Made by a program: the position numbers and the translations under genes. 64,000 bases of DNA, taken from NCBI GenBank assembly GCA_027487515.1, contig JAIYDL010000014.1, forward strand, positions 1 through 64,000. Reading direction: 5' to 3'. Below the pieces are notes generated by a model. That model ran no database searches and was not told where the DNA came from. It saw only the letters and a list, made by a program, of their open reading frames with translations. The number at the start of each line of letters is the position of its first letter. The first letter of the stretch is position 1. The stretch is from Pseudomonadota bacterium (GTDB lineage Bacteria > Bdellovibrionota > Bacteriovoracia > Bacteriovoracales > Bacteriovoracaceae). Shown here one piece after another: positions 1 through 64,000 of the stretch.

Positions 1-89
1 GCTACTTTCTTAGTTGCTTTCTTTGCTACTTTCTTTGTTGCTTTCTTTGCAACTTTCTTTGTAGCTTTCTTCGCTGCTTTCTTAGCCAT
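1..89 (-). CDS. Histone H1-like Lys/Ala/Thr/Val-repeat protein (N-terminus only, cut by window edge)
   Basis: The gene starts at ATG 89-87 on the minus strand behind a strong ribosome binding site (GGGAGGA, 8 bases upstream) and runs off the window at base 1. The 29 visible codons read MAKKAAKK followed by a four-residue period of (A/T/V)(A/T)KK-type units, with no acidic or aromatic residue. Such KKA/KKT tails are known from bacterial histone-H1-like and AlgP-type DNA-binding proteins, where the lysines coat DNA. The nucleotide repeat is also regular, so length variation between strains is plausible. Upstream (90-250) is AT-rich and carries an inverted repeat at 149-165. Function as a nucleoid protein is inferred from composition only. 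Confidence 0.7.
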   Translation of the reverse strand, partial: MAKKAAKKATKKVAKKATKKVAKKATKKV

Positions 90-148
90 AATTTCCTCCC
101 AGGAAATAGTTGGTTAATAGTATTTGACCTTTCTTATTTAAAGCATAA

Positions 149-165
149 TTAGATTTTCGATCTAA
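149..165. repeat. 6-bp inverted repeat upstream of the histone-like gene
   Basis: TTAGAT (149-154) and ATCTAA (160-165) form a perfect inverted repeat with a 5-base spacer. It lies about 60 bases upstream of the histone-like start codon in AT-rich DNA, a position suited to an operator. No regulator is identified. Confidence 0.35.
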
Positions 166-253
166 CGCAAACAAAAAATATAAATTTTATTCAAGATGAT
201 CTTTTTTTTCTCGGAGCGCGATCAGTGAGATGTTCGGCGAAGCCATCCTCTCA

Positions 254-294
254 CTTCATGCACACTCGATGATGATCAACTTGTGTGCATGAAG
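254..294. repeat. Perfect 12-bp inverted repeat downstream of clpA
   Basis: CTTCATGCACAC (254-265) and GTGTGCATGAAG (283-294) are perfect reverse complements separated by 17 bases, starting 25 bases beyond the clpA stop. In clpA transcript sense the stem is not followed by a run of U, so it is not a classical intrinsic terminator. It may be a Rho-independent stabilising 3' hairpin or a protein binding site. Confidence 0.55.
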
Positions 295-318
295 GATCGG
301 ACGGATCAAGAAAGATAT

Positions 319-2658
319 TTAGGAAAAAGTGAACTCGAGTTCGTCGTTTTTGACAGAAACGGTGACTCGACCACCCTTCTCGAGCTGGCCGAAGAGGATT
401 TCGTTCGCGAGGGGCTTCTTGATCTTGTCGTTGATCAAGCGGGCGATGGGCCTTGCTCCGAGCTTATCATCGTAGCCATTCTTCGAGAGCCATTCCTTGG
501 CGGCGGAGGTCACGTCGAGCTCAACCTTCTTCTCCACGAGGAGGTTCTCGAGCTCCATGAGGAACTTATTGACCACCAGCTCGACGTTCTGGGTTCCCAG
601 CTTATTGAAGGCGATGATCGCATCCAGCCGGTTCCGGAACTCCGGGGTGAAGAAGTTCTTGATGGCCGCGTCCCGCTTCGTGGAGTTGGTCTCCCCCGCC
701 CCGACCCGGTTTCCGAACCCGATGGACCCGGCCTCCATCTCCTTGGCCCCGGCGTTGGAGGTCATGATGAGGATAACGTTCCGGAAGTCGGAGGTCCGGC
801 CGTTGGAGTCGGTAAGGGCCCCATGGTCCATGACTTGAAGAAGGATGTTGAAGACGTCCGGATGGGCCTTCTCGATCTCATCTAAGAGGAGCACCGAGTA
901 CGGACTCTTATTGATGGCATCGGTGAGGGCCCCACCCTGCTCGAACCCGACGTAGCCCGGAGGTGCGCCGATGAGCTTAGAGACGGTGTGCTTTTCCATG
1001 AACTCGGACATGTCGATCCGGACGAAGTTGATGCCCATAATATGGGCCAGCTGCTTGGCCAGTTCGGTTTTCCCCACGCCCGTGGGCCCGGTGAAGAGGA
1101 AGCTCGCGATGGGCTTATCTTGGTGACCAAGGCCTGACCGAGAAAGGATGATGGCGTTCGAGACCTTCTCGATCGCATCGTTTTGACCGTAAATCATCAT
1201 CTTCAGGTCCCGGTCGAGGTAGCGGAGCTTCTCTTTCTCGTTGACCGTGATCGATTTCTGCGGAATCCGAGCGATCTTGGCGACGATCAGTTCGATGTCT
1301 TCGAGGGTCACCGCAGCTCCGGCCACGGCGTCGGTTTTGAGCCGCAGGTACGCCCCGACCTCGTCGATGACGTCGATCGCCTTATCCGGGAGCTTCCGGT
1401 CAGAGATGTGCTTGTGCGCGAGTTCCACCGCGGCCCGGATCACAGTGTCCGGATACGTCACACTATGGTGCTCCTCGAACTTGGACTTCAGCCCCACCAG
1501 GATCTTCACCGAATCCTCGACCGATGGCTCGAGGATGTCGACCTTCTGGAACCGGCGGTTCAGGGCCTGGTCTTTTTCGAAGTACTTCCGGTACTCATCG
1601 AACGTGGTTGAGCCCATGCAGCGGATCTGCCCCTTGGAGAGGGCCGGTTTAAGGAGGTTCGAGGCGTCGAGGCTTCCGCCGGAGGTCGCCCCGGCCCCGA
1701 TGATCGTGTGGATTTCGTCGATGAAGAGGATCGAGCCCTCATCCTCATTATGCTTTTCGAGGGCCTGCAGGACGAGCTTCAACCGCTCCTCGAAGTCCCC
1801 GCGGAATTTTGTGCCCGCGAGGAGCGAGGCCATGTCGAGGGAGTAGACGGTCGTCTTGGCAAGGAGGCTTGGGACCCGGTTCTCCACGATCGCCTTCGCT
1901 AGGCCCTCGGCGATGGCGGTTTTTCCCACTCCGGAGTCTCCCACGAGGATGGGATTATTTTTCCGGCGGCGGCAGAGGATCTGAATGATCCGCTGGATTT
2001 CATCCTCGCGTCCGATGATCGGGTCAATCTTGCCCTTCCGGGCGAGGTCGTTGAGGTTGGTGGTGAATTCCCCCAGTGCCTTTTCGTACTTTTCTTCGCG
2101 CTTGAATGTCTCCCCCGGCGCCTCAACGGAAGCTTCCTCCCCTCGGTTCGCGGGACGATCAGTGGAGTGAGCGATCTTTTCGACCACGTCGATGCGGCTG
2201 ACCCCTTGGCGCTCCAGAAAGTAGGTCGCGTGGGACTCTTTCTCGGAGAACATCGCCACCAACAGGTTTATCGCTTGGATCGCCTTCTTGCCGGAGGACT
2301 GGATGTGGATCGCGGCCCGCTGAATGACCCGCTGAAGGCTTAGGGAGATCTCCGGCTGGTAGGTGATCCCATTTTCGCGAGCAATTTCTCGCAGCTGATC
2401 GTTCCCGAACTGCTTCCGGTTCAGGTCTCGGATCTCCTCTTCGCTCAGGATCGAGAAGTTCGAATCCTCTTCGAGGAAGCCCGCGAGGTCCTTCTTGAGG
2501 TCTGTGAGGTTCGCCCCACAGTCCCCGAGGACTTCGATCACGGTTTCGTCTTCCAGCATCGCCAGGAGCACATTCTCAAGAGTCAGAAACTCGTGATGCT
2601 TCTCGTTAGCGCGCTTAATGGCTTGGTTCAATATCTGCTCAAGTTTTTGGCTAATCAT
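319..2658 (-). CDS. clpA: ClpA, ATP-dependent Clp protease ATP-binding unfoldase
   Basis: This is the AAA+ unfoldase that feeds substrates to the ClpP peptidase, with ClpS choosing N-degron substrates. The 779 residues match the family length. An N-terminal double Clp-N repeat (about 1-150) is followed by D1 with Walker A GDSGVGKTA (near 240) and Walker B ILFIDEIHT. D2 has Walker A GPTGVGKTE (near 525) and Walker B LLLDEIEKAH. A SIGFG loop near the C-terminal third corresponds to the IGF/IGL ClpP-docking loop, so it should be a true ClpP partner rather than ClpB. The start at 2658 has GAGGGA upstream. It lies 78 bases downstream of clpS in the same direction, the usual clpS-clpA operon. clpP is not in the window. 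Confidence 0.97.
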   Translation of the reverse strand: MISQKLEQILNQAIKRANEKHHEFLTLENVLLAMLEDETVIEVLGDCGANLTDLKKDLAGFLEEDSNFSILSEEEIRDLNRKQFGNDQLREIARENGITYQPEISLSLQRVIQRAAIHIQSSGKKAIQAINLLVAMFSEKESHATYFLERQGVSRIDVVEKIAHSTDRPANRGEEASVEAPGETFKREEKYEKALGEFTTNLNDLARKGKIDPIIGREDEIQRIIQILCRRRKNNPILVGDSGVGKTAIAEGLAKAIVENRVPSLLAKTTVYSLDMASLLAGTKFRGDFEERLKLVLQALEKHNEDEGSILFIDEIHTIIGAGATSGGSLDASNLLKPALSKGQIRCMGSTTFDEYRKYFEKDQALNRRFQKVDILEPSVEDSVKILVGLKSKFEEHHSVTYPDTVIRAAVELAHKHISDRKLPDKAIDVIDEVGAYLRLKTDAVAGAAVTLEDIELIVAKIARIPQKSITVNEKEKLRYLDRDLKMMIYGQNDAIEKVSNAIILSRSGLGHQDKPIASFLFTGPTGVGKTELAKQLAHIMGINFVRIDMSEFMEKHTVSKLIGAPPGYVGFEQGGALTDAINKSPYSVLLLDEIEKAHPDVFNILLQVMDHGALTDSNGRTSDFRNVILIMTSNAGAKEMEAGSIGFGNRVGAGETNSTKRDAAIKNFFTPEFRNRLDAIIAFNKLGTQNVELVVNKFLMELENLLVEKKVELDVTSAAKEWLSKNGYDDKLGARPIARLINDKIKKPLANEILFGQLEKGGRVTVSVKNDELEFTFS

Positions 2659-2736
2659 AGTGGGTCCCTCTCCGGTTCATTATAGAGGAAGATGTGGACG
2701 AAGGCGAAAATGGCAAGGCGTGGGAACAAACTTTGT

Positions 2737-3060
2737 CTAGGAATCGCAAGGGTCGGTACTGCACTTTAACGGATGTCCATTTTCGCGGGAGTACTTCGTC
2801 ACCTTCGCGACCTTCGATTCGGCCACCTCGTAGGTGAAAATGCCGCACACGCCGAAGCCCCGGGTGTGAACCTCGAGCATGATGGCGTGGGCCTCGGGGG
2901 ATGACTTGTTGAAGTATTTCTGAAGCACGAGGATGACGAATTCCATAGTAGTATAGTCATCATTGTGCATGATGACCTTGTACTTCCTGGGCGGCTGCAG
3001 CTTCTCCTTCCGGATGGTCGCTACGCCCGACTGCTCATCTCTATCGGTTTCTGAAGACAT
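2737..3060 (-). CDS. clpS: ClpS, N-degron adaptor of ClpAP
   Basis: A small cytosolic adaptor that binds N-terminal Phe/Leu/Tyr/Trp substrates and hands them to ClpA. The core shows the ClpS signature: PRKYKVIMHNDDYTTMEFV, then HTRGFGVCGIFTYEVAESK, with the Asn-Asp-Asp of the binding pocket and a C-terminal ENGHPLKC segment. I start it at the internal Met giving MSSETDRDEQ (107 residues), the normal family length. An upstream in-frame Met at 3117 would add 19 residues and would overlap the start of the divergent methyltransferase gene. It is the first gene of the clpS-clpA pair. Confidence 0.95.
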   Translation of the reverse strand: MSSETDRDEQSGVATIRKEKLQPPRKYKVIMHNDDYTTMEFVILVLQKYFNKSSPEAHAIMLEVHTRGFGVCGIFTYEVAESKVAKVTKYSRENGHPLKCSTDPCDS

Positions 3061-3106
3061 ATCTTTGTGTCGGTTGTTAGTATGTACGAGGATGCACCAA
3101 TTCCCC

Positions 3107-4072
3107 ATGAAAGGCAATACCGTGACCGCCGACCCGACAGCGCTAAAAAACCGACTCCAAAAGAATCTGAAAAAGTTAAAGACCTACCTCCAGAAGAACG
3201 GCATTGAAGCGTACCGCATCTACAACAAAGACATCCCCGAGTACCCCTACTTGATCGACGTCTACGGCGCACAGGCCGTGATCTATGAGCAGGGCAAAAA
3301 GCTGGGGGAAGAAGACGAACCCATCCGGGAAGTTCACCAGCGAGAGATCGAGGTCGCCGTCCATTCGGTTCTGGGGATCTCGGTTGAGCGGCAGCACTTT
3401 AAGATCCGCGAAAAGCAGAAAGGATCAGTTCAGTATCGTCCGCTCGATCCGACCTCCCGAGACTTCTTTCCCGTGCGCGAGGAGCCATTCCAGTTCCTCG
3501 TCAACCTCGAGCGCTACCTTGACTCGGGCCTCTTCCTGGATCACAGGCCTCTGCGGCAGCATCTCCGAACGGTCAGCTCTGGGAAGCGAGTGTTGAACCT
3601 TTTTTGCTACACCGGATCTCTAAGCGTCGCAGCTGCTCTGGGAGGAGGAGTCGTCACGTCCGTGGATATGTCGAACACCTACCTGCAGTGGGCCTACGAG
3701 AATTTTCTCCTCAACAAGCTTGATCCCAGGTCCCACGTTTTTTACCAGGCCGATGTTTTGAAGGATCTCCCGGTCCGGAAGGAGAAAGGCGAGACCTACG
3801 ACATCATTCTCCTCGACCCTCCGAGTTTTTCTAACTCGAAGCGGATGGAGGAGGACCTGGACGTTGATCGGGACCATCCGATCCTGATCCGCGACTGCAT
3901 GGGACTTCTGGCCCCGGGTGGCAGCTTGTATTTTTCAACGAACAAGCGGCGCTTCGAGCTTCACCGGATCATCTCGGAGAATTATAAAGTTAAAGAAATC
4001 AGCCAGTGGACGATTCCCCAGGACTTTCATCAGACCAATATTCATCGTGCTTTTATCATTGAAAGAAATTAG
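3107..4072 (+). CDS. RlmK-type 23S rRNA (guanine) methyltransferase, stand-alone
   Basis: A class I SAM-dependent RNA methyltransferase of about 321 residues. The C-terminal two thirds closely follow the RlmK half of E. coli RlmKL (m7G2069 of 23S rRNA). The SAM loop is LNLFCYTGSLSVAAALGGG, the acidic ribose-binding strand is TSVDMSNTYLQWAYENF, and the catalytic motif is LLDPPSFSNSKRM. After it come RDHPILIRDCMGLLAPGG and FSTNKRRF. The N-terminal about 100 residues resemble the EEHUD/PUA-like linker of the RlmI/RlmK group. No RlmL (THUMP) half is fused, unlike in gammaproteobacteria. I chose ATG 3107; an in-frame ATG at 3092 is also possible and GAGGA at 3088-3092 lies nearer to a normal spacing for 3107. 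It is divergent from clpS with only 46 bases between the starts. Confidence 0.85.
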   Translation: MKGNTVTADPTALKNRLQKNLKKLKTYLQKNGIEAYRIYNKDIPEYPYLIDVYGAQAVIYEQGKKLGEEDEPIREVHQREIEVAVHSVLGISVERQHFKIREKQKGSVQYRPLDPTSRDFFPVREEPFQFLVNLERYLDSGLFLDHRPLRQHLRTVSSGKRVLNLFCYTGSLSVAAALGGGVVTSVDMSNTYLQWAYENFLLNKLDPRSHVFYQADVLKDLPVRKEKGETYDIILLDPPSFSNSKRMEEDLDVDRDHPILIRDCMGLLAPGGSLYFSTNKRRFELHRIISENYKVKEISQWTIPQDFHQTNIHRAFIIERN

Positions 4073-4289
4073 TTTTACTAATATGTATTATTACTATTCC
4101 TTACATTTGATAAATTTCGAGCTCGCTCAAGACCCTAAAACCACATATCAATTCTAGGACACCTGTAAAAATAACTCGAAGCCTCCTGGAACTTGACCTT
4201 CTGTTTCATCGGTTGGTAAAGGAGTTTCAGAATTGGGATTTACCAGCGGTAAATCCTACGGAAGAGATCAATACTCAGGGGGATAATCA

Positions 4290-5123
4290 ATGAAACAATG
4301 GGTTCTGCTTCTTACGACACTCGTGCTCTCGACATCAGTCCTAGCGCAAGATCTTTCTCCAGAACAGCAGCTCACGCTGACTGTTGAGGAAGTGCCGTCT
4401 GAAGATTATTTGGAGAATACAAAGACTCTCATCGCACCAAAACCAGGGGCCGGAGGAACTTTCGTAGTTCCTGGAACTATCGTTCCTGGTCCGGGCACTG
4501 GACCAGGGCCTGGTCCCTCGCCGTTTCCGGGACCCATCACCGGTGGACCTTCGTTTGGCGGAGGCGGCGGAGCTATCGGTGACGCCATCGGAACCGCAGG
4601 TCAAGTCATCTCTATCGCTCGGGACATCGTGGCCCTTGGAGAGGCGATCTACGATCTCGTGCAGAAAGGGAAACCGAAGAACGTCTCAGAATACGCACCG
4701 ATCAGCGTTGTTCCGAAAGACCCGGTCACAAAAGAAATCGTCGATCCCTTCGACCTCGAGAACTTCTCCATGCCCGTTGAAAAGAACTTCGTGGCCCGGA
4801 TCAAGAACGCGGCCGGCAAAGAAGCTGTTGTCTTCCGCTACAAAGTCCTTTTCTCTTACGGTGGCTCATACAACGGAACAGGTAAATACCTCACGGGTAT
4901 CCTGATCGTTCCGGGCGAAGTCACAACGAGCTGGGGCTGGGAATTCAACGCTACCATGAAGCTCTCTGGGATCATGAACCACGGGACCCGGACGGATCCA
5001 GTCGCTGGCGTCATGGTGACCGTGAAGTACCAGATGAACGGTTGGTCCACCGCACTTGAGCGCAACGATACGATGCACATCACGGGCCGCGGTGAGTTCA
5101 AGAACCACAACGAGCCCAACTAA
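4290..5123 (+). CDS. Secreted Gly/Pro-rich protein, function unknown
   Basis: I do not recognise the family. The 277-residue product begins with a clear Sec signal peptide (MKQWVLLLTTLVLSTSVLAQ, cleavage after the Ala-x-Ala-like end). An acidic stretch follows, then a low-complexity Pro/Gly segment (about 55-95) with PGPGTGPGPGP and a GGGGG run. Next is a helical hydrophobic piece (GQVISIARDIVALGEAIYDLV), then a roughly 150-residue C-terminal domain rich in alternating hydrophobic/polar strands (likely beta-sandwich). AGGGGG sits 9 bases upstream of the ATG. The gene is monocistronic, closed by the terminator at 5152-5181. It is probably periplasmic or extracellular. Confidence 0.8.
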   Translation: MKQWVLLLTTLVLSTSVLAQDLSPEQQLTLTVEEVPSEDYLENTKTLIAPKPGAGGTFVVPGTIVPGPGTGPGPGPSPFPGPITGGPSFGGGGGAIGDAIGTAGQVISIARDIVALGEAIYDLVQKGKPKNVSEYAPISVVPKDPVTKEIVDPFDLENFSMPVEKNFVARIKNAAGKEAVVFRYKVLFSYGGSYNGTGKYLTGILIVPGEVTTSWGWEFNATMKLSGIMNHGTRTDPVAGVMVTVKYQMNGWSTALERNDTMHITGRGEFKNHNEPN

Positions 5124-5151
5124 GCGCTCGAAAGACACAGACAAGCACTCC

Positions 5152-5181
5152 AGAGGGCCGCGACTGCGGCCCTCTTTTTTT
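5152..5181 (+). terminator. Intrinsic terminator
   Basis: AGAGGGCCGC (5152-5161), GACT loop, GCGGCCCTCT (5166-5175), then seven T. A 10-bp GC-rich perfect stem with a T tract, 28 bases after the secreted protein gene. Confidence 0.93.
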
Positions 5182-5249
5182 GTCCACTCCTCAGGCAATT
5201 TTAGAGAAGCTTTAGAGTCCCGAACCGCGGGCGGTGGTAGAACCATGCC

Positions 5250-6554
5250 ATGATGAAGGTCCTCTTCCGCCCCATCGACGCCGCTAGCTTGACCGTCTTT
5301 CGCATCGGGGCCGGTCTCCTGATGTCCCAGGAGCTCGTGAACGGTCTGCTGATCGGCAAATTCGATCAGTACGTCGCTCCAGAGTTCAACTTCAGCTACC
5401 AATTCTTCGGTTGGGTTAAACCCTGGCCCTACTGGGGCATGGCGCTTCACTACGCAGGAACAATTTTCGCGGGCCTTGCCGTCGCCGTCAACTTCCACTG
5501 CAGGGTTTTCTCCATCGTCCTTTTTTTGGGTCAGCTCTTACTCTTCCTCTTCGAGCAGACTGAGTACATCAACCATAGCTACCTCTACTGTCTACTGAGC
5601 TTTTGGATGATCTTCATGCCTCTTGGAGAGAGGCACACCTCTTGCCCTGCCTGGCCACTTTATCTCATCCGCTTCCATATGGGTCTGGCCTACTTCTTTG
5701 GAGGGGTCGCAAAGCTTAACCCAGATTGGCTCGGCGGGAGCCCGATGAATCTCTTCTTGGACTCTCAGAAGGGCGGCTTAATGAGCTTTCTCTCCGGTCA
5801 GTCTTGGTCGCCGTTCCTCTACAGCTACGGCGGAGTGGCGTTCGATCTCCTGGTCACTCCCCTCCTCCTTTGGCGCCGAAGTCGCCCTCTCGCATTTTTG
5901 GCGGCTGTCTTGTTTCATGTGTCCAACGCAGCGATGTTTGGTCTGGGGACGTTTCCCTGGTTTTCGATTTTTCTTTCGATGATGTTCTTTGGCCCCTCCT
6001 TCCCAAGACAAATCCCTGTGCTGCGAGATTTTCTATCCCGCAAACCCGACCTCACAGTTAACTTTCTCCCCCAGAGGCAACTGGCCCTCGCCCTCCTCAT
6101 CTACGGCGTCGTCCACACCCTCTTGCCCTTCCGGCATTGGCTCTACCCAGGAGACCCAAGCTGGACAGAGCAGGGGCACATGTTCGCGTGGAGGATGATG
6201 CTTCGGCACAAGGAGGGAAGAATCACTTTTTTCGTCAAACGAAAGAGTACCGGGCAGGTTGCATTCCCAGATCCCCTCAACTTCATCACTCGTCGGCAAC
6301 TTGAAGACATGAGAGGGAAGCCTGACCTCATCCTTCAGTTCTCCCACTTCCTGCGAGATCACTACCAAGAGAAGTGGGGAGAGCGAGTGTCGGTTTTTGC
6401 CAGCGCTCAGATCCGCCTCAATGGGAGAACGCAGCAGGAAATGATTGAGCCAGGAACAGACCTTGCTCGAGAGCAAAGAGACCTCCGTCAGGGCGACTGG
6501 ATCAGGCAACTCAATGAAACTCCATCCGAATTCCGCTCTGCGGAAAGAGATTAA
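5250..6554 (+). CDS. HTTM / vitamin K-dependent gamma-carboxylase family membrane protein
   Basis: The 434-residue protein has both parts of the eukaryotic gamma-glutamyl carboxylase. First is an HTTM-type membrane domain with many transmembrane helices (about 1-290), containing YFFGGVAKLNPDW. The lysine at residue 155 aligns with Lys218 of human GGCX, the proposed catalytic base. Second is a lumenal-type domain with GHMFAWRMMLRHKEG (compare the FSWRMM region of GGCX) and later RLNGRTQQEM, comparable to the INDRFQQR region. The family oxidises reduced vitamin K to drive Glu carboxylation, but bacterial members may act on other substrates. It stands alone after a terminator, starting at tandem ATGs (5250, 5253). 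A peptide substrate is not evident; the neighbouring exported proteins are candidates only by proximity. Confidence 0.85.
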   Translation: MMKVLFRPIDAASLTVFRIGAGLLMSQELVNGLLIGKFDQYVAPEFNFSYQFFGWVKPWPYWGMALHYAGTIFAGLAVAVNFHCRVFSIVLFLGQLLLFLFEQTEYINHSYLYCLLSFWMIFMPLGERHTSCPAWPLYLIRFHMGLAYFFGGVAKLNPDWLGGSPMNLFLDSQKGGLMSFLSGQSWSPFLYSYGGVAFDLLVTPLLLWRRSRPLAFLAAVLFHVSNAAMFGLGTFPWFSIFLSMMFFGPSFPRQIPVLRDFLSRKPDLTVNFLPQRQLALALLIYGVVHTLLPFRHWLYPGDPSWTEQGHMFAWRMMLRHKEGRITFFVKRKSTGQVAFPDPLNFITRRQLEDMRGKPDLILQFSHFLRDHYQEKWGERVSVFASAQIRLNGRTQQEMIEPGTDLAREQRDLRQGDWIRQLNETPSEFRSAERD

Positions 6555-6566
6555 CCGTCTTCCCAT

Positions 6567-6595
6567 TTGACGAATGAAGTCTTTTCTCGTGTCAT
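6567..6595 (+). promoter_or_regulatory. Possible sigma70-type promoter for the 6626 gene
   Basis: TTGACG at 6567-6572, 17-base spacer, then TGTCAT at 6590-6595. The -35 matches 5 of 6 consensus bases, the -10 only about 3 of 6. The position just after the carboxylase homologue's stop fits a separate start for the next gene. Weak evidence. Confidence 0.35.
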
Positions 6596-6625
6596 AGTTC
6601 TCTTCCCAAGGATTAAGGAGTCCCC

Positions 6626-7510
6626 ATGAACAGAATCACCGGATTGACCCTGCTGTTTTCTCTCACTCTTTCGACCTCAACTTTTGCTCTTTGCTCGAAG
6701 TGGAACTCACGGCAAACGGCCGAGCTAGATACCTCAGTGATTAACGAAGCTAGTGGGCTCGGTAAATCAGCAGTCAAATCCAACATGCTCCTTTGGATCA
6801 ACGACTCAGGGAGTGCTGAGGCCGTCCATGCCACTGATCTTGAGGGCCGGGTCCAAAGGACCGTCGCACTCTCAGACTTTACGAACCGAGATACCGAAGC
6901 CCTCGCCGTCGCTGCCTGTCCGAATTCGCCGGGGGAGAGCTGCATCTACGTCGCCGACATCGGAGACAATAAGCAGCGTCGCGTCGACTACAAGGTCGGA
7001 GTTTTCCGGGAAACAGAATTCTGGACACGGCAAAAACTTGCTCCGCTCGAAGTCGTTCGCTTCACCTACCCGAGTGCCAGCTACAACGCCGAGAGCTTCG
7101 TAGTCCTCCGAGACGGGACGATGCTCATCTTCACCAAGACCAAATCTGGCCCTTCTCAGATCTTCCGACTTGAGATGAGTGGCCGGATCTCAAAACTCGG
7201 CGAGCTCCCCATCGCGGCGATGACATCTTCCTCGGGTGACCGGGCCCTCGTGACCGATGCGACTCTTTCACCGGATGGCTCCCGCGTGCTAATCCTAACC
7301 TACGGAGATCTCCTCGAAGTCAAACTCGAGGCCCTCTTCGCACGAAGACCGCTCATCAAAGGGAGTGACTACACCCTCATCCCGGGCCCGAAGCTGAACC
7401 AGCAAGAAACGGTGACCTACCTGAGCGAAGGATCCTTCCTTGTGTCGACGGAGGTTGAATCCGGTGGAGTTGCGGAGATCGTCACTTATTCTTGCGCACT
7501 CAATCTTTAG
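6626..7510 (+). CDS. Secreted putative beta-propeller protein, paralogue 1
   Basis: The family is not recognised with certainty. The 294 residues start with a signal peptide (MNRITGLTLLFSLTLSTSTFA). The mature part shows short motifs EASGLG, LWINDSGSAEAVHA, DTEALAV, and CIYVADIGDNKQRR. Further on are FTYPSASYNAES, TDATLSPDGSRVLILTYGD and QQETVTYLSEGSFLVSTE. The repeated strand-turn-Asp/Gly pattern suggests a beta-propeller, as in SdiA-regulated or esterase-like phytase domains. AAGGAG lies 7 bases upstream of the ATG. It is followed after 23 bases by a clear paralogue (7534), so the two arose by tandem duplication and are probably co-transcribed. Expected location is the periplasm or outside. 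Confidence 0.8.
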   Translation: MNRITGLTLLFSLTLSTSTFALCSKWNSRQTAELDTSVINEASGLGKSAVKSNMLLWINDSGSAEAVHATDLEGRVQRTVALSDFTNRDTEALAVAACPNSPGESCIYVADIGDNKQRRVDYKVGVFRETEFWTRQKLAPLEVVRFTYPSASYNAESFVVLRDGTMLIFTKTKSGPSQIFRLEMSGRISKLGELPIAAMTSSSGDRALVTDATLSPDGSRVLILTYGDLLEVKLEALFARRPLIKGSDYTLIPGPKLNQQETVTYLSEGSFLVSTEVESGGVAEIVTYSCALNL

Positions 7511-7533
7511 TCCTACTCGTAAGGAGTTACCCC

Positions 7534-8436
7534 ATGAGCAAGTACTTCCGTTTCCTCGTCAGCTTATCCCTTGTTTCTCAGTCGACCCTGGCCGGGGTAT
7601 GTAGTAACTGGTCTTCGACTAAAGTCGGGGCGCTGGATACGCGCATCGTCTCTGAGGCGAGTGGCCTTGTGTTCTCCCAAGGGAAACTCATTTGGTCGAA
7701 TGATTCTGGTGGGGCAGCCGCTCTTCATGCGTCAGGAGAAGACGGTCGAATAGTTCGCTCGGTTACGATTAAAAACTTCAGCAACACCGACTTCGAAGCG
7801 ATGGCGTTGGGCCCGTGCTTGGATCAACAGAACGAGCGGTGTATTTACCTCGGAGACATCGGTGACTGGATCGGGTGGAGGTCAAGCTTCAAGATCGGGA
7901 TGTTCAAAGAAGCAGACTTCTGGAACGCAACAAGCATCGCTCCCATCAGAACCATAAGCTACTCTTACCCTCGGAACGCTGAGAACGCTGAGGCGATGGT
8001 AGTGACACCCGACGCCCGAATTTTTGTCTTCTCCAAGAGTGAAAGTGGCGTATCTGAAGTGTACCAGCTGGAAGCGAATGCGCGTGTGACCCAGCTGGGC
8101 TCCGTGGACCTGAACTCGATCCTGGGTCGTGCGGCAGGTAAGAATCCACTCATCACCGACGCTGCACTTTCGGCCGATGGACGGAGGATCCTCCTTCTTT
8201 CTTACGGTGACATCGTCGAAGTTAAGGCCGAGCTCATGCTAAAACCTCAGCGCGGGGCCTGGAGAAGAAATGTGGATTACAGCATCGTCAAAGGGCCAGG
8301 ACTCCCACAGCAAGAAACCATTACTTACCTCTCTTCGGACTCTTTTGTCGTATCGACAGAAATTGGTGACGGACGAAGCGCGGAGATACATAGGTATAGC
8401 TGCACCGTCCGCAATTCGAGTCCAGTCGCGAACTGA
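7534..8436 (+). CDS. Secreted putative beta-propeller protein, paralogue 2
   Basis: A 300-residue paralogue of the preceding gene with the same ordered motifs: VSEASGL, LIWSNDSGGAAALHA, DFEAMALGPC and CIYLGDIGD. These continue with SYSYPRNAENAEAMV, TDAALSADGRRILLLSYGD and QQETITYLSSDSFVVSTE. I start it at ATG 7534 (MSKYFRFLVSLSLVSQS, a signal peptide) because AAGGAG sits 7 bases upstream. An in-frame upstream extension to 7492 would overlap the previous gene and bury the signal peptide. Two conserved cysteines (GPC...C, also in paralogue 1) could form a disulfide. Function unknown. Confidence 0.82.
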   Translation: MSKYFRFLVSLSLVSQSTLAGVCSNWSSTKVGALDTRIVSEASGLVFSQGKLIWSNDSGGAAALHASGEDGRIVRSVTIKNFSNTDFEAMALGPCLDQQNERCIYLGDIGDWIGWRSSFKIGMFKEADFWNATSIAPIRTISYSYPRNAENAEAMVVTPDARIFVFSKSESGVSEVYQLEANARVTQLGSVDLNSILGRAAGKNPLITDAALSADGRRILLLSYGDIVEVKAELMLKPQRGAWRRNVDYSIVKGPGLPQQETITYLSSDSFVVSTEIGDGRSAEIHRYSCTVRNSSPVAN

Positions 8437-8484
8437 GTAAGGAGGAGGTCTTCTAGGGACAGATCCACTCCACGAAGAGCAGGT

Positions 8485-9141
8485 TCATCTGCTAATCGTT
8501 CCTAGGAGTCTCCTCAAGCACGAGGGTCCAACGTTCACCACGTTTAAATGCGGAAAGATGTACCGGTTAAGTCCTACTTTTACGACCATGCGTTTGTCCG
8601 GGAAGATCGCTTCAATTTTCCCCTGCCATCCGCGGTTCGTTACAGAGACGAGGTCGTTCGTGCATAAAGTACCAACGCAGGCCTGAGTAAAAGCAATTTG
8701 ACTCGGGTCGAGCATGAATCGTAGATCACTTAAGCCATCAAGTCCCTGCACAGCTACGCGACCATCTGGATGGAATCCGGCAACTTTAGCTGTGATCACG
8801 GTTCCGTTGTGGTTAATCATGACCAATTCGTTGAGACAAAAGACTCCGTTGCACCCATTCGACACAGCCAAATGCCTTGGGTCGTACCTGTGTTCATAGC
8901 CGTCAACTTGTACGTAGACCTGGCCATCCGCTGTGATCCTGTTCACAATCCCCACGCGCAAATCAGTAGAGCTCACGACGCTAGATCCAATGCGAACGGG
9001 ACCTACGGGTGTGTTCTCCCGAACTCTCAGCGCTTCAGCGGTAAGGTGTCTTTGGAGATCTCCAGTCTGAGCAAAGACATCTAGACCCAGACTGGCCGAG
9101 AGGAGCATTACAAAGAAGATCGCAACTGAGGGCTTTCCCAT
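8485..9141 (-). CDS. Secreted protein with three repeated beta-barrel-like modules
   Basis: Not recognised. The start is placed at MGKPSVAIFFVMLLSASLGLD (ATG 9141, AGGA upstream), a good signal peptide; longer in-frame starts would hide it. The 218-residue product has three related modules of about 50 residues. These are STDLRVGIVNRITADGQVYV..., LNELVMINHNGTVITAKVAGFHPDGRVAV... and TNDLVSVTNRGWQGKIEAIFPDKRMVV.... Each has an opening strand, a charged turn and a strand pair around DGR-like residues; modules 2 and 3 are preceded by a C-x(4)-C pair (GCNGVFC, ACVGTLC). The pattern resembles small SH3/KOW-like beta-barrels. It converges on the 7534 gene and diverges from the 9526 cassette. Confidence 0.72.
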   Translation of the reverse strand: MGKPSVAIFFVMLLSASLGLDVFAQTGDLQRHLTAEALRVRENTPVGPVRIGSSVVSSTDLRVGIVNRITADGQVYVQVDGYEHRYDPRHLAVSNGCNGVFCLNELVMINHNGTVITAKVAGFHPDGRVAVQGLDGLSDLRFMLDPSQIAFTQACVGTLCTNDLVSVTNRGWQGKIEAIFPDKRMVVKVGLNRYIFPHLNVVNVGPSCLRRLLGTISR

Positions 9142-9525
9142 CGTGGTTCCTAGTTTGACGATGACGAGGCATCGAGCTCGAAGCTCTCCTAGGTTGTCAT
9201 CACCGCTAAAAATGTTGTCGGCGCCGAGCACACGTAAGCGATTTCCGGATCCAACACTCTCAGTTCGAATCAATTCCTGCCTGTTGAGGCACGTTTATAA
9301 TCTCGGGAATTGAAAACTTTGGACCGACAACAGTTCTTGTCGGATAAACATAAAAAACCTTTAGCTTTAAAAAAGCACATACGGTGTGATCCAACGGATC
9401 TTTTGTCTTCCGACCCCGCGCATAGCCGACCCCCATGCTCGCCTAACAACGTGTTAGTCTGACCTAAAGATTTCTCTAAATATCTTTTCGAGAACATACG
9501 ACAAGAGCCAGGGAAGGAATTAACT
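9142..9525. other. 384-bp divergent intergenic region
   Basis: No credible gene lies here. It separates two divergently transcribed exported-protein genes and must hold both promoters. Visible elements are a perfect inverted repeat CCGACAA (9324-9330) / TTGTCGG (9337-9343) with a 6-base loop and an isolated TATAAT at 9296-9301 without a good -35. There is also a purine-rich leader with GGAAGGA just before ATG 9526. The inverted repeat is a candidate operator for either gene. Confidence 0.5.
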
Positions 9526-10044
9526 ATGAAAATATTTGTCGCTCTACTTATTGCTGCCTCGAGCTTTGCGGCCAGTGCTGCGAGCTTCGACCTCTCTGGG
9601 AAAAAGGTCTCCGTCGAAGTGCCGAAGAACTGGGAAGCCGTGAAAGACCTTTTCGGAATTCCATTGGCCATCCTCGGGCCCTGGGCGAACGAGTCTCGCC
9701 CCGTGCTCTCCGTTCTCCCAACCGGAGTGACCACGGAGCAAATGCCAGAAGAGAACTTTAAAAAACTCTTCGATGACTTCAAGAAAGAAAAAGATGAGTG
9801 GGTGAAGTCTCACAAGGGCGAACTTCTGAGCTATGAGCCGAAGACAGAAGTAGTGCTCCAGAGTGACCTGAAGGGCCACTACATCGGTGCCGAGTTTAAA
9901 ATCAACGCCGTTCATTTTATCGAACGCAGCTACTACCTTTACTGCAAAAAAAACCTCTACAACCTTAAGTATTCGATCCGGGATGAACACCGGAAGTACT
10001 TGAAGGATCTTCAGAAGATGGTCCAGGAGTTCAAATGCGAGTAA
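9526..10044 (+). CDS. Cassette gene A: small secreted protein
   Basis: Function unknown. The 172-residue product has a signal peptide (MKIFVALLIAASSFAASA). The mature sequence is about 150 residues: SFDLSGKKVSVEVPKNWEA, then DLFGIPLAILGPWANESRPV and a lysine-rich middle. Near the end, a SYYLYCKKNLYNLKYS segment and a terminal cysteine may pair. The 'GKKVSVEVPKNWE ... GIPLAILGPW' opening resembles small periplasmic proteins described for integral-membrane protease or lipid-stress contexts, but I cannot name a family. GGAAGGA lies 8 bases before ATG. It overlaps gene B by 10 bases, so A, B and C are translationally coupled. A degenerate N-terminal copy exists at 14190. Confidence 0.8.
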   Translation: MKIFVALLIAASSFAASAASFDLSGKKVSVEVPKNWEAVKDLFGIPLAILGPWANESRPVLSVLPTGVTTEQMPEENFKKLFDDFKKEKDEWVKSHKGELLSYEPKTEVVLQSDLKGHYIGAEFKINAVHFIERSYYLYCKKNLYNLKYSIRDEHRKYLKDLQKMVQEFKCE

Positions 10045-11765
10045 TACTCTTAACCCTAGTCACACTTCTTATTTCTGGTGTCGCGAGTGCGAACGAGCGC
10101 GAGATCACTGATAAGCTCAACCGGCTTCAGCTCCTTCAGACGAAAGTCTCTGAGCGATGCCTCAATAATCCGGACTCTCGGAACGTGCAGGTTAGGATCG
10201 AAGGACGGACCTACCGATGTCCGGAGCTCATCGCAGTGACCAATCTTCTCCGCGAACAGTTGGCGGAAGAGGTGGCCAGACACCGGGAGAACTGTCAGGA
10301 ACAGAACCGCAGGCCTCAGCATGCGGCACTTGCGACTCAAGCAGCGACGATTGCCCAGCGTGCGGCTTCGTGCCCTCCCTCCCCAGATCGCCAGGGGTGT
10401 GCCGGGAAGTTTGCCTGTGGCATCCTCACGGCCGTCACTTTCCCGATCGCGGCGCTTGCGACCAGAATGACGGATTCACCAGCGGTGCGGCAGTGTACCG
10501 ACCAGGCCCGAGGCATGCCAGCATGCTTGGCCAATCTTTTCCGTGGTATTTTTGATTCCATGTGGTCGATGATCACTCTCGTCTGGGACCTTGGCCGTGC
10601 GGCCATCACCGCAACCGGCGAGTGGCTCGGTATCATCCGGCGCTCCGAGGCCACGACGTCCGAAAGAGCGATGATGGCGCAGCAAGCGGGGCCAGGCTTT
10701 CTCAGCCGCCTTGCTTCTGACCCCGCAGGAACGATTCGGAAAATGGCGAGTGACCTCTTCGACGCCGTTCAAGAGTCGGCGATGAATCACTATGGGTGTG
10801 AACGCTGGTCTGGAGCGCCGTTCGTTTCAAATTGCTTAAGGCCCATGACCACCTGGAACTGTGGAACTTGCCAGCAGAAGACCCAAGTCTTTTGTGGAAT
10901 CGCCGGCTACGCCGTAGGCGAAATTGGAACCGCATTTCTCACAGGTGGAATCTTCTCCGGAGCTAAGATAGCGGTCCAAGGCGCTGTGAAACTCGGAGCC
11001 GGTCCTTCACGAACCGTCGCTGCCTTCATGTCAAGGACCTTCCCGAGGGCCTCAACAGAAGTTGCCGAAGCCGCAGGCAGAGTCAGAAACCTTGCTGCCA
11101 ACGGCTTCACCGCCGCTCAGAACCGGCTCTTCGATGCCTGGAGCGCCGTCGCGAATAGTCAGGTGACTCGCGCCATCGCCACCGCCGCGAGAACCACGGG
11201 TGTTACGACCATCTCCCGCGCAACCCTTAGACCTATCGCTGTTTATCTCAGTGCCATGGACCGGGCCTTCGTGGCTGGTGCATCGGCGGTCGACTCTGTC
11301 GCCGCAGGGGGGCGGGGGGCGGCCGGAGCGCGCATCGCAGATCAGGCCATGGGTGTAACCCCACCACCGGGGCTCACTGTGGAGTCGAATCCAGCGCGCC
11401 AAAGACCTGGAAGAGGATCAGCACCTTCAACGACTCAAGGAACTCCATCAGTCCCAAGGACAGCGACTCCGCCGTCTATTTCTGCGACCGGTCCCGTGCG
11501 GAGAGAAGAAGCCGCTACCGCCGAGAGGACTCGGTCCGCCAATACTAGTGCCAGAGGGGCAGACGAATTAGATGTAGCAGCAGACATGGCCAGGTACCGC
11601 TCTGATCCAGAGTTTGCCGCCCTCTTCCGTGGTCCAGAGATGTACCAAGGTCACCACCAAGAGGTTGCTTTGGTCATTAAGGCGATGGAGCAGGCCCAGC
11701 CTCAGATGACTAAGCAAGCGATCCGACAGAGGATTCAGGAAACTCTGAGCTCATGCCAATTGTAG
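10035..11765 (+). CDS. Cassette gene B: large secreted Ala/Arg-rich protein
   Basis: Not recognised. The 576 residues begin with a signal peptide (MRVILLTLVTLLISGVASA). Then come a charged helical stretch (about 20-100) and a cysteine-containing segment with two amphipathic or hydrophobic helices (CGILTAVTFPIAALATRM; IFDSMWSMITLVWDLG). A Cys cluster follows (YGCERW...CLRP...NCGTCQQKTQVFCG), then a Gly/Ala-rich hydrophobic region (YAVGEIGTAFLTGGIFSG). A Ser/Thr/Pro low-complexity linker (about 440-510) leads to a conserved-looking C-terminal helix pair (FRGPEMYQGHHQEVALVI...SCQL). The architecture (cysteine-stabilised core, linker, small C-terminal domain) suits an exported effector or surface protein. 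It overlaps A by 10 bases and C by 13 bases. A G6-C-G6 tract lies at 11307-11319. Confidence 0.78.
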   Translation: MRVILLTLVTLLISGVASANEREITDKLNRLQLLQTKVSERCLNNPDSRNVQVRIEGRTYRCPELIAVTNLLREQLAEEVARHRENCQEQNRRPQHAALATQAATIAQRAASCPPSPDRQGCAGKFACGILTAVTFPIAALATRMTDSPAVRQCTDQARGMPACLANLFRGIFDSMWSMITLVWDLGRAAITATGEWLGIIRRSEATTSERAMMAQQAGPGFLSRLASDPAGTIRKMASDLFDAVQESAMNHYGCERWSGAPFVSNCLRPMTTWNCGTCQQKTQVFCGIAGYAVGEIGTAFLTGGIFSGAKIAVQGAVKLGAGPSRTVAAFMSRTFPRASTEVAEAAGRVRNLAANGFTAAQNRLFDAWSAVANSQVTRAIATAARTTGVTTISRATLRPIAVYLSAMDRAFVAGASAVDSVAAGGRGAAGARIADQAMGVTPPPGLTVESNPARQRPGRGSAPSTTQGTPSVPRTATPPSISATGPVRREEAATAERTRSANTSARGADELDVAADMARYRSDPEFAALFRGPEMYQGHHQEVALVIKAMEQAQPQMTKQAIRQRIQETLSSCQL

Positions 11766-13153
11766 GACTCCTCTTTCTTATTTTGATGTCGGTGGCCCAT
11801 GGTCAGGGTGGACCAAGCCGGCCAGGGCCAGTGGTGAAGCCTGTGGATAACTCACCCGCCCAATTAGAAGCGGTCCCTTCTGGGATAGCCGAGCTAAAAC
11901 CGAGCGGCAATCGGAACGAGCCATTCCGAGAGGGGGTCCTTCCTGTCACGGGTGCTCGTGCTGGAGACGTGGAGCTTCTCGTTCAACGTCGACTCGCGCA
12001 GCAAACTCGACTCGCTCTGATCGCTAGTGAAACAAGAGAGCTGCGCTACAATACTTTCATTTTTGGCCTTGATGACACAGGAAGGAACACTCTCGGTGGT
12101 CTCGTTGATGCGGTTCGAAGAGGAGTTAAGGTCAAGCTGATTGTCGACGGCTACCATCTCGAAAACTTGGCCCGGAATCGCCACATTTTACAAGCACTCA
12201 CTGAGATCGGAGTCGACGTCCGAGTTTTTAATCCTGTCTACCGGCATCCTCTGAGTATCAACAATCGCAATCACATGAAGAGCCTCATCGGGACTCAAGA
12301 AATGGTTGTGGGAGGAAGAAACACGCAGAATCAATACTTCAGTGAGTACATCGACATCGAAGCCCACGTCCGTGGGAGTTCAGTGCAGGATGCCATTCGT
12401 CACTACGATGAAGTCTTCAACTCACCCCAGGTCCGGGCACCCATCAGAACGAACAACAGAGTAGAGGTCGCGAGAGCACGAGAACTTCTCAGTGGCTGGG
12501 CGCGAGATTTTAGGTCGAATCTCGAAACACCAACCCGAGTTCTCGGAACGCCAACTGTTGTCGAAGAAGTCCGTTACGTCGGAGATCCTGCCGATCTGGC
12601 CACGAAGAGAGCTGCAGGAATCAATCGAGAAATCGTCGCTATGATCGATCGGTCACGACGAACGCTGGAGTTCATGAACCCCTACGTCCTCATGGCCCCA
12701 GAGGTCGAAGAAGCAGTGAGACGGGCACGGAGCCGGGGAGTAAGAATTTCCGTTGCAACCAACTCGAGTGCGGCCACCGACTCGGGTCTGGTTGGCCGTG
12801 CCTGGCAGATAAAAAGACAAGAGCTCATCGATATGGGTGTCGAAGTTTATGAGACGACCCAAAACTACGTGCATGGGAAAACGGTGATCCGAGACGGTCG
12901 AGAAGTGTTCATTGGAAGCTTCAACCTCGACATGCGATCCTTTAACCTCAACCTTGAAAACGGGATCTTCGTTCGAAGCCGGGCCCTGGCGCGGAATCTT
13001 GCTCGCCACCAGGCACGACTCCGAGATACGTTCATGGTTAGAGCAGTGACCCCCGAAACGCCGCCCGCGAGAAATATTCTTCAGCGAGGCGGAGACTGTG
13101 TTCGGAACGGGATGAATCGACTCATCACTAGTCTAGTTTATCCGATTCTCTGA
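11753..13153 (+). CDS. Cassette gene C: exported phospholipase D-family protein, copy 1
   Basis: A 466-residue PLD-superfamily protein with a signal peptide (MPIVGLLFLILMSVAHGQG). Two HKD half-sites are present. The first is HMKSLIGTQEMVVGGRN (His 174), where Thr replaces the usual Asp but His, Lys and the downstream GGxN remain. The second is HGKTVIRDGREVFIGSFNL (His 374), fully canonical. Such enzymes cleave or transfer phosphodiester head groups through a phospho-His intermediate formed by paired HKD motifs, so catalysis is plausible. A conserved tail RGGDCVRNGMNRLI follows the catalytic region. The ATG overlaps the end of gene B, so translation is coupled. Export points to periplasmic or extracellular phospholipids, or prey membranes if this is a predator. 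Confidence 0.9.
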   Translation: MPIVGLLFLILMSVAHGQGGPSRPGPVVKPVDNSPAQLEAVPSGIAELKPSGNRNEPFREGVLPVTGARAGDVELLVQRRLAQQTRLALIASETRELRYNTFIFGLDDTGRNTLGGLVDAVRRGVKVKLIVDGYHLENLARNRHILQALTEIGVDVRVFNPVYRHPLSINNRNHMKSLIGTQEMVVGGRNTQNQYFSEYIDIEAHVRGSSVQDAIRHYDEVFNSPQVRAPIRTNNRVEVARARELLSGWARDFRSNLETPTRVLGTPTVVEEVRYVGDPADLATKRAAGINREIVAMIDRSRRTLEFMNPYVLMAPEVEEAVRRARSRGVRISVATNSSAATDSGLVGRAWQIKRQELIDMGVEVYETTQNYVHGKTVIRDGREVFIGSFNLDMRSFNLNLENGIFVRSRALARNLARHQARLRDTFMVRAVTPETPPARNILQRGGDCVRNGMNRLITSLVYPIL

Positions 13154-13179
13154 AAAGAATTAAAAAAAACTTTGATGAT

Positions 13180-13866
13180 TCAGGGAGACGGCGTAGGAAG
13201 TTGTCCCGGGACAATCGGGGTCGTCGATGGTTTCGGTGCCTTACTTTCGAACAGATGAACCTGAGCGTTACTGATTCCAAGATGGTCCCTAAAGAATGTG
13301 AGACCTCTCTGCGTTACTTCGTTCGGTGGCTGGAATGTTCCGGAGGCTCCATCGAAATGGAAAACACCGCGCTCATCGATGTAAAATTCTCCGGCGAGGT
13401 GAAGGTCCCGGGTTTGGTCCCGCAGGATTGCGTGCTTCGATGCTAAGTTTCGCATGATACCAGGGCGAGTTTCGGCAAAGACAATCTTGGCATCGTCGAT
13501 GACGTAAGTGTAATGAGTGTTAGGTCGCAAGAGCCGAGTAAACTCACTGTTCGGCACATCTCCGAGAGAAAGAGTGTCACTAAAGGTACCACGCGCGGCT
13601 CGAGCAACTACAGGTCTCCGGTAGATTCCAAAGATGTTACTCAGCATAGGTACGGAGGCTATCCGTAAAGAATCAGATCCAAAAATTTCTCTTGTGTTCA
13701 CACCATGGTGAAACTCGACAATCTCGAGTCGCCGCGCTCCCCTACTTTCAAACTGATGAAGTAGATTCAAGAGGGAGCTGCGGCATCTATTCTGTTGGAC
13801 TTCTCCAGCATCAGAATAGGATGAAGCCAATAAGATCAGTAAGAAGAAACAAGACACTCTTTTCAT
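13180..13866 (-). CDS. Secreted protein of unknown function
   Basis: The 228-residue product has a signal peptide (MKRVSCFFLLILLASSYSDA). The most distinctive block is NLASKHAILRDQTRDLHLAGEFYID followed by VFHFDGASGTFQPPNEV. This recalls a poorly characterised domain with the pattern SKHA...AGEF...D..SGTF.P seen in scattered bacterial and eukaryotic proteins. I have this from memory and give it low weight. A Pro/Thr/Ser tail ends the protein. It converges with cassette gene C (26-base gap, no good terminator) and diverges from the decayed second cassette, so it is sandwiched between the two cassette copies. Confidence 0.75.
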   Translation of the reverse strand: MKRVSCFFLLILLASSYSDAGEVQQNRCRSSLLNLLHQFESRGARRLEIVEFHHGVNTREIFGSDSLRIASVPMLSNIFGIYRRPVVARAARGTFSDTLSLGDVPNSEFTRLLRPNTHYTYVIDDAKIVFAETRPGIMRNLASKHAILRDQTRDLHLAGEFYIDERGVFHFDGASGTFQPPNEVTQRGLTFFRDHLGISNAQVHLFESKAPKPSTTPIVPGQLPTPSP

Positions 13867-14189
13867 GAGACCCCTAAAGCTTTAAGATCCGACGATTTAA
13901 TCGTCAGATATTCATCTAAAGTTAAGCTTTTATGAAAATAAAAAATATTTACCCTAAAGAGTTGCCCGATTTCTCAATCCCTCATTCGAAAAGAATCGAT
14001 TAAAACTACCTAAGCTTGGAGTTTGGGGTCTTCGAGTTCGTTTGCAAGCACAGCCGACAGGGTTCAACCCTCGTCATCCAAGGGGCCAACACTTTACGAA
14101 ACGCCCGACTTCTTTGCTCGAACAAAAATTGAAGCCCCCTTAAGCTTTCTCCACCATGTATACGATAAGGGGACAAGAAGGGATAAATC
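13867..14189. other. 323-bp divergent intergenic region
   Basis: No gene seen. The first about 110 bases are strongly AT-rich (13880-13960) and suit promoters for the minus-strand gene. The last about 45 bases, just before ATG 14190, resemble the leader of cassette gene A: a TATACGATAAG...GAAGGGATAAATC pattern against CATACGACAAG...GGAAGGAATTAAC. The duplication therefore included upstream sequence. Confidence 0.5.
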
Positions 14190-14387
14190 ATGAAACCCGT
14201 AGCGTTCGCAATTTCTGTTATGTTGAGTGCTTGCCCAGAGGGTGCGAGCTTCGCCATCGGAATGAAAATTATTTCCATGGAACGGCCTAGAAGCTGGGAG
14301 AATCAAAAAAACCTCTTCCGGATTCCACTCGCCACTCTAGCTCCTTGGGTGGAAAAATCTCGGGGGCAAAGCTTTTGCCAATTGTAA
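14190..14387 (+). pseudogene. Decayed A-B fusion remnant of a duplicated cassette
   Basis: A 65-codon open frame whose first about 60 residues align with the N-terminus of cassette gene A: GASF...ERPRSWE...NLFRIPLATLAPWVEKSR against AASF...EVPKNWE...DLFGIPLAILGPWANESR. Its last four codons, FCQL-stop, match the very end of gene B (SCQL-stop), including the nucleotide run TGCCAATTGTA. A deletion thus removed the last two thirds of A and almost all of B while keeping the frame and the B/C overlap. GAAGGGA lies 7 bases before the ATG. It may still be translated as a leader that couples to the second PLD gene. Confidence 0.82.
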
Positions 14388-15661
14388 TACTATCCCTTTT
14401 TCTCGCCGTAGCAGTTGCGCTGGGACAAACCATAGCAGCGCAACAATCTCCCGAGGCGGGTGGAGCGAGCGGTAATGTCGAACTGTTGCTGCAACGGCGA
14501 CTCGCGAACCAAACACGTCTCGCCTTGATCGCCAACGAGCAACGGGAACTCCGCTACAATACGTTCATCTTTGGCCTCGATGAAACTGGCAGAAGTACGT
14601 TGGGGGGCCTCGTGGACGCTGCTCGCCGGGGCGTGAGGGTTAAACTACTTATTGACGGCCTCCATCCTGAGAACGTCACAAACCATCGGCACATGTTACA
14701 GGCCCTCAGAGATCTAGGGATCGACGTTCGCATTTACAACCCCGTCTACCGACACCCCCTGAGTATTAACTACCGTAACCACATGAAGAGCCTCATCGGG
14801 ACACAGGAAATGGTCGTTGGTGGAAGGAACACTCAAAATCATTATTTTAATGAGTTCATCGACGTCGAGGCCCAGGTCCGAGGGCAGGCCGTGCAAGACG
14901 CCGCCCGACACTACGATGAAGTCTTTACTTCCCCCCAAGTCCGAGCACCGATCACATCCAATAACGCCGATGAAGTTGCGAGGGCCCGCCAGGACCTCAT
15001 CGCCTGGTCCCGAGAGTTCAGGGCAAACCTTGCTCAACCCTTCCGGGCCATCCAACGACCGACGGATGTTGAAGACATCCGGTACGTCGGAGATCCGGCC
15101 GATCCCATCGCAAAACGAACTGGAGGAATAAGTCGGGATATCATTGCGATGATCGACCGTGCCCAGGAGTCCTTGGAGTTCATGAATCCCTACGTCTTGA
15201 TGTCTCCGGAGACTGAGGATGCTATCAGACGGGCCCGTGCCCGAGGGGTACGGGTCTCCGTAGCGACTAACTTCGCTTCCTCGGTTGATTCCGGCATCGT
15301 CAGTCGTGCCTGGGAGATCAAAAGGCTGGACCTCCTCAACATGGGTGTAGAAGTCTTTGAGACAAGTCAGACCTACGTGCACTCGAAGACAATCATCCGG
15401 GATGGCCGAGAAGTGTTTATCGGGAGTTTTAACCTCGACATGCGATCGTTTAATCTTAATCTTGAGAATGGCATTTTTGTCAGAAGCCAAAGCCTGGCCA
15501 ACAATCTCGCTCGCCACCAAGAGCGACTCCGCCGGACATTCATGACGAGGGCAGAAACTCCCGCTCCGACGACCTCGCGAACAATTCTCCAAAGGGGTGG
15601 AGCATGCATCCGGAACGGAATGAACCGGCTTATCACAACCCTGGCATACCCCTATCTCTAG
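14375..15661 (+). CDS. Exported phospholipase D-family protein, copy 2
   Basis: A close paralogue of the 11753 protein over its whole length, e.g. RRLA(Q/N)QTRLALIA, LRYNTFIFGLD and VYRHPLSIN. HMKSLIGTQEMVVGGRN is identical at the first half-site (again Thr for Asp). The second half-site is HSKTIIRDGREVFIGSFNL, and the tail RGGACIRNGMNRLI is kept. No ATG is available at the 5' end. By homology with copy 1 (MPIVGLLF...), translation should start at TTG 14375 (then PIVILSLFLAVAVALG, a signal peptide), overlapping the stop of the A-B remnant. A TTG further upstream at 14345 is less likely. The start-codon change may lower expression or make it depend on coupling. Both HKD histidines are intact, so the enzyme is probably functional. 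Confidence 0.88.
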   Translation: MPIVILSLFLAVAVALGQTIAAQQSPEAGGASGNVELLLQRRLANQTRLALIANEQRELRYNTFIFGLDETGRSTLGGLVDAARRGVRVKLLIDGLHPENVTNHRHMLQALRDLGIDVRIYNPVYRHPLSINYRNHMKSLIGTQEMVVGGRNTQNHYFNEFIDVEAQVRGQAVQDAARHYDEVFTSPQVRAPITSNNADEVARARQDLIAWSREFRANLAQPFRAIQRPTDVEDIRYVGDPADPIAKRTGGISRDIIAMIDRAQESLEFMNPYVLMSPETEDAIRRARARGVRVSVATNFASSVDSGIVSRAWEIKRLDLLNMGVEVFETSQTYVHSKTIIRDGREVFIGSFNLDMRSFNLNLENGIFVRSQSLANNLARHQERLRRTFMTRAETPAPTTSRTILQRGGACIRNGMNRLITTLAYPYL

Positions 15662-15720
15662 GCCATCGTGCTTCACGATCTATGAAGGGAATCTCTCGCA
15701 GCATCGTAGACTTCCCAATG

Positions 15721-15750
15721 AAAAAGGCCCGGTTTCCCGGGCCCTCTTTT
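15721..15750. terminator. Bidirectional intrinsic terminator between PLD copy 2 and rpsA
   Basis: GGCCCGG (15726-15732), TTTC loop, CCGGGCC (15737-15743), flanked by AAAAA on the left and CTCTTTT on the right. It can end both the plus-strand PLD transcript and the minus-strand rpsA transcript. Confidence 0.9.
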
Positions 15751-15777
15751 AGAAAAATCAATTCACTAAAGTTCCGC

Positions 15778-17541
15778 TTAGACCTTGAAGCCTTTGAGCT
15801 TATCGGCCAGCGTGGACGGCTGTGCGACCTCTGGCTTGTAGCTTGAACGGTACTCTCCAGAAAGAACGGCCTTCATAGAAAGGGCGATCTTCTTGGCTTG
15901 CTTGTCGATTGAGATAACGACGGCCTTAACTTTGTCTCCCTTGGAGACTTTGTCTGATGGCTTCTCTACCCGCTCTTCAGCAATCTCAGAGATGTGGACG
16001 AGACCTTCGATCCCAGTTTCGAGTTCAACGAAGACTCCGAACTCTGTGATTCGAACAGCTTCACCCTCGACGGCTGAGCCAACTGGCATCCGCTCTTCGA
16101 TCTTCTTCCATGGATCTTCCTCGAGCTGCTTAAGGCCCAGGCAGAACTTCTGGTTTTCAGCGTCGACAGTGACGACGGCCGCACGGAGTTTCTGGCCAAC
16201 CTTGAATTCTTCAGAAGGATTCACATTCTTCTTGGTCCAAGAAAGGTCGGAGACGTGGATCAAGGCGTCGACTTCTTCATTGAGGTCAAGGAAGAGACCG
16301 AAATCGACGATCGCTTTCACGGTACCTTCAACGATCTTACCGATCGCGTACTTGTTCACGAGATCATCCCACGGGTTCGGCATGAGCTGCTTAAGACCCA
16401 GAGAGATGCGCTTGTTATCGACGTCAACTTCGAGGACAACAGCTTCGACTTTGTCGCCGACGTTGTACGTCTTGTTGGCAGACTTCTTGTTCGTCCAGCT
16501 CATTTCTGAGACGTGGATCAGGCCTTCGATGCCATCAGAGAGTTCGACGAAGATACCGTAGTCCTTAACGGAGACGATCTCACCAGCGACCTTTGAGCCC
16601 GGCATGTACTTGTCTCGAGCCGATTCCCAAGGGTTCGCCTGAACTTGCTTGAGACCGAGAGAGACGCGCTCTTTAGAAGCGTCGTACTTGAGGATCTTGA
16701 CGTCGACTTCGTCGCCAACGTTAAGAATGTTTGTTGGGTGCTTCACGCGGCCCCAAGACATATCGGTGATGTGGAGGAGACCATCCACGCCGCCGAGGTC
16801 AATGAACGCGCCGTAGTCCGTGATGTTCTTCACGATACCCTTAACGATCATGCCTTCCTGGATCTGAGTGAGGGTCTCGTCTCTCATCTTACCGCGCTCT
16901 TCCGCAAGGATCGCACGACGAGAGAGAACTATGTTCCCACGCTTCTTGTTAAACTTGATGACCTTGAATTCCATCGTCTTACCGATGTACTTATCAAGAT
17001 TCTTCACTGGACGGATGTCAATCTGCGATCCTGGAAGGAACGCTTTGACACCGATGTCAACGGAGAGACCGCCCTTGACCTTAGCGATCACGGTGCCTTC
17101 AACCGGCTCACCTTTTTCGCAGGCTTCAGAGATCTTATCCCAAGCCTTGAGGATCTCGGCCTTGTCCTTCGAGAGAACGAGGTTCCCCATCTGGGACTCG
17201 AGCTTCTCGAGGTAGACCTGGATTTCGTCTCCGACCTTGATCTTCATGGTTCCGTCGTAGTTCCGGAATTCACGAGCGAGCACAAGCCCTTCTTGCTTGT
17301 ACCCGATGTCGACGGTAACGAACTCGTCGTTCATCGCAACGACGAAGCCCATGAAAACTTCGCCTTCAGCGAAGTTCTTAGCGCCCGCAGAGTTGATGAG
17401 CTCCGAGAAGTCAGTTTTTGCTTTTTGTTCTGGAACGTCTCCCATTTCGAAGTCGAACCCTTTGACCCAAGCTGGGATGTCAAAGTTAGTTGTAGAGGCA
17501 GTTGTTTTGGTGGCCATAATATAGCCCCCCTTTTTAGACAT
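15778..17541 (-). CDS. rpsA: 30S ribosomal protein S1
   Basis: Ribosomal protein S1 holds mRNA on the 30S subunit. The 587 residues carry six S1 (OB-fold) repeats; the later ones have the usual G-x-V-x-x-I-x-(D/E)-(Y/F)-G-x-F-(V/I) core (GIVKNITDYGAFIDLGGVDG, GEIVSVKDYGIFVELSDGIEG and so on). The first two are more diverged, as in other S1 proteins. The start MSKKGGYIMATK at 17541 is chosen for the TAGGAG 7 bases upstream. An internal Met (17517) lacks as good a site. The ribosome-binding site lies in a small hairpin (17545-17560), consistent with the known autoregulation of rpsA. It is the last gene of the minus-strand run, with 69 bases to the glycosyltransferase. Confidence 0.97.
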   Translation of the reverse strand: MSKKGGYIMATKTTASTTNFDIPAWVKGFDFEMGDVPEQKAKTDFSELINSAGAKNFAEGEVFMGFVVAMNDEFVTVDIGYKQEGLVLAREFRNYDGTMKIKVGDEIQVYLEKLESQMGNLVLSKDKAEILKAWDKISEACEKGEPVEGTVIAKVKGGLSVDIGVKAFLPGSQIDIRPVKNLDKYIGKTMEFKVIKFNKKRGNIVLSRRAILAEERGKMRDETLTQIQEGMIVKGIVKNITDYGAFIDLGGVDGLLHITDMSWGRVKHPTNILNVGDEVDVKILKYDASKERVSLGLKQVQANPWESARDKYMPGSKVAGEIVSVKDYGIFVELSDGIEGLIHVSEMSWTNKKSANKTYNVGDKVEAVVLEVDVDNKRISLGLKQLMPNPWDDLVNKYAIGKIVEGTVKAIVDFGLFLDLNEEVDALIHVSDLSWTKKNVNPSEEFKVGQKLRAAVVTVDAENQKFCLGLKQLEEDPWKKIEERMPVGSAVEGEAVRITEFGVFVELETGIEGLVHISEIAEERVEKPSDKVSKGDKVKAVVISIDKQAKKIALSMKAVLSGEYRSSYKPEVAQPSTLADKLKGFKV

Positions 17542-17544
17542 TAA

Positions 17545-17560
17545 TTCTCCTACTGGAGAG
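17545..17560 (-). promoter_or_regulatory. Hairpin over the rpsA ribosome-binding site
   Basis: In transcript sense TCTCC, AGTA loop, GGAGA: a 5-bp stem whose 3' arm is the rpsA Shine-Dalgarno sequence. Occlusion of the site could allow translational control by S1 itself, as known in E. coli, though the E. coli leader fold is different and larger. Confidence 0.4.
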
Positions 17561-17610
17561 CAGTTAACTTAAATGATCCGGGGTGAAAAAGGAAGGATTA
17601 AGTCGCGAAA

Positions 17611-18798
17611 TCAGGTCAGGCGCTTTTGCTTTTGGGAGTACCTTAGACGCTGCGTATAAAGTTTTTCGTAGTGAGCATACAGCTCTTCTGCATACCGCTC
17701 GAAGTGATGCTTCTCTTGCAGCTCCACCTCCACCCCGCCCAGTTCTTCGAGGTAGCGAGGATGGTGAATGAGGATCTGGCCCAGCTTATCCCTGAGTTCA
17801 CGTGGATCGTCGGGGTGATAAGTCTCGCCGAACTTGCCCTGCTTCACCAGATCTTGGCGAGTTGCGGTCCGTGGCAGAAGAACCGGGGTCTGGGTGACTA
17901 GGGCATAGAGGTCTTGATCCGAAAAGAGTTCGGTGGCCGGGAGGCCCACGTAGAGGTCACAATCCCGGAAACTGGCCGAGGCGAGGGGCTTGGTCTCGAA
18001 GCTGATGTGCATTTCCAGGTGGCGCTCGAGGATCATCCGCTTGAGCCCTTCGTAGAGGGGATGCGTGTACCAAGAGATGTCCGTGAGGAAGGTGAAGAGG
18101 AGTTTGGAGCTGAGGCCCACGGAGTCGAGGTAGTGAAGGAGCGGCGGGATCGAATCAACGAAGAAGCGCAGCCCCTCGAGCCGCTCTTCCGTCCGGGAGA
18201 CAAACGTGGCGATTTTCCTCCGGCCGGGAGCGGGTGACGAGGGCCGCGGGAGCGCGGTCGAGGCCATGGGGAAGTCGATGCCGGAACCCGTGACATGGAT
18301 CTTCCGTTGGTTCACGGGGAACTTCTCCATCGCGAGGTCACGGATGTTCGGCGCGAAGGTGAAGATCGCATCGGTCCGGGAGATGCACCAGCGGTCGAGG
18401 GGGTTGTTGCGCCGCCAGTAGACGTCTTCGTTGAAGGTAAAGACCAACGGGATGTGGGGCATCCCCTTCAGGATCATGCCCAGAGGGAGGAGGGATTCGT
18501 AATTGTAGGAATGGACGATGTCGACTTGCTGCCGGTGGAGGATCGTCTGGATCTGAAAATAGAAATTCAGTTTCATGCGCCAGCTCGAGAGGTCGCTAGC
18601 GAAGTAGAGCCGCGGGATGTCCTCTCGCTCGGCCTCGCGGTCCACGAGAGAGCGCTCGTGGCAGAGCACGAAGGAGGAGCCGCCGATGTTTCGGAAGTAG
18701 CTCGCGTCGGCCAGGCACCGGCGCTCGGTGGTTCCCCATTCGTTCGAGAGGCACACGTAGAGGATGGAGAGGTCCGAGAGCCGGACGCGCTCGCGCAT
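17611..18798 (-). CDS. Glycosyltransferase, GT4/GT-B-like
   Basis: A 395-residue cytosolic protein with the layout of group 1 (GT-B) glycosyltransferases. The N-terminal Rossmann half begins LSDLSILYVCLSNEWGTTERR. The phrases VDIVHSYNYESLLPLGMIL and PLVFTFNEDVYWRR are followed by a middle INVTGSGID-like turn (IHVTGSGIDFPM). The C-terminal half has DLYVGLPATELFSDQDLYALV, where an E-x(7)-E-like motif would sit but is altered. The final segment GKFGETYHPDDPRELRDKLGQIL matches the usual 'D.. L...' tail. Substrate unknown; LPS core or another envelope sugar is likely from its position behind lpxK and a DUF3108 gene. It starts 2 bases after the DUF3108 stop. Confidence 0.78.
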   Translation of the reverse strand: MRERVRLSDLSILYVCLSNEWGTTERRCLADASYFRNIGGSSFVLCHERSLVDREAEREDIPRLYFASDLSSWRMKLNFYFQIQTILHRQQVDIVHSYNYESLLPLGMILKGMPHIPLVFTFNEDVYWRRNNPLDRWCISRTDAIFTFAPNIRDLAMEKFPVNQRKIHVTGSGIDFPMASTALPRPSSPAPGRRKIATFVSRTEERLEGLRFFVDSIPPLLHYLDSVGLSSKLLFTFLTDISWYTHPLYEGLKRMILERHLEMHISFETKPLASASFRDCDLYVGLPATELFSDQDLYALVTQTPVLLPRTATRQDLVKQGKFGETYHPDDPRELRDKLGQILIHHPRYLEELGGVEVELQEKHHFERYAEELYAHYEKLYTQRLRYSQKQKRLT

Positions 18799-18800
18799 GG

Positions 18801-19907
18801 CTAGAGGTCCACGGCGTCGGCCGTGACCGATCCGATCTTGATCTTGGCCCGCACTTTAAGCAGCGTGCGGTACTTGTCATCGCTAAACCAGAAGTAGAGG
18901 TCTCCGCTCTTCAGCGTTTCCCCGGTGTACTTCGTGGTGGCGTGGACCCGGATCGCTTTCCGCATCCCCTTCTCCGTCTCCACCGTATCCCGGGCCTCGA
19001 CCTCAGATTTCAGAAGGAGGATTTTCCCCTTGTTCACGAGAGGGATCTCGTAGACATCGCCGTTCCGGAGCGGAAGCCCCTGGTAGAGGAAGAGCACCGA
19101 GAACGGATCCGTGCTGTAGTACGGGATGGGCTTTTCGACCTTCTTATCCTTGACGGTCCCGTTAGATTTTTTTTGGTGATAGAACCAGAACGTCTTGTGC
19201 AGATCCCGGTCATGGAGCTGGAGGTCGTCCACGTCTTGCTTCGACTCCCGCTGGATGAGGCTGTAGCGCGTGGAAAGGAACTCGTTGGTGGTGACGTAGG
19301 TGTCAACGGTGTCATCGAGCTCGTAGATGTTGCTGTAGAACGGTGCCGACTTGAACCGCGCGTGGAAGTGCCAGACCTCGCGCCCGTTGATCATCTTCTT
19401 CCCGTTATTGGTCACCATGATCTTCCCGACGGTCATCCCGAGGTAGTGGATGTCGAGGAAAATTTTCTGCCCGATGAAGTGGTTGGGCCGGTAGAGCTCC
19501 CAGACCTTCTTGGCGCGCTGACTGATGTCGAGGAGTTCCCCGGGGTAATCCTTCGGTAGGCGCCGGAGCTCCGGAGCGATCTTCTCTGTCTCCGGGACTT
19601 TGACCTCGGCCACCTTCGGCAGAGGAGAAGGTCCGGATCCCTTCGGAGGGCCGTCGGAGCTCGACCGCACTGCTGCTCGCTTGGGCCGAGGCCCCGGCCT
19701 GGGTGCCACCGCTGGGCCCACCGTTGCTACGGGCTTCGTTTCCACTGGCTGCACTTCGAATTTCTCGAGAAGCTTATCCTCCCGCGCGGTGGTCGCAACC
19801 GCCGGGGCCACGTCGAGAGTCGGCTTCCGGAGATCTCTCTCGAAGTCTTTTTGTCTCCACTGGGCGCAGCTGGAAAGTGCCAGGATGCCTATCAGGAAAA
19901 GTTTCAC
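18801..19907 (-). CDS. DUF3108-domain lipoprotein
   Basis: The 368-residue product starts MKLFLIGILALSSCAQ, a signal peptide with lipobox LSSC. A disordered Pro/Lys/Arg linker follows (about 30-120), then a C-terminal beta-rich domain of DUF3108 type (GQKIFLDIHYLGMTVGKIMV ... FHARFKSAPFYSNIYELDD ... TDPFSVLFLYQGLPLRNGD ... LYFWFSDDKYRTLLKVRAK). DUF3108 proteins are envelope proteins of unknown activity related to a lipocalin-like or LolA-like fold. With no +2 Asp after the cysteine (CAQ), outer-membrane placement is expected. It lies between lpxK (37-base gap) and the glycosyltransferase, suggesting a job in LPS or envelope lipid handling. Confidence 0.85.
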   Translation of the reverse strand: MKLFLIGILALSSCAQWRQKDFERDLRKPTLDVAPAVATTAREDKLLEKFEVQPVETKPVATVGPAVAPRPGPRPKRAAVRSSSDGPPKGSGPSPLPKVAEVKVPETEKIAPELRRLPKDYPGELLDISQRAKKVWELYRPNHFIGQKIFLDIHYLGMTVGKIMVTNNGKKMINGREVWHFHARFKSAPFYSNIYELDDTVDTYVTTNEFLSTRYSLIQRESKQDVDDLQLHDRDLHKTFWFYHQKKSNGTVKDKKVEKPIPYYSTDPFSVLFLYQGLPLRNGDVYEIPLVNKGKILLLKSEVEARDTVETEKGMRKAIRVHATTKYTGETLKSGDLYFWFSDDKYRTLLKVRAKIKIGSVTADAVDL

Positions 19908-19944
19908 GTCGAATCCCTTAGTCGGTGCCAGCTCTCATTCTAAG

Positions 19945-21045
19945 TCAGCGCAGCGAAGAATCAAGTCGGAGAACTTTGCTTAAGGCCCCCTGAAGCTCCT
20001 GTTCCCCACTCATGAACTCAACTTTGATCTTCGTGAAGAGGAGCCGATTGTCGAGCGAAACGCGCTTCATTTTCACCATATCCTTCTCAGAACAAAGGAT
20101 GACCGCCGACTGCTGACTCGCCTTGATCAGGAGCTCGTTCACATCTTCGGCGGTGAAAAAATAGTGGTCCGGGAAGCTCACCTTTTCCGTGATCTCGACC
20201 CCGCAGTTCTCGAGGTACCGGTGGAAGGAATCGGGCCCAGCGATGGCGGTGACGGCGATGGCCCGCAGGCCCTTGAGTTCCGGGACTGAGAAAATGTACT
20301 TGTCGTGGACGTCGAAGACGCCGAGCGAGTGGTAGCGGGTTAGGGCAACCGAGGGCCGGTGGTGAAAGTGCTCCGATAAGGTGGCGATGAGCTTCTGCAG
20401 CTTTTCCGGAGAAACCATGTCAGCACGGGAGATGACGATCGCGTCCGCATCTTTGAGGGCCGTCATCCCTTCTCGGAGGTAGCCGAGGGGTGCGACTCGG
20501 TAAAGGTTCAGAGGCAGCGTCGCGTCGAAGAGGACGATGTTAAATGACCGGTAGATCTGGAGGTGCTGGAACCCGTCATCGAGGAGCACCACATCGGGCC
20601 GCACCTCCGCAAAATACTTCATCAGGTTTTCCGCTCGTCGCTTCCCCACGATCACGGCGCCCTTTTTCATCTTGTTTGAAATCATCAGCGGCTCGTCGCC
20701 GTAATCAAAGGGGTTCAGCCGGAACTTTTGCCCCGACTTCAGGAGGCCCGAAGAGTGCTCGAGCTGGCCCTTGTAGCCTCGGGTCAGGACCACGGGCGTT
20801 AAGCCCTGTTCGATGACCCAGTCTGCGAGCCACACGATGGTCGGTGTCTTCCCCGTGCCCCCGAAGGCGAGGTTTCCAACTGAAATGACCGGGACCTTGA
20901 AGGTGTTCTTCCGGAGCACTCCGTACTCGTAGAACGAGCGCCGGATTCGGTAAACCCATTCCCAGGCAAGGCTCAAGGGCGTGAGCGCCGTTCCCTTCAG
21001 GAGGGACTTTAGTCGGAGCCGGTTTTTAAGGAGAGGTTCGCTCAT
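19945..21045 (-). CDS. lpxK: Tetraacyldisaccharide 4'-kinase
   Basis: LpxK phosphorylates the 4' position of the lipid A precursor at the inner membrane. The 366 residues contain the LpxK Walker A variant in SVGNLAFGGTGKTPTIVWLA (near 60), the LLDDGFQHLQIYRSFNIVLFD block typical of the family, and VILCSEKDMVKM near the end. It is slightly longer than E. coli LpxK. The start overlaps the lpxB reading frame by 20 bases, so translation is likely coupled. Order lpxB-lpxK follows the lipid A pathway. Confidence 0.95.
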   Translation of the reverse strand: MSEPLLKNRLRLKSLLKGTALTPLSLAWEWVYRIRRSFYEYGVLRKNTFKVPVISVGNLAFGGTGKTPTIVWLADWVIEQGLTPVVLTRGYKGQLEHSSGLLKSGQKFRLNPFDYGDEPLMISNKMKKGAVIVGKRRAENLMKYFAEVRPDVVLLDDGFQHLQIYRSFNIVLFDATLPLNLYRVAPLGYLREGMTALKDADAIVISRADMVSPEKLQKLIATLSEHFHHRPSVALTRYHSLGVFDVHDKYIFSVPELKGLRAIAVTAIAGPDSFHRYLENCGVEITEKVSFPDHYFFTAEDVNELLIKASQQSAVILCSEKDMVKMKRVSLDNRLLFTKIKVEFMSGEQELQGALSKVLRLDSSLR

Positions 21046-22159
21046 GAATAACCTGTGCCATGTAATCCGGGACGGAGAAGGTTTCTCCCGCCAGGAGGTC
21101 CTTCGTTGTTCTCAGGGTTGCCTTCAATTGATTATAGAGATTTTGATCCGTAGTCCAAGCGCTTATTACGCGCGCGAGCAAATGCGGATCCACGCTCCCC
21201 TGGAGGAACTCCGGGAACACCCTGCGATGGTGGATGATATTGGTAAGGGATACCGGGCCTTGGTACTTGATGAGGTTATAGAAGATGAACTCGTTCAGGA
21301 GGCCCGCCTTGTAGCACACCACGGTCGGGAGCTCGAAGAGCCCGGTGCTCAGAGTGACGGTGCCACTCGCGGCGAGTGCGAGGTGGCACTCCTTCATCCC
21401 GGCGGCGATCTCGGTGGATTCGTACCAGACGTCGACGTCCGGGGCAAAGGCACGGTAGAGCGCCGGATCGAGGTGCGGAACGGTGACGAGGTGAACTTCG
21501 ACCGAGAGCGAAGCCTTGAGGAGCTTCACCGCCTGAATGAACTCCGGAAGAAGGCCCTGGACCTCGAAGCGCCGAGACCCCGGAAGCAGCAGGAGCTTAA
21601 GCTTGGCCCGCAGCTCGCTCCAGGGTCTCTCGGGGATGCTCGCCAACTCACTCCGATAGGTCTTCATCAGCGGGTGGGGAATTCCTCGGACCTGCTTCAC
21701 TCCGCGCTTCTGAAACCACTCTTTCTCGAAGGGAAGAATGGTGAAGAGTGTGTGCGCGTTCCGGGCCAGGGCCCTGGACCGGTGGGGCTTCCAGGCCCAG
21801 GCCTGAGGCGCCACATAGTAAAGAACGTTCACTCCACGGCGCCGGAGCTTCTCCGCCAGCCGCATGTTAAAATCCTGAAAATCGACCAGGATCGCTGTTC
21901 GGGTACCGCGCTCTTGGACCTCGGTTTCGAGGCGGGTCAGGGCGCGCCAGTAGAAAGGAATTTTTCCAATCACCTCAGTGAAGCCCATGCTCGAGAAATC
22001 GCGAAGGTGATAGAGAAGCTCCAGCCCCTGGGCCTTGAGGTCATCACCGCCCACGCCGTAGAAGTGAACCCCTGGACAAAGCTGGACGAGTTCTGGGAAG
22101 AAACTCAGGGCATGCTCTTCGCCAGATTTTTCTCCGGCGATCAGAAGGCAGGATTCCAT
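21026..22159 (-). CDS. lpxB: Lipid-A-disaccharide synthase
   Basis: LpxB joins UDP-2,3-diacylglucosamine and lipid X at the inner membrane. The 377 residues begin with the family opening MESCLLIAGEKSGEEHALSF. They then show FYGVGGDDLKAQGLELLY, FSSMGFTEVIGKIPF, VLYYVAPQAWAWKPHR, LLLPGSRRFEVQGLLPEF and GTVTLSTGLFELPTVVCYK, all expected of GT19. The ATG follows the Gfo/Idh stop directly. Confidence 0.97.
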   Translation of the reverse strand: MESCLLIAGEKSGEEHALSFFPELVQLCPGVHFYGVGGDDLKAQGLELLYHLRDFSSMGFTEVIGKIPFYWRALTRLETEVQERGTRTAILVDFQDFNMRLAEKLRRRGVNVLYYVAPQAWAWKPHRSRALARNAHTLFTILPFEKEWFQKRGVKQVRGIPHPLMKTYRSELASIPERPWSELRAKLKLLLLPGSRRFEVQGLLPEFIQAVKLLKASLSVEVHLVTVPHLDPALYRAFAPDVDVWYESTEIAAGMKECHLALAASGTVTLSTGLFELPTVVCYKAGLLNEFIFYNLIKYQGPVSLTNIIHHRRVFPEFLQGSVDPHLLARVISAWTTDQNLYNQLKATLRTTKDLLAGETFSVPDYMAQVIHERTSP

Positions 22160-23125
22160 CTACTCGAGAGGCTTCACGGCGACCGGGGCCATGCGATCGA
22201 GGGATCTTAAGGCGCAGTCGACCAGATGAACGGCGTTGAACCCATCCCGGTGAGTCACAACTCCTGGCCGTCGCTCACGGATCGACCGATAAAAATGTTC
22301 GTGCTCGATGAGAAGGTGATCCCGCTTCGGGTAGGTCTCTTCGCGGACGAAAGATCCGTCCTCGAAGGTCCCAGCGCTGGCGGTGAGGATCTTGTTGGCG
22401 AAGAGGTCGACCGTGAGGGTACCGGCCTTCGAGACAACTTCGAGGTCTCGCACCTCTTTGGTTGCGTTCCGGCCAACGGTAACGGTGGCCTCGCAGTCTT
22501 CCTCGAGAGAGAGGGTGATGCTGGCGTGATCCCACTTTGAGGTCCGGATCTTGAACCCACGGGCCGTGATGGTCTTGGGCCTTTGCTTGAAGAGATAGAG
22601 CAGGAGATCGAGGTCATGGATCGCGAGATCCTGGACCACGTCGACGTCTGTGGCACGGCCCTTAAACGGCGCCACTCGGTTGATCTTCACCGTGAACGGA
22701 GTCGGGAGGGCCTGGAGCGAAGCTCGAAGAGACTCCCAGGCCTGATGGAAGCGCTCAGAGTGCCCCACCTGAATGACCACTTCCTTCGACGCCGCGAGAT
22801 CCCGGAGTTTCAGCGCCTCGGCGTCGTTGGAACAGAGGGGCTTTTCACAGAAAACGTGCTTGTTGTGATTCAAAAGAAAAGAGACGAGCTCGAAGTGCGT
22901 CGAGGTTGGTGTGACGATGACGGCCGCGTCGATCTGATCGATCACCTCGCTCAGGTCGGAGACAATTCGCACCGACGGATGGGCCGCCTTGGCGGCGGCC
23001 TGCGCGGCCGGAAATTTTTCAACGATCGCTACGAACTCGGCTACGTCGGAATGCGCCGCAGCCTTCTGGCAGTGCCATTTCCCAAGGTGGCCGTAGCCCA
23101 AGACGGCGACTCTGATCTTGCTCAT
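22160..23125 (-). CDS. Gfo/Idh/MocA-family NAD(P)-dependent oxidoreductase in the lpx cluster
   Basis: The 321-residue protein has an N-terminal Rossmann fold (VAVLGYGHLGKWHCQKAA, a GxGxxG variant) and the family EKP signature in KHVFCEKPLCSNDAEAL (near 95), where the lysine is catalytic. A C-terminal alpha/beta domain with DLAIHDLDLLLYLF contains the usual substrate-pocket histidine. It starts 1 base after lpxA and abuts lpxB. Known Gfo/Idh enzymes next to lpxA include GnnA, which oxidises UDP-GlcNAc C3 before GnnB transamination to give amide-linked lipid A. That is a candidate role, but no GnnB-like aminotransferase is in the window. UDP-sugar oxidation for LPS is my inference. Confidence 0.85.
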   Translation of the reverse strand: MSKIRVAVLGYGHLGKWHCQKAAAHSDVAEFVAIVEKFPAAQAAAKAAHPSVRIVSDLSEVIDQIDAAVIVTPTSTHFELVSFLLNHNKHVFCEKPLCSNDAEALKLRDLAASKEVVIQVGHSERFHQAWESLRASLQALPTPFTVKINRVAPFKGRATDVDVVQDLAIHDLDLLLYLFKQRPKTITARGFKIRTSKWDHASITLSLEEDCEATVTVGRNATKEVRDLEVVSKAGTLTVDLFANKILTASAGTFEDGSFVREETYPKRDHLLIEHEHFYRSIRERRPGVVTHRDGFNAVHLVDCALRSLDRMAPVAVKPLE

Positions 23126-23126
23126 C

Positions 23127-23930
23127 TTAACCTGCCATGAACGGTGCGATCCCGATCTCCGACTTTGAAATGAAGGCGGCGATGGAAGCGATGACCGGAT
23201 TCGACTTATACTCTTCCATGAACTCCGGGTGCGAGACGAAGGCGCGAGGAGCGAGGGCCGACGCCTCCATGGTCCGGTAGAAGTCGACGACCTCGGAGAC
23301 GACCTCTTTCGAGTGTCCCTGCCGCTTGAGGCCGATGATGTTGATGCCCTTCAAGCGGACGCGGTTGCCGTACGCCGTACAAAACTCCGGGATGTCTCGG
23401 TCGATGCCCGAGCCGCCACCGATGTAGGCCCCCTTCCCGAGCGTGACAAACTGGGACACGCCGGTGTTCCCCCCGATGATCACTCGATCCCCGATGATCA
23501 CATGTCCCGCGAGCATCACGGAATTCGCAAACGTGAGGTTATTCCCCAGGGTGCAATCATGGGCGATGTGACAGTAGGCCATGAAGAGGGAGTTGGAGCC
23601 GATGATGGTCTTTTGATCCTGCTTCATCGTTCCTCGGTGGATCGAGACGTACTCCCGGAAAGTGTTGTTATCACCGATGATCGTTTCCGTCGGCTCACCC
23701 TTGTACGAGTTATCCTGGGGCGGGGCCCCGATGGAGCCGAACTGGAAGAACTTATTGCCTTTGCCGATCCGAGTGTGCCCTTCCACGACGACGTTGGAAT
23801 GAAAGACGCAGTCGTCGCCGACCTCGACGTTGGCCCCGATGACACAGAAAGGGCCGATCTTCACGTTCTGACCGATCTTCGCCTCCGGGTGAACGAAGGA
23901 CATAGGATGAGCTTCAAAAGACTTCGACAT
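23127..23930 (-). CDS. lpxA: UDP-N-acetylglucosamine acyltransferase
   Basis: LpxA puts the first 3-hydroxyacyl chain on UDP-GlcNAc (or its 3-amino analogue). The 267 residues are a left-handed beta-helix of hexapeptide repeats (VHPEAKIGQNVKIGPFCVIG...). The catalytic His lies in MAYCHIAHDCTLGNN, matching the E. coli H125 loop, and the C-terminal helical part has GINIIGLKRQGHS. Where most LpxA proteins have VHQF, this one reads VSQF, so a usually conserved His is Ser. The start MSKSFEAHPMSFVHPEA could instead be the internal Met at 23903, which gives the normal N-terminus. The gene follows fabZ by 12 bases. Confidence 0.96.
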   Translation of the reverse strand: MSKSFEAHPMSFVHPEAKIGQNVKIGPFCVIGANVEVGDDCVFHSNVVVEGHTRIGKGNKFFQFGSIGAPPQDNSYKGEPTETIIGDNNTFREYVSIHRGTMKQDQKTIIGSNSLFMAYCHIAHDCTLGNNLTFANSVMLAGHVIIGDRVIIGGNTGVSQFVTLGKGAYIGGGSGIDRDIPEFCTAYGNRVRLKGINIIGLKRQGHSKEVVSEVVDFYRTMEASALAPRAFVSHPEFMEEYKSNPVIASIAAFISKSEIGIAPFMAG

Positions 23931-23942
23931 AGGTTCTCGCTT

Positions 23943-24443
23943 TTAAATGTAGGTGATCTTCAAAGAGGCCATGACACTCGTCTGTGACAGGAGATCGCCA
24001 CCGGAGTAGAGCTCGCACTCGTAGATCTGGATCGGGCCTCGGACTTTCGTGAGCGTTGAGTGGATCTCGAGATCCATGGGCGGAATGATGGGCTTGCGGA
24101 ACCGCGCGGACTCGACGCTCAGGAGTTGGACATCAAGCTTCGCCTGCGCAAGCGGCTTTTCGAGGCAGTGGATCGCTAAGAAGGACGCGGCCTGGGCCAT
24201 CATCTCGATCTGCACCACGCCAGGGAGAATCGGGTACCCGGGAAAATGCCCTTCGAGGACGGTGACAGAGTGATCTACCCGGAACGTGCAAACCGATTTC
24301 CCGCCGATGAGATCCTTCGTTGTAAAAGGTCCCGTTTTCCCCGCCAGCTGGGCCGGCAGAATCACTTCTTTGACGGTGTCGATGAAAAGGAAGGGGTTCC
24401 GGTGTGGTAGAAACCCCATGACTTGTGCTTTATCCATTAGCAT
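23943..24443 (-). CDS. fabZ: 3-hydroxyacyl-[acyl-carrier-protein] dehydratase
   Basis: FabZ dehydrates 3-hydroxyacyl-ACP, the substrate pool shared with LpxA and LpxD. The 166 residues hold the hot-dog fold signature FLPHRNPFLFID, then LEGHFPGYPILPGVVQIEMMAQAA, giving the catalytic His and Glu. The first Met (24443) or the third codon Met (24437) can be the start. It follows the lpxD stop by 5 bases in the classic lpxD-fabZ-lpxA order. Confidence 0.96.
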   Translation of the reverse strand: MLMDKAQVMGFLPHRNPFLFIDTVKEVILPAQLAGKTGPFTTKDLIGGKSVCTFRVDHSVTVLEGHFPGYPILPGVVQIEMMAQAASFLAIHCLEKPLAQAKLDVQLLSVESARFRKPIIPPMDLEIHSTLTKVRGPIQIYECELYSGGDLLSQTSVMASLKITYI

Positions 24444-24448
24444 GTCGA

Positions 24449-25495
24449 CTACTCCTTAGACTTTTCTTTAAGGGACATCGAGCGAACGTAGGCGACGCCT
24501 TTCATCCACTCCTTCAGGTCCTTCGCGGGGTGTCCTCCGAGCTTCGAGCCAGCGGGCCAGATGGCACCCTCGTTAACCTTCGCACCGCCGGCGACCTGAG
24601 TTCCGGTTCCAATGTGAGCGTCTGGGCCGATCGCCGCGCGCCCTCCGAGCACCACGTAATCCTCGAGCACCGCACTTCCGGCGATGCCGCACTGACCACA
24701 GAGGATACAGCCTCGTCCGATCTTCACATTATGGGCGATCTGAACCAGGTTATCGACTCGAGTGCCCTGGCCGATGACCGTCGGAGCGAAGGTTCCCATG
24801 TCGACACTACAGTTCGAACCAATCTCCACGTCATCGTGGATGACGACGCCACCGGAGTGCCAGATCTTTAAATGCTGTCCCTGATGAAACGTGTACCCAA
24901 AGCCGTCAGAACCAATGGTGGTGCCAGCGTGGATGCGGCAGTTGCGGCCAATCGTAGTGTAGGGGTAAACCGTGACGTTGGGAAAGATGTGTGTGCCTGC
25001 GCCGATCTCACTGTGGGGAAGGATGACCGAGCCAGGGAGGATTTGAACTTCAGGCCCGATGGTCACGTGCTCACCAATGAAAACATTCTGAGAAATGTAG
25101 GCGCTCGGATCGATCTGCGTCGTGCCCATCTGGCGACCGTCGACCTGAGTGTTAAGGCCACCGATCTTCCGATCGTAGAAAGGTTTCGAAAGGATCGTTA
25201 AAGAGAGGGCGACATTGGGAGAGGTGGCGACCCAGGCCAGCTGCTCAAAATCGGCCCGGACCTGGGCCGTGGCGAGATTGAAAAACTTCTCGTCGACGAT
25301 GGCGCCGACTCGGGAATTGGTGGCCTCCAGCAAGTGTCCAGCGAGCAACTGGTAAAACTTCGCATTCCGAACGAAGACCACGGAATTCGGAACGATGTGG
25401 CCCAACGAAGAAATGGCCAGAATGTCATCTGGCCAGGTGGGGTTCGATACGAGCTTAAGGCCTGGGTCAAGGAGCTGAAGATCTTTTAGCTTCAT
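24449..25495 (-). CDS. lpxD: UDP-3-O-acylglucosamine N-acyltransferase
   Basis: LpxD adds the second 3-hydroxyacyl chain to the amino group of the glucosamine. The 348 residues have the N-terminal uridine-binding domain (about 1-100). A left-handed beta-helix follows with [36 protein letters not shown] and the catalytic-His loop [14 protein letters not shown]. The C-terminal helix has [13 protein letters not shown]. It lies 20 bases after skp and 5 before fabZ. Confidence 0.96.
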
Positions 25496-25515
25496 GGGCC
25501 CTCCGTGGATGAGAC

Positions 25516-26025
25516 CTACTTCCCGGGATGCTTCTTGTCGTAGGCCTGGATCACATCGTCTGTGAGGTCTTTCTTAGACTCCGCGTAGACGATGGGTGCC
25601 GCCGAGAGTTCGAAGGTCATGGCCACAGCGTTGGCCTTGGAGACGTCGTCGATGATCGGCCGCAGCTTGTCGAGGATCGGCTTCTTCATGTCCTGTTCCA
25701 TCTTCTGAATTTCGCGCTGGTATTCCATGGTCTTGTTCTGTAGCTTCATCATCATGTCCTGGATCTCGCGCTCTTTCGTGGCACGAGCCGCCTCGGCGAG
25801 GACCATGGATTGCTTTTTGTAATCTTCCTGACTTTTCTTGATCTTTTCTTCGTCCTTTTTCAGGATCGATTTCTTGTCATTGAAGGCTTTCTCAAGGCTC
25901 CCTTGAACGTTCTTCCCCTCTTTGATGGTGGTGATGACCTTTTGAATATCAACGAGGCCAATCAACACGGAGGAGAACGAGGACAGGCTGTAGGTGACGA
26001 GCAGCAAAGCGACGATGAGTTTCAT
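25516..26025 (-). CDS. skp: Periplasmic OmpH/Skp-family chaperone
   Basis: Skp holds unfolded outer-membrane proteins on their way to BAM. The start is [17 protein letters not shown] (ATG 26025, TAAGGAGAT 7 bases upstream), giving a 169-residue precursor with a signal peptide. The mature protein opens with [19 protein letters not shown], like other Skp proteins. A long Lys/Glu/Gln coiled coil (about 50-120) with [20 protein letters not shown] forms the tentacles, and a short beta return follows. It sits between bamA (36 bases) and lpxD. Confidence 0.9.
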
Positions 26026-26061
26026 AGTGATCTCCTTAAAGCATCCAAACAATAACATTGT

Positions 26062-28365
26062 TTAGAATAATTGTCCTATGTCAAAGTTAAACTGGTTCGA
26101 GGACTCGCGCTCGCGCGGATTGACTGGGAAACCGAACTCGAAGCGCAGGACTCCGATCGGGGAGAACCAGCGGAATCCGAAACCGTAGTTACTCCGGAGC
26201 GCGAAGTCGTCGTTCTCTCCGATCCGCGTCTCCCAGACGTTACCGGCGTCGTAGAAGACGACCCACTTGAGTCCCGCTTCCTTGATCAGAGGATGCTCGA
26301 ACTCAAGGGTTCCGAGGAGGCTGAAGAGGCCCCCGAAGTTAAAATCTTCGAGTCGTTTCGTGTTCTTATTTCGAGCGGGACGGATGGGACCGATGTCTTC
26401 GAGGTTAAAGCCTCGCATGTTGCGCGCCCCTCCCATGGAGAAGCGCTCGACCCGTGGGATGTCCCGGCCAGTGGTCTTAAAGAGCTGTGAAGCATTGAGA
26501 CGAGAGCGCAAGACGAGATCGCCGATGATCGGGCGATAGTAGCGCCCCTCGAGCTCCCCTTTCATCCAGCGCATGGTACCACCGATCCCGGTATATTCAA
26601 TGGATCCCGATGAGTAGTATCCGTTCGTCGGTTCGAAGATGTTGTTCCGTTTGTCTCGGATGACGGACGCGGTGAGCGAGGATGCGGACCCGTTCTCCAC
26701 CTTCTCGTCGATCCCTTCGTTGATCACCTGCGAGACCTTGTTATCCTCGTACCGATAAGTCAGGAAGAGTCGTGTGTACTCAAAGATCGGGTGTCCGACG
26801 CGGACGTCTCCCCCGTGCTTTCGGTAGGCGAATGAGCGAATGAAAAACGAGAGTGTTTGGTAGTAATCAGCTCCCGCAGTCCACTTCGTGTCCATGAAGT
26901 AGGGCTCCGTGAAACCGACGTTATAAATCTGCTGCCGGGTCGAGTAGGAAAGGTTAGCGTTGATGCTTTGACCTAGCCCCCGGAAGTTGTTCTGCGCCAC
27001 CGACCCTTGGACGAATCCTTGAGTCGCCGTGGAGTACCCGGCCCCGAGGGAGATCTGCCCTGTGGGCCGCTCTTTGATGGAGATCTCAACGTCGAGGACG
27101 TTGTCGGTTCCTTTCCGAGTGATGGTGTTGAAGATCACGCTCTCGGGCTGGAAGAAGCCGAGCCGGTTGACGTTATCTTTAGAGTTCCGGAGCTTCGTTC
27201 CGGAGTACATCTCCCCTTCCTTAATCTTCAACTCTCGGCGGATGACCTTATCTCGGGTCTTGGTGTTCCCCTTCATGGTGATCTTCCCGAAGTAGGCGAT
27301 GACGCCTTTTTCAAAAGAGAACACGACGTCGACCTTGTTTTCTCCTGGAACGACCTCGAGAGTCCGGAGGACGTTAGCGAACGCGTAGCCCTTGTCCTGG
27401 TACATCTCCGTCAAGGTCTGGATGTCCTGGCGGAGGTTTTCTTCGTTGTAAATGTCGCCGGATTTCAGCTTGAGCTTCTGCCGCATCTCGTCCTCGGTAA
27501 AGAGGAGTTCCCCGTTGAAGGAGATGTCGTTGACCGAGAACTGAGGCCCTTCCTGGAGCCGGACCGTGATGAAGATCCACTTCTTATCTTCGGACGCCGT
27601 GACCTCAGGGTTTTGGATGTTGATCTGCAAGAAGCCGCGGGTCTTGTAGTAGTACTTGAGCCGCTCCACATCGGTCTGAAAGTTCATCTCTTTAAAATTG
27701 CCCGAGCCCGAGAGGAAAGAGAAGTAGGTCTCCTCGCGGGTTTGCATGAACCCTTTGAGTTCTTCGTCGGTGAGCTGCTTGTTACCGAGGAAAGTGAGTT
27801 TCTTCACCCGAACCTTATCCCACTCCTTGATGTTGAAGCGGACGTCCACAGAACCGTTCTTGTTATCGGTCAGGGTGTAGGAGCCGAGGGCGAGGAAGAA
27901 GCCCTTCTCCTCGTAGTGCTTCTGGAGGAGGAGCACATCGTTTTTCAGCGTGGAGACGTCGAGGATGTTGAACTCTTTCGTCTTGATCTGTTCCTTCAGG
28001 TCATCGTCGTTGATCTCGTCGTTGCCCGCGAAGGAAATCTTACTGATGATGGGCTTCTCGCGGAGCTTGAATAAGAGGATGTTCTTGCTTCCGGAAACCT
28101 TGTGGTAAGCTTCGACCTCTTCGAAGTACTTCATGTCGTAGATCCGGGAGAGATCTTTTCGCAGAAGGTAATTATCCAGCACCATGTCCTGTCGGGTCCC
28201 GAGCTTCTCGAGGATCGCCTCGGACTCCACTTTCCGATTTCCAGTGAACTCGATGCCATCGACCCGGAACATCTCGTTAATAGGGCCGATCATTTCTTGC
28301 GCAAAGACAGACTTTATCTGAATCAGAAAGGCTATAAAAACGACAAGAAGGTGCGCTATTTTCAA
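26062..28365 (-). CDS. bamA: BamA, outer-membrane protein assembly factor
   Basis: The essential Omp85 insertase for outer-membrane barrels. The 767 residues carry a signal peptide (MKIAHLLVVFIAFLIQIKSVFA) and about five POTRA domains (about 25-400) that begin RVDGIEFTGNRKVESEAIL. A 16-strand barrel of Omp85 type follows, with the RGF-containing loop in MGGARNMRGFNLEDIGP, and the end is FNFDIGQLF with a terminal Phe. Its place among lol, skp and lpx genes fits a coordinated envelope operon. It has a 68-base upstream gap to lolD. Confidence 0.96.
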   Translation of the reverse strand: MKIAHLLVVFIAFLIQIKSVFAQEMIGPINEMFRVDGIEFTGNRKVESEAILEKLGTRQDMVLDNYLLRKDLSRIYDMKYFEEVEAYHKVSGSKNILLFKLREKPIISKISFAGNDEINDDDLKEQIKTKEFNILDVSTLKNDVLLLQKHYEEKGFFLALGSYTLTDNKNGSVDVRFNIKEWDKVRVKKLTFLGNKQLTDEELKGFMQTREETYFSFLSGSGNFKEMNFQTDVERLKYYYKTRGFLQINIQNPEVTASEDKKWIFITVRLQEGPQFSVNDISFNGELLFTEDEMRQKLKLKSGDIYNEENLRQDIQTLTEMYQDKGYAFANVLRTLEVVPGENKVDVVFSFEKGVIAYFGKITMKGNTKTRDKVIRRELKIKEGEMYSGTKLRNSKDNVNRLGFFQPESVIFNTITRKGTDNVLDVEISIKERPTGQISLGAGYSTATQGFVQGSVAQNNFRGLGQSINANLSYSTRQQIYNVGFTEPYFMDTKWTAGADYYQTLSFFIRSFAYRKHGGDVRVGHPIFEYTRLFLTYRYEDNKVSQVINEGIDEKVENGSASSLTASVIRDKRNNIFEPTNGYYSSGSIEYTGIGGTMRWMKGELEGRYYRPIIGDLVLRSRLNASQLFKTTGRDIPRVERFSMGGARNMRGFNLEDIGPIRPARNKNTKRLEDFNFGGLFSLLGTLEFEHPLIKEAGLKWVVFYDAGNVWETRIGENDDFALRSNYGFGFRWFSPIGVLRFEFGFPVNPRERESSNQFNFDIGQLF

Positions 28366-28433
28366 AATAGAAATTCCTTAGCCATCTACGACGCAAAAGG
28401 CTATGTAATTAATTTTATTTGCAGTCGAAAATT

Positions 28434-29093
28434 CTAGCCAATTATCTGACCATCTTCAATGACTATTTTGCGTGGAAAGAAAGAAGCCACTTTATCGTCG
28501 TGAGTCACAACTAACAGCGTAGCTCCGAAATCTGCTGCGAGAGTTTTGAGGAGTGTGGCCACTTTCTCAGAGTTCTTCGAGTCAAGATTCCCAGTTGGCT
28601 CGTCGCAGAGAAGAATTTTTGGCCGTAACGACAAGGCACGGATGATGTTAATGCGTTGCTGCTCCCCTCCCGAAATCTCAAAGGGAAACTTGTCCAAGCA
28701 GTGGGTGACCCCAAGGTGCTTGGCCAGCTCATTCATGTCCCTTTCGACGGGGGTCCTGTCCTGGCCTCCGATCCGAGCGGGAAGAAGGATGTTGTCTCGA
28801 GAGGTCATAGAAGGGAGGAGAAAATGAAACTGGAAAACGAATCCCACATTGGCGTTTCGGAACTGGGCCAGCTCTTCGTCGCCCATGGCGGAAAGGTTCT
28901 TGCCGCCGATCATCACTTTGCCGGAGGTGGGCTGATCAAGGCCTCCGAGGAGGTAGAGGAGGGTCGACTTTCCCGAACCTGAGGCGCCTCGGATCGCCAC
29001 CGATTCTCGGTCATCGATCTTAAAATTGATGCCTCGAAGGACCTTCGTTTGGCCAAAGGACTTTTCGACATTCGAGAGGACGATGAAACTCAT
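28434..29093 (-). CDS. lolD: LolD, lipoprotein-releasing ABC ATPase
   Basis: The ATPase of the Lol complex that extracts lipoproteins from the inner membrane. The 219 residues show Walker A GASGSGKST, the Q-loop region FVFQFHFLLPSMTSRDN typical of LolD/MacB-type ATPases, signature ISGGEQQR, Walker B ILLCDEPTGNLDS and the H-loop VVTHD. The ATG overlaps the lolC stop by 4 bases (ATGA), the usual coupling. Confidence 0.95.
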   Translation of the reverse strand: MSFIVLSNVEKSFGQTKVLRGINFKIDDRESVAIRGASGSGKSTLLYLLGGLDQPTSGKVMIGGKNLSAMGDEELAQFRNANVGFVFQFHFLLPSMTSRDNILLPARIGGQDRTPVERDMNELAKHLGVTHCLDKFPFEISGGEQQRINIIRALSLRPKILLCDEPTGNLDSKNSEKVATLLKTLAADFGATLLVVTHDDKVASFFPRKIVIEDGQIIG

Positions 29094-30289
29094 GAACTAA
29101 ACTCCTGACGAAGGCCCTGAATGATCGGTCGCCGCTTCAGGCGCAAGAACCCGATGAACGCAGCGATGAGGATCCAGAGCAGTGAGACGCCGTAGACCGT
29201 AACGTAGGCCATGCGGTCGAGCCTGAGGTCCAGGGACGAGAGGACGTAGATCTCCCCAGGGATCTGCAGAAACGAAACGTGCTTGAGCGCCCAGTTAAAA
29301 GCGAGGGAGATGAGGTACGCGCCGGCACAGGACACCGACCAGATCACGAGGACGGAAACGAACCAAAATCGCGTCAAGGCCTTGAGCGAAAGACCGACCG
29401 CGCGGAGGAAGAAGAATTCCTGAGATTTCTTTTCCATGATGTAGATCACGAAGGCGATGATGTTGAAGATCGCCACGACGACGATGAGCTGAAGCACCAA
29501 CGAGATGGAAAACTTCTCCACTTTCACGGCCTCCAGAAGGAAGTCGTATTCGTTCCAGAACGGCTTCACCAGGAAGCTCGGGTCTAACTGGCGCCGGAGA
29601 AGATCCTGATCTTCCCGGATGGACTCAAGACTCTCCAGAGGTTTTGTGGGATCCCGGGAAGTGACGATGACGAGATTCACTCGGTCCCCCAAGCCCAGGA
29701 GTGCCGCGACGTCAGTTCTCGGGACGTAGATGTAACGCAGATCCTTTTGGTAAATCCCGTGGCGCACGATACTGTGAACGGTGACCGGCCGGATGAGCGG
29801 AAGCGAGTCTAGGGATTCGTTCCCTTTTCCAAAGGTGAGCGCCATGCCATCCCCCACCTTCAGCCGGAGCTGCCGAGCGAGCTCCTCTCCGATCACAACA
29901 CCGTCCGGGGGAATGGCGAGCTCAAGGCCCGTGGCCCGAGCGAAGCTTTCGTCGTCGATGCCTCGGACGAGGACACCGCGGCTCTCCTCGCCGGCCATGG
30001 CAAAGGCTTCCGTCTGAATGACCTGGGCCACCGCCAGAGGGGCGACTCCCTGGATCTGCTCCCGGAGGTCTTCTGAGAGCGGAAAGAACCCTTTCCGGTT
30101 CGTAATCAAGAGGTCACCCGAGGCATTCCGCAGGCCCGATTTTAGAAGATGATCAAAGCCGTCCATGAGGCCAAAAGTGCAGAGGATGACCGAGATCGAG
30201 AACGTAAAACTCAACACCGTGGCCAGCAGGATTTTCCCCGCTGACCGCCCGTGGAGAACGATCCGAAGGATCGACCGATAGGAATGCAT
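29090..30289 (-). CDS. LolC/LolE-type lipoprotein-releasing permease
   Basis: A 399-residue membrane subunit. One N-terminal transmembrane helix (about 18-40) precedes a large periplasmic domain (LLITNRKGFFPLSEDL... VLVRGIDDES ... IGEELARQLRLKVGD), and three C-terminal helices lie from about 270 to the end (FSX/MacB-type core). Only one such gene is here, with LolD. The complex may be a LolF2D2-like homodimer rather than LolCDE, unless a second permease is encoded elsewhere. The stop overlaps the lolD start, and the ATG overlaps the lysS stop by one base. Confidence 0.88.
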   Translation of the reverse strand: MHSYRSILRIVLHGRSAGKILLATVLSFTFSISVILCTFGLMDGFDHLLKSGLRNASGDLLITNRKGFFPLSEDLREQIQGVAPLAVAQVIQTEAFAMAGEESRGVLVRGIDDESFARATGLELAIPPDGVVIGEELARQLRLKVGDGMALTFGKGNESLDSLPLIRPVTVHSIVRHGIYQKDLRYIYVPRTDVAALLGLGDRVNLVIVTSRDPTKPLESLESIREDQDLLRRQLDPSFLVKPFWNEYDFLLEAVKVEKFSISLVLQLIVVVAIFNIIAFVIYIMEKKSQEFFFLRAVGLSLKALTRFWFVSVLVIWSVSCAGAYLISLAFNWALKHVSFLQIPGEIYVLSSLDLRLDRMAYVTVYGVSLLWILIAAFIGFLRLKRRPIIQGLRQEFSS

Positions 30290-31854
30290 TACTCTTCGTC
30301 AGGGAAGAAATGCTCTTTCTTCAGCAGCGGAAAGAGGATCACGTCACGGATGGTGTGGCTATCCGTCAGAATCATGACCAAGCGATCGATCCCAATCCCC
30401 TGCCCTGCTGTGGGAGGCATGCCGTACTCGAGGGCCCGGACGAAGTCGTAGTCAACGTCGCTCGCCTCATCATCGCCGGCCTCCTTGGCCAGGGCCTGGT
30501 CAGCGAACCGGTCTAGCTGGTCGGTCGGGTTGTTGAGCTCCGAGAACGCGTTCGCAACTTCCCAGCCATTCATGAAAAACTCGAAGCGGTCGACGAACTC
30601 CGGGTTCTGATCGTTGCGCCGAGAGAGCGGCGAAACTTCTGTCGGATACTCGGTGATGAACGTTGGCTGGATGAGCTGAGCTTCCACGAGCTCCTCGAAG
30701 CAGTGGACGAGGAGTTTTCCCCAGCTCGTCGCGGCGAGCTTTTTTTGGTCCAGGGACGTCGTCTTCAGAAGGCCCAGGAGGTGGGAGCGGTCATTGACTT
30801 GCTCCATCGCGGAGCCGGTGAACTTGGCCACCGCTTCTCGCATGGTAAGCCGAGCATAGGGCCCACGGAGATTGATGTCATGGGTGCCGAACCGAACGAT
30901 GTCGGTTTTAAGCACATCGCGGGAGATGCCCGTCAGCAGGGCTTCGGTGAAGTCCATGAGGTCGTGGTAGGTCGCGTAGGCCCAGTAAAACTCGATGGAA
31001 GTGAACTCGGGGTTGTGCTTCAGAGAAAGGCCTTCGTTCCGGAAACACCGGTTCATCTCGAAGACTTTGTTGTATCCACCGACGATGAGCCGCTTCAAGT
31101 GGAGCTCCGGCGCGATCCGCATGAAGAGTTCCATGTTCAGGGCATTGTGGTGGGTCCGGAAGGGACGAGCAGCAGCGCCTCCAGCGATCGAATGCATCAT
31201 GGGGGTTTCGACTTCGAGGAAGTCGGCCTTGTAGAAGTGCTCGCGGATGTAGCGGATGATCTCGGAGCGCTTCCGGAGCTTGTCCCGGGTCTCCGGGTTC
31301 ATGATCATGTCCACGTAGCGCATGCGGTACTTCAGCTCCTGGTCCGTCAGACCATGGAACTTTTCCGGAAGGGGGCGGATGGACTTCGTCACGATCGTGA
31401 GTTCCCGGGCGTTCAGGGCGAGCTCACCTTTCATGGTCTTGAAAACGTCTCCCTCACAGTAGACGATGTCACCGTAGTCCAGGAGTTTGTATTCGGCGAA
31501 GCCTTTCTCTGAGGTGACTTGCTTATTCACGTACAACTGGAAGCGGCCCGTGCCGTCGTCGCACTGGAGGAACGCGGCCTTCCCGAAGTCCCGGATCATG
31601 AGCACGCGGGCCGCCACATGGTACCGTGGAGTCTCTCCAATTTCTTCCTTGGAGTACGGCTCGTAGCGGTGATTAAGGTACTCGAACGTCGTATTCGGCT
31701 TGACGTCGTTCTTGTAAGGATTCGACCCCATTTCCTCGAGCTTCCGGCGCTTTTCCAAACGGACCGTCATCTGCTCTGAGAACTGTTCGATCCATCGCCG
31801 CACGTGCTTGTCTTTCATGATTTTCCCCGAAGCTGTTAGTTTGTCATCATTCAT
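30289..31854 (-). CDS. lysS: Lysyl-tRNA synthetase, class II
   Basis: Charges tRNA-Lys. From ATG 31854 (MNDDKLTASG) the product is 521 residues. It has an N-terminal OB-fold anticodon-binding domain (YHVAARVLMIRDFGKAAFLQ) and a class II core: motif 1 around MHSIAGGAAARPF, motif 2 FRNEGLSLKHNPEFTSIEFY and motif 3 GIGIDRLVMIL. The start overlaps the prfB stop (ATGA), the prfB-lysS pairing known from E. coli. A longer in-frame start at 31902 would lie inside prfB and is not needed. Confidence 0.96.
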   Translation of the reverse strand: MNDDKLTASGKIMKDKHVRRWIEQFSEQMTVRLEKRRKLEEMGSNPYKNDVKPNTTFEYLNHRYEPYSKEEIGETPRYHVAARVLMIRDFGKAAFLQCDDGTGRFQLYVNKQVTSEKGFAEYKLLDYGDIVYCEGDVFKTMKGELALNARELTIVTKSIRPLPEKFHGLTDQELKYRMRYVDMIMNPETRDKLRKRSEIIRYIREHFYKADFLEVETPMMHSIAGGAAARPFRTHHNALNMELFMRIAPELHLKRLIVGGYNKVFEMNRCFRNEGLSLKHNPEFTSIEFYWAYATYHDLMDFTEALLTGISRDVLKTDIVRFGTHDINLRGPYARLTMREAVAKFTGSAMEQVNDRSHLLGLLKTTSLDQKKLAATSWGKLLVHCFEELVEAQLIQPTFITEYPTEVSPLSRRNDQNPEFVDRFEFFMNGWEVANAFSELNNPTDQLDRFADQALAKEAGDDEASDVDYDFVRALEYGMPPTAGQGIGIDRLVMILTDSHTIRDVILFPLLKKEHFFPDEE

Positions 31855-33003
31855 AGGTCGTCCGCTCCTGTATCTTTGATCTCTCCGCCCAGGGATTTCC
31901 ACTGGAGGTAGGCCTTCATAAAATCATCCAAGTCTCCCTCGAGCACGGGCTCCGCTTGAGACGAAGTGAATCCGGTGCGATGGTCCTTCACGAGTTTGTA
32001 CGGATGCAACACGTAGGAGCGGATCTGCGAGCCCCAGGCGATGTCTTTTTTCCCGGCCTCGACCTTATCCTGGGCCTCTCTGCGCCGCTGGAGCTCAAGA
32101 TCGTAGAGGCGGGACTTGAGGATCTTCATCGCCATGGCCCGGTTCTGAATCTGCGACCGCTCGTTCTGGCACGCGACCACGATCCCGCTCGGAAGGTGGG
32201 TTAGCCGAACCGCAGAGTCCGTGGTGTTCACGGACTGGCCTCCGGCACCCCCAGAGCGGTACACGTCGATCCGAAGGTCCTTGTCGAGGACCTCGATCTC
32301 GATGGAGTCATCGATCTCTGCGGAAACGAAGATCGAAGAGAAGGACGTGTGCCGTCGAGCGTTCGAGTCGAACGGAGAGATCCGGACCAGACGGTGGACG
32401 CCGGACTCGGACTTCAGGAGACCGAACGCGTAACTGCCTTGCACCAGGAGTGTGGCCGACTTGATTCCGGCGCTATCTCCGTACTGGAAGTCCGTGACCT
32501 GTGCCTTGAATCCCTTGGCGTCGCACCAGCGCTGAACCATCCGAAGAAGCATCCCGGCCCAGTCACAGGACTCGGTTCCACCGGCCCCCGCGTTGATCGT
32601 CACGATCGCATTGTTGGAATCGGTCTCGCCAGACAGGAGGGCCTTCTTCTCTGCTTCGTCGACGGCCAGCTTGAGTTTTGGAAAGAGCTCAAGGGCTTCC
32701 TGCGCTGAGGCCCCGTCGCCTTCGTCGGCCATCTCGCTCAGGACCTCGAAGTCATCGGAGAGGGCCTTCACAGAATTATAGAGTTTGAGGACTTCCTCGA
32801 TGAGGGAGCGCTCTTTTTGAATCTTCGTCGCGTTGGTGGAATCGTTCCAGAAGCCGTCTAGCGCCTCGAGCTCGGAAATCTCTCTGAGTCGATGTTGTTT
32901 TCGATCGACGTCAAAGCGACCTCCGAATGGTCACCAGAGAATCTTTGATCTCCCGGAATTGGGATCTGAGGTCAGCGAGCTTAAGAAACAGCGAGTCATC
33001 CAT
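31851..33003 (-). CDS. prfB: Peptide chain release factor 2, made by programmed +1 frameshift
   Basis: RF2 ends translation at UGA and UAA. The gene is split into a short 5' frame (ATG 33003, 30 codons ending ...VTIRRSL, then TGA at 32913-32911) and a long +1 frame that continues DVDRKQHRLREISELEALDGFWND. The joined product is about 383 residues. The SPF stop-recognition tripeptide is in VRISPFDSNARRHTSF, and the catalytic GGQ in RSGGAGGQSVNTTDSAVR. Reading only the long frame from an internal Met near 32771 would lose the first coiled-coil domain. The frameshift lets RF2 level control its own synthesis. It is followed by lysS with a 4-base overlap. Confidence 0.96.
32911..32924 (-). promoter_or_regulatory. 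prfB programmed +1 frameshift site
   Basis: In gene sense: GGAGG (32924-32920), three-base spacer TCG, CTT (32916-32914), TGA (32913-32911), then C. This is the same arrangement as E. coli (SD-like element, 3 bases, CTT TGA C), where slow termination at UGA-C lets the CTT-bound tRNA slip to UUU. Confidence 0.95.
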
Positions 33004-33087
33004 ACTTTGCCTTTGGAAGACCACACTGTAACAAAGAGCTCGAAGCTTTGAAAAGCCTCACATCGTGTTATGCCGAAGGAAATTCCC

Positions 33088-35712
33088 CTACTCGACTTCA
33101 GCCAGGATGAGAGAGACGACGAAGGCCACTTTCTCGAGTTCCGAACCATCCGGGATGGCCGTGTTGATGCTCGCCAGTTGCTTCGGGTCATCGGCGATCC
33201 GCTGAAGAAGGCGACGGAGGTTGCGCTGGCGAACGTCTCGGATCCGCGTTACCGGTGCGCGCTCCATGTCTTCCGTGAAGAGGATGAGCTCCTCGCGGAG
33301 GGCCTGCTTCTGAGTGGTCGTGTAAGAATTCACGAGCTCAACGGTGTCGCTCAGGGTGGCGAGGATCACCCGGGGCTCCGGCCCCGGCGTTGCGCCTCCG
33401 TCTTCGGTGGGTGAAGAGCCTCGGATGATCGCGTCGGGATCTCGAAGGAGGTTACAATCGAAGCTTGGACCCGTCTGGAGCTTGCCGTTCTGGTCTGCGA
33501 TGGCCCCGAGGAGGGAGACGATGGTTCGTCGAGTCGCTGGAGCTTTCTTATCGAAGCGGAGGAGGAAGCGGACGAACTTCCAGATGCTTCCGAAGTCCTT
33601 CTCGTCGGGAACCATTTCGAACTTAATCATGTACTGGAAGATCTGTTTCTTGAACCGCTTGATCAGAGGACTCTTGTCCGCCAAAAACCCATCGAGGGCC
33701 GGTGAATAGATCACGTAGGCGCGCTCGACTTCGTCCGGGTCGAGGATGTTATTCTGGTTCAAATCCCAGCGAAGGATCGTCGTCTCCGCGTGCAGGAGCG
33801 CGATGAGGATGGTCATGAAGTCGCTCTTCGCGTACGGGATCTCTTCCTTCGCTCCGTCCGTGTAGAACTTGCAGGAGCGAGCGGCCTTGATGGCCCGGTC
33901 AAGGAGCAAGTTCCCCTCCGTGCTCCCGGCCAGGTCATCGCACCTCAGCGGAGCGCCGAGCGCATCAAACATTAACGGAAAGTAGCTTCTGTACTCAGAA
34001 CAAAGTCCTTTCCAAAAAGTCGCGCGGAAACAGGTCGGGTCGATGCGCTTGAACTGGTCCACGGAACAGCTCTGGTCCTCCATGTACTTGAAGAGATCTC
34101 CGGAGATGCTCAGGGAGGAGAAGAGGCTCACGACGAACTCGGTGGCTTCGTTGATGTCCATGACCTTGTTCGTATCCGATTGGTACTGGAAGAGGGTTCC
34201 TAGAAGCGAGACGTTATCGGCGGTGCCGATCGCTCGGCCCGGGAGGAGGAGGTCCAGCTCGAGGAGTTCTTTTTCGAACTTCAGGATCGCTTTCTGCATC
34301 TGTTTCTGATCGATCGAGTACCCACCGATGGCGTCGGCGTTCGGGCTCGGGCTCCCGAAGGTCACGAGTGCGAGTTTGATGCCGTATTCGTACAGGGCGA
34401 TCTCGAAGAAGCCGTCCGCGTTCCGGCGGAAACCGCGCGTGTAGTACGATGACAAGAACTCGCCCTTCATGAACCGGTAGCGCTTCGCGATGCGCTCGAA
34501 CTGGTCGAGTTCCGTTTGGTGCTCCGGGTACGTGTAGCGGTACTCGTTGAAATCGATCGTCTCTTCGACCGGCCGAGGGCCGTCGAGCTGGGCCCTGAAC
34601 TTGTCGTAGATCCGGTGGAAGATGGTGCCGGTCTTGAGCAAGGTCTTTGCGTGGGTGAAGAGGGTCTTGAGCTCGAGGCCCTTGACCTCGGTGAGGTTCC
34701 CGTTCATTACGATTTTCTTGATCTCGGCGATCATGGCCTTGAACTTCTCGATGTCGAAGTCATCGACGTCGACGAAGAGCTTCGCCGCTGCGACCGCTTG
34801 GTCGATGGTGAAGAGGACCTCCGTGTCGCGGTTGTTCAGGGCCCCTTGCGTGATGATCTGGAACAGATCATCCACGTCCCGCTTCAGGAGCTGCAGGAGA
34901 GAGTCTTGCTTCAGGATGATGTACTTGTAGCGGTAGGCATCGAGGCCGACGAGGAGGAGCTGGTCGAAGTTCAGGATGAGCTTCTCGAGCTCGGTGTGCG
35001 TGATCACATCGGACTCGCCGCCGAGGATGACCTTCTTCAGGAAGAGCACTTTCCGGGCCTTCTCGATGTAGTCGCGGGTGGAGTCGGTGGTGAAGCTCTC
35101 GAGTAAGGAGATGATGTTGAGCTTGTGAGTGGCGCCGGCCCGGTTGGGATTGAAGATCGTGCGGAGTGACTGGATGATGGCCTTGTTCGCCCCCGAAACC
35201 CGGTCCCGGTGGTTCTGGTGAAGCGCGTAGGTCACCGGGGACTCGTTCCGGAAGATCGGCCCAAAGTTTAACGCCGCCTCTTGGTTGAACACCAGCGCGA
35301 AGTTCACGACCTTATCGACGGTGGCCTGGGAGATGAAGTTCGGATCCTCTCCGGTGATCAAGTGGCCCAGGTCGAACACCGATTTCAGTGCCTTGATCAT
35401 CTCCGGCTTTACGTCGGGCCTGAACTTGGCCACGTATTCCTCGAGCTGGACCCGGGACAGGTAGCCGGGCTTTCCGGACTTCACGACCCGGATGAAAAGG
35501 TTCAGGTTCTCACCGAGGCAGCGGATCTGGCTGCTGATGTTTTCGTTCATGATTTCGCCGAACTTGTCCACATCAAGCTCGCACTCCACCGAGAACTGGG
35601 AGCCGTCGAGCTGCCGTTTCACGACCTTCGTACCGAGGAGGTCTCCGCACCCGGCGGCCGAGAGGGCAAGCACCAACAAGAGGAGGATCTGCGCCAACAG
35701 GTTAGAAGACAT
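33088..35712 (-). CDS. Large lipoprotein with an EF-hand calcium loop, function unknown
   Basis: From ATG 35712 (MSSNLLAQILLLLVLALSAAGC) the 874-residue product has a type II signal peptide with lipobox SAAGC and Gly at +2, so outer-membrane anchoring is expected. The rest is mostly alpha-helical. One canonical EF-hand loop, DLNQNNILDPDE, lies near residue 650, and other stretches look like degenerate EF-hand pairs (e.g. SDTNKVMDINEATEF near 530). A cysteine-containing region lies around 560-630. I do not recognise a family. It overlaps the upstream barrel gene by 11 bases, so the two are made together and probably work together at the outer membrane. It precedes prfB by 84 bases. Confidence 0.82.
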   Translation of the reverse strand: MSSNLLAQILLLLVLALSAAGCGDLLGTKVVKRQLDGSQFSVECELDVDKFGEIMNENISSQIRCLGENLNLFIRVVKSGKPGYLSRVQLEEYVAKFRPDVKPEMIKALKSVFDLGHLITGEDPNFISQATVDKVVNFALVFNQEAALNFGPIFRNESPVTYALHQNHRDRVSGANKAIIQSLRTIFNPNRAGATHKLNIISLLESFTTDSTRDYIEKARKVLFLKKVILGGESDVITHTELEKLILNFDQLLLVGLDAYRYKYIILKQDSLLQLLKRDVDDLFQIITQGALNNRDTEVLFTIDQAVAAAKLFVDVDDFDIEKFKAMIAEIKKIVMNGNLTEVKGLELKTLFTHAKTLLKTGTIFHRIYDKFRAQLDGPRPVEETIDFNEYRYTYPEHQTELDQFERIAKRYRFMKGEFLSSYYTRGFRRNADGFFEIALYEYGIKLALVTFGSPSPNADAIGGYSIDQKQMQKAILKFEKELLELDLLLPGRAIGTADNVSLLGTLFQYQSDTNKVMDINEATEFVVSLFSSLSISGDLFKYMEDQSCSVDQFKRIDPTCFRATFWKGLCSEYRSYFPLMFDALGAPLRCDDLAGSTEGNLLLDRAIKAARSCKFYTDGAKEEIPYAKSDFMTILIALLHAETTILRWDLNQNNILDPDEVERAYVIYSPALDGFLADKSPLIKRFKKQIFQYMIKFEMVPDEKDFGSIWKFVRFLLRFDKKAPATRRTIVSLLGAIADQNGKLQTGPSFDCNLLRDPDAIIRGSSPTEDGGATPGPEPRVILATLSDTVELVNSYTTTQKQALREELILFTEDMERAPVTRIRDVRQRNLRRLLQRIADDPKQLASINTAIPDGSELEKVAFVVSLILAEVE

Positions 35713-37030
35713 AGCGTAATCCTCCGTAAATGGAGTCATTATTAGTATACGGTGACCAATAAGACTTGCCGCTCACCGGCGTGCCGATCAGGTTCACACC
35801 GGCGTTCATGACGAGCGAAGAAAGGACTCTGTAGGTGGCGCGGAACATGACCAGGCGGTCGGTGGTGAGCATGTCGTACTTCGCATCTGCAGACAGGGAA
35901 ACCCGTTGACCAAAATTCCGTACGGCCACCACGTTCAACGCCTGGTTCCAGCGAGGGTCCAGGGAGAGGTCATCCTTTTCGCGGTTAAACGGGGACAGCC
36001 GGGCGACGTAGTTGAACGCCAGCGTGTAGAGGTCGTTCGAGCGAGAGATCCCCCCGCCGACGTAGTCCTCGCGCTGCTTCTTATTCTTGATCTCCGTGTA
36101 CCGTACTTGCTCGTCAACGTCCGGGAATTCGTTGGGCCGAACCGCCATTCCCGAGACGTACATTTCGATGTCTTTGTTACGGTACTTCAGGCTCGACCCA
36201 ACAACATCGTGGTAGTAGAACCGCGGCGCGATCTGCGCGTTCACGACATTCTGAACGAAGTCGACGTTGACTTCGACGTCGGGAGTGGTGGTGTTCTCGG
36301 GTTTGCGCATGATAAAATTGTCGACGACCCAGTGCTTTGACTCAAAGCCGATGTTGGCCCCGGCGGAGTAGCGGTAAATGACGTCAGAGATCTCCGGGTA
36401 GTCGACGTCGTAGCGGATGTCCATCTGAACGCCCTCGACCTCTGCGCTGGTGGCCGGGGTGTCGGCCCAGGGATGCCGGGAAGTGATGGCCCTTTTCTTC
36501 TTATCGATGTCCAGCCCCGGGTTCATTTCCGGGACGTAAAGACCGGAGACAAAGGCGCGGTAGCGCATGCCGTTGCTCGAGCGCCGTTCATAGAGAAGAC
36601 CCGTGAGGCCCTCTTGCCCGGGGGTGAAGTAATCGAAGTTCCGACGGTTGTTGAGCTTCCCAAACCCCCAGGTTTCGTCCACGGCAGACCAGGGCAACAC
36701 TTGCCGGCCGAGCTTCAGCCGGTCTTTGGAGGTGAGGTTTCCTCCGACGTAGGCTTCTTGGACGGAATACATCGTGAGGTTTTGATCATTGACGAGGGAA
36801 GAGATCTGAAACCGTCGCTCGAGCTCGTTCTCCCGGAGGGTGCCGACGTTTCGGTTGTAGGAGAATTCAAAGTCGGCGTTATAGCGGTTGCCGGGGACAT
36901 TCCCCACTTGGCTTGAAGCTTGGTTACTGAGCGCTCCGAAGTGACCCTGGATCGTATCAGAAACGGCGCCTTGGCAGACGCCTCCGATGACCAGTCCTCC
37001 GATTGCAAAAGTTTTAAGCGTCTTGCGCAC
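35702..37030 (-). CDS. Outer-membrane beta-barrel protein, function unknown
   Basis: The 442-residue precursor has a signal peptide (MRKTLKTFAIGGLVIGGVCQG). It shows alternating amphipathic strands throughout, e.g. DRLKLGRQVLPWSAVDETWG (a pattern of DUF1302-like and porin-type barrels) and MYVSGMAVRPNEF. It ends SIYGGLRYVF with a terminal Phe, the BAM recognition signal. Around 16-18 strands seem plausible. Its stop lies inside the start of the EF-hand lipoprotein gene, suggesting a two-component outer-membrane complex. It is the first gene of the long minus-strand run and diverges from the subtilisin gene across 241 bases. Substrate unknown. Confidence 0.85.
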   Translation of the reverse strand: MRKTLKTFAIGGLVIGGVCQGAVSDTIQGHFGALSNQASSQVGNVPGNRYNADFEFSYNRNVGTLRENELERRFQISSLVNDQNLTMYSVQEAYVGGNLTSKDRLKLGRQVLPWSAVDETWGFGKLNNRRNFDYFTPGQEGLTGLLYERRSSNGMRYRAFVSGLYVPEMNPGLDIDKKKRAITSRHPWADTPATSAEVEGVQMDIRYDVDYPEISDVIYRYSAGANIGFESKHWVVDNFIMRKPENTTTPDVEVNVDFVQNVVNAQIAPRFYYHDVVGSSLKYRNKDIEMYVSGMAVRPNEFPDVDEQVRYTEIKNKKQREDYVGGGISRSNDLYTLAFNYVARLSPFNREKDDLSLDPRWNQALNVVAVRNFGQRVSLSADAKYDMLTTDRLVMFRATYRVLSSLVMNAGVNLIGTPVSGKSYWSPYTNNDSIYGGLRYVF

Positions 37031-37271
37031 TAACTATTCCCCAATGAAAATGGCCTCTAGTGTTATTATCCACAAAATCAACTGACATCATTAACGCATA
37101 GTATCAAGGCAAGAGGCTCCTCTAGCCCACAACGGTAAAGGTTACACGGCCTGAGTAAGAACCAAACACCTGTAAACTATCCTAATGACAGAAGTTTTCA
37201 TTTGCACTCAACAACCTCAGAGGCTAGTATCCCCTCGGAATGTTTTACTCCACTATAAGGATGTGTGAGAA

Positions 37272-38633
37272 ATGAATAAGCTAACTTCTTGTATTTTAAT
37301 GGGTCTAGCACTTTTGGTGAGCGCAGCTCATGGTAGAACTCATGGGTATCACCCAAACCATCTCTTCATCAAGATGAAAGACGGCAAGGCCCTTATCGCG
37401 TCTTCATTGATCGGTGGCTCGAAGAAGCTTTTCGGTAACCTCTACCTCGTGAAGACCGCAAATGCCGATCGACTGGCGGCTTCTCTGGCCGGAGCAACCG
37501 ATGTGGATTACGTCCAGCGGGACTATTTCGCAGGCCGAAGCGCACTCCCGAAGCATGAGCTTCTCACGGAGGGGGGCTTGCTCTTAAAGCGCCTCCAAAG
37601 TTTCGACTTCACGGCTTCTTTCAACGACCCGGAAGTCCGGCGCCTTTGGGCCTTCACCAACCGGAATGGTCTTGATGTGAACGGAGCCTATGATGCTCTT
37701 CCGGCGCGGACTCCGAAAGAAGTCATCGTGGCCGTGGTGGACACAGGGGTCGATCACACTCACGAAGACCTCAAAGACATCATGTGGAGAAATGACCGAG
37801 AACTCCCCGGGAACGGAAAAGATGATGACAACAACGGATACATCGATGACATCCATGGGATCAATACCCTCGTCCGCGATGCCCAGGGCCGCGCGACCAT
37901 GAATACCATGGCCTCCCACTGGCACGGAACACACGTTTCCGGGACCATCGCAGCGACCCAGAACAACGGCGTCGGGATCGCGGGTGTCGCCAACAACGTT
38001 AAGATCATGGCCCTCCGGACTGTCCCTGACGATTCCGATGAGCTCGACTCCGACATCGTTGAGGCTTTCCTCTATGCTTCGAAGATGGGTGCGAAGATCA
38101 TTAACTGCTCCTTCGGGAAGAAAAACAACGAGGGCGGCCTGGTGGTTCGCGACACGATCAATCAGATCGCGCGCAATGGCGTCTTAGTCGTCGTCTCCGC
38201 TGGAAACGACTCCTCCGGACCCTTTAGCTGGCATGACATCGACGTTGACGCCAAATTCCCGGCCTCCTTCGACTCCGCCAACACACTTGTGATCGCCTCC
38301 ACAACTTCCGGTGGAAACCTCTCCTCGTTCTCGAACGTCGGAGCGAGAAACGTCGACGTGGCTTCTCCGGGATCTGACATTTACTCCACCATCAACGGGA
38401 ACCGGTACTCCATGGCATCCGGGACATCGATGGCCGCCCCGAATGCGTCTGGGGTCGCTGCGATGATCATGGGATACTATCCACAGTTCCCCGTCGCCAC
38501 GGTGAAGAAAGTCCTCATGGACAGTGTGACGAAGGTTCCGGACTACAGAGGCAAGATGGTCTCCGAAGGCCGCCTGAACCTGAAGGCCGCGCTTGAACGG
38601 GCGGCGGTCACGAAGCGAAGAAGCAGACTCTAG
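37272..38633 (+). CDS. Secreted subtilisin-like serine protease (S8)
   Basis: The 453-residue precursor has a signal peptide (MNKLTSCILMGLALLVSAAHG), an inhibitor-I9-like propeptide (about 22-115) and the S8 catalytic domain. Catalytic residues are Asp157 (VVDTGVDHTHEDL), His218 (HWHGTHVSGT) and Ser386 (GTSMAAPNASG); the oxyanion Asn is likely in VVVSAGNDSSG. The protein ends shortly after the catalytic domain with a basic tail, so it has no PPC or autotransporter domain. It is presumably secreted to the periplasm or outside for proteolysis. Transcription ends at the hairpin 38642-38670. Confidence 0.95.
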   Translation: MNKLTSCILMGLALLVSAAHGRTHGYHPNHLFIKMKDGKALIASSLIGGSKKLFGNLYLVKTANADRLAASLAGATDVDYVQRDYFAGRSALPKHELLTEGGLLLKRLQSFDFTASFNDPEVRRLWAFTNRNGLDVNGAYDALPARTPKEVIVAVVDTGVDHTHEDLKDIMWRNDRELPGNGKDDDNNGYIDDIHGINTLVRDAQGRATMNTMASHWHGTHVSGTIAATQNNGVGIAGVANNVKIMALRTVPDDSDELDSDIVEAFLYASKMGAKIINCSFGKKNNEGGLVVRDTINQIARNGVLVVVSAGNDSSGPFSWHDIDVDAKFPASFDSANTLVIASTTSGGNLSSFSNVGARNVDVASPGSDIYSTINGNRYSMASGTSMAAPNASGVAAMIMGYYPQFPVATVKKVLMDSVTKVPDYRGKMVSEGRLNLKAALERAAVTKRRSRL

Positions 38634-38641
38634 CGAATTCT

Positions 38642-38670
38642 AAAAGGGCCCGTTAAGGGCCCTTTTTTTT
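38642..38670. terminator. Terminator shared by the subtilisin gene and ybeY
   Basis: AAAAGGGCCC (38642-38651), GTTAA loop, GGGCCCTTTT (38657-38666), and a T run to 38670. The ybeY stop codon (38653-38655) lies in the loop, and the minus-strand sense also ends in TTTT, so the hairpin can serve both genes. Confidence 0.9.
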
Positions 38671-39171
38671 GGCAGAAAATTTTGACAGCGCTCGGTCTTC
38701 CCAGGCTTGCATCCGGGCCTCTTCGCGAGAAGAGACTTCGTGATCGTAGCCCATCAGGTGAAGGAGACCATGAAAAAAAAGATGGATAAACTCATCGAAG
38801 TATCCGATGCCAAAGGTCCTCGCCTGCCGCTTCGTCTGAGGGTGACAGATGGCGAGGTCCCCGAGGAACAGAGGTCCTTTGACCCGCTGGCCTCGGAGGT
38901 CTTCCTGGGCGGGGAAGGAAAGGACATCTGTGATGCGGTCTTTGTGCCGGTGTTTTCGGTTGAGCCCGCGGATCGTTGTATCGCCACAGATGAGAAGAGA
39001 CACGCGTACTTCCGAAGGCCGACCTAAGATAACCCGGTCACGCACGAGGTCTCGCAGAACCTCACCTGCGATCCCGAGCCACGTCTGAAGGCGGCGCTGT
39101 TCCGCAGCAGTGAGGCGAGCGGTCGCATGGAAATCAACCACGAGGAACGGATGTGTCTTCATGGTGGCCAT
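38653..39171 (-). CDS. ybeY: YbeY endoribonuclease / rRNA maturation factor
   Basis: A single-strand-specific metallo-endoribonuclease for 16S rRNA 3' maturation and ribosome quality control. The zinc site is intact in HLFFHGLLHLMGYDHE (His-x3-His-x5-His); upstream are LNRKHRHKDRITDVLSFP and FLGDLAICHPQT, as expected. About 172 residues from ATG 39171 (MATMKTHP); 39162 is also possible and neither has a strong ribosome-binding site. A longer frame to 39198 would start on the mazG start codon. It is divergent from mazG with about 26 bases between starts. The usual phoH/era neighbours are absent. Confidence 0.92.
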   Translation of the reverse strand: MATMKTHPFLVVDFHATARLTAAEQRRLQTWLGIAGEVLRDLVRDRVILGRPSEVRVSLLICGDTTIRGLNRKHRHKDRITDVLSFPAQEDLRGQRVKGPLFLGDLAICHPQTKRQARTFGIGYFDEFIHLFFHGLLHLMGYDHEVSSREEARMQAWEDRALSKFSAKKKGP

Positions 39172-39197
39172 GGTATCTTGTTCGAAAGGAGTAAGCA

Positions 39198-39983
39198 ATG
39201 TCAGGACACCCCGAACTCGAGCGCTGCGTTCAAGTCGTCAAGGCCCTGAGGCATCCCACGACTGGCTGCCCCTGGGACTTAGAGCAAACACACGCGAGCT
39301 TACTGAAGTACCTCATCGAAGAGGCCTACGAATTCGTCGACGCCGTCGAAACGAACGACCCCACCCTCATGGAAGAAGAAATTGGTGACGTTCTCTTTCA
39401 GGTGCTGCTCCATGCGACCATCGGGGAAGAGACCAAAAGTTTTTCTCTTGAATCCGCGGCCCGAGGGCTGGCCGATAAACTCGTGCGCCGGCACCCCCAT
39501 GTGTTCGGAGCTTCGGTCGGGAAGCTCAGCCCAGAAGAGGTCGTGGAGAACTGGCAGAAGATCAAGCTCCAGGAGAAAGGTCAGAAGAAGTACGCCATCG
39601 ATGAGAAGTCACTCCAGGCACCGGCCCTCGAGTCGGCGTACAAGATCGGGAAGAAGTCGACGGCGGTCAATTTCGACTGGACGGATTTCAAGGCCGTCGC
39701 CCTGAAGGTGGAAGAAGAGTGGCGGGAGGTCCAAGACGAGCTCGAGGCCGAACCGCTTGACCGGAGTCGGGTGAAAGAGGAAATTGGGGATCTCCTCTTT
39801 AGCGTTGCGCAGTTAGCGCGCCATCTCGACCTGAATCCGGAGGCCTGCCTGCGGGATGCGAACCGGAAGTTCATCCGCAGGTTCAACAAGGTCGAAGACC
39901 TCGTGCGCGCCGGAGGTAAAACCCTGGCCGAGACACCACAGGAAAAGCTCGAAGAGTTCTGGGGCCAGGTGAAAAAACTATGA
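39198..39983 (+). CDS. mazG: MazG nucleoside triphosphate pyrophosphohydrolase
   Basis: Hydrolyses NTPs/dNTPs to monophosphates, for house-cleaning or lowering ppGpp precursors. The 261 residues contain two MazG domains. The first has LIEEAYEFVDAVETNDP and EEEIGDVLFQVLLH, the second EEEWREVQDELEAE and KEEIGDLLFSVAQLARHL, with the ExxE/D metal motifs in both. AAAGGAG lies 6 bases upstream of ATG. It overlaps coaE by 4 bases. Confidence 0.95.
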   Translation: MSGHPELERCVQVVKALRHPTTGCPWDLEQTHASLLKYLIEEAYEFVDAVETNDPTLMEEEIGDVLFQVLLHATIGEETKSFSLESAARGLADKLVRRHPHVFGASVGKLSPEEVVENWQKIKLQEKGQKKYAIDEKSLQAPALESAYKIGKKSTAVNFDWTDFKAVALKVEEEWREVQDELEAEPLDRSRVKEEIGDLLFSVAQLARHLDLNPEACLRDANRKFIRRFNKVEDLVRAGGKTLAETPQEKLEEFWGQVKKL

Positions 39984-40621
39984 AGAAGCTTCGGGATGAA
40001 TTTCGAACGCTGAATGCTCGCCAGCGGCTCTACCAGCTCGAGCTTCCGATCATTGGTCTCACGGGTGGAATCGCCACAGGGAAGAGCTCCGTCACTCGTC
40101 TCCTCGAGGCCCGCGGGATTGCAGTGATTGACGCCGACAAACTCGTGAAGGAGATCTACTCCTGGGAAGAGGCGCAGGAGTTTATCCGAGTGAGGTTCCC
40201 GGGGGCTTGGGAGAACGGCATTAATTTCCGAAAGCTCCGGGACCTCGTCTTCACAGATCCGGCGACCAAGAGCGTGGTCGAAGCTTTCATCTACGAGCGG
40301 CTGCCCGTGGTTTTTAAAAAGGCCACGCAGCTTGTGACCGGACAGAATTTCTATGTCTACGACGTCCCTCTTCTCTTTGAGAGAAAACTCGAAACTCTGT
40401 TCGATGCGACCCTCGTCGTCTACGCGCCTCAAGGGGAGCAGCGGCAACGCCTCATTCAGCGTGACGGCCTGGAGGCTGAAGCCGCAGATCGCATCCTAGG
40501 CCAGCAGCTCGACGTCGAAGAGAAGAGACGCCGGGCCAACGTTGTCATTGATAACTCGGGCCCTGAGGTCAACCTCGTCTCCAGCGTCGACCGATGCCTT
40601 GCTCGCTTGCTCGACGACTAG
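39980..40621 (+). CDS. coaE: Dephospho-CoA kinase
   Basis: Last step of CoA synthesis. The 213 residues have an extra N-terminal helix (about 25 residues) before the Walker A in IIGLTGGIATGKSSVTRLLE. Then come VIDADKLVKEIY and the CoA-domain/lid region with FYVYDVPLLFERKLE and QRQRLIQRDGLEAEAADRIL, ending NVVIDNSGPEVNL. The ATG overlaps the mazG stop (ATGA). It converges with the 40618 gene, sharing 4 bases at the stops. Confidence 0.95.
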   Translation: MKKLRDEFRTLNARQRLYQLELPIIGLTGGIATGKSSVTRLLEARGIAVIDADKLVKEIYSWEEAQEFIRVRFPGAWENGINFRKLRDLVFTDPATKSVVEAFIYERLPVVFKKATQLVTGQNFYVYDVPLLFERKLETLFDATLVVYAPQGEQRQRLIQRDGLEAEAADRILGQQLDVEEKRRRANVVIDNSGPEVNLVSSVDRCLARLLDD

Positions 40622-41802
40622 CGCCCTCGAGTGATTCGGACTCCGGCGAGGACATTCCTCATCATGATGTTCAGAGACCCGGCCACGTCCACGGCTCCGG
40701 AGACCTGCGTCTTCAGGAAGTCTCGGTGGCAGAGCTGTGAGAGGGTACCGAGATCGACGGGCCGGCCATCGATGGTTTCCGGCAGCATGATCCGGTTGGA
40801 TGTCACTTGAACAGCGTTCGAGTACTGCTTTGATACCGACGCCGAACCGCCCACTCCGAAGACGGAAAATCCTCCGGCCCCGGCGTACGTGGCACTAAAG
40901 AGCAAAGAGACCTCGCAACCAATGGTGATGGTTCTCTTCCCAGGAGTAGGAGTCCCAAACCGGTCACGTCTTCCGCGATCGAAGGTCCGATCGGTGTTGA
41001 CCACGGGTGCGAGGCCTTCGGCCATCACGACCGCTTGCGTGCGGTAGGTCCTGTTGAAACTCACGGAAGGACCCGCTTCGACGGATGCTCCGAGGAAATC
41101 GGCCTTGATCTGAATGCTCACCCGTGAGTCGCCGCGAGACGCGACATCGGAGCGAACGGTAACGAAAGAACCCATTAAATACGGGGCGAGCTCTCTTTCA
41201 GACACGAGGCCCTCAAGAACTTGTTGCTTCGTGGTGTTTCGCAGTTGTGCCTGGGTGAGTTGGTGAAGCTCGGGTGTTTCAAAGAAGTGTGAAGCGTCTG
41301 GCGCTTGTGTCTGTAAGCGCTGATTCAGAAACCGGGCCCTTTGCCGAACCTGCAGCAGCATCCTCCGCTGGAGTCGAGAAAAGTCAGATCCGAATCCAGA
41401 CCGACCCTCTGAAACTTCGACCAAAGCGTCTAGGGCGATGGCCCTAACCTCAGGTCTGAGCTCTCCTGCCACATGGACAAGGTCGGCTTCAATCTGCGAT
41501 TGCAACTGAGCCCTCGCATCCAGGGACGCTGAAGCTTCGATCAGCTCCGCGTATTTCTTCCGAACCTGCGCCCGCAGTCGATTCGCCAAGAGCTGGGCCT
41601 CGCGCTGGGCCCGGACCTCGAGCGGCAAGCGGTCTCGCTCGTACTCTAACTCCCGCCGGTAAGGCCCGACTTCTAAAGATCCATGGAGAGAACCTAGTTT
41701 CTCAAGGAATTCTACCCGCTTGATTTTTTCATCGAACTCTACTTCCGCCAGCACTTGAAAGCTGAAGAGCGCGATGAGTGGGACGAGCCTACGCAGTTGC
41801 AT
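40618..41802 (-). CDS. Secreted protein of unknown function with N-terminal helical region
   Basis: Not recognised. The 394-residue precursor has a signal peptide (MQLRRLVPLIALFSFQVLA). The N-terminal half (about 20-190) is highly charged and helical, rich in Arg/Glu/Gln (LEYERDRLPLEVRAQREAQL...), probably coiled coil. The C-terminal half is beta-rich with Gly/Ser/Thr (FSATYAGAGGFSVFGVGGSASVS) and one cysteine pair. The gene stands alone, its stop overlapping coaE by 4 bases, next to the repeat-bearing patch at 41803-43476. Confidence 0.75.
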   Translation of the reverse strand: MQLRRLVPLIALFSFQVLAEVEFDEKIKRVEFLEKLGSLHGSLEVGPYRRELEYERDRLPLEVRAQREAQLLANRLRAQVRKKYAELIEASASLDARAQLQSQIEADLVHVAGELRPEVRAIALDALVEVSEGRSGFGSDFSRLQRRMLLQVRQRARFLNQRLQTQAPDASHFFETPELHQLTQAQLRNTTKQQVLEGLVSERELAPYLMGSFVTVRSDVASRGDSRVSIQIKADFLGASVEAGPSVSFNRTYRTQAVVMAEGLAPVVNTDRTFDRGRRDRFGTPTPGKRTITIGCEVSLLFSATYAGAGGFSVFGVGGSASVSKQYSNAVQVTSNRIMLPETIDGRPVDLGTLSQLCHRDFLKTQVSGAVDVAGSLNIMMRNVLAGVRITRGR

Positions 41803-42171
41803 GGCAGAACCCCCGCGAGAAAAACAAGTCTAACATTGAAAGTTTCAAACGCTCTCCAAGGCCCAGGTGATACCCGGATCATACAGCACCTCGAGCTTCC
41901 GAGGGTCTGACCTTGAAACTAATTCCCACCTCGGAAGAAACTCCAACAGGGGGTGTTTTTACGGGTACTCCGGATTTTAGGGAGTTGGGACTCAAGACAG
42001 GCAAGAGGAAATGCACCCCGGACATTAAGACAGGATGAGAGATGGTCCGAAGCCCATTTGAGCAGGTCCTGACAGTGGTCGTTACCGACGGCTGAAGTGC
42101 GCTTGCGAGCATGAGGTCATCGCTGTGCTGAACACAGCTGACTCGCGTGGAGTCTTTAGGAGATCAGGGTT
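41803..42171. other. Unexplained 369-bp gene-poor segment
   Basis: No convincing gene. The segment holds two related motifs, GGGACTCAAGACAGG (41987-42001) and CCGGACATTAAGACAGG (42018-42034), and a small hairpin GCTGTG/CACAGC (42122-42138). It leads directly into the truncated rluA-type fragment. The content resembles the worn end of an inserted element, but no terminal repeats or transposase are visible. Confidence 0.4.
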
Positions 42172-42373
42172 AGGTGATCGGGAAGTTCAAACCGTCGAAG
42201 TTCCTTCGTCCACGGGTCCGTGAAGGCGAGCAGCGAAGCGACGAGCTGAAGGCCTTGCCGGTTCTTGTTTCCCTTTCCATATTTCGGATCTCCCATGACC
42301 GGGTAACCGATGAAATCAAGGTGGCGCCGAATCTGATGGAGCCGCCCGGTTTCGATGCTGACGTGAAGGAGAC
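42156..42373 (-). pseudogene. Truncated 3' fragment of an RluA-family pseudouridine synthase
   Basis: About 67 codons (LLHVSIETGRLHQIRRHLDF onward to PDHL) almost identical to the C-terminus of the intact gene at 43477-44307. It ends with LTLIS instead of GLK and lacks the catalytic domain upstream. Upstream of 42373 the sequence is unrelated, so there is no start, RNA-binding domain or catalytic Asp. It is a duplicated gene end, not a functional enzyme. Confidence 0.9.
42172..42373. repeat. 202-bp direct repeat, copy 1
   Basis: Aligns without gaps to 43490-43691. By eye I count about seven substitutions, roughly 96 percent identity. It is in the same orientation as copy 2 and is the source of the pseudogene fragment. 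Confidence 0.92.
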
Positions 42374-42654
42374 CCGTGCGCCACAACCAAAGTCAGCCTC
42401 GCAGGTATCAGGCTGAAGTGAGGATTCTTTCAACGGCGACTCATCACCATGTTCTATGTAAGAGTAAAGAAGAACTTTTATGAATTTAAGATCTAGGCTA
42501 AGAACTTACCTCAACGTAACAGCGTTCGGATGACAAACTTTTTTCACATAATTCAAGACCAGAGAAATCAAGCAGTCGACCCACGCTTCAAGGTGATCTT
42601 GAGAGTTCCTGCCTGGGCCTCAACAGAAGCTTAAGGCCCAGGGCAGGTGGAAAA

Positions 42655-43158
42655 TTAAACATCTAGGTAGCAAACATGACCATTTCTACCCGAGGCCTTC
42701 AGAATGAGATAGTTCTCATTTATGCGGACCGAGAGGACATCAGGGTTGTTATTTGATTGTAAAATGATCTCATTCTGATTACTTAGGTTTATAGGGTGAT
42801 AATTAGGTGAAACTCTGGTTCTGGGAATTTCCTCAGTCAATCGATGTAGGTCAAAACCATCATAGTATTCTGGAGAATAATTCACTAACCCGAACCACTC
42901 GTAACGACGAATCCGTTGGCCCAATGACCCTAACGCGCGGTTCGTTACAAGTCGAGTGTGCACCACAAGTGCCTTCGGCTCGTTCGGCTTCTCATGATAA
43001 AAGCAGCGTCCTGTAAGAACCCGGTTAAGCATTCTTGTTATTTCCGGTTTACTTCCTTGGTCATAAAGATCGGTTAGTTCATCGAAGAAAGTCCCTGCGT
43101 TAGCAGTGGGTGCGACGACGAGACATGTAAGAATCAAACTTTTGAGTAGCCCTTTCAT
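42655..43158 (-). CDS. Small secreted protein between direct repeats, function unknown
   Basis: The 167-residue precursor begins MKGLLKSLILTCLVVAPTANA, a signal peptide, after AAAAGGAGA 7 bases upstream. The mature part has CFYHEKPNEPKALVVHTRLV and RYEWFGLVNYSPEYYDGFDL, a Asn/Gln-rich patch (QNEIILQSNNN) and a final CYLDV. The two cysteines could form a disulfide. No family recognised. Base composition here is clearly more AT-rich than the flanking genes, and the gene lies between the two copies of a 202-bp direct repeat, which suggests it came in by insertion. Confidence 0.75.
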   Translation of the reverse strand: MKGLLKSLILTCLVVAPTANAGTFFDELTDLYDQGSKPEITRMLNRVLTGRCFYHEKPNEPKALVVHTRLVTNRALGSLGQRIRRYEWFGLVNYSPEYYDGFDLHRLTEEIPRTRVSPNYHPINLSNQNEIILQSNNNPDVLSVRINENYLILKASGRNGHVCYLDV

Positions 43159-43476
43159 AAAGGTCTCCTTTTAATTTTTGTTCGTTAAGTGGCACAGACA
43201 ATCCGACCTCTTTTAAAGAACGATAGGCTTATTAGCAAATCTTACTACGAGTTTAGATTGTCCCAAAGAACCCCTGAAAAAATGCAATTCGATAAGATGA
43301 AGTTGATCAATGTTTAGACGATTTTCGAGCAGTCTTTTAAATAAGCATAAGCTAAGTGGTAAACTAAAAGATCAGCTAGGGACCAGCCGTTGAATGATCT
43401 CCCCGAGGAGGGAAACACTTTAGCAACATTTCTTGAACCTCAAAACTCAAGTTTTAGAAAGGTCTTTGGGCCCCGT
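43159..43476. other. 318-bp AT-rich intergenic region upstream of the 42655 gene
   Basis: No gene seen. It carries the likely promoter of the 42655 gene (43239-43266) and is richer in A and T than the flanks. The far end meets the 3' end of the rluA-type gene. Confidence 0.5.
43239..43266 (-). promoter_or_regulatory. Possible promoter of the 42655 gene
   Basis: In minus sense TTGGGA (43266-43261), 16 bases, TAAGAT (43244-43239), each matching about 4 of 6 sigma70 consensus bases, about 80 bases before the start codon. Confidence 0.35.
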
Positions 43477-44307
43477 CTACTTCAACCCGAGGTGATCGGG
43501 AAGTTCAAACCGTCGAAGTTCCTTCGTCCACGGGTCCGTGAAAGCGAGCAGTGAAGCGACGAGCTGGAGGCCCTGCCGGTTCTTGTTTCCCGTTCCATAT
43601 TTCGGGTCTCCCATGACCGGGTAACCGATGAAATCAAGGTGGCGCCGGATCTGATGGAGCCGCCCGGTTTCGATGCTGACGTGAAGGAGACTCTTGCCCT
43701 TCAGGGCCTGGGCGACGTGCACGTGGGTTACGGCACTCTTGTCATCGAGGGCGGCCGAGATCGTCCGCTTCTCTCCCACGGGAAGCTCACCGAGCACGAT
43801 CGCCTCGTACTCTTTGTGAATCTTGTGCTTCTGAAAGAGATCCCCGAGGGCGGCCGCAGCACTGGGGGTGTAGGCAATCAGCATGAGCCCTCGAGTCTCG
43901 CGATCAAGCCGGTGGACGAGATAGACTTCTTCTCCCTTAACTTTCTCTACGTAGCGCAGAACCGAGGCATGGTCGCTCGTTTGCGATCCCTGGGGGACTG
44001 CGCCCGCGGGCTTTATCCAGACTCCGTAATGGGCGTCTTCATACAGAGCGGTGAGATCGGCGAGGGTTGGCAAAGAAAGCACCTTCGGATCATAGTAAAC
44101 GTGAACGACATCCTCCGGGGCCAGGGCTTCCCGGAGTGAGCGGATGCGAAGGATTCGACCTTGACCACGGCGCTGGATCCAGACCCCACCCTTCTCGGCC
44201 ACTTCTCCGAGCTGCGTCGGCGTCAGCGGCGTGAGTTTCCGGAGAAACTCGCCCAGCGTCGTGCGCTGGGGGAAGTGAGTCTTAACCGCCGCCTTGTAGG
44301 TTCTCAT
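43477..44307 (-). CDS. RluA-family pseudouridine synthase
   Basis: Converts uridine to pseudouridine in rRNA or tRNA. The 276 residues have an S4-like N-terminal region (FLRKLTPLTPTQLGEVAEKG) and the catalytic-Asp motif HRLDRETRGLMLIA. The RluA/RluD C-terminal block is LHVSIETGRLHQIRRHLDF, then GYPVMGDPKYG. The exact target cannot be told from sequence. The ATG overlaps the stop of the upstream membrane protein by one base, so they form an operon. Its last 202 bp recur at 42172-42373. Confidence 0.92.
   Translation of the reverse strand: MRTYKAAVKTHFPQRTTLGEFLRKLTPLTPTQLGEVAEKGGVWIQRRGQGRILRIRSLREALAPEDVVHVYYDPKVLSLPTLADLTALYEDAHYGVWIKPAGAVPQGSQTSDHASVLRYVEKVKGEEVYLVHRLDRETRGLMLIAYTPSAAAALGDLFQKHKIHKEYEAIVLGELPVGEKRTISAALDDKSAVTHVHVAQALKGKSLLHVSIETGRLHQIRRHLDFIGYPVMGDPKYGTGNKNRQGLQLVASLLAFTDPWTKELRRFELPDHLGLK
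43490..43691. repeat. 202-bp direct repeat, copy 2 (inside the intact gene)
   Basis: The 3' part of the intact RluA-family gene, matching 42172-42373 in the same orientation. The copies are 1318 bp apart and bracket the 42655 gene. Confidence 0.92.
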
Positions 44308-46601
44308 TAGGACAGGAAGCTATCGAGTGTTTCCCGGGAAAGCTCGTGGGATTCGTGGACCTTCGCCAGGTCTTTTTTCATCAGCTGGTGGAGGCACTTA
44401 AAGCTCTCGACGATCTTCCCCTCTTCGCTCGATTGCAGTTTCTGCAACGACAGCAGGGTCTCTTTGAGCTCGTGATCCTTCTGCCCGGTACCGAAGTTAA
44501 ACGGCACTTGTTCGGCCGGAGACTTCTCGTACATCATGTGAAGCTTGGCCAAAAGCACGTCCAACTGAGAGAGCTTCTTATCGAGCGTGGTGACGTTGAA
44601 GTCAAGGCGCGCGAGCTCGTCTTTGTACCGGTTGGCGAGCTTCTGCTGGGCTTCGTCGAAGGGTGGGAGCTGCGCGAAGAGCGTGTTCGTGATGGAGATG
44701 AGCTTCGCTTTGACCTCGAGGAGTTCGAACTTAAGTTTCTTGTAGTCGGTTTTCACGCCCTCGAGGTGGACTAAGATTTCGAGGGTCTCCCGGCCCTTCT
44801 TCGTGAAGCCCTGGGAGATCTGCTGAAGCTTTTGAGCATCCGTTCGGAGCTCGTCGTTCTGCTGGAGGATCGAGCGGTTGATCGAGAGGAGTGTGTCGGC
44901 CCGCTCGACGGCGGCGAGGAAGTTCTCTCGCAGATCATTGGCGAGCGAGACTTCCTGCCGGATGATCTCACGCTTTTCCTCCTGGATCGCCTTCATCGAC
45001 AGCACCGTTTCACGAAGCCCGGCGGTGTCCTTCTCGAGACCGTTGATCGTCCGGAGGCACTCACGCTTCTCTCCGTTGACTCGTTCGAAGAGGCGGACGA
45101 GGTCCACGTAGAGGTCGGCCACGTCGTTACTTTTAAAGTCCTTCTCGAGGAGTCGGATCTGGTCTTCGTCGAGGGTGTCATCGTTCCAGTGGGTCACGAA
45201 CTTCCCGAGTGTCGCGCGGGTGAGGTTCACCTGTTCGATGATCGCCTCCCGGACCGAGACCAGCGGATAGAAGAACACCATCACGCGGTCTTCGCGGTTG
45301 ATCGTGATCGGAGTGACGTACATTTCGAAGGGCTGGGCGGGAGCGTACTCATCCTGCTTCACTTTCACCGGGTAGATCCCCGCCTGTTTGTGCACCAGTG
45401 CTTGGTAGACCGGGTCCTCGGCGAGGTTGAGGTAATCGCGCAGGTAGTCCCAGTTGAATCCTTCGGACAAAACTTCTTCGTCCGAGAGGTAAAACTGCTC
45501 CAGGAAAAGATGGTTGTACCACGTGAGCTTAAAGCCCGTGTCGATGAGGCACCCGGCGAACGGGAGTCCGGTATGGAGCATGGTCCCGAGGTTGAGTTTG
45601 AGCTTGAGCTCATCGAGGAGCCGGATGATGTCGGCGCGAGTGAGATCCGAGTAGTGATCGAGCATGAACCGCTGGTCCCCCATGATTCCTTTCTCAATGA
45701 CACTTTTAACTTCAGTCTCGACCTGCTCCCCCATGCGGACCTTCTGCCACCGGAAGAGGTAGAGGGCGCCCACCCAGGCAAGGCCCAGGAACGCGGCCAT
45801 CCCGGCAAGGAGCAGCACTAACTGGTTTTGTTTTCTAAAGCGCAGTCCCTGGAGCTCGGAGCCGCGCTTCTCCACATCCACGAGCCACTGCGAGAGTGCG
45901 AGGCTCGCCTGGGTGACATGGGCCTTCAGGTCACGGGCCTGAGAGCTCACACTTCCCAGGAGATCGATCTCGTTCCCCATCGAGGTGAATCGGCCCGCGA
46001 GGGCCTCCTTCTCTCCAGCGTCAAGCCCGGAGCTCGCGACCAGCTGCTGCAGGCGGCGAACGTCAGAGCGGAGGTTAGAAACTTGCGGAGATCCGCCGAC
46101 GGTTTTCGGTGTGAGCTGGTCGATGCGATCCTGCATCCGCTGGGCGATGAGTTCGACGTTCCGGTACCGCCGTTCCCGGGCGTAGGAGATGAGGCCTGTG
46201 GTTTTTGTGCCGAGAACTTTCAGTGCGTCCGAGGGGTCCGACATGCCGGAGGTGTTGTTGATCAGTCGAAGGAAGGTCCGCACGCTGAGGGAGAGGTCCT
46301 CGGAAGCTTTGACTTCGAGGAGTTCCTCGGTCTCAGCGATCTTTTGCGAGAGCTCCCGCATTTTGTCGTTCGCCTTGTCGGACTCGGCCCAGGAGAGGAG
46401 CTTCCCGAGTTTCTCAAAGCTCATGTCTTTTTTTAAATGGTCGACGAGCGAGTTAAACCGGATGACTCGATCTTCTTCAGTGCTTTGAAGATGGTTGAGC
46501 CGGAGCGCGAAGATGGTGCAGCCGATGGCGAGACCGACACCGATGAGGAAGATTCCGTGAATCACCCACTGGCCGCGATTAAAGGTTTTTTTCCAATCCA
46601 T
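44307..46601 (-). CDS. Membrane sensor-like protein with periplasmic coiled coil and PAS-like domain, no output enzyme
   Basis: A 764-residue protein from ATG 46601 (AAAGGG upstream; a GTG nine bases earlier is less likely). Layout: transmembrane helix (about 12-34), a periplasmic helical/coiled-coil region (about 35-270), and a second helix (about 270-295, LVLLLAGMAAFLGLAWVGALYLF). Next comes a PAS-like cytoplasmic domain (GCLIDTGFKLTWYNHLFLEQF, then an 'EDPVYQALVHKQAG' stretch). The rest is a long coiled coil (about 500-760). There is no histidine kinase, GGDEF or clear MCP hairpin. It resembles chemoreceptor architecture without the signalling tip. It follows fliA behind a terminator, so a role linked to motility or polarity is possible but inferred. 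Confidence 0.8.
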   Translation of the reverse strand: MDWKKTFNRGQWVIHGIFLIGVGLAIGCTIFALRLNHLQSTEEDRVIRFNSLVDHLKKDMSFEKLGKLLSWAESDKANDKMRELSQKIAETEELLEVKASEDLSLSVRTFLRLINNTSGMSDPSDALKVLGTKTTGLISYARERRYRNVELIAQRMQDRIDQLTPKTVGGSPQVSNLRSDVRRLQQLVASSGLDAGEKEALAGRFTSMGNEIDLLGSVSSQARDLKAHVTQASLALSQWLVDVEKRGSELQGLRFRKQNQLVLLLAGMAAFLGLAWVGALYLFRWQKVRMGEQVETEVKSVIEKGIMGDQRFMLDHYSDLTRADIIRLLDELKLKLNLGTMLHTGLPFAGCLIDTGFKLTWYNHLFLEQFYLSDEEVLSEGFNWDYLRDYLNLAEDPVYQALVHKQAGIYPVKVKQDEYAPAQPFEMYVTPITINREDRVMVFFYPLVSVREAIIEQVNLTRATLGKFVTHWNDDTLDEDQIRLLEKDFKSNDVADLYVDLVRLFERVNGEKRECLRTINGLEKDTAGLRETVLSMKAIQEEKREIIRQEVSLANDLRENFLAAVERADTLLSINRSILQQNDELRTDAQKLQQISQGFTKKGRETLEILVHLEGVKTDYKKLKFELLEVKAKLISITNTLFAQLPPFDEAQQKLANRYKDELARLDFNVTTLDKKLSQLDVLLAKLHMMYEKSPAEQVPFNFGTGQKDHELKETLLSLQKLQSSEEGKIVESFKCLHQLMKKDLAKVHESHELSRETLDSFLS

Positions 46602-46732
46602 TGAAGTCACCCTTTTAAGTCTTTTCGAATACTTAATTGTCCGACAGATCGAATGGGATTGGATAGCCCTGAGGATTTTTTTTTCACCGAACCGAAATAA
46701 TCGGGTTCACGGAGTTCCACCCTCAAGTGCTA

Positions 46733-46764
46733 AAACGAAAAAGCCCTCGGGGTTGACCGAGGGC
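46733..46764 (-). terminator. Terminator after fliA
   Basis: In minus sense GCCCTCGG, TCAACC loop, CCGAGGGC (46764-46743), then TTTTTCG. A perfect 8-bp stem about 30 bases after the fliA stop; it closes the flagellar operon. Confidence 0.9.
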
Positions 46765-46791
46765 CTCGAGAGAAGTTCTTTTGGACTCCGC

Positions 46792-47577
46792 TTAGCCGGC
46801 GAGGTCTTCGTAGGACTCGAACTGGTTGCGCAGCTTCGCCTTGAGCTTGAGGATCGCTTGAGTGTGGAGCTGAGAGACCCGAGACTCTGTGACGTCGAGG
46901 ACCTGGCCGATTTCTTTGAGGTTCAGATCCTCGAAGTAGTAAAGCGAGAGGACCAGGCGCTGCTTTTCCGGGAGCGTCTTGATGCCGTCCTTAATAATTT
47001 CCTGTGAGCGCTTGTAGCCCACGGCCGTCTGGGGATTTGCTCCCCGAGATGTCTCCATCAGAGAGATCATGAGCTTCTTGTCGCCCTTGCTCATCGCGGC
47101 GGCGTCCTCGATGTTCATGAGGGAGACGGACTTGGACTTATTGATGAGCTCGTGGAACTCATCCATCGAGCACTTCAGGTGCTCGCACATTTCTTCGTCT
47201 GATGCGGACCGACCGAGGTCCTTCTCGAGTTGTGCGTACGCCTTTTCGACGACCTTCGCCTTCTCCCGCACGGAGCGTGGGACCCAGTCCTGGGACCGGA
47301 GTTCATCGAGGATGGCCCCCCGGATGCGGAACTCGGCGTAGGTCTTAAACTTGTTATCTCGAGTCGGATCGAACTTTTCAATGGCGTCCATGAGCCCGAT
47401 CACCCCACAGGAAATCATGTCATCGAGCTCGATGTTCGGTGGAAGCCGAGAGGCGATTTTCTGAGCGATGTAGCGCACGAGAGGAGCGTACTCAAGGATG
47501 ATCTCATCCTTCACCTTCGGGTCAACGGTCGAGCGGTAATCTTTGAGGTTCTTGAGTTTCGTCGTGAGTGATGACAT
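46792..47577 (-). CDS. fliA: Flagellar sigma-28 factor
   Basis: Directs late flagellar gene transcription. The 261 residues have region 2 with LEYAPLVRYIAQKIASRLPP and ELDDMISCGVIGLMDAIEKFDP. Then come FKTYAEFRIRGAILDELRSQDW and PRSVREKAKVVEKAYAQLEK of the FliA/WhiG group, and region 4 with LPEKQRLVLSLYYFEDLNLKEIG and the helix-turn-helix VTESRVSQLHTQAILKLK. It is the last gene of the operon, 23 bases after flhG. Confidence 0.96.
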   Translation of the reverse strand: MSSLTTKLKNLKDYRSTVDPKVKDEIILEYAPLVRYIAQKIASRLPPNIELDDMISCGVIGLMDAIEKFDPTRDNKFKTYAEFRIRGAILDELRSQDWVPRSVREKAKVVEKAYAQLEKDLGRSASDEEMCEHLKCSMDEFHELINKSKSVSLMNIEDAAAMSKGDKKLMISLMETSRGANPQTAVGYKRSQEIIKDGIKTLPEKQRLVLSLYYFEDLNLKEIGQVLDVTESRVSQLHTQAILKLKAKLRNQFESYEDLAG

Positions 47578-47600
47578 GGGGTGCTCTCCTGCGTTACCGG

Positions 47601-48458
47601 TTAATGGGCGTCGTGCTCATAGGTCCGAAGATCTGCGCCAGGGAACGGCGTAGTCCGGGGACCTCCGGCTTTTTCGGTGAACCCCGTTAAAAGTTTAACG
47701 AAGTTCCGGTTGAACTCATTACTCCCCTCGGAGAGGAAAAAAGTATCAAAACTTTCAGCGGAAACGTTGAAGCGCTGGATGCCACCGAGGATCTGGGTCC
47801 GGACGCCGAGGAAGTTCTCGATCGTTTCACTCAGTGTCAGCACGACTTTCTGGAACTGCTTCTCGGTCTGGTACATGTTGACGAGGAGATGGTTCTCGGT
47901 GATCCCGAAGCGCGTGGCGAGGAGCTTGACCAGCGAGTACGAATCGGTGATCGACGACTTGTCCGGGGTGACCACGATCCACCGGTGGTCGCAGTACGCA
48001 TTGAGTGTCAGTGCTTCCCGAGAAACGCCGGCGGGACAGTCCAGGAGAATGAAGTCGTACTCGGTCTCGTGGGACCGGATGATGTCCACGATGATCTCAT
48101 CGAAGTTGAGCCGTGACTCGAAGACGGCGTCGGAGCCGTTGCAGGCCGGAAGAAGGTGGAAGTTCCCGCGTCTCTGCAGGCAGTCTTCGAAGGCGGCCTC
48201 CCCGGAGAGGATCTTTTCGAACTTGTTTTCGAGCGGGAGCCCCAGTTTGATGGCCGTGTTTGAGAGGTTCGAATCGCAGTCGATGAGGAGTGTTCGGTGG
48301 CCAGCGGCGGCCAGTTCCTGAGCGGCTTTGAGGGCGATCGAGGTCTTTCCGACTCCACCTTTGCCTCCGGTGACGGAGATCTTAGTGCAGACCCGAGCAT
48401 CATCGCTGCGGGGCCCGGTGGAGCTGAATGATTGAAGCCATTCGCTTGTCTTGTGCAT
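47601..48458 (-). CDS. flhG: FlhG, MinD-like ATPase for flagellar number control
   Basis: A SIMIBI ATPase that with FlhF sets flagellum number and place. The 285 residues show the deviant Walker A GGKGGVGKTS (31-40), Walker A' DCDSNLSNTAIKLGL, and DYFILLDCPAG-type Walker B (YDFILLDCPAGVSREAL). VVTPDKSSITDSYSLVKLL is typical of FlhG. The N-terminus MHKTSEWLQSFSSTGPRSDD lacks the DQAxxLR helix by which FlhG activates FlhF GTPase in Bacillus and others. A C-terminal amphipathic helix for membrane binding is not obvious. It sits 82 bases after flhF. Confidence 0.93.
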   Translation of the reverse strand: MHKTSEWLQSFSSTGPRSDDARVCTKISVTGGKGGVGKTSIALKAAQELAAAGHRTLLIDCDSNLSNTAIKLGLPLENKFEKILSGEAAFEDCLQRRGNFHLLPACNGSDAVFESRLNFDEIIVDIIRSHETEYDFILLDCPAGVSREALTLNAYCDHRWIVVTPDKSSITDSYSLVKLLATRFGITENHLLVNMYQTEKQFQKVVLTLSETIENFLGVRTQILGGIQRFNVSAESFDTFFLSEGSNEFNRNFVKLLTGFTEKAGGPRTTPFPGADLRTYEHDAH

Positions 48459-48540
48459 AAACCTCCTGTTAGGTGCACGAAGAACCTCTAACCCTGGCCT
48501 GACATCCTGTCGGGCACGGTTGGCCTAGAGGCTGGGGAGC

Positions 48541-50085
48541 TTAGAACTGAAAGAGCCCGGCCATGAGCCTCTCAGCGGTTGCCCCTTCGATGTCATCGGG
48601 GACCACTGGGCCGGTACCAAAAAACTTCAACGGGAGCTTGTTGTGGGCCTTGTGAACATTGAAGAGGGCCCCAAAGTTCATACAGAGATCCACATGAGAA
48701 ATGATAACACCGTCCACGACGTCTTTGTAACGGGCAATGATTTTCCGGTTATAAAGTTCAGAGTGAATCGCGGAAAGTGTGCACAGGATTTCGACGTGCC
48801 CGAAGCCGCGCTTGAGGGTCTCGATAAATTTTTTTGTCTCGTCGGTGTTCCGGGTATTTAGCCGGACGTCGATGAGCACGGATCGTCCAGCGTCCGTCGC
48901 CTTCCGGCAAAGGCCTATGACCTCGGCAAAATTCTGGACCTTCTCGACCTTGATCCCAAACACCTGGGCGGCGAAGTCCGTAGACCCGGAGTTCTGCGCG
49001 TCCTGCGAGAACTGGATCAGGACGACGTCTTTTTTGAGGACTGCGATTTTGGTTCCCATGGTGGACTGGCCTGACGCTGCTTCCGAAATCAGAACGGTCA
49101 CCACCGGGTCCCCGGAGTCCACTTTCGAGAAGAGGGGAATGGCGGTGTTGATGGAACTGGCCATCTCCTGGAGAGCGAACTCAAAGATCACATCGGGGTT
49201 CTCCAAGTCGTCCTTGGAGAGCTGGTAGTTTGCTTTCTTGATGAGCTCGAGGATATGGACTTCGTCGACGTCGAGAGTTTTGAGCGTCGTCCGGAGCTGG
49301 TAGATGCCCTTGGCCTCGTTCAAATGCTTCTGGTTGAACTGATAGTTCTGGGACATTTCAAGGAGCTTCTGTTCCAGGAGGGCGAGCTTATGCTGGGTCG
49401 TCCGGAGCTCCTGCCGCAGTTCCGAGTAGGCTTCCCGGCTCACCGACGCAGGTGATTCTCGGAGTGACTCCCGCGGCATCGGCTCGCGCGTGGGGGCCCG
49501 GGTCGGTTCGACCGCCTCTTCTTCGACCTCTCGCCTCGGCGCGCGAGCGCGCCGCGGGGCCACCTCTTCCCGTGCCGGGGGCTCGGCGTACTTTCCCCGG
49601 GTCGGCGCTGGCCTCGGGGGGAGGTCCTCGGCGGAGTCAACGTCGAAGCTCGCTTCTTCACCGTCAGTGAGAAAATCATCGAGACTGTTTTTAATCAGAG
49701 AGGAGGTCTTCGTGGTGATGTCGGAGAGGCCCGCGGAGCCCTTGGCGAGCGTGTTCACGACTCGGTTCAGGCCGATGGTTCCGTACCCGCCGCCCGCGTT
49801 GGCTTCATTGTTATTGTACTTGGTGATGGTGTCTTTGATGACGCTCGCGGGCTTTTGGTAGAAGGCTTCTTTTTGTTCGTTGTTCAAGACTTTATCCACC
49901 TTTGCCTTCTTCTCGAAGCTCTTCTCCGAGATGGCCGCTGTGATCTCGATGCGCTTTTTTTTGAAGGCACCCTTTATTCCGTTATTCGTGACTGTCTTAA
50001 GGATGATGGCGTCTGGGCCCAGCTCGACTTTAACCGCTTTGAGGGCTTCTTCCAGAGTGTCAGCTTCGAACTTCTTGACGAACAT
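48541..50085 (-). CDS. flhF: FlhF with a degenerate, probably GTPase-dead, SRP-type domain
   Basis: FlhF places the polar flagellum. The 514 residues begin with the FlhF B-domain signature MFVKKFEADTLEEALKAVK...LGPDAIILKT. A disordered Arg/Pro/Glu linker follows (about 140-220), then an N-domain-like helix bundle and a G-domain-like fold. The G motifs are lost. Where GPTGVGKTTT is expected there is ISEAASGQST (333-342). DTAG is replaced by LIDVRL (404-409), and TKLD by ISHVD (462-466). Yet FlhF landmarks downstream remain: FGALFNVHKAHNKLPLKFFG then VPDDIEGATAERLMAGLF. The frame is open and the gene sits in its normal place, so it is likely expressed. A nucleotide-independent scaffold role is my inference. 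Confidence 0.93.
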   Translation of the reverse strand: MFVKKFEADTLEEALKAVKVELGPDAIILKTVTNNGIKGAFKKKRIEITAAISEKSFEKKAKVDKVLNNEQKEAFYQKPASVIKDTITKYNNNEANAGGGYGTIGLNRVVNTLAKGSAGLSDITTKTSSLIKNSLDDFLTDGEEASFDVDSAEDLPPRPAPTRGKYAEPPAREEVAPRRARAPRREVEEEAVEPTRAPTREPMPRESLRESPASVSREAYSELRQELRTTQHKLALLEQKLLEMSQNYQFNQKHLNEAKGIYQLRTTLKTLDVDEVHILELIKKANYQLSKDDLENPDVIFEFALQEMASSINTAIPLFSKVDSGDPVVTVLISEAASGQSTMGTKIAVLKKDVVLIQFSQDAQNSGSTDFAAQVFGIKVEKVQNFAEVIGLCRKATDAGRSVLIDVRLNTRNTDETKKFIETLKRGFGHVEILCTLSAIHSELYNRKIIARYKDVVDGVIISHVDLCMNFGALFNVHKAHNKLPLKFFGTGPVVPDDIEGATAERLMAGLFQF

Positions 50086-50089
50086 CTAC

Positions 50090-52165
50090 TTATAACCTCA
50101 CGGTTCCGAGAGATCGTATGTTAACTTCGGGACTAAGCTCATTATGGCTTACGACTATCATGTTGGGAATGAATTTTTCCGTCAGTCGCTTGAAGTGGCG
50201 GCGGATCACCGGCGAGCAAAGAACCACCATCTTCTCGCCCTGAGAAGTGGCCTCTTCAATTTTTTCATTGAGGGATGCCAGAATCGTTTGCGTGACCTTC
50301 GGGTCGAGGTTCAGCTGGGTCCCGTGGTCTGTGCTGATGATCGCGCGAGCGACGGCCTCTTCGAGGCCCCGGTCGAGGGTGAAGAGCGGAACGTCTCCGC
50401 CCGCACCTTTGATCCGTTCGGTGATGGTCCGGTAGAGTGCCTGGCGAACGTACTCCGTGAGGGCCTCCGCGTCTTTGGTCCCGAGGCCATGCTCGGCAAG
50501 AGTCTCGAGGATGGTGCGGAGGTCTCGGATGGAGACACCCTCTCGGAGAAGGCTCTGGAGGACCTTCAGGACAGTCCCAAGCGGCGTGATGTCGGGGACA
50601 AGATCGGAGACGATTTTCGGGTTGTCTTCTTTGAAGTTATCGAGGAGCTTCGTCAGTTCCTGACGGCCCAGGAGCTCCGAGAGATTCGCTTTGAGAACTT
50701 CCGTCAAATGGGTCGCCACGATCGTCGAGAGATCCACGACGGTGTACCCGTTGTACTGCGCTTCGTCCTTCCGATCATCGGTGATCCAGAGGGCCGGGAG
50801 ACCGAAGACCGGCTCCTTGGTTTCGATGCCATCCATCTGTTCGATCACGGTCCCTGGGTCCATCGCCATCATGTGATCCGGGAGAAGTTCCCCGCGCGCG
50901 ATCTCGATCCCTTTGAGCTTGATCGAGTAGCCCCCCGGCTTGAGCTCCAGGTTATCCTTGATCCGGACCGACGGGATGATGATTCCCCAGTCCACAGCGA
51001 ACTGCTTCCGGATGTGGGAGATCCGCTCGAGGAGGTCTCCGTTTTGTTCGGCGTCGACGATGCTCACGATGCCGTAGCCCACTTCGAGTTGCACGAGTTC
51101 CACCGGAAGGAGAGACTCGAGGGTCTCGGTTTTTGTTTTGGTGTCCTGAACTGCGTTCGTGACGGCCGCCGCAGCCGCGAGCTCTTTGTTCCGATCAATC
51201 CGGAACCCCGCGAAGCCGATGACTCCACCGATGGTGAGGAACGGGAGCGCGGGGAACCCGGGGATGAGGCCGAAGACACCGATCGCGGTGGCCGTGATGT
51301 AGAACGCCTTCGGGTGGGCGGAGAACTCCTGGTTCACTTGCTTCCCGAGGGCTTCGGAGCCCGAGTTTCGCGTGGTGATGATACCGGCGGCGGTCGAGAT
51401 GATGAGCGCCGGAATCTGCGCGATGAGTCCGTCACCGACGGTGAGGAGGGTGAAGATCCGAGCGGCGTCCGCGAAGTTCATGTCCTTCTGGGCGACGCCG
51501 ACGATGATACCACCGACGATGTTGATCGCCGTGATGAGGATACCGGCGATGGCGTCGCCTCGGACGAACTTCGAAGCACCGTCCATGGAACCGTAGAAGT
51601 CGGCTTCCTGGGCGACCTCGGCCCGGCGCCGTTTGGCCTCTTTCTCGTCGATGAGACCGGCGTTGAGATCGGCGTCGATCGCCATCTGTTTCCCGGGCAT
51701 CGCATCGAGAGTGAACCGAGCGCTAACCTCGGCGACTCGACCGGCACCTTTGGTGATAACGATGAAGTTGATGACGACGAGGATCAAGAAGATGATGATC
51801 CCGACGGCGTAGTTACCACCGACCACGAACTCACCGAAGGCCTCAATGATGTGCCCCGCGGCTTTCGTGCCTTCGTCCGCGCCGTTTAGGAGGATGTTTC
51901 TGGTGGAGGCAACGTTCAGCGAGAGTCGCAAGAGTGTCGTGATCAAGAGGATCGATGGGAACGTGGAGAAGTCCAGAGGTTTCTTCGCGTACACGGAGAG
52001 CAGGAGGATGGCGATGGAGATCGCGATCGACAGCGCGAGGAAGAGGTCGAGGATCATGGGCGGCAGCGGGACGACCATGACGCCGAGAGTGACGATCAAC
52101 CCGATGGCGACGGCGAGTTCCGAGTTCTGCGAGAAGATTTTGAGCCGAGAGAAAATTCCGTCCAT
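50090..52165 (-). CDS. flhA: FlhA, flagellar export gate protein
   Basis: Forms the nonameric export gate of the flagellar type III apparatus. The 691 residues have an eight-helix membrane half (about 15-320) with the FHIPEP-type loop region (GKQMAIDADLNAGLIDEKEAKRRR, highly conserved). The cytoplasmic domain (about 350-691) holds chaperone-substrate binding segments such as LELKPGGYSIKLKGIEIARG. It ends 4 bases before flhF. Confidence 0.97.
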   Translation of the reverse strand: MDGIFSRLKIFSQNSELAVAIGLIVTLGVMVVPLPPMILDLFLALSIAISIAILLLSVYAKKPLDFSTFPSILLITTLLRLSLNVASTRNILLNGADEGTKAAGHIIEAFGEFVVGGNYAVGIIIFLILVVINFIVITKGAGRVAEVSARFTLDAMPGKQMAIDADLNAGLIDEKEAKRRRAEVAQEADFYGSMDGASKFVRGDAIAGILITAINIVGGIIVGVAQKDMNFADAARIFTLLTVGDGLIAQIPALIISTAAGIITTRNSGSEALGKQVNQEFSAHPKAFYITATAIGVFGLIPGFPALPFLTIGGVIGFAGFRIDRNKELAAAAAVTNAVQDTKTKTETLESLLPVELVQLEVGYGIVSIVDAEQNGDLLERISHIRKQFAVDWGIIIPSVRIKDNLELKPGGYSIKLKGIEIARGELLPDHMMAMDPGTVIEQMDGIETKEPVFGLPALWITDDRKDEAQYNGYTVVDLSTIVATHLTEVLKANLSELLGRQELTKLLDNFKEDNPKIVSDLVPDITPLGTVLKVLQSLLREGVSIRDLRTILETLAEHGLGTKDAEALTEYVRQALYRTITERIKGAGGDVPLFTLDRGLEEAVARAIISTDHGTQLNLDPKVTQTILASLNEKIEEATSQGEKMVVLCSPVIRRHFKRLTEKFIPNMIVVSHNELSPEVNIRSLGTVRL

Positions 52166-52209
52166 GGTTCCCCTACTTCCGGACCCATCCTGGGCCCGAT
52201 CCTAAATCT

Positions 52210-53286
52210 TTACTTCAATGCTTTCTGCCTGCGCCGGAGCTTGTAGACGAAGGCCAGGATTTCGGCGACGGCCTTGTAGAGCGTTCGCGGAACTCCGTGT
52301 CCGACTTTGACCGTCTTGTACAGCGTCCGCGCTAGCGTGATGTTCTCGACGATCGGTATATCATTTTCCTTCGCGATCTCCCGGATCCGAAGCGCTAAAT
52401 GGTCGGCACCTTTTGCCGTGACCGACGGGGCCACCATGGTCGCACCGTCGTACTTTAAGGCTACACTAATGTGCGTCGGATTTGTAACAATTACGTCGGC
52501 CTTCTTGACGTCGTCCATCATCCGTTTCTGGGCCATCTGCCGCTGGATCTGGCGGATCCGGTTCTTAACCTCGGGGTTCCCGTCTCGCTCCTTCGCTTCT
52601 TCTTTGGCTTCCTGCTTGGTCATCTTCATCTTCTGAAGGTAGGACCACTTCTCCCACGCGAAGTCGGCCAGGGCGATCACGCCGAGCCCGAGGAGAATCG
52701 AAAACCCAAGCTTCACCATCAGGTACTTCCCGAAGGCCAGCGACGCCCCGGCCTCCGCGTGAAGGAACCCGAGGAAGGACCCGATGTTATCGCGCATGAC
52801 AGAGTACGTGATCAGGCAGACCACGGTGATCTTAAAACAACCCTTGATGGCCTCGACGATCGCCTTCTTCGAGATGAGGCGGCCAAAGCCCTTGATCGGG
52901 TTGATCCGGTCGATGTCGATGGTCAGGATATCCGGTGAATACAGAAAACCTATCTGAACGAACTGGGCCAGAAAGCCCAAGCAGATGGAAGCCCCGAACG
53001 AGGGCCCGACGCATTTCACCAGGGTCCACGCAGTGTGCGAGATGACGTCCTGGATCTTCTCCTTGGAGTAGGCTTCGCGGAAATTCTGGAGGTAGATCCA
53101 GTCGATGTACTCGACGAAGGTTTCGTAGATGAAGACACCACAGAGGATGAACGTAAGGAGAGATCCCGAGAGGAGCAGCACCGAGGAGAGCTCTTTGGAG
53201 CTCGCGACATCACCTTTTTTCCGGGCCTCGTCGATCCGGTACTGGGAGGCTTCTTCGGTTTTTTCGTCGTCGTTTTCTTCGGCCAT
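52210..53286 (-). CDS. flhB: FlhB, flagellar export specificity switch
   Basis: Switches export from rod/hook to filament proteins. The 358 residues contain four membrane helices and the autocleavage motif NPTH at 269-272 (IVTNPTHISVALKY), then the C-terminal segment ending in a basic tail (YKLRRRQKALK). The N-terminus MAEENDDEKTEEASQYRIDEA is the family start. It sits 24 bases after fliR. Confidence 0.97.
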   Translation of the reverse strand: MAEENDDEKTEEASQYRIDEARKKGDVASSKELSSVLLLSGSLLTFILCGVFIYETFVEYIDWIYLQNFREAYSKEKIQDVISHTAWTLVKCVGPSFGASICLGFLAQFVQIGFLYSPDILTIDIDRINPIKGFGRLISKKAIVEAIKGCFKITVVCLITYSVMRDNIGSFLGFLHAEAGASLAFGKYLMVKLGFSILLGLGVIALADFAWEKWSYLQKMKMTKQEAKEEAKERDGNPEVKNRIRQIQRQMAQKRMMDDVKKADVIVTNPTHISVALKYDGATMVAPSVTAKGADHLALRIREIAKENDIPIVENITLARTLYKTVKVGHGVPRTLYKAVAEILAFVYKLRRRQKALK

Positions 53287-53310
53287 GGACGTCCTGTCTG
53301 CGGCTGTCGG

Positions 53311-54090
53311 TTACGGTGCGAGGTACTGGTACCAAGCGCCAAGGTTCTCTACGTAAAGGTCGAAGCTCACCTGAAAAAACTCTTCTGCGATCCCAAGGAA
53401 CAGGAGGAGCCCGAAGCCGATGTTTACCACGAAGCTAACCATCAGCACGTTCATCTGCGGTACGGTCCTCGCGACGATCCCCATGACCAGGTTCATGAGT
53501 AGGTTCGCGAAAACGAGGGGCCCGGCGAGAAGAACCGCACCACTGAACGCCGACTTAAAGAATAGCACAAAAAACTCCGGCGATTTGAGCATTTTATCGG
53601 CGTTTAAAAAGTTTACCGAGGTGAAGGATTGGAAGACCCCTTTGAACATCGGCGCGAGGGCACCGGAGGAGAGGATCAGCATCAGAAGGGTCCACTCGAC
53701 GATGCGCTCGAAGGGACCGATCTGCTGGCCCTGGCCCGGGTCGAAGTAGCTCACCGAATTGAATCCGATTTGCTGGGTCAGAATGCTACCGGTCGCCACG
53801 AAAAGGCTCATGATGCTTTTCACGAGAAACCCGATCACAAGCCCCGCGGCCACGTGGAACATGGTGAGGATCCAGATGTTCTCCACTCCCACGAGTCGAA
53901 CCTCCGCCACCAGGACATCGGCGAGCGGCGGAAAGAACGCATACGTCACAAGGAAAGATGCCAGGATCTTCACCACATTCGGAACTGCGACGCTGTCGAA
54001 GAGCGGCAGCTGGGTCAGGACCGAAGACCAGCGAGCGAAGCAAAGCCAGAAAGCGAGGAAGACCGTCTGGTCCGCGATGGTTAAGTTCAT
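53311..54090 (-). CDS. fliR: FliR, flagellar export apparatus protein
   Basis: Part of the FliPQR export pore. The 259 residues have about six hydrophobic helices, with VRLVGVENIWILTMFHVAAGLVIG and GGSILTQQ-like (TGSILTQQIGFNSVSYFDP) conserved blocks. The ATG directly follows the fliQ stop. Confidence 0.94.
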   Translation of the reverse strand: MNLTIADQTVFLAFWLCFARWSSVLTQLPLFDSVAVPNVVKILASFLVTYAFFPPLADVLVAEVRLVGVENIWILTMFHVAAGLVIGFLVKSIMSLFVATGSILTQQIGFNSVSYFDPGQGQQIGPFERIVEWTLLMLILSSGALAPMFKGVFQSFTSVNFLNADKMLKSPEFFVLFFKSAFSGAVLLAGPLVFANLLMNLVMGIVARTVPQMNVLMVSFVVNIGFGLLLFLGIAEEFFQVSFDLYVENLGAWYQYLAP

Positions 54091-54363
54091 CTAGCGCCTG
54101 ACCAGCTCCGGGATACTGGTGATGAGGTCCTGCGTGTAGGTCACCATCGTCTCCATCATCCACGGGCTGAAGATGACGAGGGCGGCGACGATCACGAGGA
54201 TCTTGGGAATGAACGAGAGGGTCTGCTCGTTGATCTGAGTCACGGCCTGAAAAATGGACACGAGCACACCGACGACGAGAGCCCCGATGAGCATCGGCGC
54301 CGACAGCATGAGGGCCACCTTGATCGCCTGGTTCACCACTTCTACCGCAAATTCGTTTTCCAT
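54091..54363 (-). CDS. fliQ: FliQ, flagellar export apparatus protein
   Basis: Four copies of this two-helix protein join the FliPQR pore. The 90 residues match the family in length, with VVNQAIKVALMLSAPMLIGALVVGVLVSIFQAVTQINEQTLSFIPK and a second helix VIFSPWMMETMV. It sits between fliP (12 bases) and fliR. Confidence 0.95.
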   Translation of the reverse strand: MENEFAVEVVNQAIKVALMLSAPMLIGALVVGVLVSIFQAVTQINEQTLSFIPKILVIVAALVIFSPWMMETMVTYTQDLITSIPELVRR

Positions 54364-54375
54364 GGGGACTCCTTA

Positions 54376-55110
54376 CTAGGTGTTGAAAGACCGGAGGATG
54401 GCGCCGGTGACCAGCTGCCACCCATCGACGAGCACGAACAGCAGGAGCTTGAAGGGCATCGACACGAGCATCGGCGGGAGCATCATCATCCCCATCGCCA
54501 TGAGAACGGACGCGACCACCATGTCGAGCACGATGAATGGGATGTAGAGCAGAAATCCGATTTGGAAGGCCGTCTTGAGCTCAGAGATGATGAAGGCCGG
54601 AATGAGATAGTGGGTCGGAACCGCCTTGATATCAGTGGGAGCGGCGGCGTTGGTGACGTCATAAAAAAGTCCGATGTCCGCTTTCCGGACGTGCTTTTCC
54701 ATGAAGCCCCGAAGGTCCTTCTCGAGCCCCGCGAGGGCCTGGGTGCCGTCGATTTGCTTCGCCTGGTACGGCTTCAGGGAATTCTCGTAGATCGAGGTCC
54801 CGGTGGGCATCATGACGAACACCGAGAGGAAGAGAGCGAAGCCGATGAGGAGCTGGTTGGGAGGCATGTTCTGCGTTCCCAGCGCCTGTCGCATGAACGA
54901 AAGAACAACCACGATCCGAGTGAACGAAGTGCAAAGGATGATGATCGCCGGGGCCAGAGTGAGGATGGTAAAAAGGAGCAGCACCTCGAGGGTATCTACC
55001 AGGTTTGTACCGGCCCCGAAGTTGACCGAGACCCCGGGGAGATTGGTTTGCTGGGCCACCGCGGGGAGCGCGAAAAAAAGAAGGACTGCGATGGCCAGGA
55101 ACTTTTTCAT
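54376..55110 (-). CDS. fliP: FliP, flagellar export apparatus protein
   Basis: Core pore subunit. The 244 residues start with a cleavable signal peptide (MKKFLAIAVLLFFALPAVAQQ), as known for FliP. The conserved FTRIVVVLSFMRQALGTQNMPPNQLLIG, ALNxFMEKHVRKAD-like region and GFLLYIPFIVLDMVVASVLMAMGMMMLPP follow. The ATG overlaps the fliO stop by one base. Confidence 0.97.
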   Translation of the reverse strand: MKKFLAIAVLLFFALPAVAQQTNLPGVSVNFGAGTNLVDTLEVLLLFTILTLAPAIIILCTSFTRIVVVLSFMRQALGTQNMPPNQLLIGFALFLSVFVMMPTGTSIYENSLKPYQAKQIDGTQALAGLEKDLRGFMEKHVRKADIGLFYDVTNAAAPTDIKAVPTHYLIPAFIISELKTAFQIGFLLYIPFIVLDMVVASVLMAMGMMMLPPMLVSMPFKLLLFVLVDGWQLVTGAILRSFNT

Positions 55111-56270
55111 CAGTTGAACTCGATGGGCTTGAGTTTCTTCGCCTTCTTTCGGAGTTCATCGGAGAACTTGACGATGTCCTTGGCCGTCAGGGCCTGGATC
55201 CCGCGCTCTTCAGGGAGCGGCGCAGACTCGGCGATGTTCTCCTTGAGCTTCAGCGCCGGGGCCTCCGCGTCGGATTCTGCGACCCCGAGGTTTAGGTCAA
55301 AGTTTGTCCCGGTGACGAGCTTCTCCCCCTCTTTAATGAGGCCCGAGGTGTCCGTCATTTCAGACAGGAACTGGAGTCCGGTTTCGGAGTTGGCCACGAG
55401 GAAGATCTGCTTGTGGGCCTTGACCACGAGGAGGGAGCGCTTCGGAGCGACGTAGGTCGTGGAGAGGACCTGGATCAGCTGGGTGTTATTTAGGAACCCG
55501 AGTTTTCCTTTGTTGAAGACTCCGCGCTTTAAGAGCTGGACGACTCCGTAAAAGAGACCCAGGACGAGGGCGAGGAAGATCGTAAACTTGGCCGCGTAGC
55601 CGGCGAAGGAAAAGGTATCGGGAGTGCCTCGAGGAGTGCTCGACGTCGGCGCAAGGTCAGAGCGGTTCGCTGGCGCCGCGGCCCGCACGGAAACCTGGTC
55701 TCGCTCCACGGAATCGCCGCTCTTGAGGGACGCCTTCAGGGCAGGCTTCGGTGCCGTCTTGACGGCGTCATCCTTAATGAGCTTATTGAGGTAGTCTTCG
55801 TTCAGCGCCTCTTTCGGCACCGCCGACTCGATCTTTGCGAGCACCTTATTCTCTGACTTCATGGACGCAACAACGGGGGCCACGGCCGAGCGCTCAGCAC
55901 TCCGAACTCCTCTCGGGAAGATGACTTCGATGTTGCGCCCCTTCCACCCGAGGTCAACGCCGGACTGGTTCACTTCATACGGGAGGATCGCTCGGACGAT
56001 CGCCTTCCCGTTCAAAACATTGGCGGAGAGGCGAGCACCGTTGACGGTCCTAGTGATCGCGTCGAAGGGCTCCGCACCAGAGAGGGTGATCTCGATGGAG
56101 TTTCCGAAGACTCGCACATCCGGCTGCTCTCCGGAGCGTCCCTCGAGGGACACGTTGACGTAGCCATGAGGGCCATTGACCGCAAGGTCCACACTGGTCA
56201 CTTTGACACCGGCGGTGGCACCGAAAGAGGCCAGAGCGATCAATCCGAAGATGGTGAGTTTAGAGATCAT
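55110..56270 (-). CDS. fliO: FliO with a long N-terminal AMIN-like extension
   Basis: FliO helps FliP assembly. The start is ATG 56270 (MISKLTIFGLIALASFGATAG, signal peptide, AGGAAGGA at proper spacing). At 386 residues it is about three times the usual FliO length. An N-terminal beta-rich domain (about 20-140, KVTSVDLAVNGPHGYVNVSL... IEVIFPRGV) looks like an AMIN-type domain. A linker (about 140-235) leads to the FliO part: a transmembrane helix (FTIFLALVLGLFYGVVQLL) and the soluble piece with LIQVLSTTYVAPKRSLLVVKAH. An AMIN-like domain would point to peptidoglycan or periplasmic contact. The domain call is by eye. Confidence 0.85.
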   Translation of the reverse strand: MISKLTIFGLIALASFGATAGVKVTSVDLAVNGPHGYVNVSLEGRSGEQPDVRVFGNSIEITLSGAEPFDAITRTVNGARLSANVLNGKAIVRAILPYEVNQSGVDLGWKGRNIEVIFPRGVRSAERSAVAPVVASMKSENKVLAKIESAVPKEALNEDYLNKLIKDDAVKTAPKPALKASLKSGDSVERDQVSVRAAAPANRSDLAPTSSTPRGTPDTFSFAGYAAKFTIFLALVLGLFYGVVQLLKRGVFNKGKLGFLNNTQLIQVLSTTYVAPKRSLLVVKAHKQIFLVANSETGLQFLSEMTDTSGLIKEGEKLVTGTNFDLNLGVAESDAEAPALKLKENIAESAPLPEERGIQALTAKDIVKFSDELRKKAKKLKPIEFN

Positions 56271-56309
56271 AGCGGTCATCCTTCCTGGTCTGCGCGGAAA
56301 TCCCACGGG

Positions 56310-56663
56310 TTACTTAAGTGACTCGATTCGTTCGAGCGGGCTAATGATATCGGTGAGGCGGATTCCGAACTTCTCGTTCACCACCACAACCTCTCCCCTT
56401 GCAACCAGCTTGCCATTGACGAGCACTTCGAGCGGTTCGCCCGCGAGCTTATCGAGCTCCAGCACCGACCCCTGTCCTAACTGGAGGAGGTCTTTGATGA
56501 TGACCTTCGCGCGCCCGAGCTCGACGCTTACTTTCAGCGGGATGTCGAGGATGAAGTCGAGGTTCTGGACCTTGAGCTTGTTAAGCCCATCGTCACCCGC
56601 TTTGATCTGGTCGGCGAGTTCGCGGATCGCATCTCTGTTATTTTCCATTTCTGGGGTGGCCAT
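56310..56663 (-). CDS. fliN: FliN, flagellar switch protein
   Basis: C-ring component. The 117 residues have the SpoA fold: [73 protein letters not shown], a classic FliN block (positions about 33-110). It sits 39 bases upstream of fliO and 15 after fliM. Confidence 0.97.
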
Positions 56664-56678
56664 AGGTGGTGCTTCCTT

Positions 56679-57674
56679 TTATGTGTTACGGCGGGTGACT
56701 TGCACCGCGCGGTTTCCCTTGTATACGCCGATCAGACACTTGAGTTTTTTTGCGTCTTCGATTTCGAGGTCAAGCTCGCCGGAGACTTCTTGCGAGAGCG
56801 GGATGATGTCCCCGGGCTGGAGACCGATGAGATCCCCGATGGTCATCTCCGTTTCTCCGAGCTTCACGATGGCCGTCGCCTCCGCGTGGTGAACGTGCTC
56901 CTGCATCGACCGAGTCCAGAGCGTATCGACCACGTCGTTGTCGGTCTGGTAGCTCGATGAGAGTTTCTGTTTGATCGGCTCGATCGTCGAATACGGGATC
57001 ACCACCATGATCGTGCCGGAGGCCGATTCGAACTCGACCTCGAAGGTCGTCGTAATGATCACGTCCGAGGGAGGTACGACACCGACGAACTGCGGGTTGA
57101 TCTCCGTTCGAACGTACTGGGCATCGATCTTGTGCACCGGCGCCCAGGCCTCTTCGAGGTCGTTGATCGCCATGTCCATCACCCGCCGCATGAACGAGAG
57201 CTCGATGGAGGTGAATTCTTTTCCTTCGATCTTCGTGAAGGGCCGGTCCGTGCCGCCGAAGTAGGAATCGATGATCGCATAGGCGAGCTTGGACTCGAAG
57301 ACGATGAGCGCCGGGCCCCGGAGCTCGTTGAAGCGCATGATGCACATGCACGACGGAATCGGGAGTGTGTTCACGAACTCTCCGAACTTCAGGAGATCCG
57401 TGGAAATCATGGAGATGGTGGAGATCTTCCGGAGACTGTTTGAGAGAGAAACCCGGAACTGTCGGATGAAGCGCTCGTAGATGATCTCGAGGATGGGCAT
57501 TCGCCCGCGGATGACTCGATCCTGGTTCGTGAGGTCGTAGGGCTGGATGTTCGCGTCACTCTCTTCGACGTCCCCGAGGCCATCGGCACCGGAGTCATCT
57601 CCACTGCTATCACCGTCGTCGTTGACCGCGTTAAGGAGTGCGTCTACTTCGTCTTGGCTCAATACTTGGGCCAT
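56679..57674 (-). CDS. fliM: FliM, flagellar switch protein
   Basis: Binds CheY-P and sets rotation sense. The 331 residues start with the CheY-P binding peptide LSQDEVDALLNAV, followed by an acidic linker (about 20-40). The CheC-like middle domain has PCRMLxxDG-free segments such as FGEFVNTLPIPSCMCIMRFNE. The C-terminal SpoA domain has AIVKLGETEMTIGDLIGLQPGDIIPL. It lies between fliL and fliN. Confidence 0.97.
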   Translation of the reverse strand: MAQVLSQDEVDALLNAVNDDGDSSGDDSGADGLGDVEESDANIQPYDLTNQDRVIRGRMPILEIIYERFIRQFRVSLSNSLRKISTISMISTDLLKFGEFVNTLPIPSCMCIMRFNELRGPALIVFESKLAYAIIDSYFGGTDRPFTKIEGKEFTSIELSFMRRVMDMAINDLEEAWAPVHKIDAQYVRTEINPQFVGVVPPSDVIITTTFEVEFESASGTIMVVIPYSTIEPIKQKLSSSYQTDNDVVDTLWTRSMQEHVHHAEATAIVKLGETEMTIGDLIGLQPGDIIPLSQEVSGELDLEIEDAKKLKCLIGVYKGNRAVQVTRRNT

Positions 57675-57717
57675 GTGTCTCCCCTCCTGGGATTGGAACT
57701 AAGGAGCGTCCTGCTCG

Positions 57718-58269
57718 TTAGTTGATCTGGAAACTAATGTAGTAAATATCCTCTACTCTGCCATCGACTAAGAATGAATTGATGGCGTTTTTAATCTCTT
57801 CTTTTAAGAAACTCTTGCCCTCTTTTTTGAGAAGGTCGTCGGCCCGTTTTGTGTTCAGGATACTGATGATCGTGTCCCGGATCTGCGGCTTGCGCGCTTC
57901 GAACTCGGGGGCTTTGGCGTCATCGCTCATCTTCAGAACGGCGTCGAGGCGAACGTAGCGCCGCGGGCCCTCGCCCTGGGCAAGGTTCACGGTGAAGCTA
58001 TCGAGGGAGAGGAGATTCTCCTTCTTCACGACCTCCGTGGTCTTCTGTTCACCCTGGGCGTCGGGGGAGGCTTCCGTCGGTGCGTCCTTCTCTTTCAGGA
58101 GCTGCGTCAGATCAGGCCGCTTCGCCTCGAGTTCCATGAATTTCCATTGGAAGAAGGCAACGGTTCCCATCGCCAGGATGTTGACGATCATGAGGAGCAT
58201 GAGCAGCGGGTTCTTCCCGGAGCTCGCGGGGGCCTCTGCTACCGGTCCTGGTTTGTTTTCTTCGGCCAT
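57718..58269 (-). CDS. fliL: FliL, flagellar stator-associated protein
   Basis: Single-pass inner-membrane protein that surrounds the stators. The 183 residues have one helix (NPLLMLLMIVNILAMGTVAF), then a periplasmic domain with SLDSFTVNLAQGEGPRRYVRLDAVLKM. It ends VEDIYYISFQIN. It is the first gene of the operon; a promoter is predicted 45 bases upstream. Confidence 0.95.
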   Translation of the reverse strand: MAEENKPGPVAEAPASSGKNPLLMLLMIVNILAMGTVAFFQWKFMELEAKRPDLTQLLKEKDAPTEASPDAQGEQKTTEVVKKENLLSLDSFTVNLAQGEGPRRYVRLDAVLKMSDDAKAPEFEARKPQIRDTIISILNTKRADDLLKKEGKSFLKEEIKNAINSFLVDGRVEDIYYISFQIN

Positions 58270-58313
58270 GGTTACCTTTCTCGAAATGGACCTAATCCTT
58301 AGGTCTAGTCAAA

Positions 58314-58342
58314 ATTATAACTTCCCTCGAGAAACGAAGCAA
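58314..58342 (-). promoter_or_regulatory. Predicted sigma70-type promoter of the fliL-fliA operon
   Basis: In minus sense TTGCTT (58342-58337), 17-base spacer, perfect TATAAT (58319-58314). The predicted transcript start is near 58307, giving a leader of about 38 bases before fliL. A palindrome ACCTAA-TCC-TTAGGT-like element (58290-58304) lies at or just after the start and could be an operator. A sigma70-like rather than sigma54 or sigma28 promoter would place this operon at the top of the cascade. Confidence 0.55.
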
Positions 58343-58443
58343 GGATTGACCCTTCGACGGGGTAGTTTTTGCCGTTTCTCTTGGACGATCGTCACTGCCT
58401 TGACCGTGCGGCAAGAATTTCCTGTCTGGGCCGGGAACACACA

Positions 58444-58474
58444 GAAAAAAAAAGCCCCGGGCAAGGCCGGGGCT
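58444..58474 (-). terminator. Terminator after the DsbA-like gene
   Basis: In minus sense AGCCCCGG, CCTTGC loop, CCGGGGCT (58474-58453), then a run of nine or ten T. It lies 25 bases after the stop at 58500. Confidence 0.93.
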
Positions 58475-58499
58475 CGGGGATGGTGTCTCTGGAGTTCAA

Positions 58500-59282
58500 C
58501 TAGAGAGAGAGTTTTCCGCGCTTCTTGAGCTCTTCGATCAGACCCTCGAAGTGGGCCGTTGGGTAGGCGCCTTTCACCGGGATGCCGTTGAGAAGGAAGC
58601 CGGGAGTGCCCTGGAAGCCATACTTCGCAGCCTCGGCCATGTCTTCGTCGATGCGCTTCTGGACCTGCTCAGACTTCACGTCTTTGGCGAGCCGGTTCAT
58701 GTCGACCTTCAGATCTTTGGCAATGGACTTCAAGAACGCTTCGCCGTTTTGAAGCTTGCGCTGATCTTTGTAGACCCGGTCATGGAATTCCCAGGCCTTC
58801 TCCGGGCTCTGAAGACGGATCGCCTCGTAGTACTGAGACGCCGGCATCGCTTGAGGATGGAAGCTCAGCGGGAGGTGCTTGTAAACGAAGCGGATCTTCC
58901 CGTCGTACTTCTGCATGAGCTCCATGACCGTCGAGAACCCGCGAGAACAGAACGGGCACTCGAAGTCTGAGTACTCGACGAGCGTGATCGGCGCATCTTT
59001 ATTACCCCGGTAAGACTCGTCCGCCCGGAGCTGTGGCTCGAGGGGCTTATTGAACGACTCCTCGAGAGCTTTTTTCTCGTCTTCCTCCCGGCGCTTGCCC
59101 TCACCCTCTTGGGCGATCTTGACGGCATTGTTGAGGGCATCGATGAACTTCGTCGGATTCGCTTCGATGGCTTCCGTGATGATGTCCGGATTATCCTTGA
59201 GCATTTTCTTAAGGTCTTCTTTCGAGGTGGTGCATGCAGTGGCCACAACAAGAGCGGCTGCAAGAACGAGCATTCTTTTCAT
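58500..59282 (-). CDS. DsbA-like thioredoxin-fold lipoprotein
   Basis: A 260-residue envelope thiol oxidoreductase. The signal peptide is MKRMLVLAAALVVATAC with a lipobox-like VATAC (Cys17). A helical lead-in of about 70 residues precedes the DsbA/thioredoxin domain with catalytic CPFC (109-112, in YSDFECPFCSRG) and a cis-Pro loop GFQGTPGFLLNG. The helical insert (MNRLAKDVKSEQVQKRIDED) is typical of the DsbA/BdbD group. Disulfide formation in exported proteins is the likely role, fitting the many cysteine-bearing secreted proteins of this window. It is one of a pair with the membrane protein upstream (51 bases). Confidence 0.88.
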   Translation of the reverse strand: MKRMLVLAAALVVATACTTSKEDLKKMLKDNPDIITEAIEANPTKFIDALNNAVKIAQEGEGKRREEDEKKALEESFNKPLEPQLRADESYRGNKDAPITLVEYSDFECPFCSRGFSTVMELMQKYDGKIRFVYKHLPLSFHPQAMPASQYYEAIRLQSPEKAWEFHDRVYKDQRKLQNGEAFLKSIAKDLKVDMNRLAKDVKSEQVQKRIDEDMAEAAKYGFQGTPGFLLNGIPVKGAYPTAHFEGLIEELKKRGKLSL

Positions 59283-59333
59283 GTCTATCCTTTTATGGGT
59301 GAACGGTTTTCAGTACTAAATTATCACAAACTT

Positions 59334-60278
59334 CTAATTCTTGGACTGCTCTTTGCCAAAAATATTTTGGATGTGATCGAGGTACTTGTTGAGCTTGCGC
59401 GTGTAATCACGAAGGTAAGCGTGCCCCACCAGGTGTACCCGACTGGTATGGTTGCCTTTCATAAAGGACCGCATCGTCGAGAAGATCCCGAAGGCGGCGC
59501 CGGAAACCTTGGCATAGAGGTGAAGTCCGAGGAGCGTGTACGAGAAGGCGATCAGCACCACGGTGAGCACTACGATGTCGTCCAGGATGAAGAGCTGCTC
59601 GCTCAGGTAGCGGCTGACGGAGGTCTGGTTCTTGAGCGTCTTCGTGGCAAGCTCGACCATCGATGCGTACACCGACGACGTGTTCTCGATGATGAACACA
59701 GCGCTCGAGATCGAGATGATCACCAGGAGGATGCCGAAGTGGAGCATGAAGATCCGGTCGAACACGGGCTTGTGGATCTTGGAGTACTGCGGAGGAATGC
59801 TGTTCGAAATGATCTCGCCCCGCTTTCTTGACTCCCGAAGGAACTCGAAGAAGAACTCGGAGAAGCGAGTGAGGAGGTTGTAGGTGCTGAACTCCTCGAC
59901 CCGGTAGATGGCGTTGGGGTTATCGAGGACGGCCTCGGAGTACTCGGCGATGACGCGGAAGGGCCTCAGGATGAGCCAACCGACGTAGACGCCGATGAAG
60001 AAGAGAATGATGTGGAACGCGAAGAGCACCGGGACGTTGTCGAGGGCCTCGCCCATGATCAGGTCGAGGAACGGACTCTCCTCGATCGCCGGGAACCCGT
60101 GGGCACGGAAGAAGGCGTAGTTGAGCCGCATCACCTGGAGCAAGAACCAGTAGATGAAAACGGTGACGAGGAAAGAGATCCCCGAAACCTTAAGGCCCGT
60201 CGCAAGGAGGAACCGACTGTCCTCGGTTTTAAACACGCGCTTGAGCTCCGAAAAAGGAGACTTGATTAAATTTTTCAT
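59334..60278 (-). CDS. Four-helix membrane protein with HAMP-like linkers, function unknown
   Basis: The 314 residues contain two helix pairs: about 32-52 and 83-108 (LFAFHIILFFIGVYVGWLIL), then about 183-205 and 235-258 (VVLTVVLIAFSYTLLGLHLY). Each pair is followed by a charged amphipathic stretch (RPFRVIAEYSEAVLDNP; STMRSFMKGNHTSRV...) like HAMP linkers of receptors. The internal symmetry suggests a duplication. No catalytic or binding domain follows. It might be a sensor fragment or partner of another protein. It may be co-transcribed with the DsbA-like gene. Confidence 0.72.
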   Translation of the reverse strand: MKNLIKSPFSELKRVFKTEDSRFLLATGLKVSGISFLVTVFIYWFLLQVMRLNYAFFRAHGFPAIEESPFLDLIMGEALDNVPVLFAFHIILFFIGVYVGWLILRPFRVIAEYSEAVLDNPNAIYRVEEFSTYNLLTRFSEFFFEFLRESRKRGEIISNSIPPQYSKIHKPVFDRIFMLHFGILLVIISISSAVFIIENTSSVYASMVELATKTLKNQTSVSRYLSEQLFILDDIVVLTVVLIAFSYTLLGLHLYAKVSGAAFGIFSTMRSFMKGNHTSRVHLVGHAYLRDYTRKLNKYLDHIQNIFGKEQSKN

Positions 60279-60431
60279 ATCCCTATTCTAAGTTATTTCT
60301 AAACCTTTAGAACTAGGCAGTTTAGGCCACCCGAGCTGAGGAGTCCGATCAACTAACAAAGAAAACACTAAAGTCAACGGTGTCCTCCGACCGATAGGTC
60401 CACAGAATCGTCTGAGACGAAGGAGTCTTGA

Positions 60432-61013
60432 ATGAAATCTCTGGGCCATGCCCTCTTACTTCTCACGCTGCTCATCGGCTGCGGGAAAGACAACGAATCG
60501 GGGAAGAAGAGCAATCCATACACCTACGCTAATCCGTACATCAATGGGAGCCTGAACCCGGTCATCGTCAATTCTCCCTACAGCTACGGAGGCATGAGTG
60601 TGAACCAGGTCATGCAGCAGAATCCGTGCTACAACGGCTTCGGCGGTATCCCGAACTACGCTAACCAGGCCTACAACGGGCAGCGGATCCCGATCGCCAT
60701 TCCGCTGACGAACTTCCCAACCATGATCGCACCGAACGAGATCTACGTCGGCGCCACGAGCTTCGGTGACGTCGCCGTCGTCGCGGGCCAGGCCGTTGGC
60801 CAACCCCCACTCTTCATCGGCTACATGTGCCCGCGCTCCTTCGCACAACAAGGGCAGGGCGGCCTCGTCGACATCGCCATCGGTGCCTATTCCAACTGCT
60901 TGTTCAAACCGATCGTTCGCGCAACGATTAACTTCCCCGGCGGCGGGAGCGCTCTCTTCCGGATGCTGGACTACGGCAACTCGCGCGGGGCAAAGTTTAG
61001 TTTCTGCCGATAA
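60432..61013 (+). CDS. Small Asn/Tyr/Gly-rich lipoprotein
   Basis: The 193-residue precursor starts MKSLGHALLLLTLLIGCGKD with lipobox LIGC. The mature N-terminus has a low-complexity Asn/Pro/Tyr region (NPYTYANPYINGSLNPVIVN), followed by a beta-rich domain with several cysteines (QQNPCYNGF, GYMCPRSF, YSNCLFKP, and the final Cys). Disulfides are likely, and a DsbA-like gene lies nearby on the other strand. The family is unknown. It is monocistronic and closed by the 61037-61063 terminator. Confidence 0.75.
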   Translation: MKSLGHALLLLTLLIGCGKDNESGKKSNPYTYANPYINGSLNPVIVNSPYSYGGMSVNQVMQQNPCYNGFGGIPNYANQAYNGQRIPIAIPLTNFPTMIAPNEIYVGATSFGDVAVVAGQAVGQPPLFIGYMCPRSFAQQGQGGLVDIAIGAYSNCLFKPIVRATINFPGGGSALFRMLDYGNSRGAKFSFCR

Positions 61014-61036
61014 CCTCATTTCAGACGACCTCTTCA

Positions 61037-61063
61037 GGGGACCTTCGCGGGTCCCCTTTTTTT
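61037..61063 (+). terminator. Terminator after the small lipoprotein gene
   Basis: GGGGACC (61037-61043), TTCGCG loop, GGTCCCC (61050-61056), then seven T. Converges on the amidase stop at 61062. Confidence 0.92.
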
Positions 61064-61787
61064 ATTTCTGAGTCTGAATGAACTTCTGCACCCCGGCCGA
61101 GATCGCCTGTGCCAGATCGTCGAGGTAGCGTTCTTGATTCATCTTTTGGAGTTCGGTGCGGTTTGAGACGAAGCCCGCCTCGATCAAAAGTCCGGGCCGC
61201 TTGGACAGCGCGAGCACGTAGAAGAGACCCGGCTTCACACCCCGGTCCGATACTTTGTGAGCGGCGATGGTCGGTCGCACACTCTCGTGGACGGCCCGGG
61301 CCAGCTGCTTCGAATGAGCGACGGTCTGTTGCACCACCAGATCCACGAGGATCTGGTTCACGATCAGTTCCTCACCCTTGAGATTCAAGTTCTCCGCACG
61401 CTCCACCTTATTGGCGGCGACGTTGGAGCTGTTATCGAGGTAGTAGATCTCGAACCCATGGCTCGTCGGATTGGTCGATGAGTTGAAGTGAATCGAGAGG
61501 AAGAGATCCGCCTTCACGATGTCCGCGAGATCCGCCCGCTCCTGAAGACTCACGGCCCGGTCGAGGCTGCGCGTGAGGTAGGCGGTGGTCGTTTTTCCGA
61601 GGTGCTCTTTCACCTTGGTCGCCAGGCGGAGGGAGAGATCTTTTTCGAAGATGGCCCGCTTCCGCTTGGGATCAAGGTGCCCGACGGCACCACTCTCCTC
61701 CCCCCCATGGCCCGGGTCGATGAGCACAACCTTCGCGGTTGCAGAGAACGACAGAAGAAAGATCAGCAGCGCACTTAGAGGGCCCAT
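61062..61787 (-). CDS. N-acetylmuramoyl-L-alanine amidase (Amidase_3)
   Basis: A zinc amidase cleaving the peptide from MurNAc in peptidoglycan. The start is MGPLSALLIFLLSFSATAKV (ATG 61787), giving about 241 residues with a signal peptide; a longer upstream frame overlaps the previous gene. Zinc ligands are visible in LIDPGHGGEESGAVG (His), in the KDLSLRLATKV segment preceded by a Glu, and in FLSIHFNSS (His). The catalytic Glu is in PGLLIEAGFVSN. There is no AMIN or SPOR domain, so localisation differs from AmiC. It is 2 bases after the SpoIID-like gene, an operon for wall remodelling. Confidence 0.93.
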   Translation of the reverse strand: MGPLSALLIFLLSFSATAKVVLIDPGHGGEESGAVGHLDPKRKRAIFEKDLSLRLATKVKEHLGKTTTAYLTRSLDRAVSLQERADLADIVKADLFLSIHFNSSTNPTSHGFEIYYLDNSSNVAANKVERAENLNLKGEELIVNQILVDLVVQQTVAHSKQLARAVHESVRPTIAAHKVSDRGVKPGLFYVLALSKRPGLLIEAGFVSNRTELQKMNQERYLDDLAQAISAGVQKFIQTQK

Positions 61788-61789
61788 GA

Positions 61790-62935
61790 CTAGTAGGCTT
61801 TCTTCAGCTTGTGCCGAGGGAAGTAGTAGGAAAGGATCTGCCGGTAATCGTAACCACGCTTGGCCAGCTCGAGAGCGCCGAGTTGGCACAGGCCGACGCC
61901 GTGGCCGTTGCCCGCCCCATGAATGATGAAGTCTTTGTTCTTCGCCGTCATGATGAAGTTATTTGAGGGCAACGTCTCGCGTCCGGCCAAACTCCGGAGG
62001 TAGGACTTTTTGATGATGTGCAGCCGGTCACCGACGTAGAGCCGGAGCTCCGAATTATGGAGGGAATCTGGCATGAGCCGGACGTCAGTTCCGGAGGTCT
62101 CGTCAGCGTAGTAGCGCCGGAGCACCTGATCCACCATGGACGTGAGCTTCTGGCCTCGCAACCGGTAGCGCCAGTCCTTCATCCCGGTCTTGCCACAGAA
62201 AGAGCAAGTGACCGATCGGTAGCCTTCCTCGACCCCGCCCCAGACCTGGTCGGGCCTTAAGGTTTTTCCCCCGCACTTAGCATGGAAGAAGGCCGGGGCG
62301 ACTCGGCCCGAAGGTCCCATGAGGATCTCGCCCTCGGTTTCTCGGGCGGCCTGGACCGTGTTCGGCGTCACATCCCGAACAGATCCAGAGACCTGATCTT
62401 TTTCTGAGGACTCAAGGTGGTAGAGGCGGTCGTCACTCTCCAGACCCATGCCCCGCTTGAGCCGATCAAAGGCATACGTTCGGGCTGCCACCGCCTGGGC
62501 CTTGAGGGCCTCCACAGGCCAGGTGCCATTCATTTCCTTCGCTAGGAGTGTCGTGAGGTAGGCCTCCATTGGCACGAGGTTCACGAGGTCGCAGCTTTCC
62601 TTGGCCGGGTTGGTGAGAAGCTGAAGCTCGCCCTTGTACTTCTGGTCTCCCCAAGAGATGAGCCCCGTGGGGGAACTCAAGGAGGCGACTAGGAGCGGGC
62701 TCCGAGGAAACGTCTGCCGGACGGCGGAGCGAGCGGGGGCACAGTTAAACGCGATTCGCTTGCGACCGTGGTACTGCTGAGACCGATTCTGGGTGTGGAT
62801 CCGCTTCTGAAGATCGACGCCCTCGACGATGATGTTCTTTAGGGACTTCGCAATCAGGACCTTGACTTCGGGAACTGCGCTGCCGGCAGTTGCTGAGAAT
62901 AGCAATGAGAAGAACAAACATCCTGTTTTCGACAT
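61790..62935 (-). CDS. SpoIID/LytB-domain protein
   Basis: SpoIID-family proteins are lytic transglycosylases or amidase activators that act on denuded glycan. The start is MSKTGCLFFSLLFSATAGSA (ATG 62935, AAGGGA upstream), 381 residues. The diagnostic block is VPMEAYLTTLLAKEMNGTWPVEALKAQAVAARTYAF, later FHAKCGGKTLRPDQVWGG and CSFCGKTG, and the end HGAGNGHGVGLCQLGALELAKRGYDYRQIL is typical of the family. Its close coupling with an amidase is like the SpoIID-amidase pairing known from spore formers, here in a non-sporulating context. Confidence 0.93.
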   Translation of the reverse strand: MSKTGCLFFSLLFSATAGSAVPEVKVLIAKSLKNIIVEGVDLQKRIHTQNRSQQYHGRKRIAFNCAPARSAVRQTFPRSPLLVASLSSPTGLISWGDQKYKGELQLLTNPAKESCDLVNLVPMEAYLTTLLAKEMNGTWPVEALKAQAVAARTYAFDRLKRGMGLESDDRLYHLESSEKDQVSGSVRDVTPNTVQAARETEGEILMGPSGRVAPAFFHAKCGGKTLRPDQVWGGVEEGYRSVTCSFCGKTGMKDWRYRLRGQKLTSMVDQVLRRYYADETSGTDVRLMPDSLHNSELRLYVGDRLHIIKKSYLRSLAGRETLPSNNFIMTAKNKDFIIHGAGNGHGVGLCQLGALELAKRGYDYRQILSYYFPRHKLKKAY

Positions 62936-62998
62936 TAATTCCCTTTCCGTGGAAATTAAAAAAATACCCAACCCTATTTAACCACAGGTTGGAAAAAT

Positions 62999-63841
62999 CT
63001 ACGGAAGTTTTTTCAGGAGCTTCATGATTTTCTGCATGTCGGCCCAGGCCGTTTTCTTCATGTTCTGGTTCGTCTCGATGATGCTCGGATGAAAAAGAGG
63101 AACCACCTGCACAGTGTGAGAATCGGTGATTTGCCGGGCGAAAAACTGACCATGGACCAGGGATAGCCGATCAGTTGACTTGAGTACTCGGGCCGTGGCC
63201 TTGGCCCCGAGGGTTACCACGATCAGAGGCCTGAAGAACGCCGCCAGGGAAAAGATCTCTGGGGTGTAATCTACCTCCGCTGCATCCTCCACTGGGAACA
63301 GGAGGACTTCTTCTTGCGTGAGCTTCATAGCGGCGATCATGCGGCCAAAGAGCTCTGCCGTTCGAACTGGAAATCCGGCGATGAGTTCACTCTCGAGGCC
63401 GGACTTCGACTCCCCGACGACGTCGTCCCAGGGACGAAATCTCTCGGAGACGAAGAGGACCTGGACCTTGCCTGGGGTCTTCCGCGCAAGGACAAGCTCC
63501 GTTAGCCGCGGGTCGAGACGGAGACTGGCGCGAAGCTCGGCGACGCTCCCGTACGGGTCGACGAGGTTCGGGGCTGCCTCCGTGTGCACACGGAGCTCTC
63601 CTCCAGGAATTTTGAGCACGGGACTGTGTTCTTCACGGGTTTTCTCGAGCGCAAACCGCTCGAGAGATTCGAGGACATGGGACCGCTCGGAGACTTCTCC
63701 GACCGAAGCTCCCAACGCAGATGGGACGACTTCCGTTTCCGGTACCCACCAACTGGTGTCTCCGAGGAGAGCAGCGCCGAAGGTCACCGCCGGGCGAGGA
63801 TGACGCAGGTCCAACAATTTTTGCTTAAAGAGTCCTTCCAT
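62999..63841 (-). CDS. Uracil-DNA glycosylase superfamily-like protein without cysteines
   Basis: The 280-residue protein matches the C-terminal half of family 4/5 uracil-DNA glycosylases: FFRPLIVVTLGAKATARVL, SLVHGQFFA, QVVPLFHPSIIETNQNMKKTAWADMQKI, with the HPS motif. The N-terminal GExPG-ED motif is replaced by VLFVSERFRPWDD, and there is no cysteine at all, so the 4Fe-4S cluster of family 4 is absent. About 100 extra N-terminal residues show no clear family. DNA repair is possible, but loss of the usual catalytic motif leaves the activity open. It stands alone. Confidence 0.72.
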   Translation of the reverse strand: MEGLFKQKLLDLRHPRPAVTFGAALLGDTSWWVPETEVVPSALGASVGEVSERSHVLESLERFALEKTREEHSPVLKIPGGELRVHTEAAPNLVDPYGSVAELRASLRLDPRLTELVLARKTPGKVQVLFVSERFRPWDDVVGESKSGLESELIAGFPVRTAELFGRMIAAMKLTQEEVLLFPVEDAAEVDYTPEIFSLAAFFRPLIVVTLGAKATARVLKSTDRLSLVHGQFFARQITDSHTVQVVPLFHPSIIETNQNMKKTAWADMQKIMKLLKKLP

Positions 63842-63942
63842 GGCCCATTTCTAGCACAGACTGGCGCTTCTTTCCTAGCTCTAAAATCCGTTAAACTCCT
63901 AGGCCCAAGCGCCGAAAAATCTCATGACCAGAGGAGAACAAC

Positions 63943-64000
63943 ATGTCGGATACAGAATTTAAATTCGAGAGCTTTGAGGAATACTTCGGGGACGCGACGC
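63943..64000 (+). CDS. Start of an unidentified gene (truncated by window end)
   Basis: ATG 63943 after GAGGAG (6 bases upstream), open to the last base. The 19 visible residues read MSDTEFKFESFEEYFGDAT, acidic and aromatic. Too short to identify. Confidence 0.6.
   Translation, partial: MSDTEFKFESFEEYFGDAT

Follow-up and report, generated by a model that had tools for sequence, protein, structure and literature searches.

FlhF of the class Bacteriovoracia is probably a pseudo-GTPase scaffold that leaves FlhG as the nucleotide switch

Where a bacterial flagellum is built is marked by a GTP switch for which FlhF is the model case. What, then, is to be made of an flhF gene in which the motifs for GTP are replaced? 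Such a gene lies in the window, the whole stretch of 64,000 nucleotides analysed here. The window genome (27 contigs, 93.85% complete) belongs to the Bacteriovoracaceae, which the NCBI lineage places in Bdellovibrionota, class Bacteriovoracia, a class that includes known bacterial predators. Our reading, to which we assign a probability of roughly 0.7, is that FlhF of this class is a class-wide pseudo-GTPase scaffold and that FlhG is the remaining nucleotide switch. The locus contains the following genes:

50090–52165, minus strand: flhA, intact (TIGR01398, 904.7 bits)
48541–50085, minus strand: flhF, putative pseudo-GTPase form (ORF of 514 aa, ATG start)
49906–50085, minus strand: FlhF N-terminal domain, residues 1–60, homologous to the FliG-interaction domain (homology and predicted fold)
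47601–48458, minus strand: flhG, MinD-type ATPase, 285 aa (ORF and family matches)
46792–47577, minus strand: fliA, sigma-28 (TIGR02479, 272 bits)

The 514-aa ORF is FlhF by its operon position, its N-terminal domain and its predicted fold. In its flagellar operon it follows flhA and precedes flhG and fliA (order flhA-flhF-flhG-fliA), with fliL, fliM, fliO, fliP, fliQ, fliR and flhB also upstream. FlhF family models align from residue 1 (TIGR03499 over residues 1–293, PRK14721 over residues 1–83), and the N-terminus is 38–57% identical over 51–115 residues to that of ten loci from other families (BLAST; L040–L046, L048–L050). This region is predicted to fold as strand-helix-strand-strand with a pLDDT of 68–92 (blocks of ten), consistent with a structured N-terminal FliG-interaction domain. 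The FlhF equivalog TIGR03499 scored 51.7 bits (E = 1.2e-13), below its curated cut-off of 174.15, and Pfam SRP54 scored 28 bits against a cut-off of 22.7, with the match confined to residues 402–512. The best structural matches of the predicted model were the FlhF structures 8r9r, 2px0 and 2px3, which points to an NG fold of the SRP type with FlhF as its nearest match; the other fold matches included Ffh and FtsY in complex with (p)ppGpp. Compared with solved structures as a single sequence, the window FlhF gave chance-like hits only. A profile of the class returned FlhF first, plus many haemagglutinin chains on the linker and the coiled part that we took as chance; its match to chain 9en1 (residues 3–56, E = 0.003), an FlhF chain and presumably the N-terminal domain, was no stronger than these chance hits.

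The state of the GTPase motifs was assessed over 110 FlhF sequences of the class and, for comparison, 32 sampled in ten further families of the phylum, with identical sequences removed; P-loop sites were counted over 109 class sequences, the 110th (L032) being cut off at a contig end. In the window, the relevant stretches are:

49057–49086, minus strand: replaced P-loop SEAASGQSTM, with Gln340 at the position of the P-loop Lys (alignment)
48853–48876, minus strand: degenerate G3 LIDVRLNT, Asp406 retained, Gly gone (alignment)
48748–48774, minus strand: SAIHSELYN, a conserved motif specific to the class (conservation)
48685–48702, minus strand: degenerate G4 ISHVDL, His464 in place of Lys, Asp466 retained (alignment)
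48592–48618, minus strand: G5 loop GTGPVVPDD, retained (alignment)

The P-loop Lys position held Gln in 109/109 class sequences and Lys in 32/32 sequences from the other families, so the P-loop GxxGxGK[ST] is absent from the former. Loss of the P-loop Lys is a trait of the class and not of the window genome alone. The first P-loop Gly was replaced by Ser in 107 of the 109, followed by Glu or Asp in 102, and a Ser or Thr directly followed the Gln in 105, giving a replacement motif S[ED]xxxGQ[ST][ST]M. A G2 motif of the DTxR type was found in none of the 110 class sequences and in 21 of the 32 relatives (one regular expression). The G3 motif DxxG is no longer present as such, with Asp in 109/110 and Gly in 2/110 (Leu in the window), nor is the G4 motif [ST]KxD, with Asp in 109/109 and Lys in 2/110 (His in the window). 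The G5 loop keeps its Pro in 106/108 and its Asp in 108/108. The relatives' own motifs are imperfect (G4 Lys in 17/32, G3 Gly in 28/32). Residues I440, H441, E443, Y445 and N446 of SAIHSELYN are conserved at 0.89–0.95 in the class and not in the relatives. We found no P-loop elsewhere in the window FlhF. A loose P-loop expression matched three of the 110 class proteins (L030 twice, L084 and L085), two of the matches in the linker and two in the G domain off the P-loop position; all were incomplete, none being a full GxxGxGK[ST], and an intact P-loop elsewhere in the protein was rejected on this ground.

The preliminary description of this DNA had read the gene as an FlhF with its N-terminus and operon position kept and all three nucleotide motifs gone, a pseudo-GTPase in an intact flagellar operon. 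Models that match from residue 1 and the flhA and flhG neighbours bear out the first part, and the last stands as well, the residues for hydrolysis being replaced and the operon genes present. The three stretches read as it had claimed, but "gone" goes too far: the G5 loop survives, as do the Ser/Thr of G1 and the Asp of both G3 and G4, and SRP54 still scores 28 bits. Two of the checks it proposed, alignment with other Bdellovibrionota FlhF (Gln against Lys) and structure prediction (a model that matches FlhF), came out in its favour. Neither of two ways in which it might have failed applies: intact motifs do not lie elsewhere in the window protein, and a sequencing error is ruled out by the same change in every class sequence scored.

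What remains of the pocket bears on whether it still holds a ligand. With the residues for catalysis replaced, class FlhF very probably does not hydrolyse GTP, and judging from the motifs it is also rather likely that it does not bind GTP physiologically. The retained G3 Asp, G4 Asp, G1 Ser/Thr and G5 loop would fit residual nucleotide binding, and because of them class FlhF may still bind nucleotide weakly. A repurposed pocket would go further: without hydrolysing GTP, FlhF would act as a ligand sensor in which the G4 Asp and the G5 loop still take up a guanine ligand, be it GDP, GTP, ppGpp or c-di-GMP. The near-invariance of the G4 Asp, the G3 Asp and the G5 Pro and Asp, as well as the (p)ppGpp-bound Ffh and FtsY structures among the fold matches, speak for such a sensor, whereas nearly every class member has lost the P-loop Lys, two P-loop Gly, G2, the G3 Gly and the G4 Lys, and the Asp residues may be kept for reasons of folding or interface. 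We consider a sensor unlikely.

Could the active FlhF be another protein of the genome, and the window protein its paralogue? We searched the class genomes for a second copy with the SRP54 family (E ≤ 1e-10), and 73 of the genomes searched had a completeness of 90% or more and a contamination of 5% or less. At most two matches were found in 124 of the 126 class genomes that had a match, the number of loci expected for Ffh and FtsY, and no second FlhF was found in this search. The other two genomes (G029 and G096) had three matches, two of which fell on complementary stretches of the profile, the pattern expected of a split gene. In a control on nine relatives, FlhF was recovered in eight and missed in one (G037); neither Ffh nor FtsY was recovered in G340 and G056, so the search is not exhaustive. 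A paralogue could draw on these missed genes and on the 93.85% completeness of the window genome, from which a gene could be missing. Against it stand the number of SRP54 loci and the place of the window gene in the flhA-flhF-flhG-fliA slot. The search largely contradicts a paralogue, unless one has diverged beyond the reach of the profile, and we give this explanation hardly any weight.

We then considered how far the change extends and how often it arose. The family of the window genome, with 129 genomes in 48 genera, is the entire class Bacteriovoracia in our sample, and named relatives in the set include Halobacteriovorax marinus (L084) and Bacteriovorax sp. BSW11_IV (L098) and DB6_IX (L101). 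A protein search found FlhF of this type in 119/129 genomes and 44/48 genera; at least one sequence was examined from each of the 44, and all 44 had Gln for Lys in the P-loop. In an FlhA tree of 83 rows (52 from the class, 31 others), the class formed one side of a branch with a support of 100, and a single change suffices to explain the Lys/Gln trait; this was a quick tree of one protein without bootstrap, and long branches were flagged among the other families. The genus g53 is not on that tree because it has no FlhA, and its members fell on the class side in the FliA and FlhF trees (support 99 and 100), although fine placement in the FlhF tree is unsure owing to the long branches of L038 and L163. 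By these trees and alignments, the GTP site of FlhF appears to have been replaced once, in the common ancestor of the class. As a separate observation, flhF of one metagenome-assembled genome (UBA4096; L024 / L063) has an apparent in-frame TGA near its end and an open frame of 466 aa.

Slow decay, with FlhF becoming dispensable and heading for loss, was considered as an alternative. Binned by FlhA identity, G-domain identity in the class and in the relatives, which contribute few pairs (6 to 88 a bin), was 0.35 (3 pairs) and 0.34 at 0.55–0.60, 0.32 (212 pairs) and 0.41 (14 pairs) at 0.60–0.65, 0.44 and 0.44 at 0.65–0.70, 0.47 and 0.50 at 0.70–0.75, 0.56 and 0.62 at 0.75–0.80, 0.69 and 0.66 at 0.80–0.85, and 0.85 and 0.83 at 0.85–0.95. 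The two are similar in most bins, and the class is lower at 0.60–0.65 and 0.75–0.80. Within the genus of the window (23 sequences, 253 pairs), pN/pS was 0.040 for the N-terminal domain, the best conserved portion of FlhF, 0.361 for the linker, 0.141 for the N domain and 0.122 for the G domain; these values are rough because pS is near saturation. Decay can point to the two bins out of seven in which the class G domain is less conserved, to the long branches of the extreme members L038 and L163, and to four genera without detectable FlhF that also lack FlhA. The invariance of the Gln over 44 genera, a G-domain divergence like that of the GTPase relatives in most bins and the G-domain pN/pS of 0.122 count against it, and we regard slow decay as very improbable. 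Because the replacement motif is conserved throughout the class and the domain is under purifying selection, the change is neither a sequencing error nor plain decay, and both were ruled out. With its fold predicted to be kept, its nucleotide motifs lost and its sequence under purifying selection, this FlhF has the features of a pseudo-GTPase.

The partner FlhG is also changed, at its N-terminus:

48423–48458, minus strand: FlhG N-terminus MHKTSEWLQSFS, with a class-specific 'WL' motif and no DQAxxLR (alignment)
48342–48365, minus strand: FlhG P-loop GKGGVGKT, intact (sequence)

The enhancer helix DQAxxLR of FlhG donates a Gln that stimulates hydrolysis by FlhF (PMC12826062). Among 100 non-redundant FlhG sequences of the class, none had DQAxxL, 96 had a Trp-Leu pair before the P-loop (conservation 0.97 for W and 0.96 for L) and 99 had GKGGVGK[ST]. 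No FlhG was found in 10 of the 110 class rows, some of which end at contig edges, and none lay in the flhF-fliA slot of L038 and of g53. FlhG of the relatives (n = 24) had DQAxxL in 6 cases, neither motif in 16 and a stray Trp in 1, with 1 unscored; four more with DQAxxL (L177, L178, L179 and L187) came from low-scoring or broken FlhG genes of families f8 and f27. The helix is also missing from FlhG of the sampled f6, f11 and f3, whose FlhF P-loop is intact, and from Pseudomonas FleN (PMC12713375). Its loss alone is therefore no sign of a dead FlhF, and it is commoner than loss of the FlhF pocket. Since class FlhG keeps a complete ATPase P-loop, the FlhF/FlhG system as a whole is not nucleotide-free.

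How might a scaffold of this kind place a flagellum? In the common ancestor, the half of the pocket that binds phosphate and hydrolyses GTP, made up of the G1 Gly and Lys, G2, the G3 Gly and the G4 Lys, would have given way to the fixed motif S[ED]xxxGQ[ST][ST]M. The NG fold would have stayed, along with the N-terminal domain of the FliG-binding type, the base-side Asp and the G5 loop. The N-terminal domain would hold FliG, and the pseudo-NG domain would anchor FlhF at the pole or membrane without GTP hydrolysis. Binding of FlhF to HubP in Shewanella reportedly appears to be independent of nucleotide. The ATP cycle of FlhG itself would be the clock, replacing timing through a triggered FlhF GTPase, and the 'WL' segment of FlhG might act on FlhF in place of the DQAxxLR helix. 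This FlhG-driven timing is a tentative part of the scheme, to which we give slightly less than even odds.

The cultured strains BSW11_IV and DB6_IX, which carry this FlhF, are listed with one single, polar, sheathed flagellum (a table entry drawn from earlier work; PMC4511183). An FlhF devoid of the catalytic residues thus seems compatible with placing a single flagellum at the pole. In other bacteria, GTP promotes binding of FlhF to FliG in P. aeruginosa, where hydrolysis is thought to release FliG (PMC12713375), and mutants of the FlhF GTPase motifs in Vibrio lose polar localisation (PMC6092412). Both speak against a clean claim of a nucleotide-free mechanism. The nucleotide-independent positioning put forward in the preliminary description survives in part: the hydrolysis residues are replaced, but the Asp residues and G5 loop are retained and the FlhG P-loop is intact in 99/100. 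Bacteriovoracia cells probably place their single flagellum by a switch whose working departs from the textbook scheme. Two other polar factors were considered. The FimV core gave no match over the cut-off in three class genomes and three others, and HubP/FimV core was set aside as the polar landmark. DUF2802 (FipA) was found in 110/368 genomes of the phylum, all of them outside the class; loss of FipA was rejected as the cause, since the domain is also absent from families f8, f12, f24 and f29, whose sampled FlhF P-loops are intact, and its absence thus has no link to the FlhF change.

A role of FlhF beyond the flagellum is suggested by the genus g53, four genomes of which (G119, G120, G121 and G122) are 98, 88, 94 and 99% complete. 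No FlhA and no FliG_C match was found in them, while both were matched in the window genome and in G027. Three of the four keep FlhF (L152, L153 and L154) with the N-terminal domain, the GQ motif and SAIHSELYN; pN/pS was 0.138 for the close pair and 0.42–0.43 for two distant pairs, for which pS is near saturation. Here flhF adjoins fliA and a gene for a PAS/coiled-coil membrane protein, and an ORF of 169–173 aa just upstream of flhF matched no Pfam family over the cut-off. The four genera without detectable FlhF and FlhA (g39, g52, g55 and g56) do have FliG_C matches. The window contains a counterpart of the membrane protein:

44307–46610, minus strand: membrane protein of 767 aa with two hydrophobic segments, a PAS-like domain and a long coiled coil (model and Foldseek)

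Its predicted model has a mean pLDDT of 79.1 and a pTM of 0.36, with PAS chains among the Foldseek matches, and no Pfam or NCBIfam family matched over the cut-off. A homologue lies downstream in 87 of the 110 class loci that extend at least 500 bases past fliA (some genomes are counted twice); the other 23 end 574 to 1,269 bases past fliA, and the homologue could lie beyond. With a profile from class members, none was found in 29 loci of relatives. The protein is a possible partner of FlhF. In a wider reading, FlhF would be a nucleotide-free adaptor tying both the FliA regulon and this membrane protein to the cell pole. Its job would persist after loss of the flagellum, as in g53, where a pseudo-FlhF is kept beside fliA and the membrane protein and FlhA and FliG went undetected. 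The FlhF/FlhG two-NTPase switch would then have been simplified from either end across the phylum, through loss of the FlhF GTPase in the class and of the FlhG ATPase or gene in some neighbouring families. On the FlhA tree, some of the families that lie close to the class do have an intact FlhF pocket and an eroding FlhG. L177 and L179 have the DQAxxLR helix with no P-loop seen (L179 is shortened to 128 aa), L187 has the odd P-loop ARPGAGKS, and no ORF of at least 120 aa was found between flhF and fliA, the slot searched, in L039, L041, L042 and L180; f29 (L186, L190) retains both helix and P-loop. We hold this adaptor reading to be possible but on balance doubtful.

Set beside FlhF of polar flagellates (2px0, 2px3, 8r9r, 9en1), class FlhF is alike in operon slot, N-terminal domain, NG fold, G4 Asp and G5 loop, and differs by the Lys-to-Gln change, the absence of G2, the G3 Gly and the G4 Lys, and the new SAIHSELYN. 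The Bdellovibrio-type FlhF of family f6 shares operon and phylum with the class and has its own G4 Lys replaced in 9/9 rows, but unlike the class it has an intact P-loop, GPAGSGKT; f6 FlhG is without DQAxxLR, as in the class, but also without the WL motif. The pseudoGTPase domains of p190RhoGAP (PMC5593906) and degenerate septins (PMC10731463) reportedly keep the GTPase fold and have lost nucleotide function, as proposed for class FlhF, although these are eukaryotic GTPase types and FlhF is an SRP-type bacterial GTPase. In a search of mainly open-access journal papers, we found no description of FlhF in Bacteriovorax or of an FlhF pseudo-GTPase.

The interest of a class-wide pseudo-GTPase scaffold lies in a trait that is fixed in every FlhF-bearing genus of the class and can be tested in culture. 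A class with polar-flagellum strains that has dropped the GTPase residues and keeps FlhF under selection is a natural experiment, which lets one ask which job of FlhF (pole finding, FliG recruitment or number control) needs GTP, with the changed FlhG N-terminus as a candidate replacement contact.

Some further features were noted. No Rfam family matched within the window at gathering scores. The FliO domain occupies residues 245–317 of a 398-aa protein (55110–56306) with a long additional N-terminal part, and positions 5250–6554 encode an HTTM / vitamin K-dependent gamma-carboxylase-like protein. The window genome has four FliG_C matches (C8, C24, C4 and C13), two of them within ORFs of just 143 aa, and similar short FliG_C matches also occur in some relatives.
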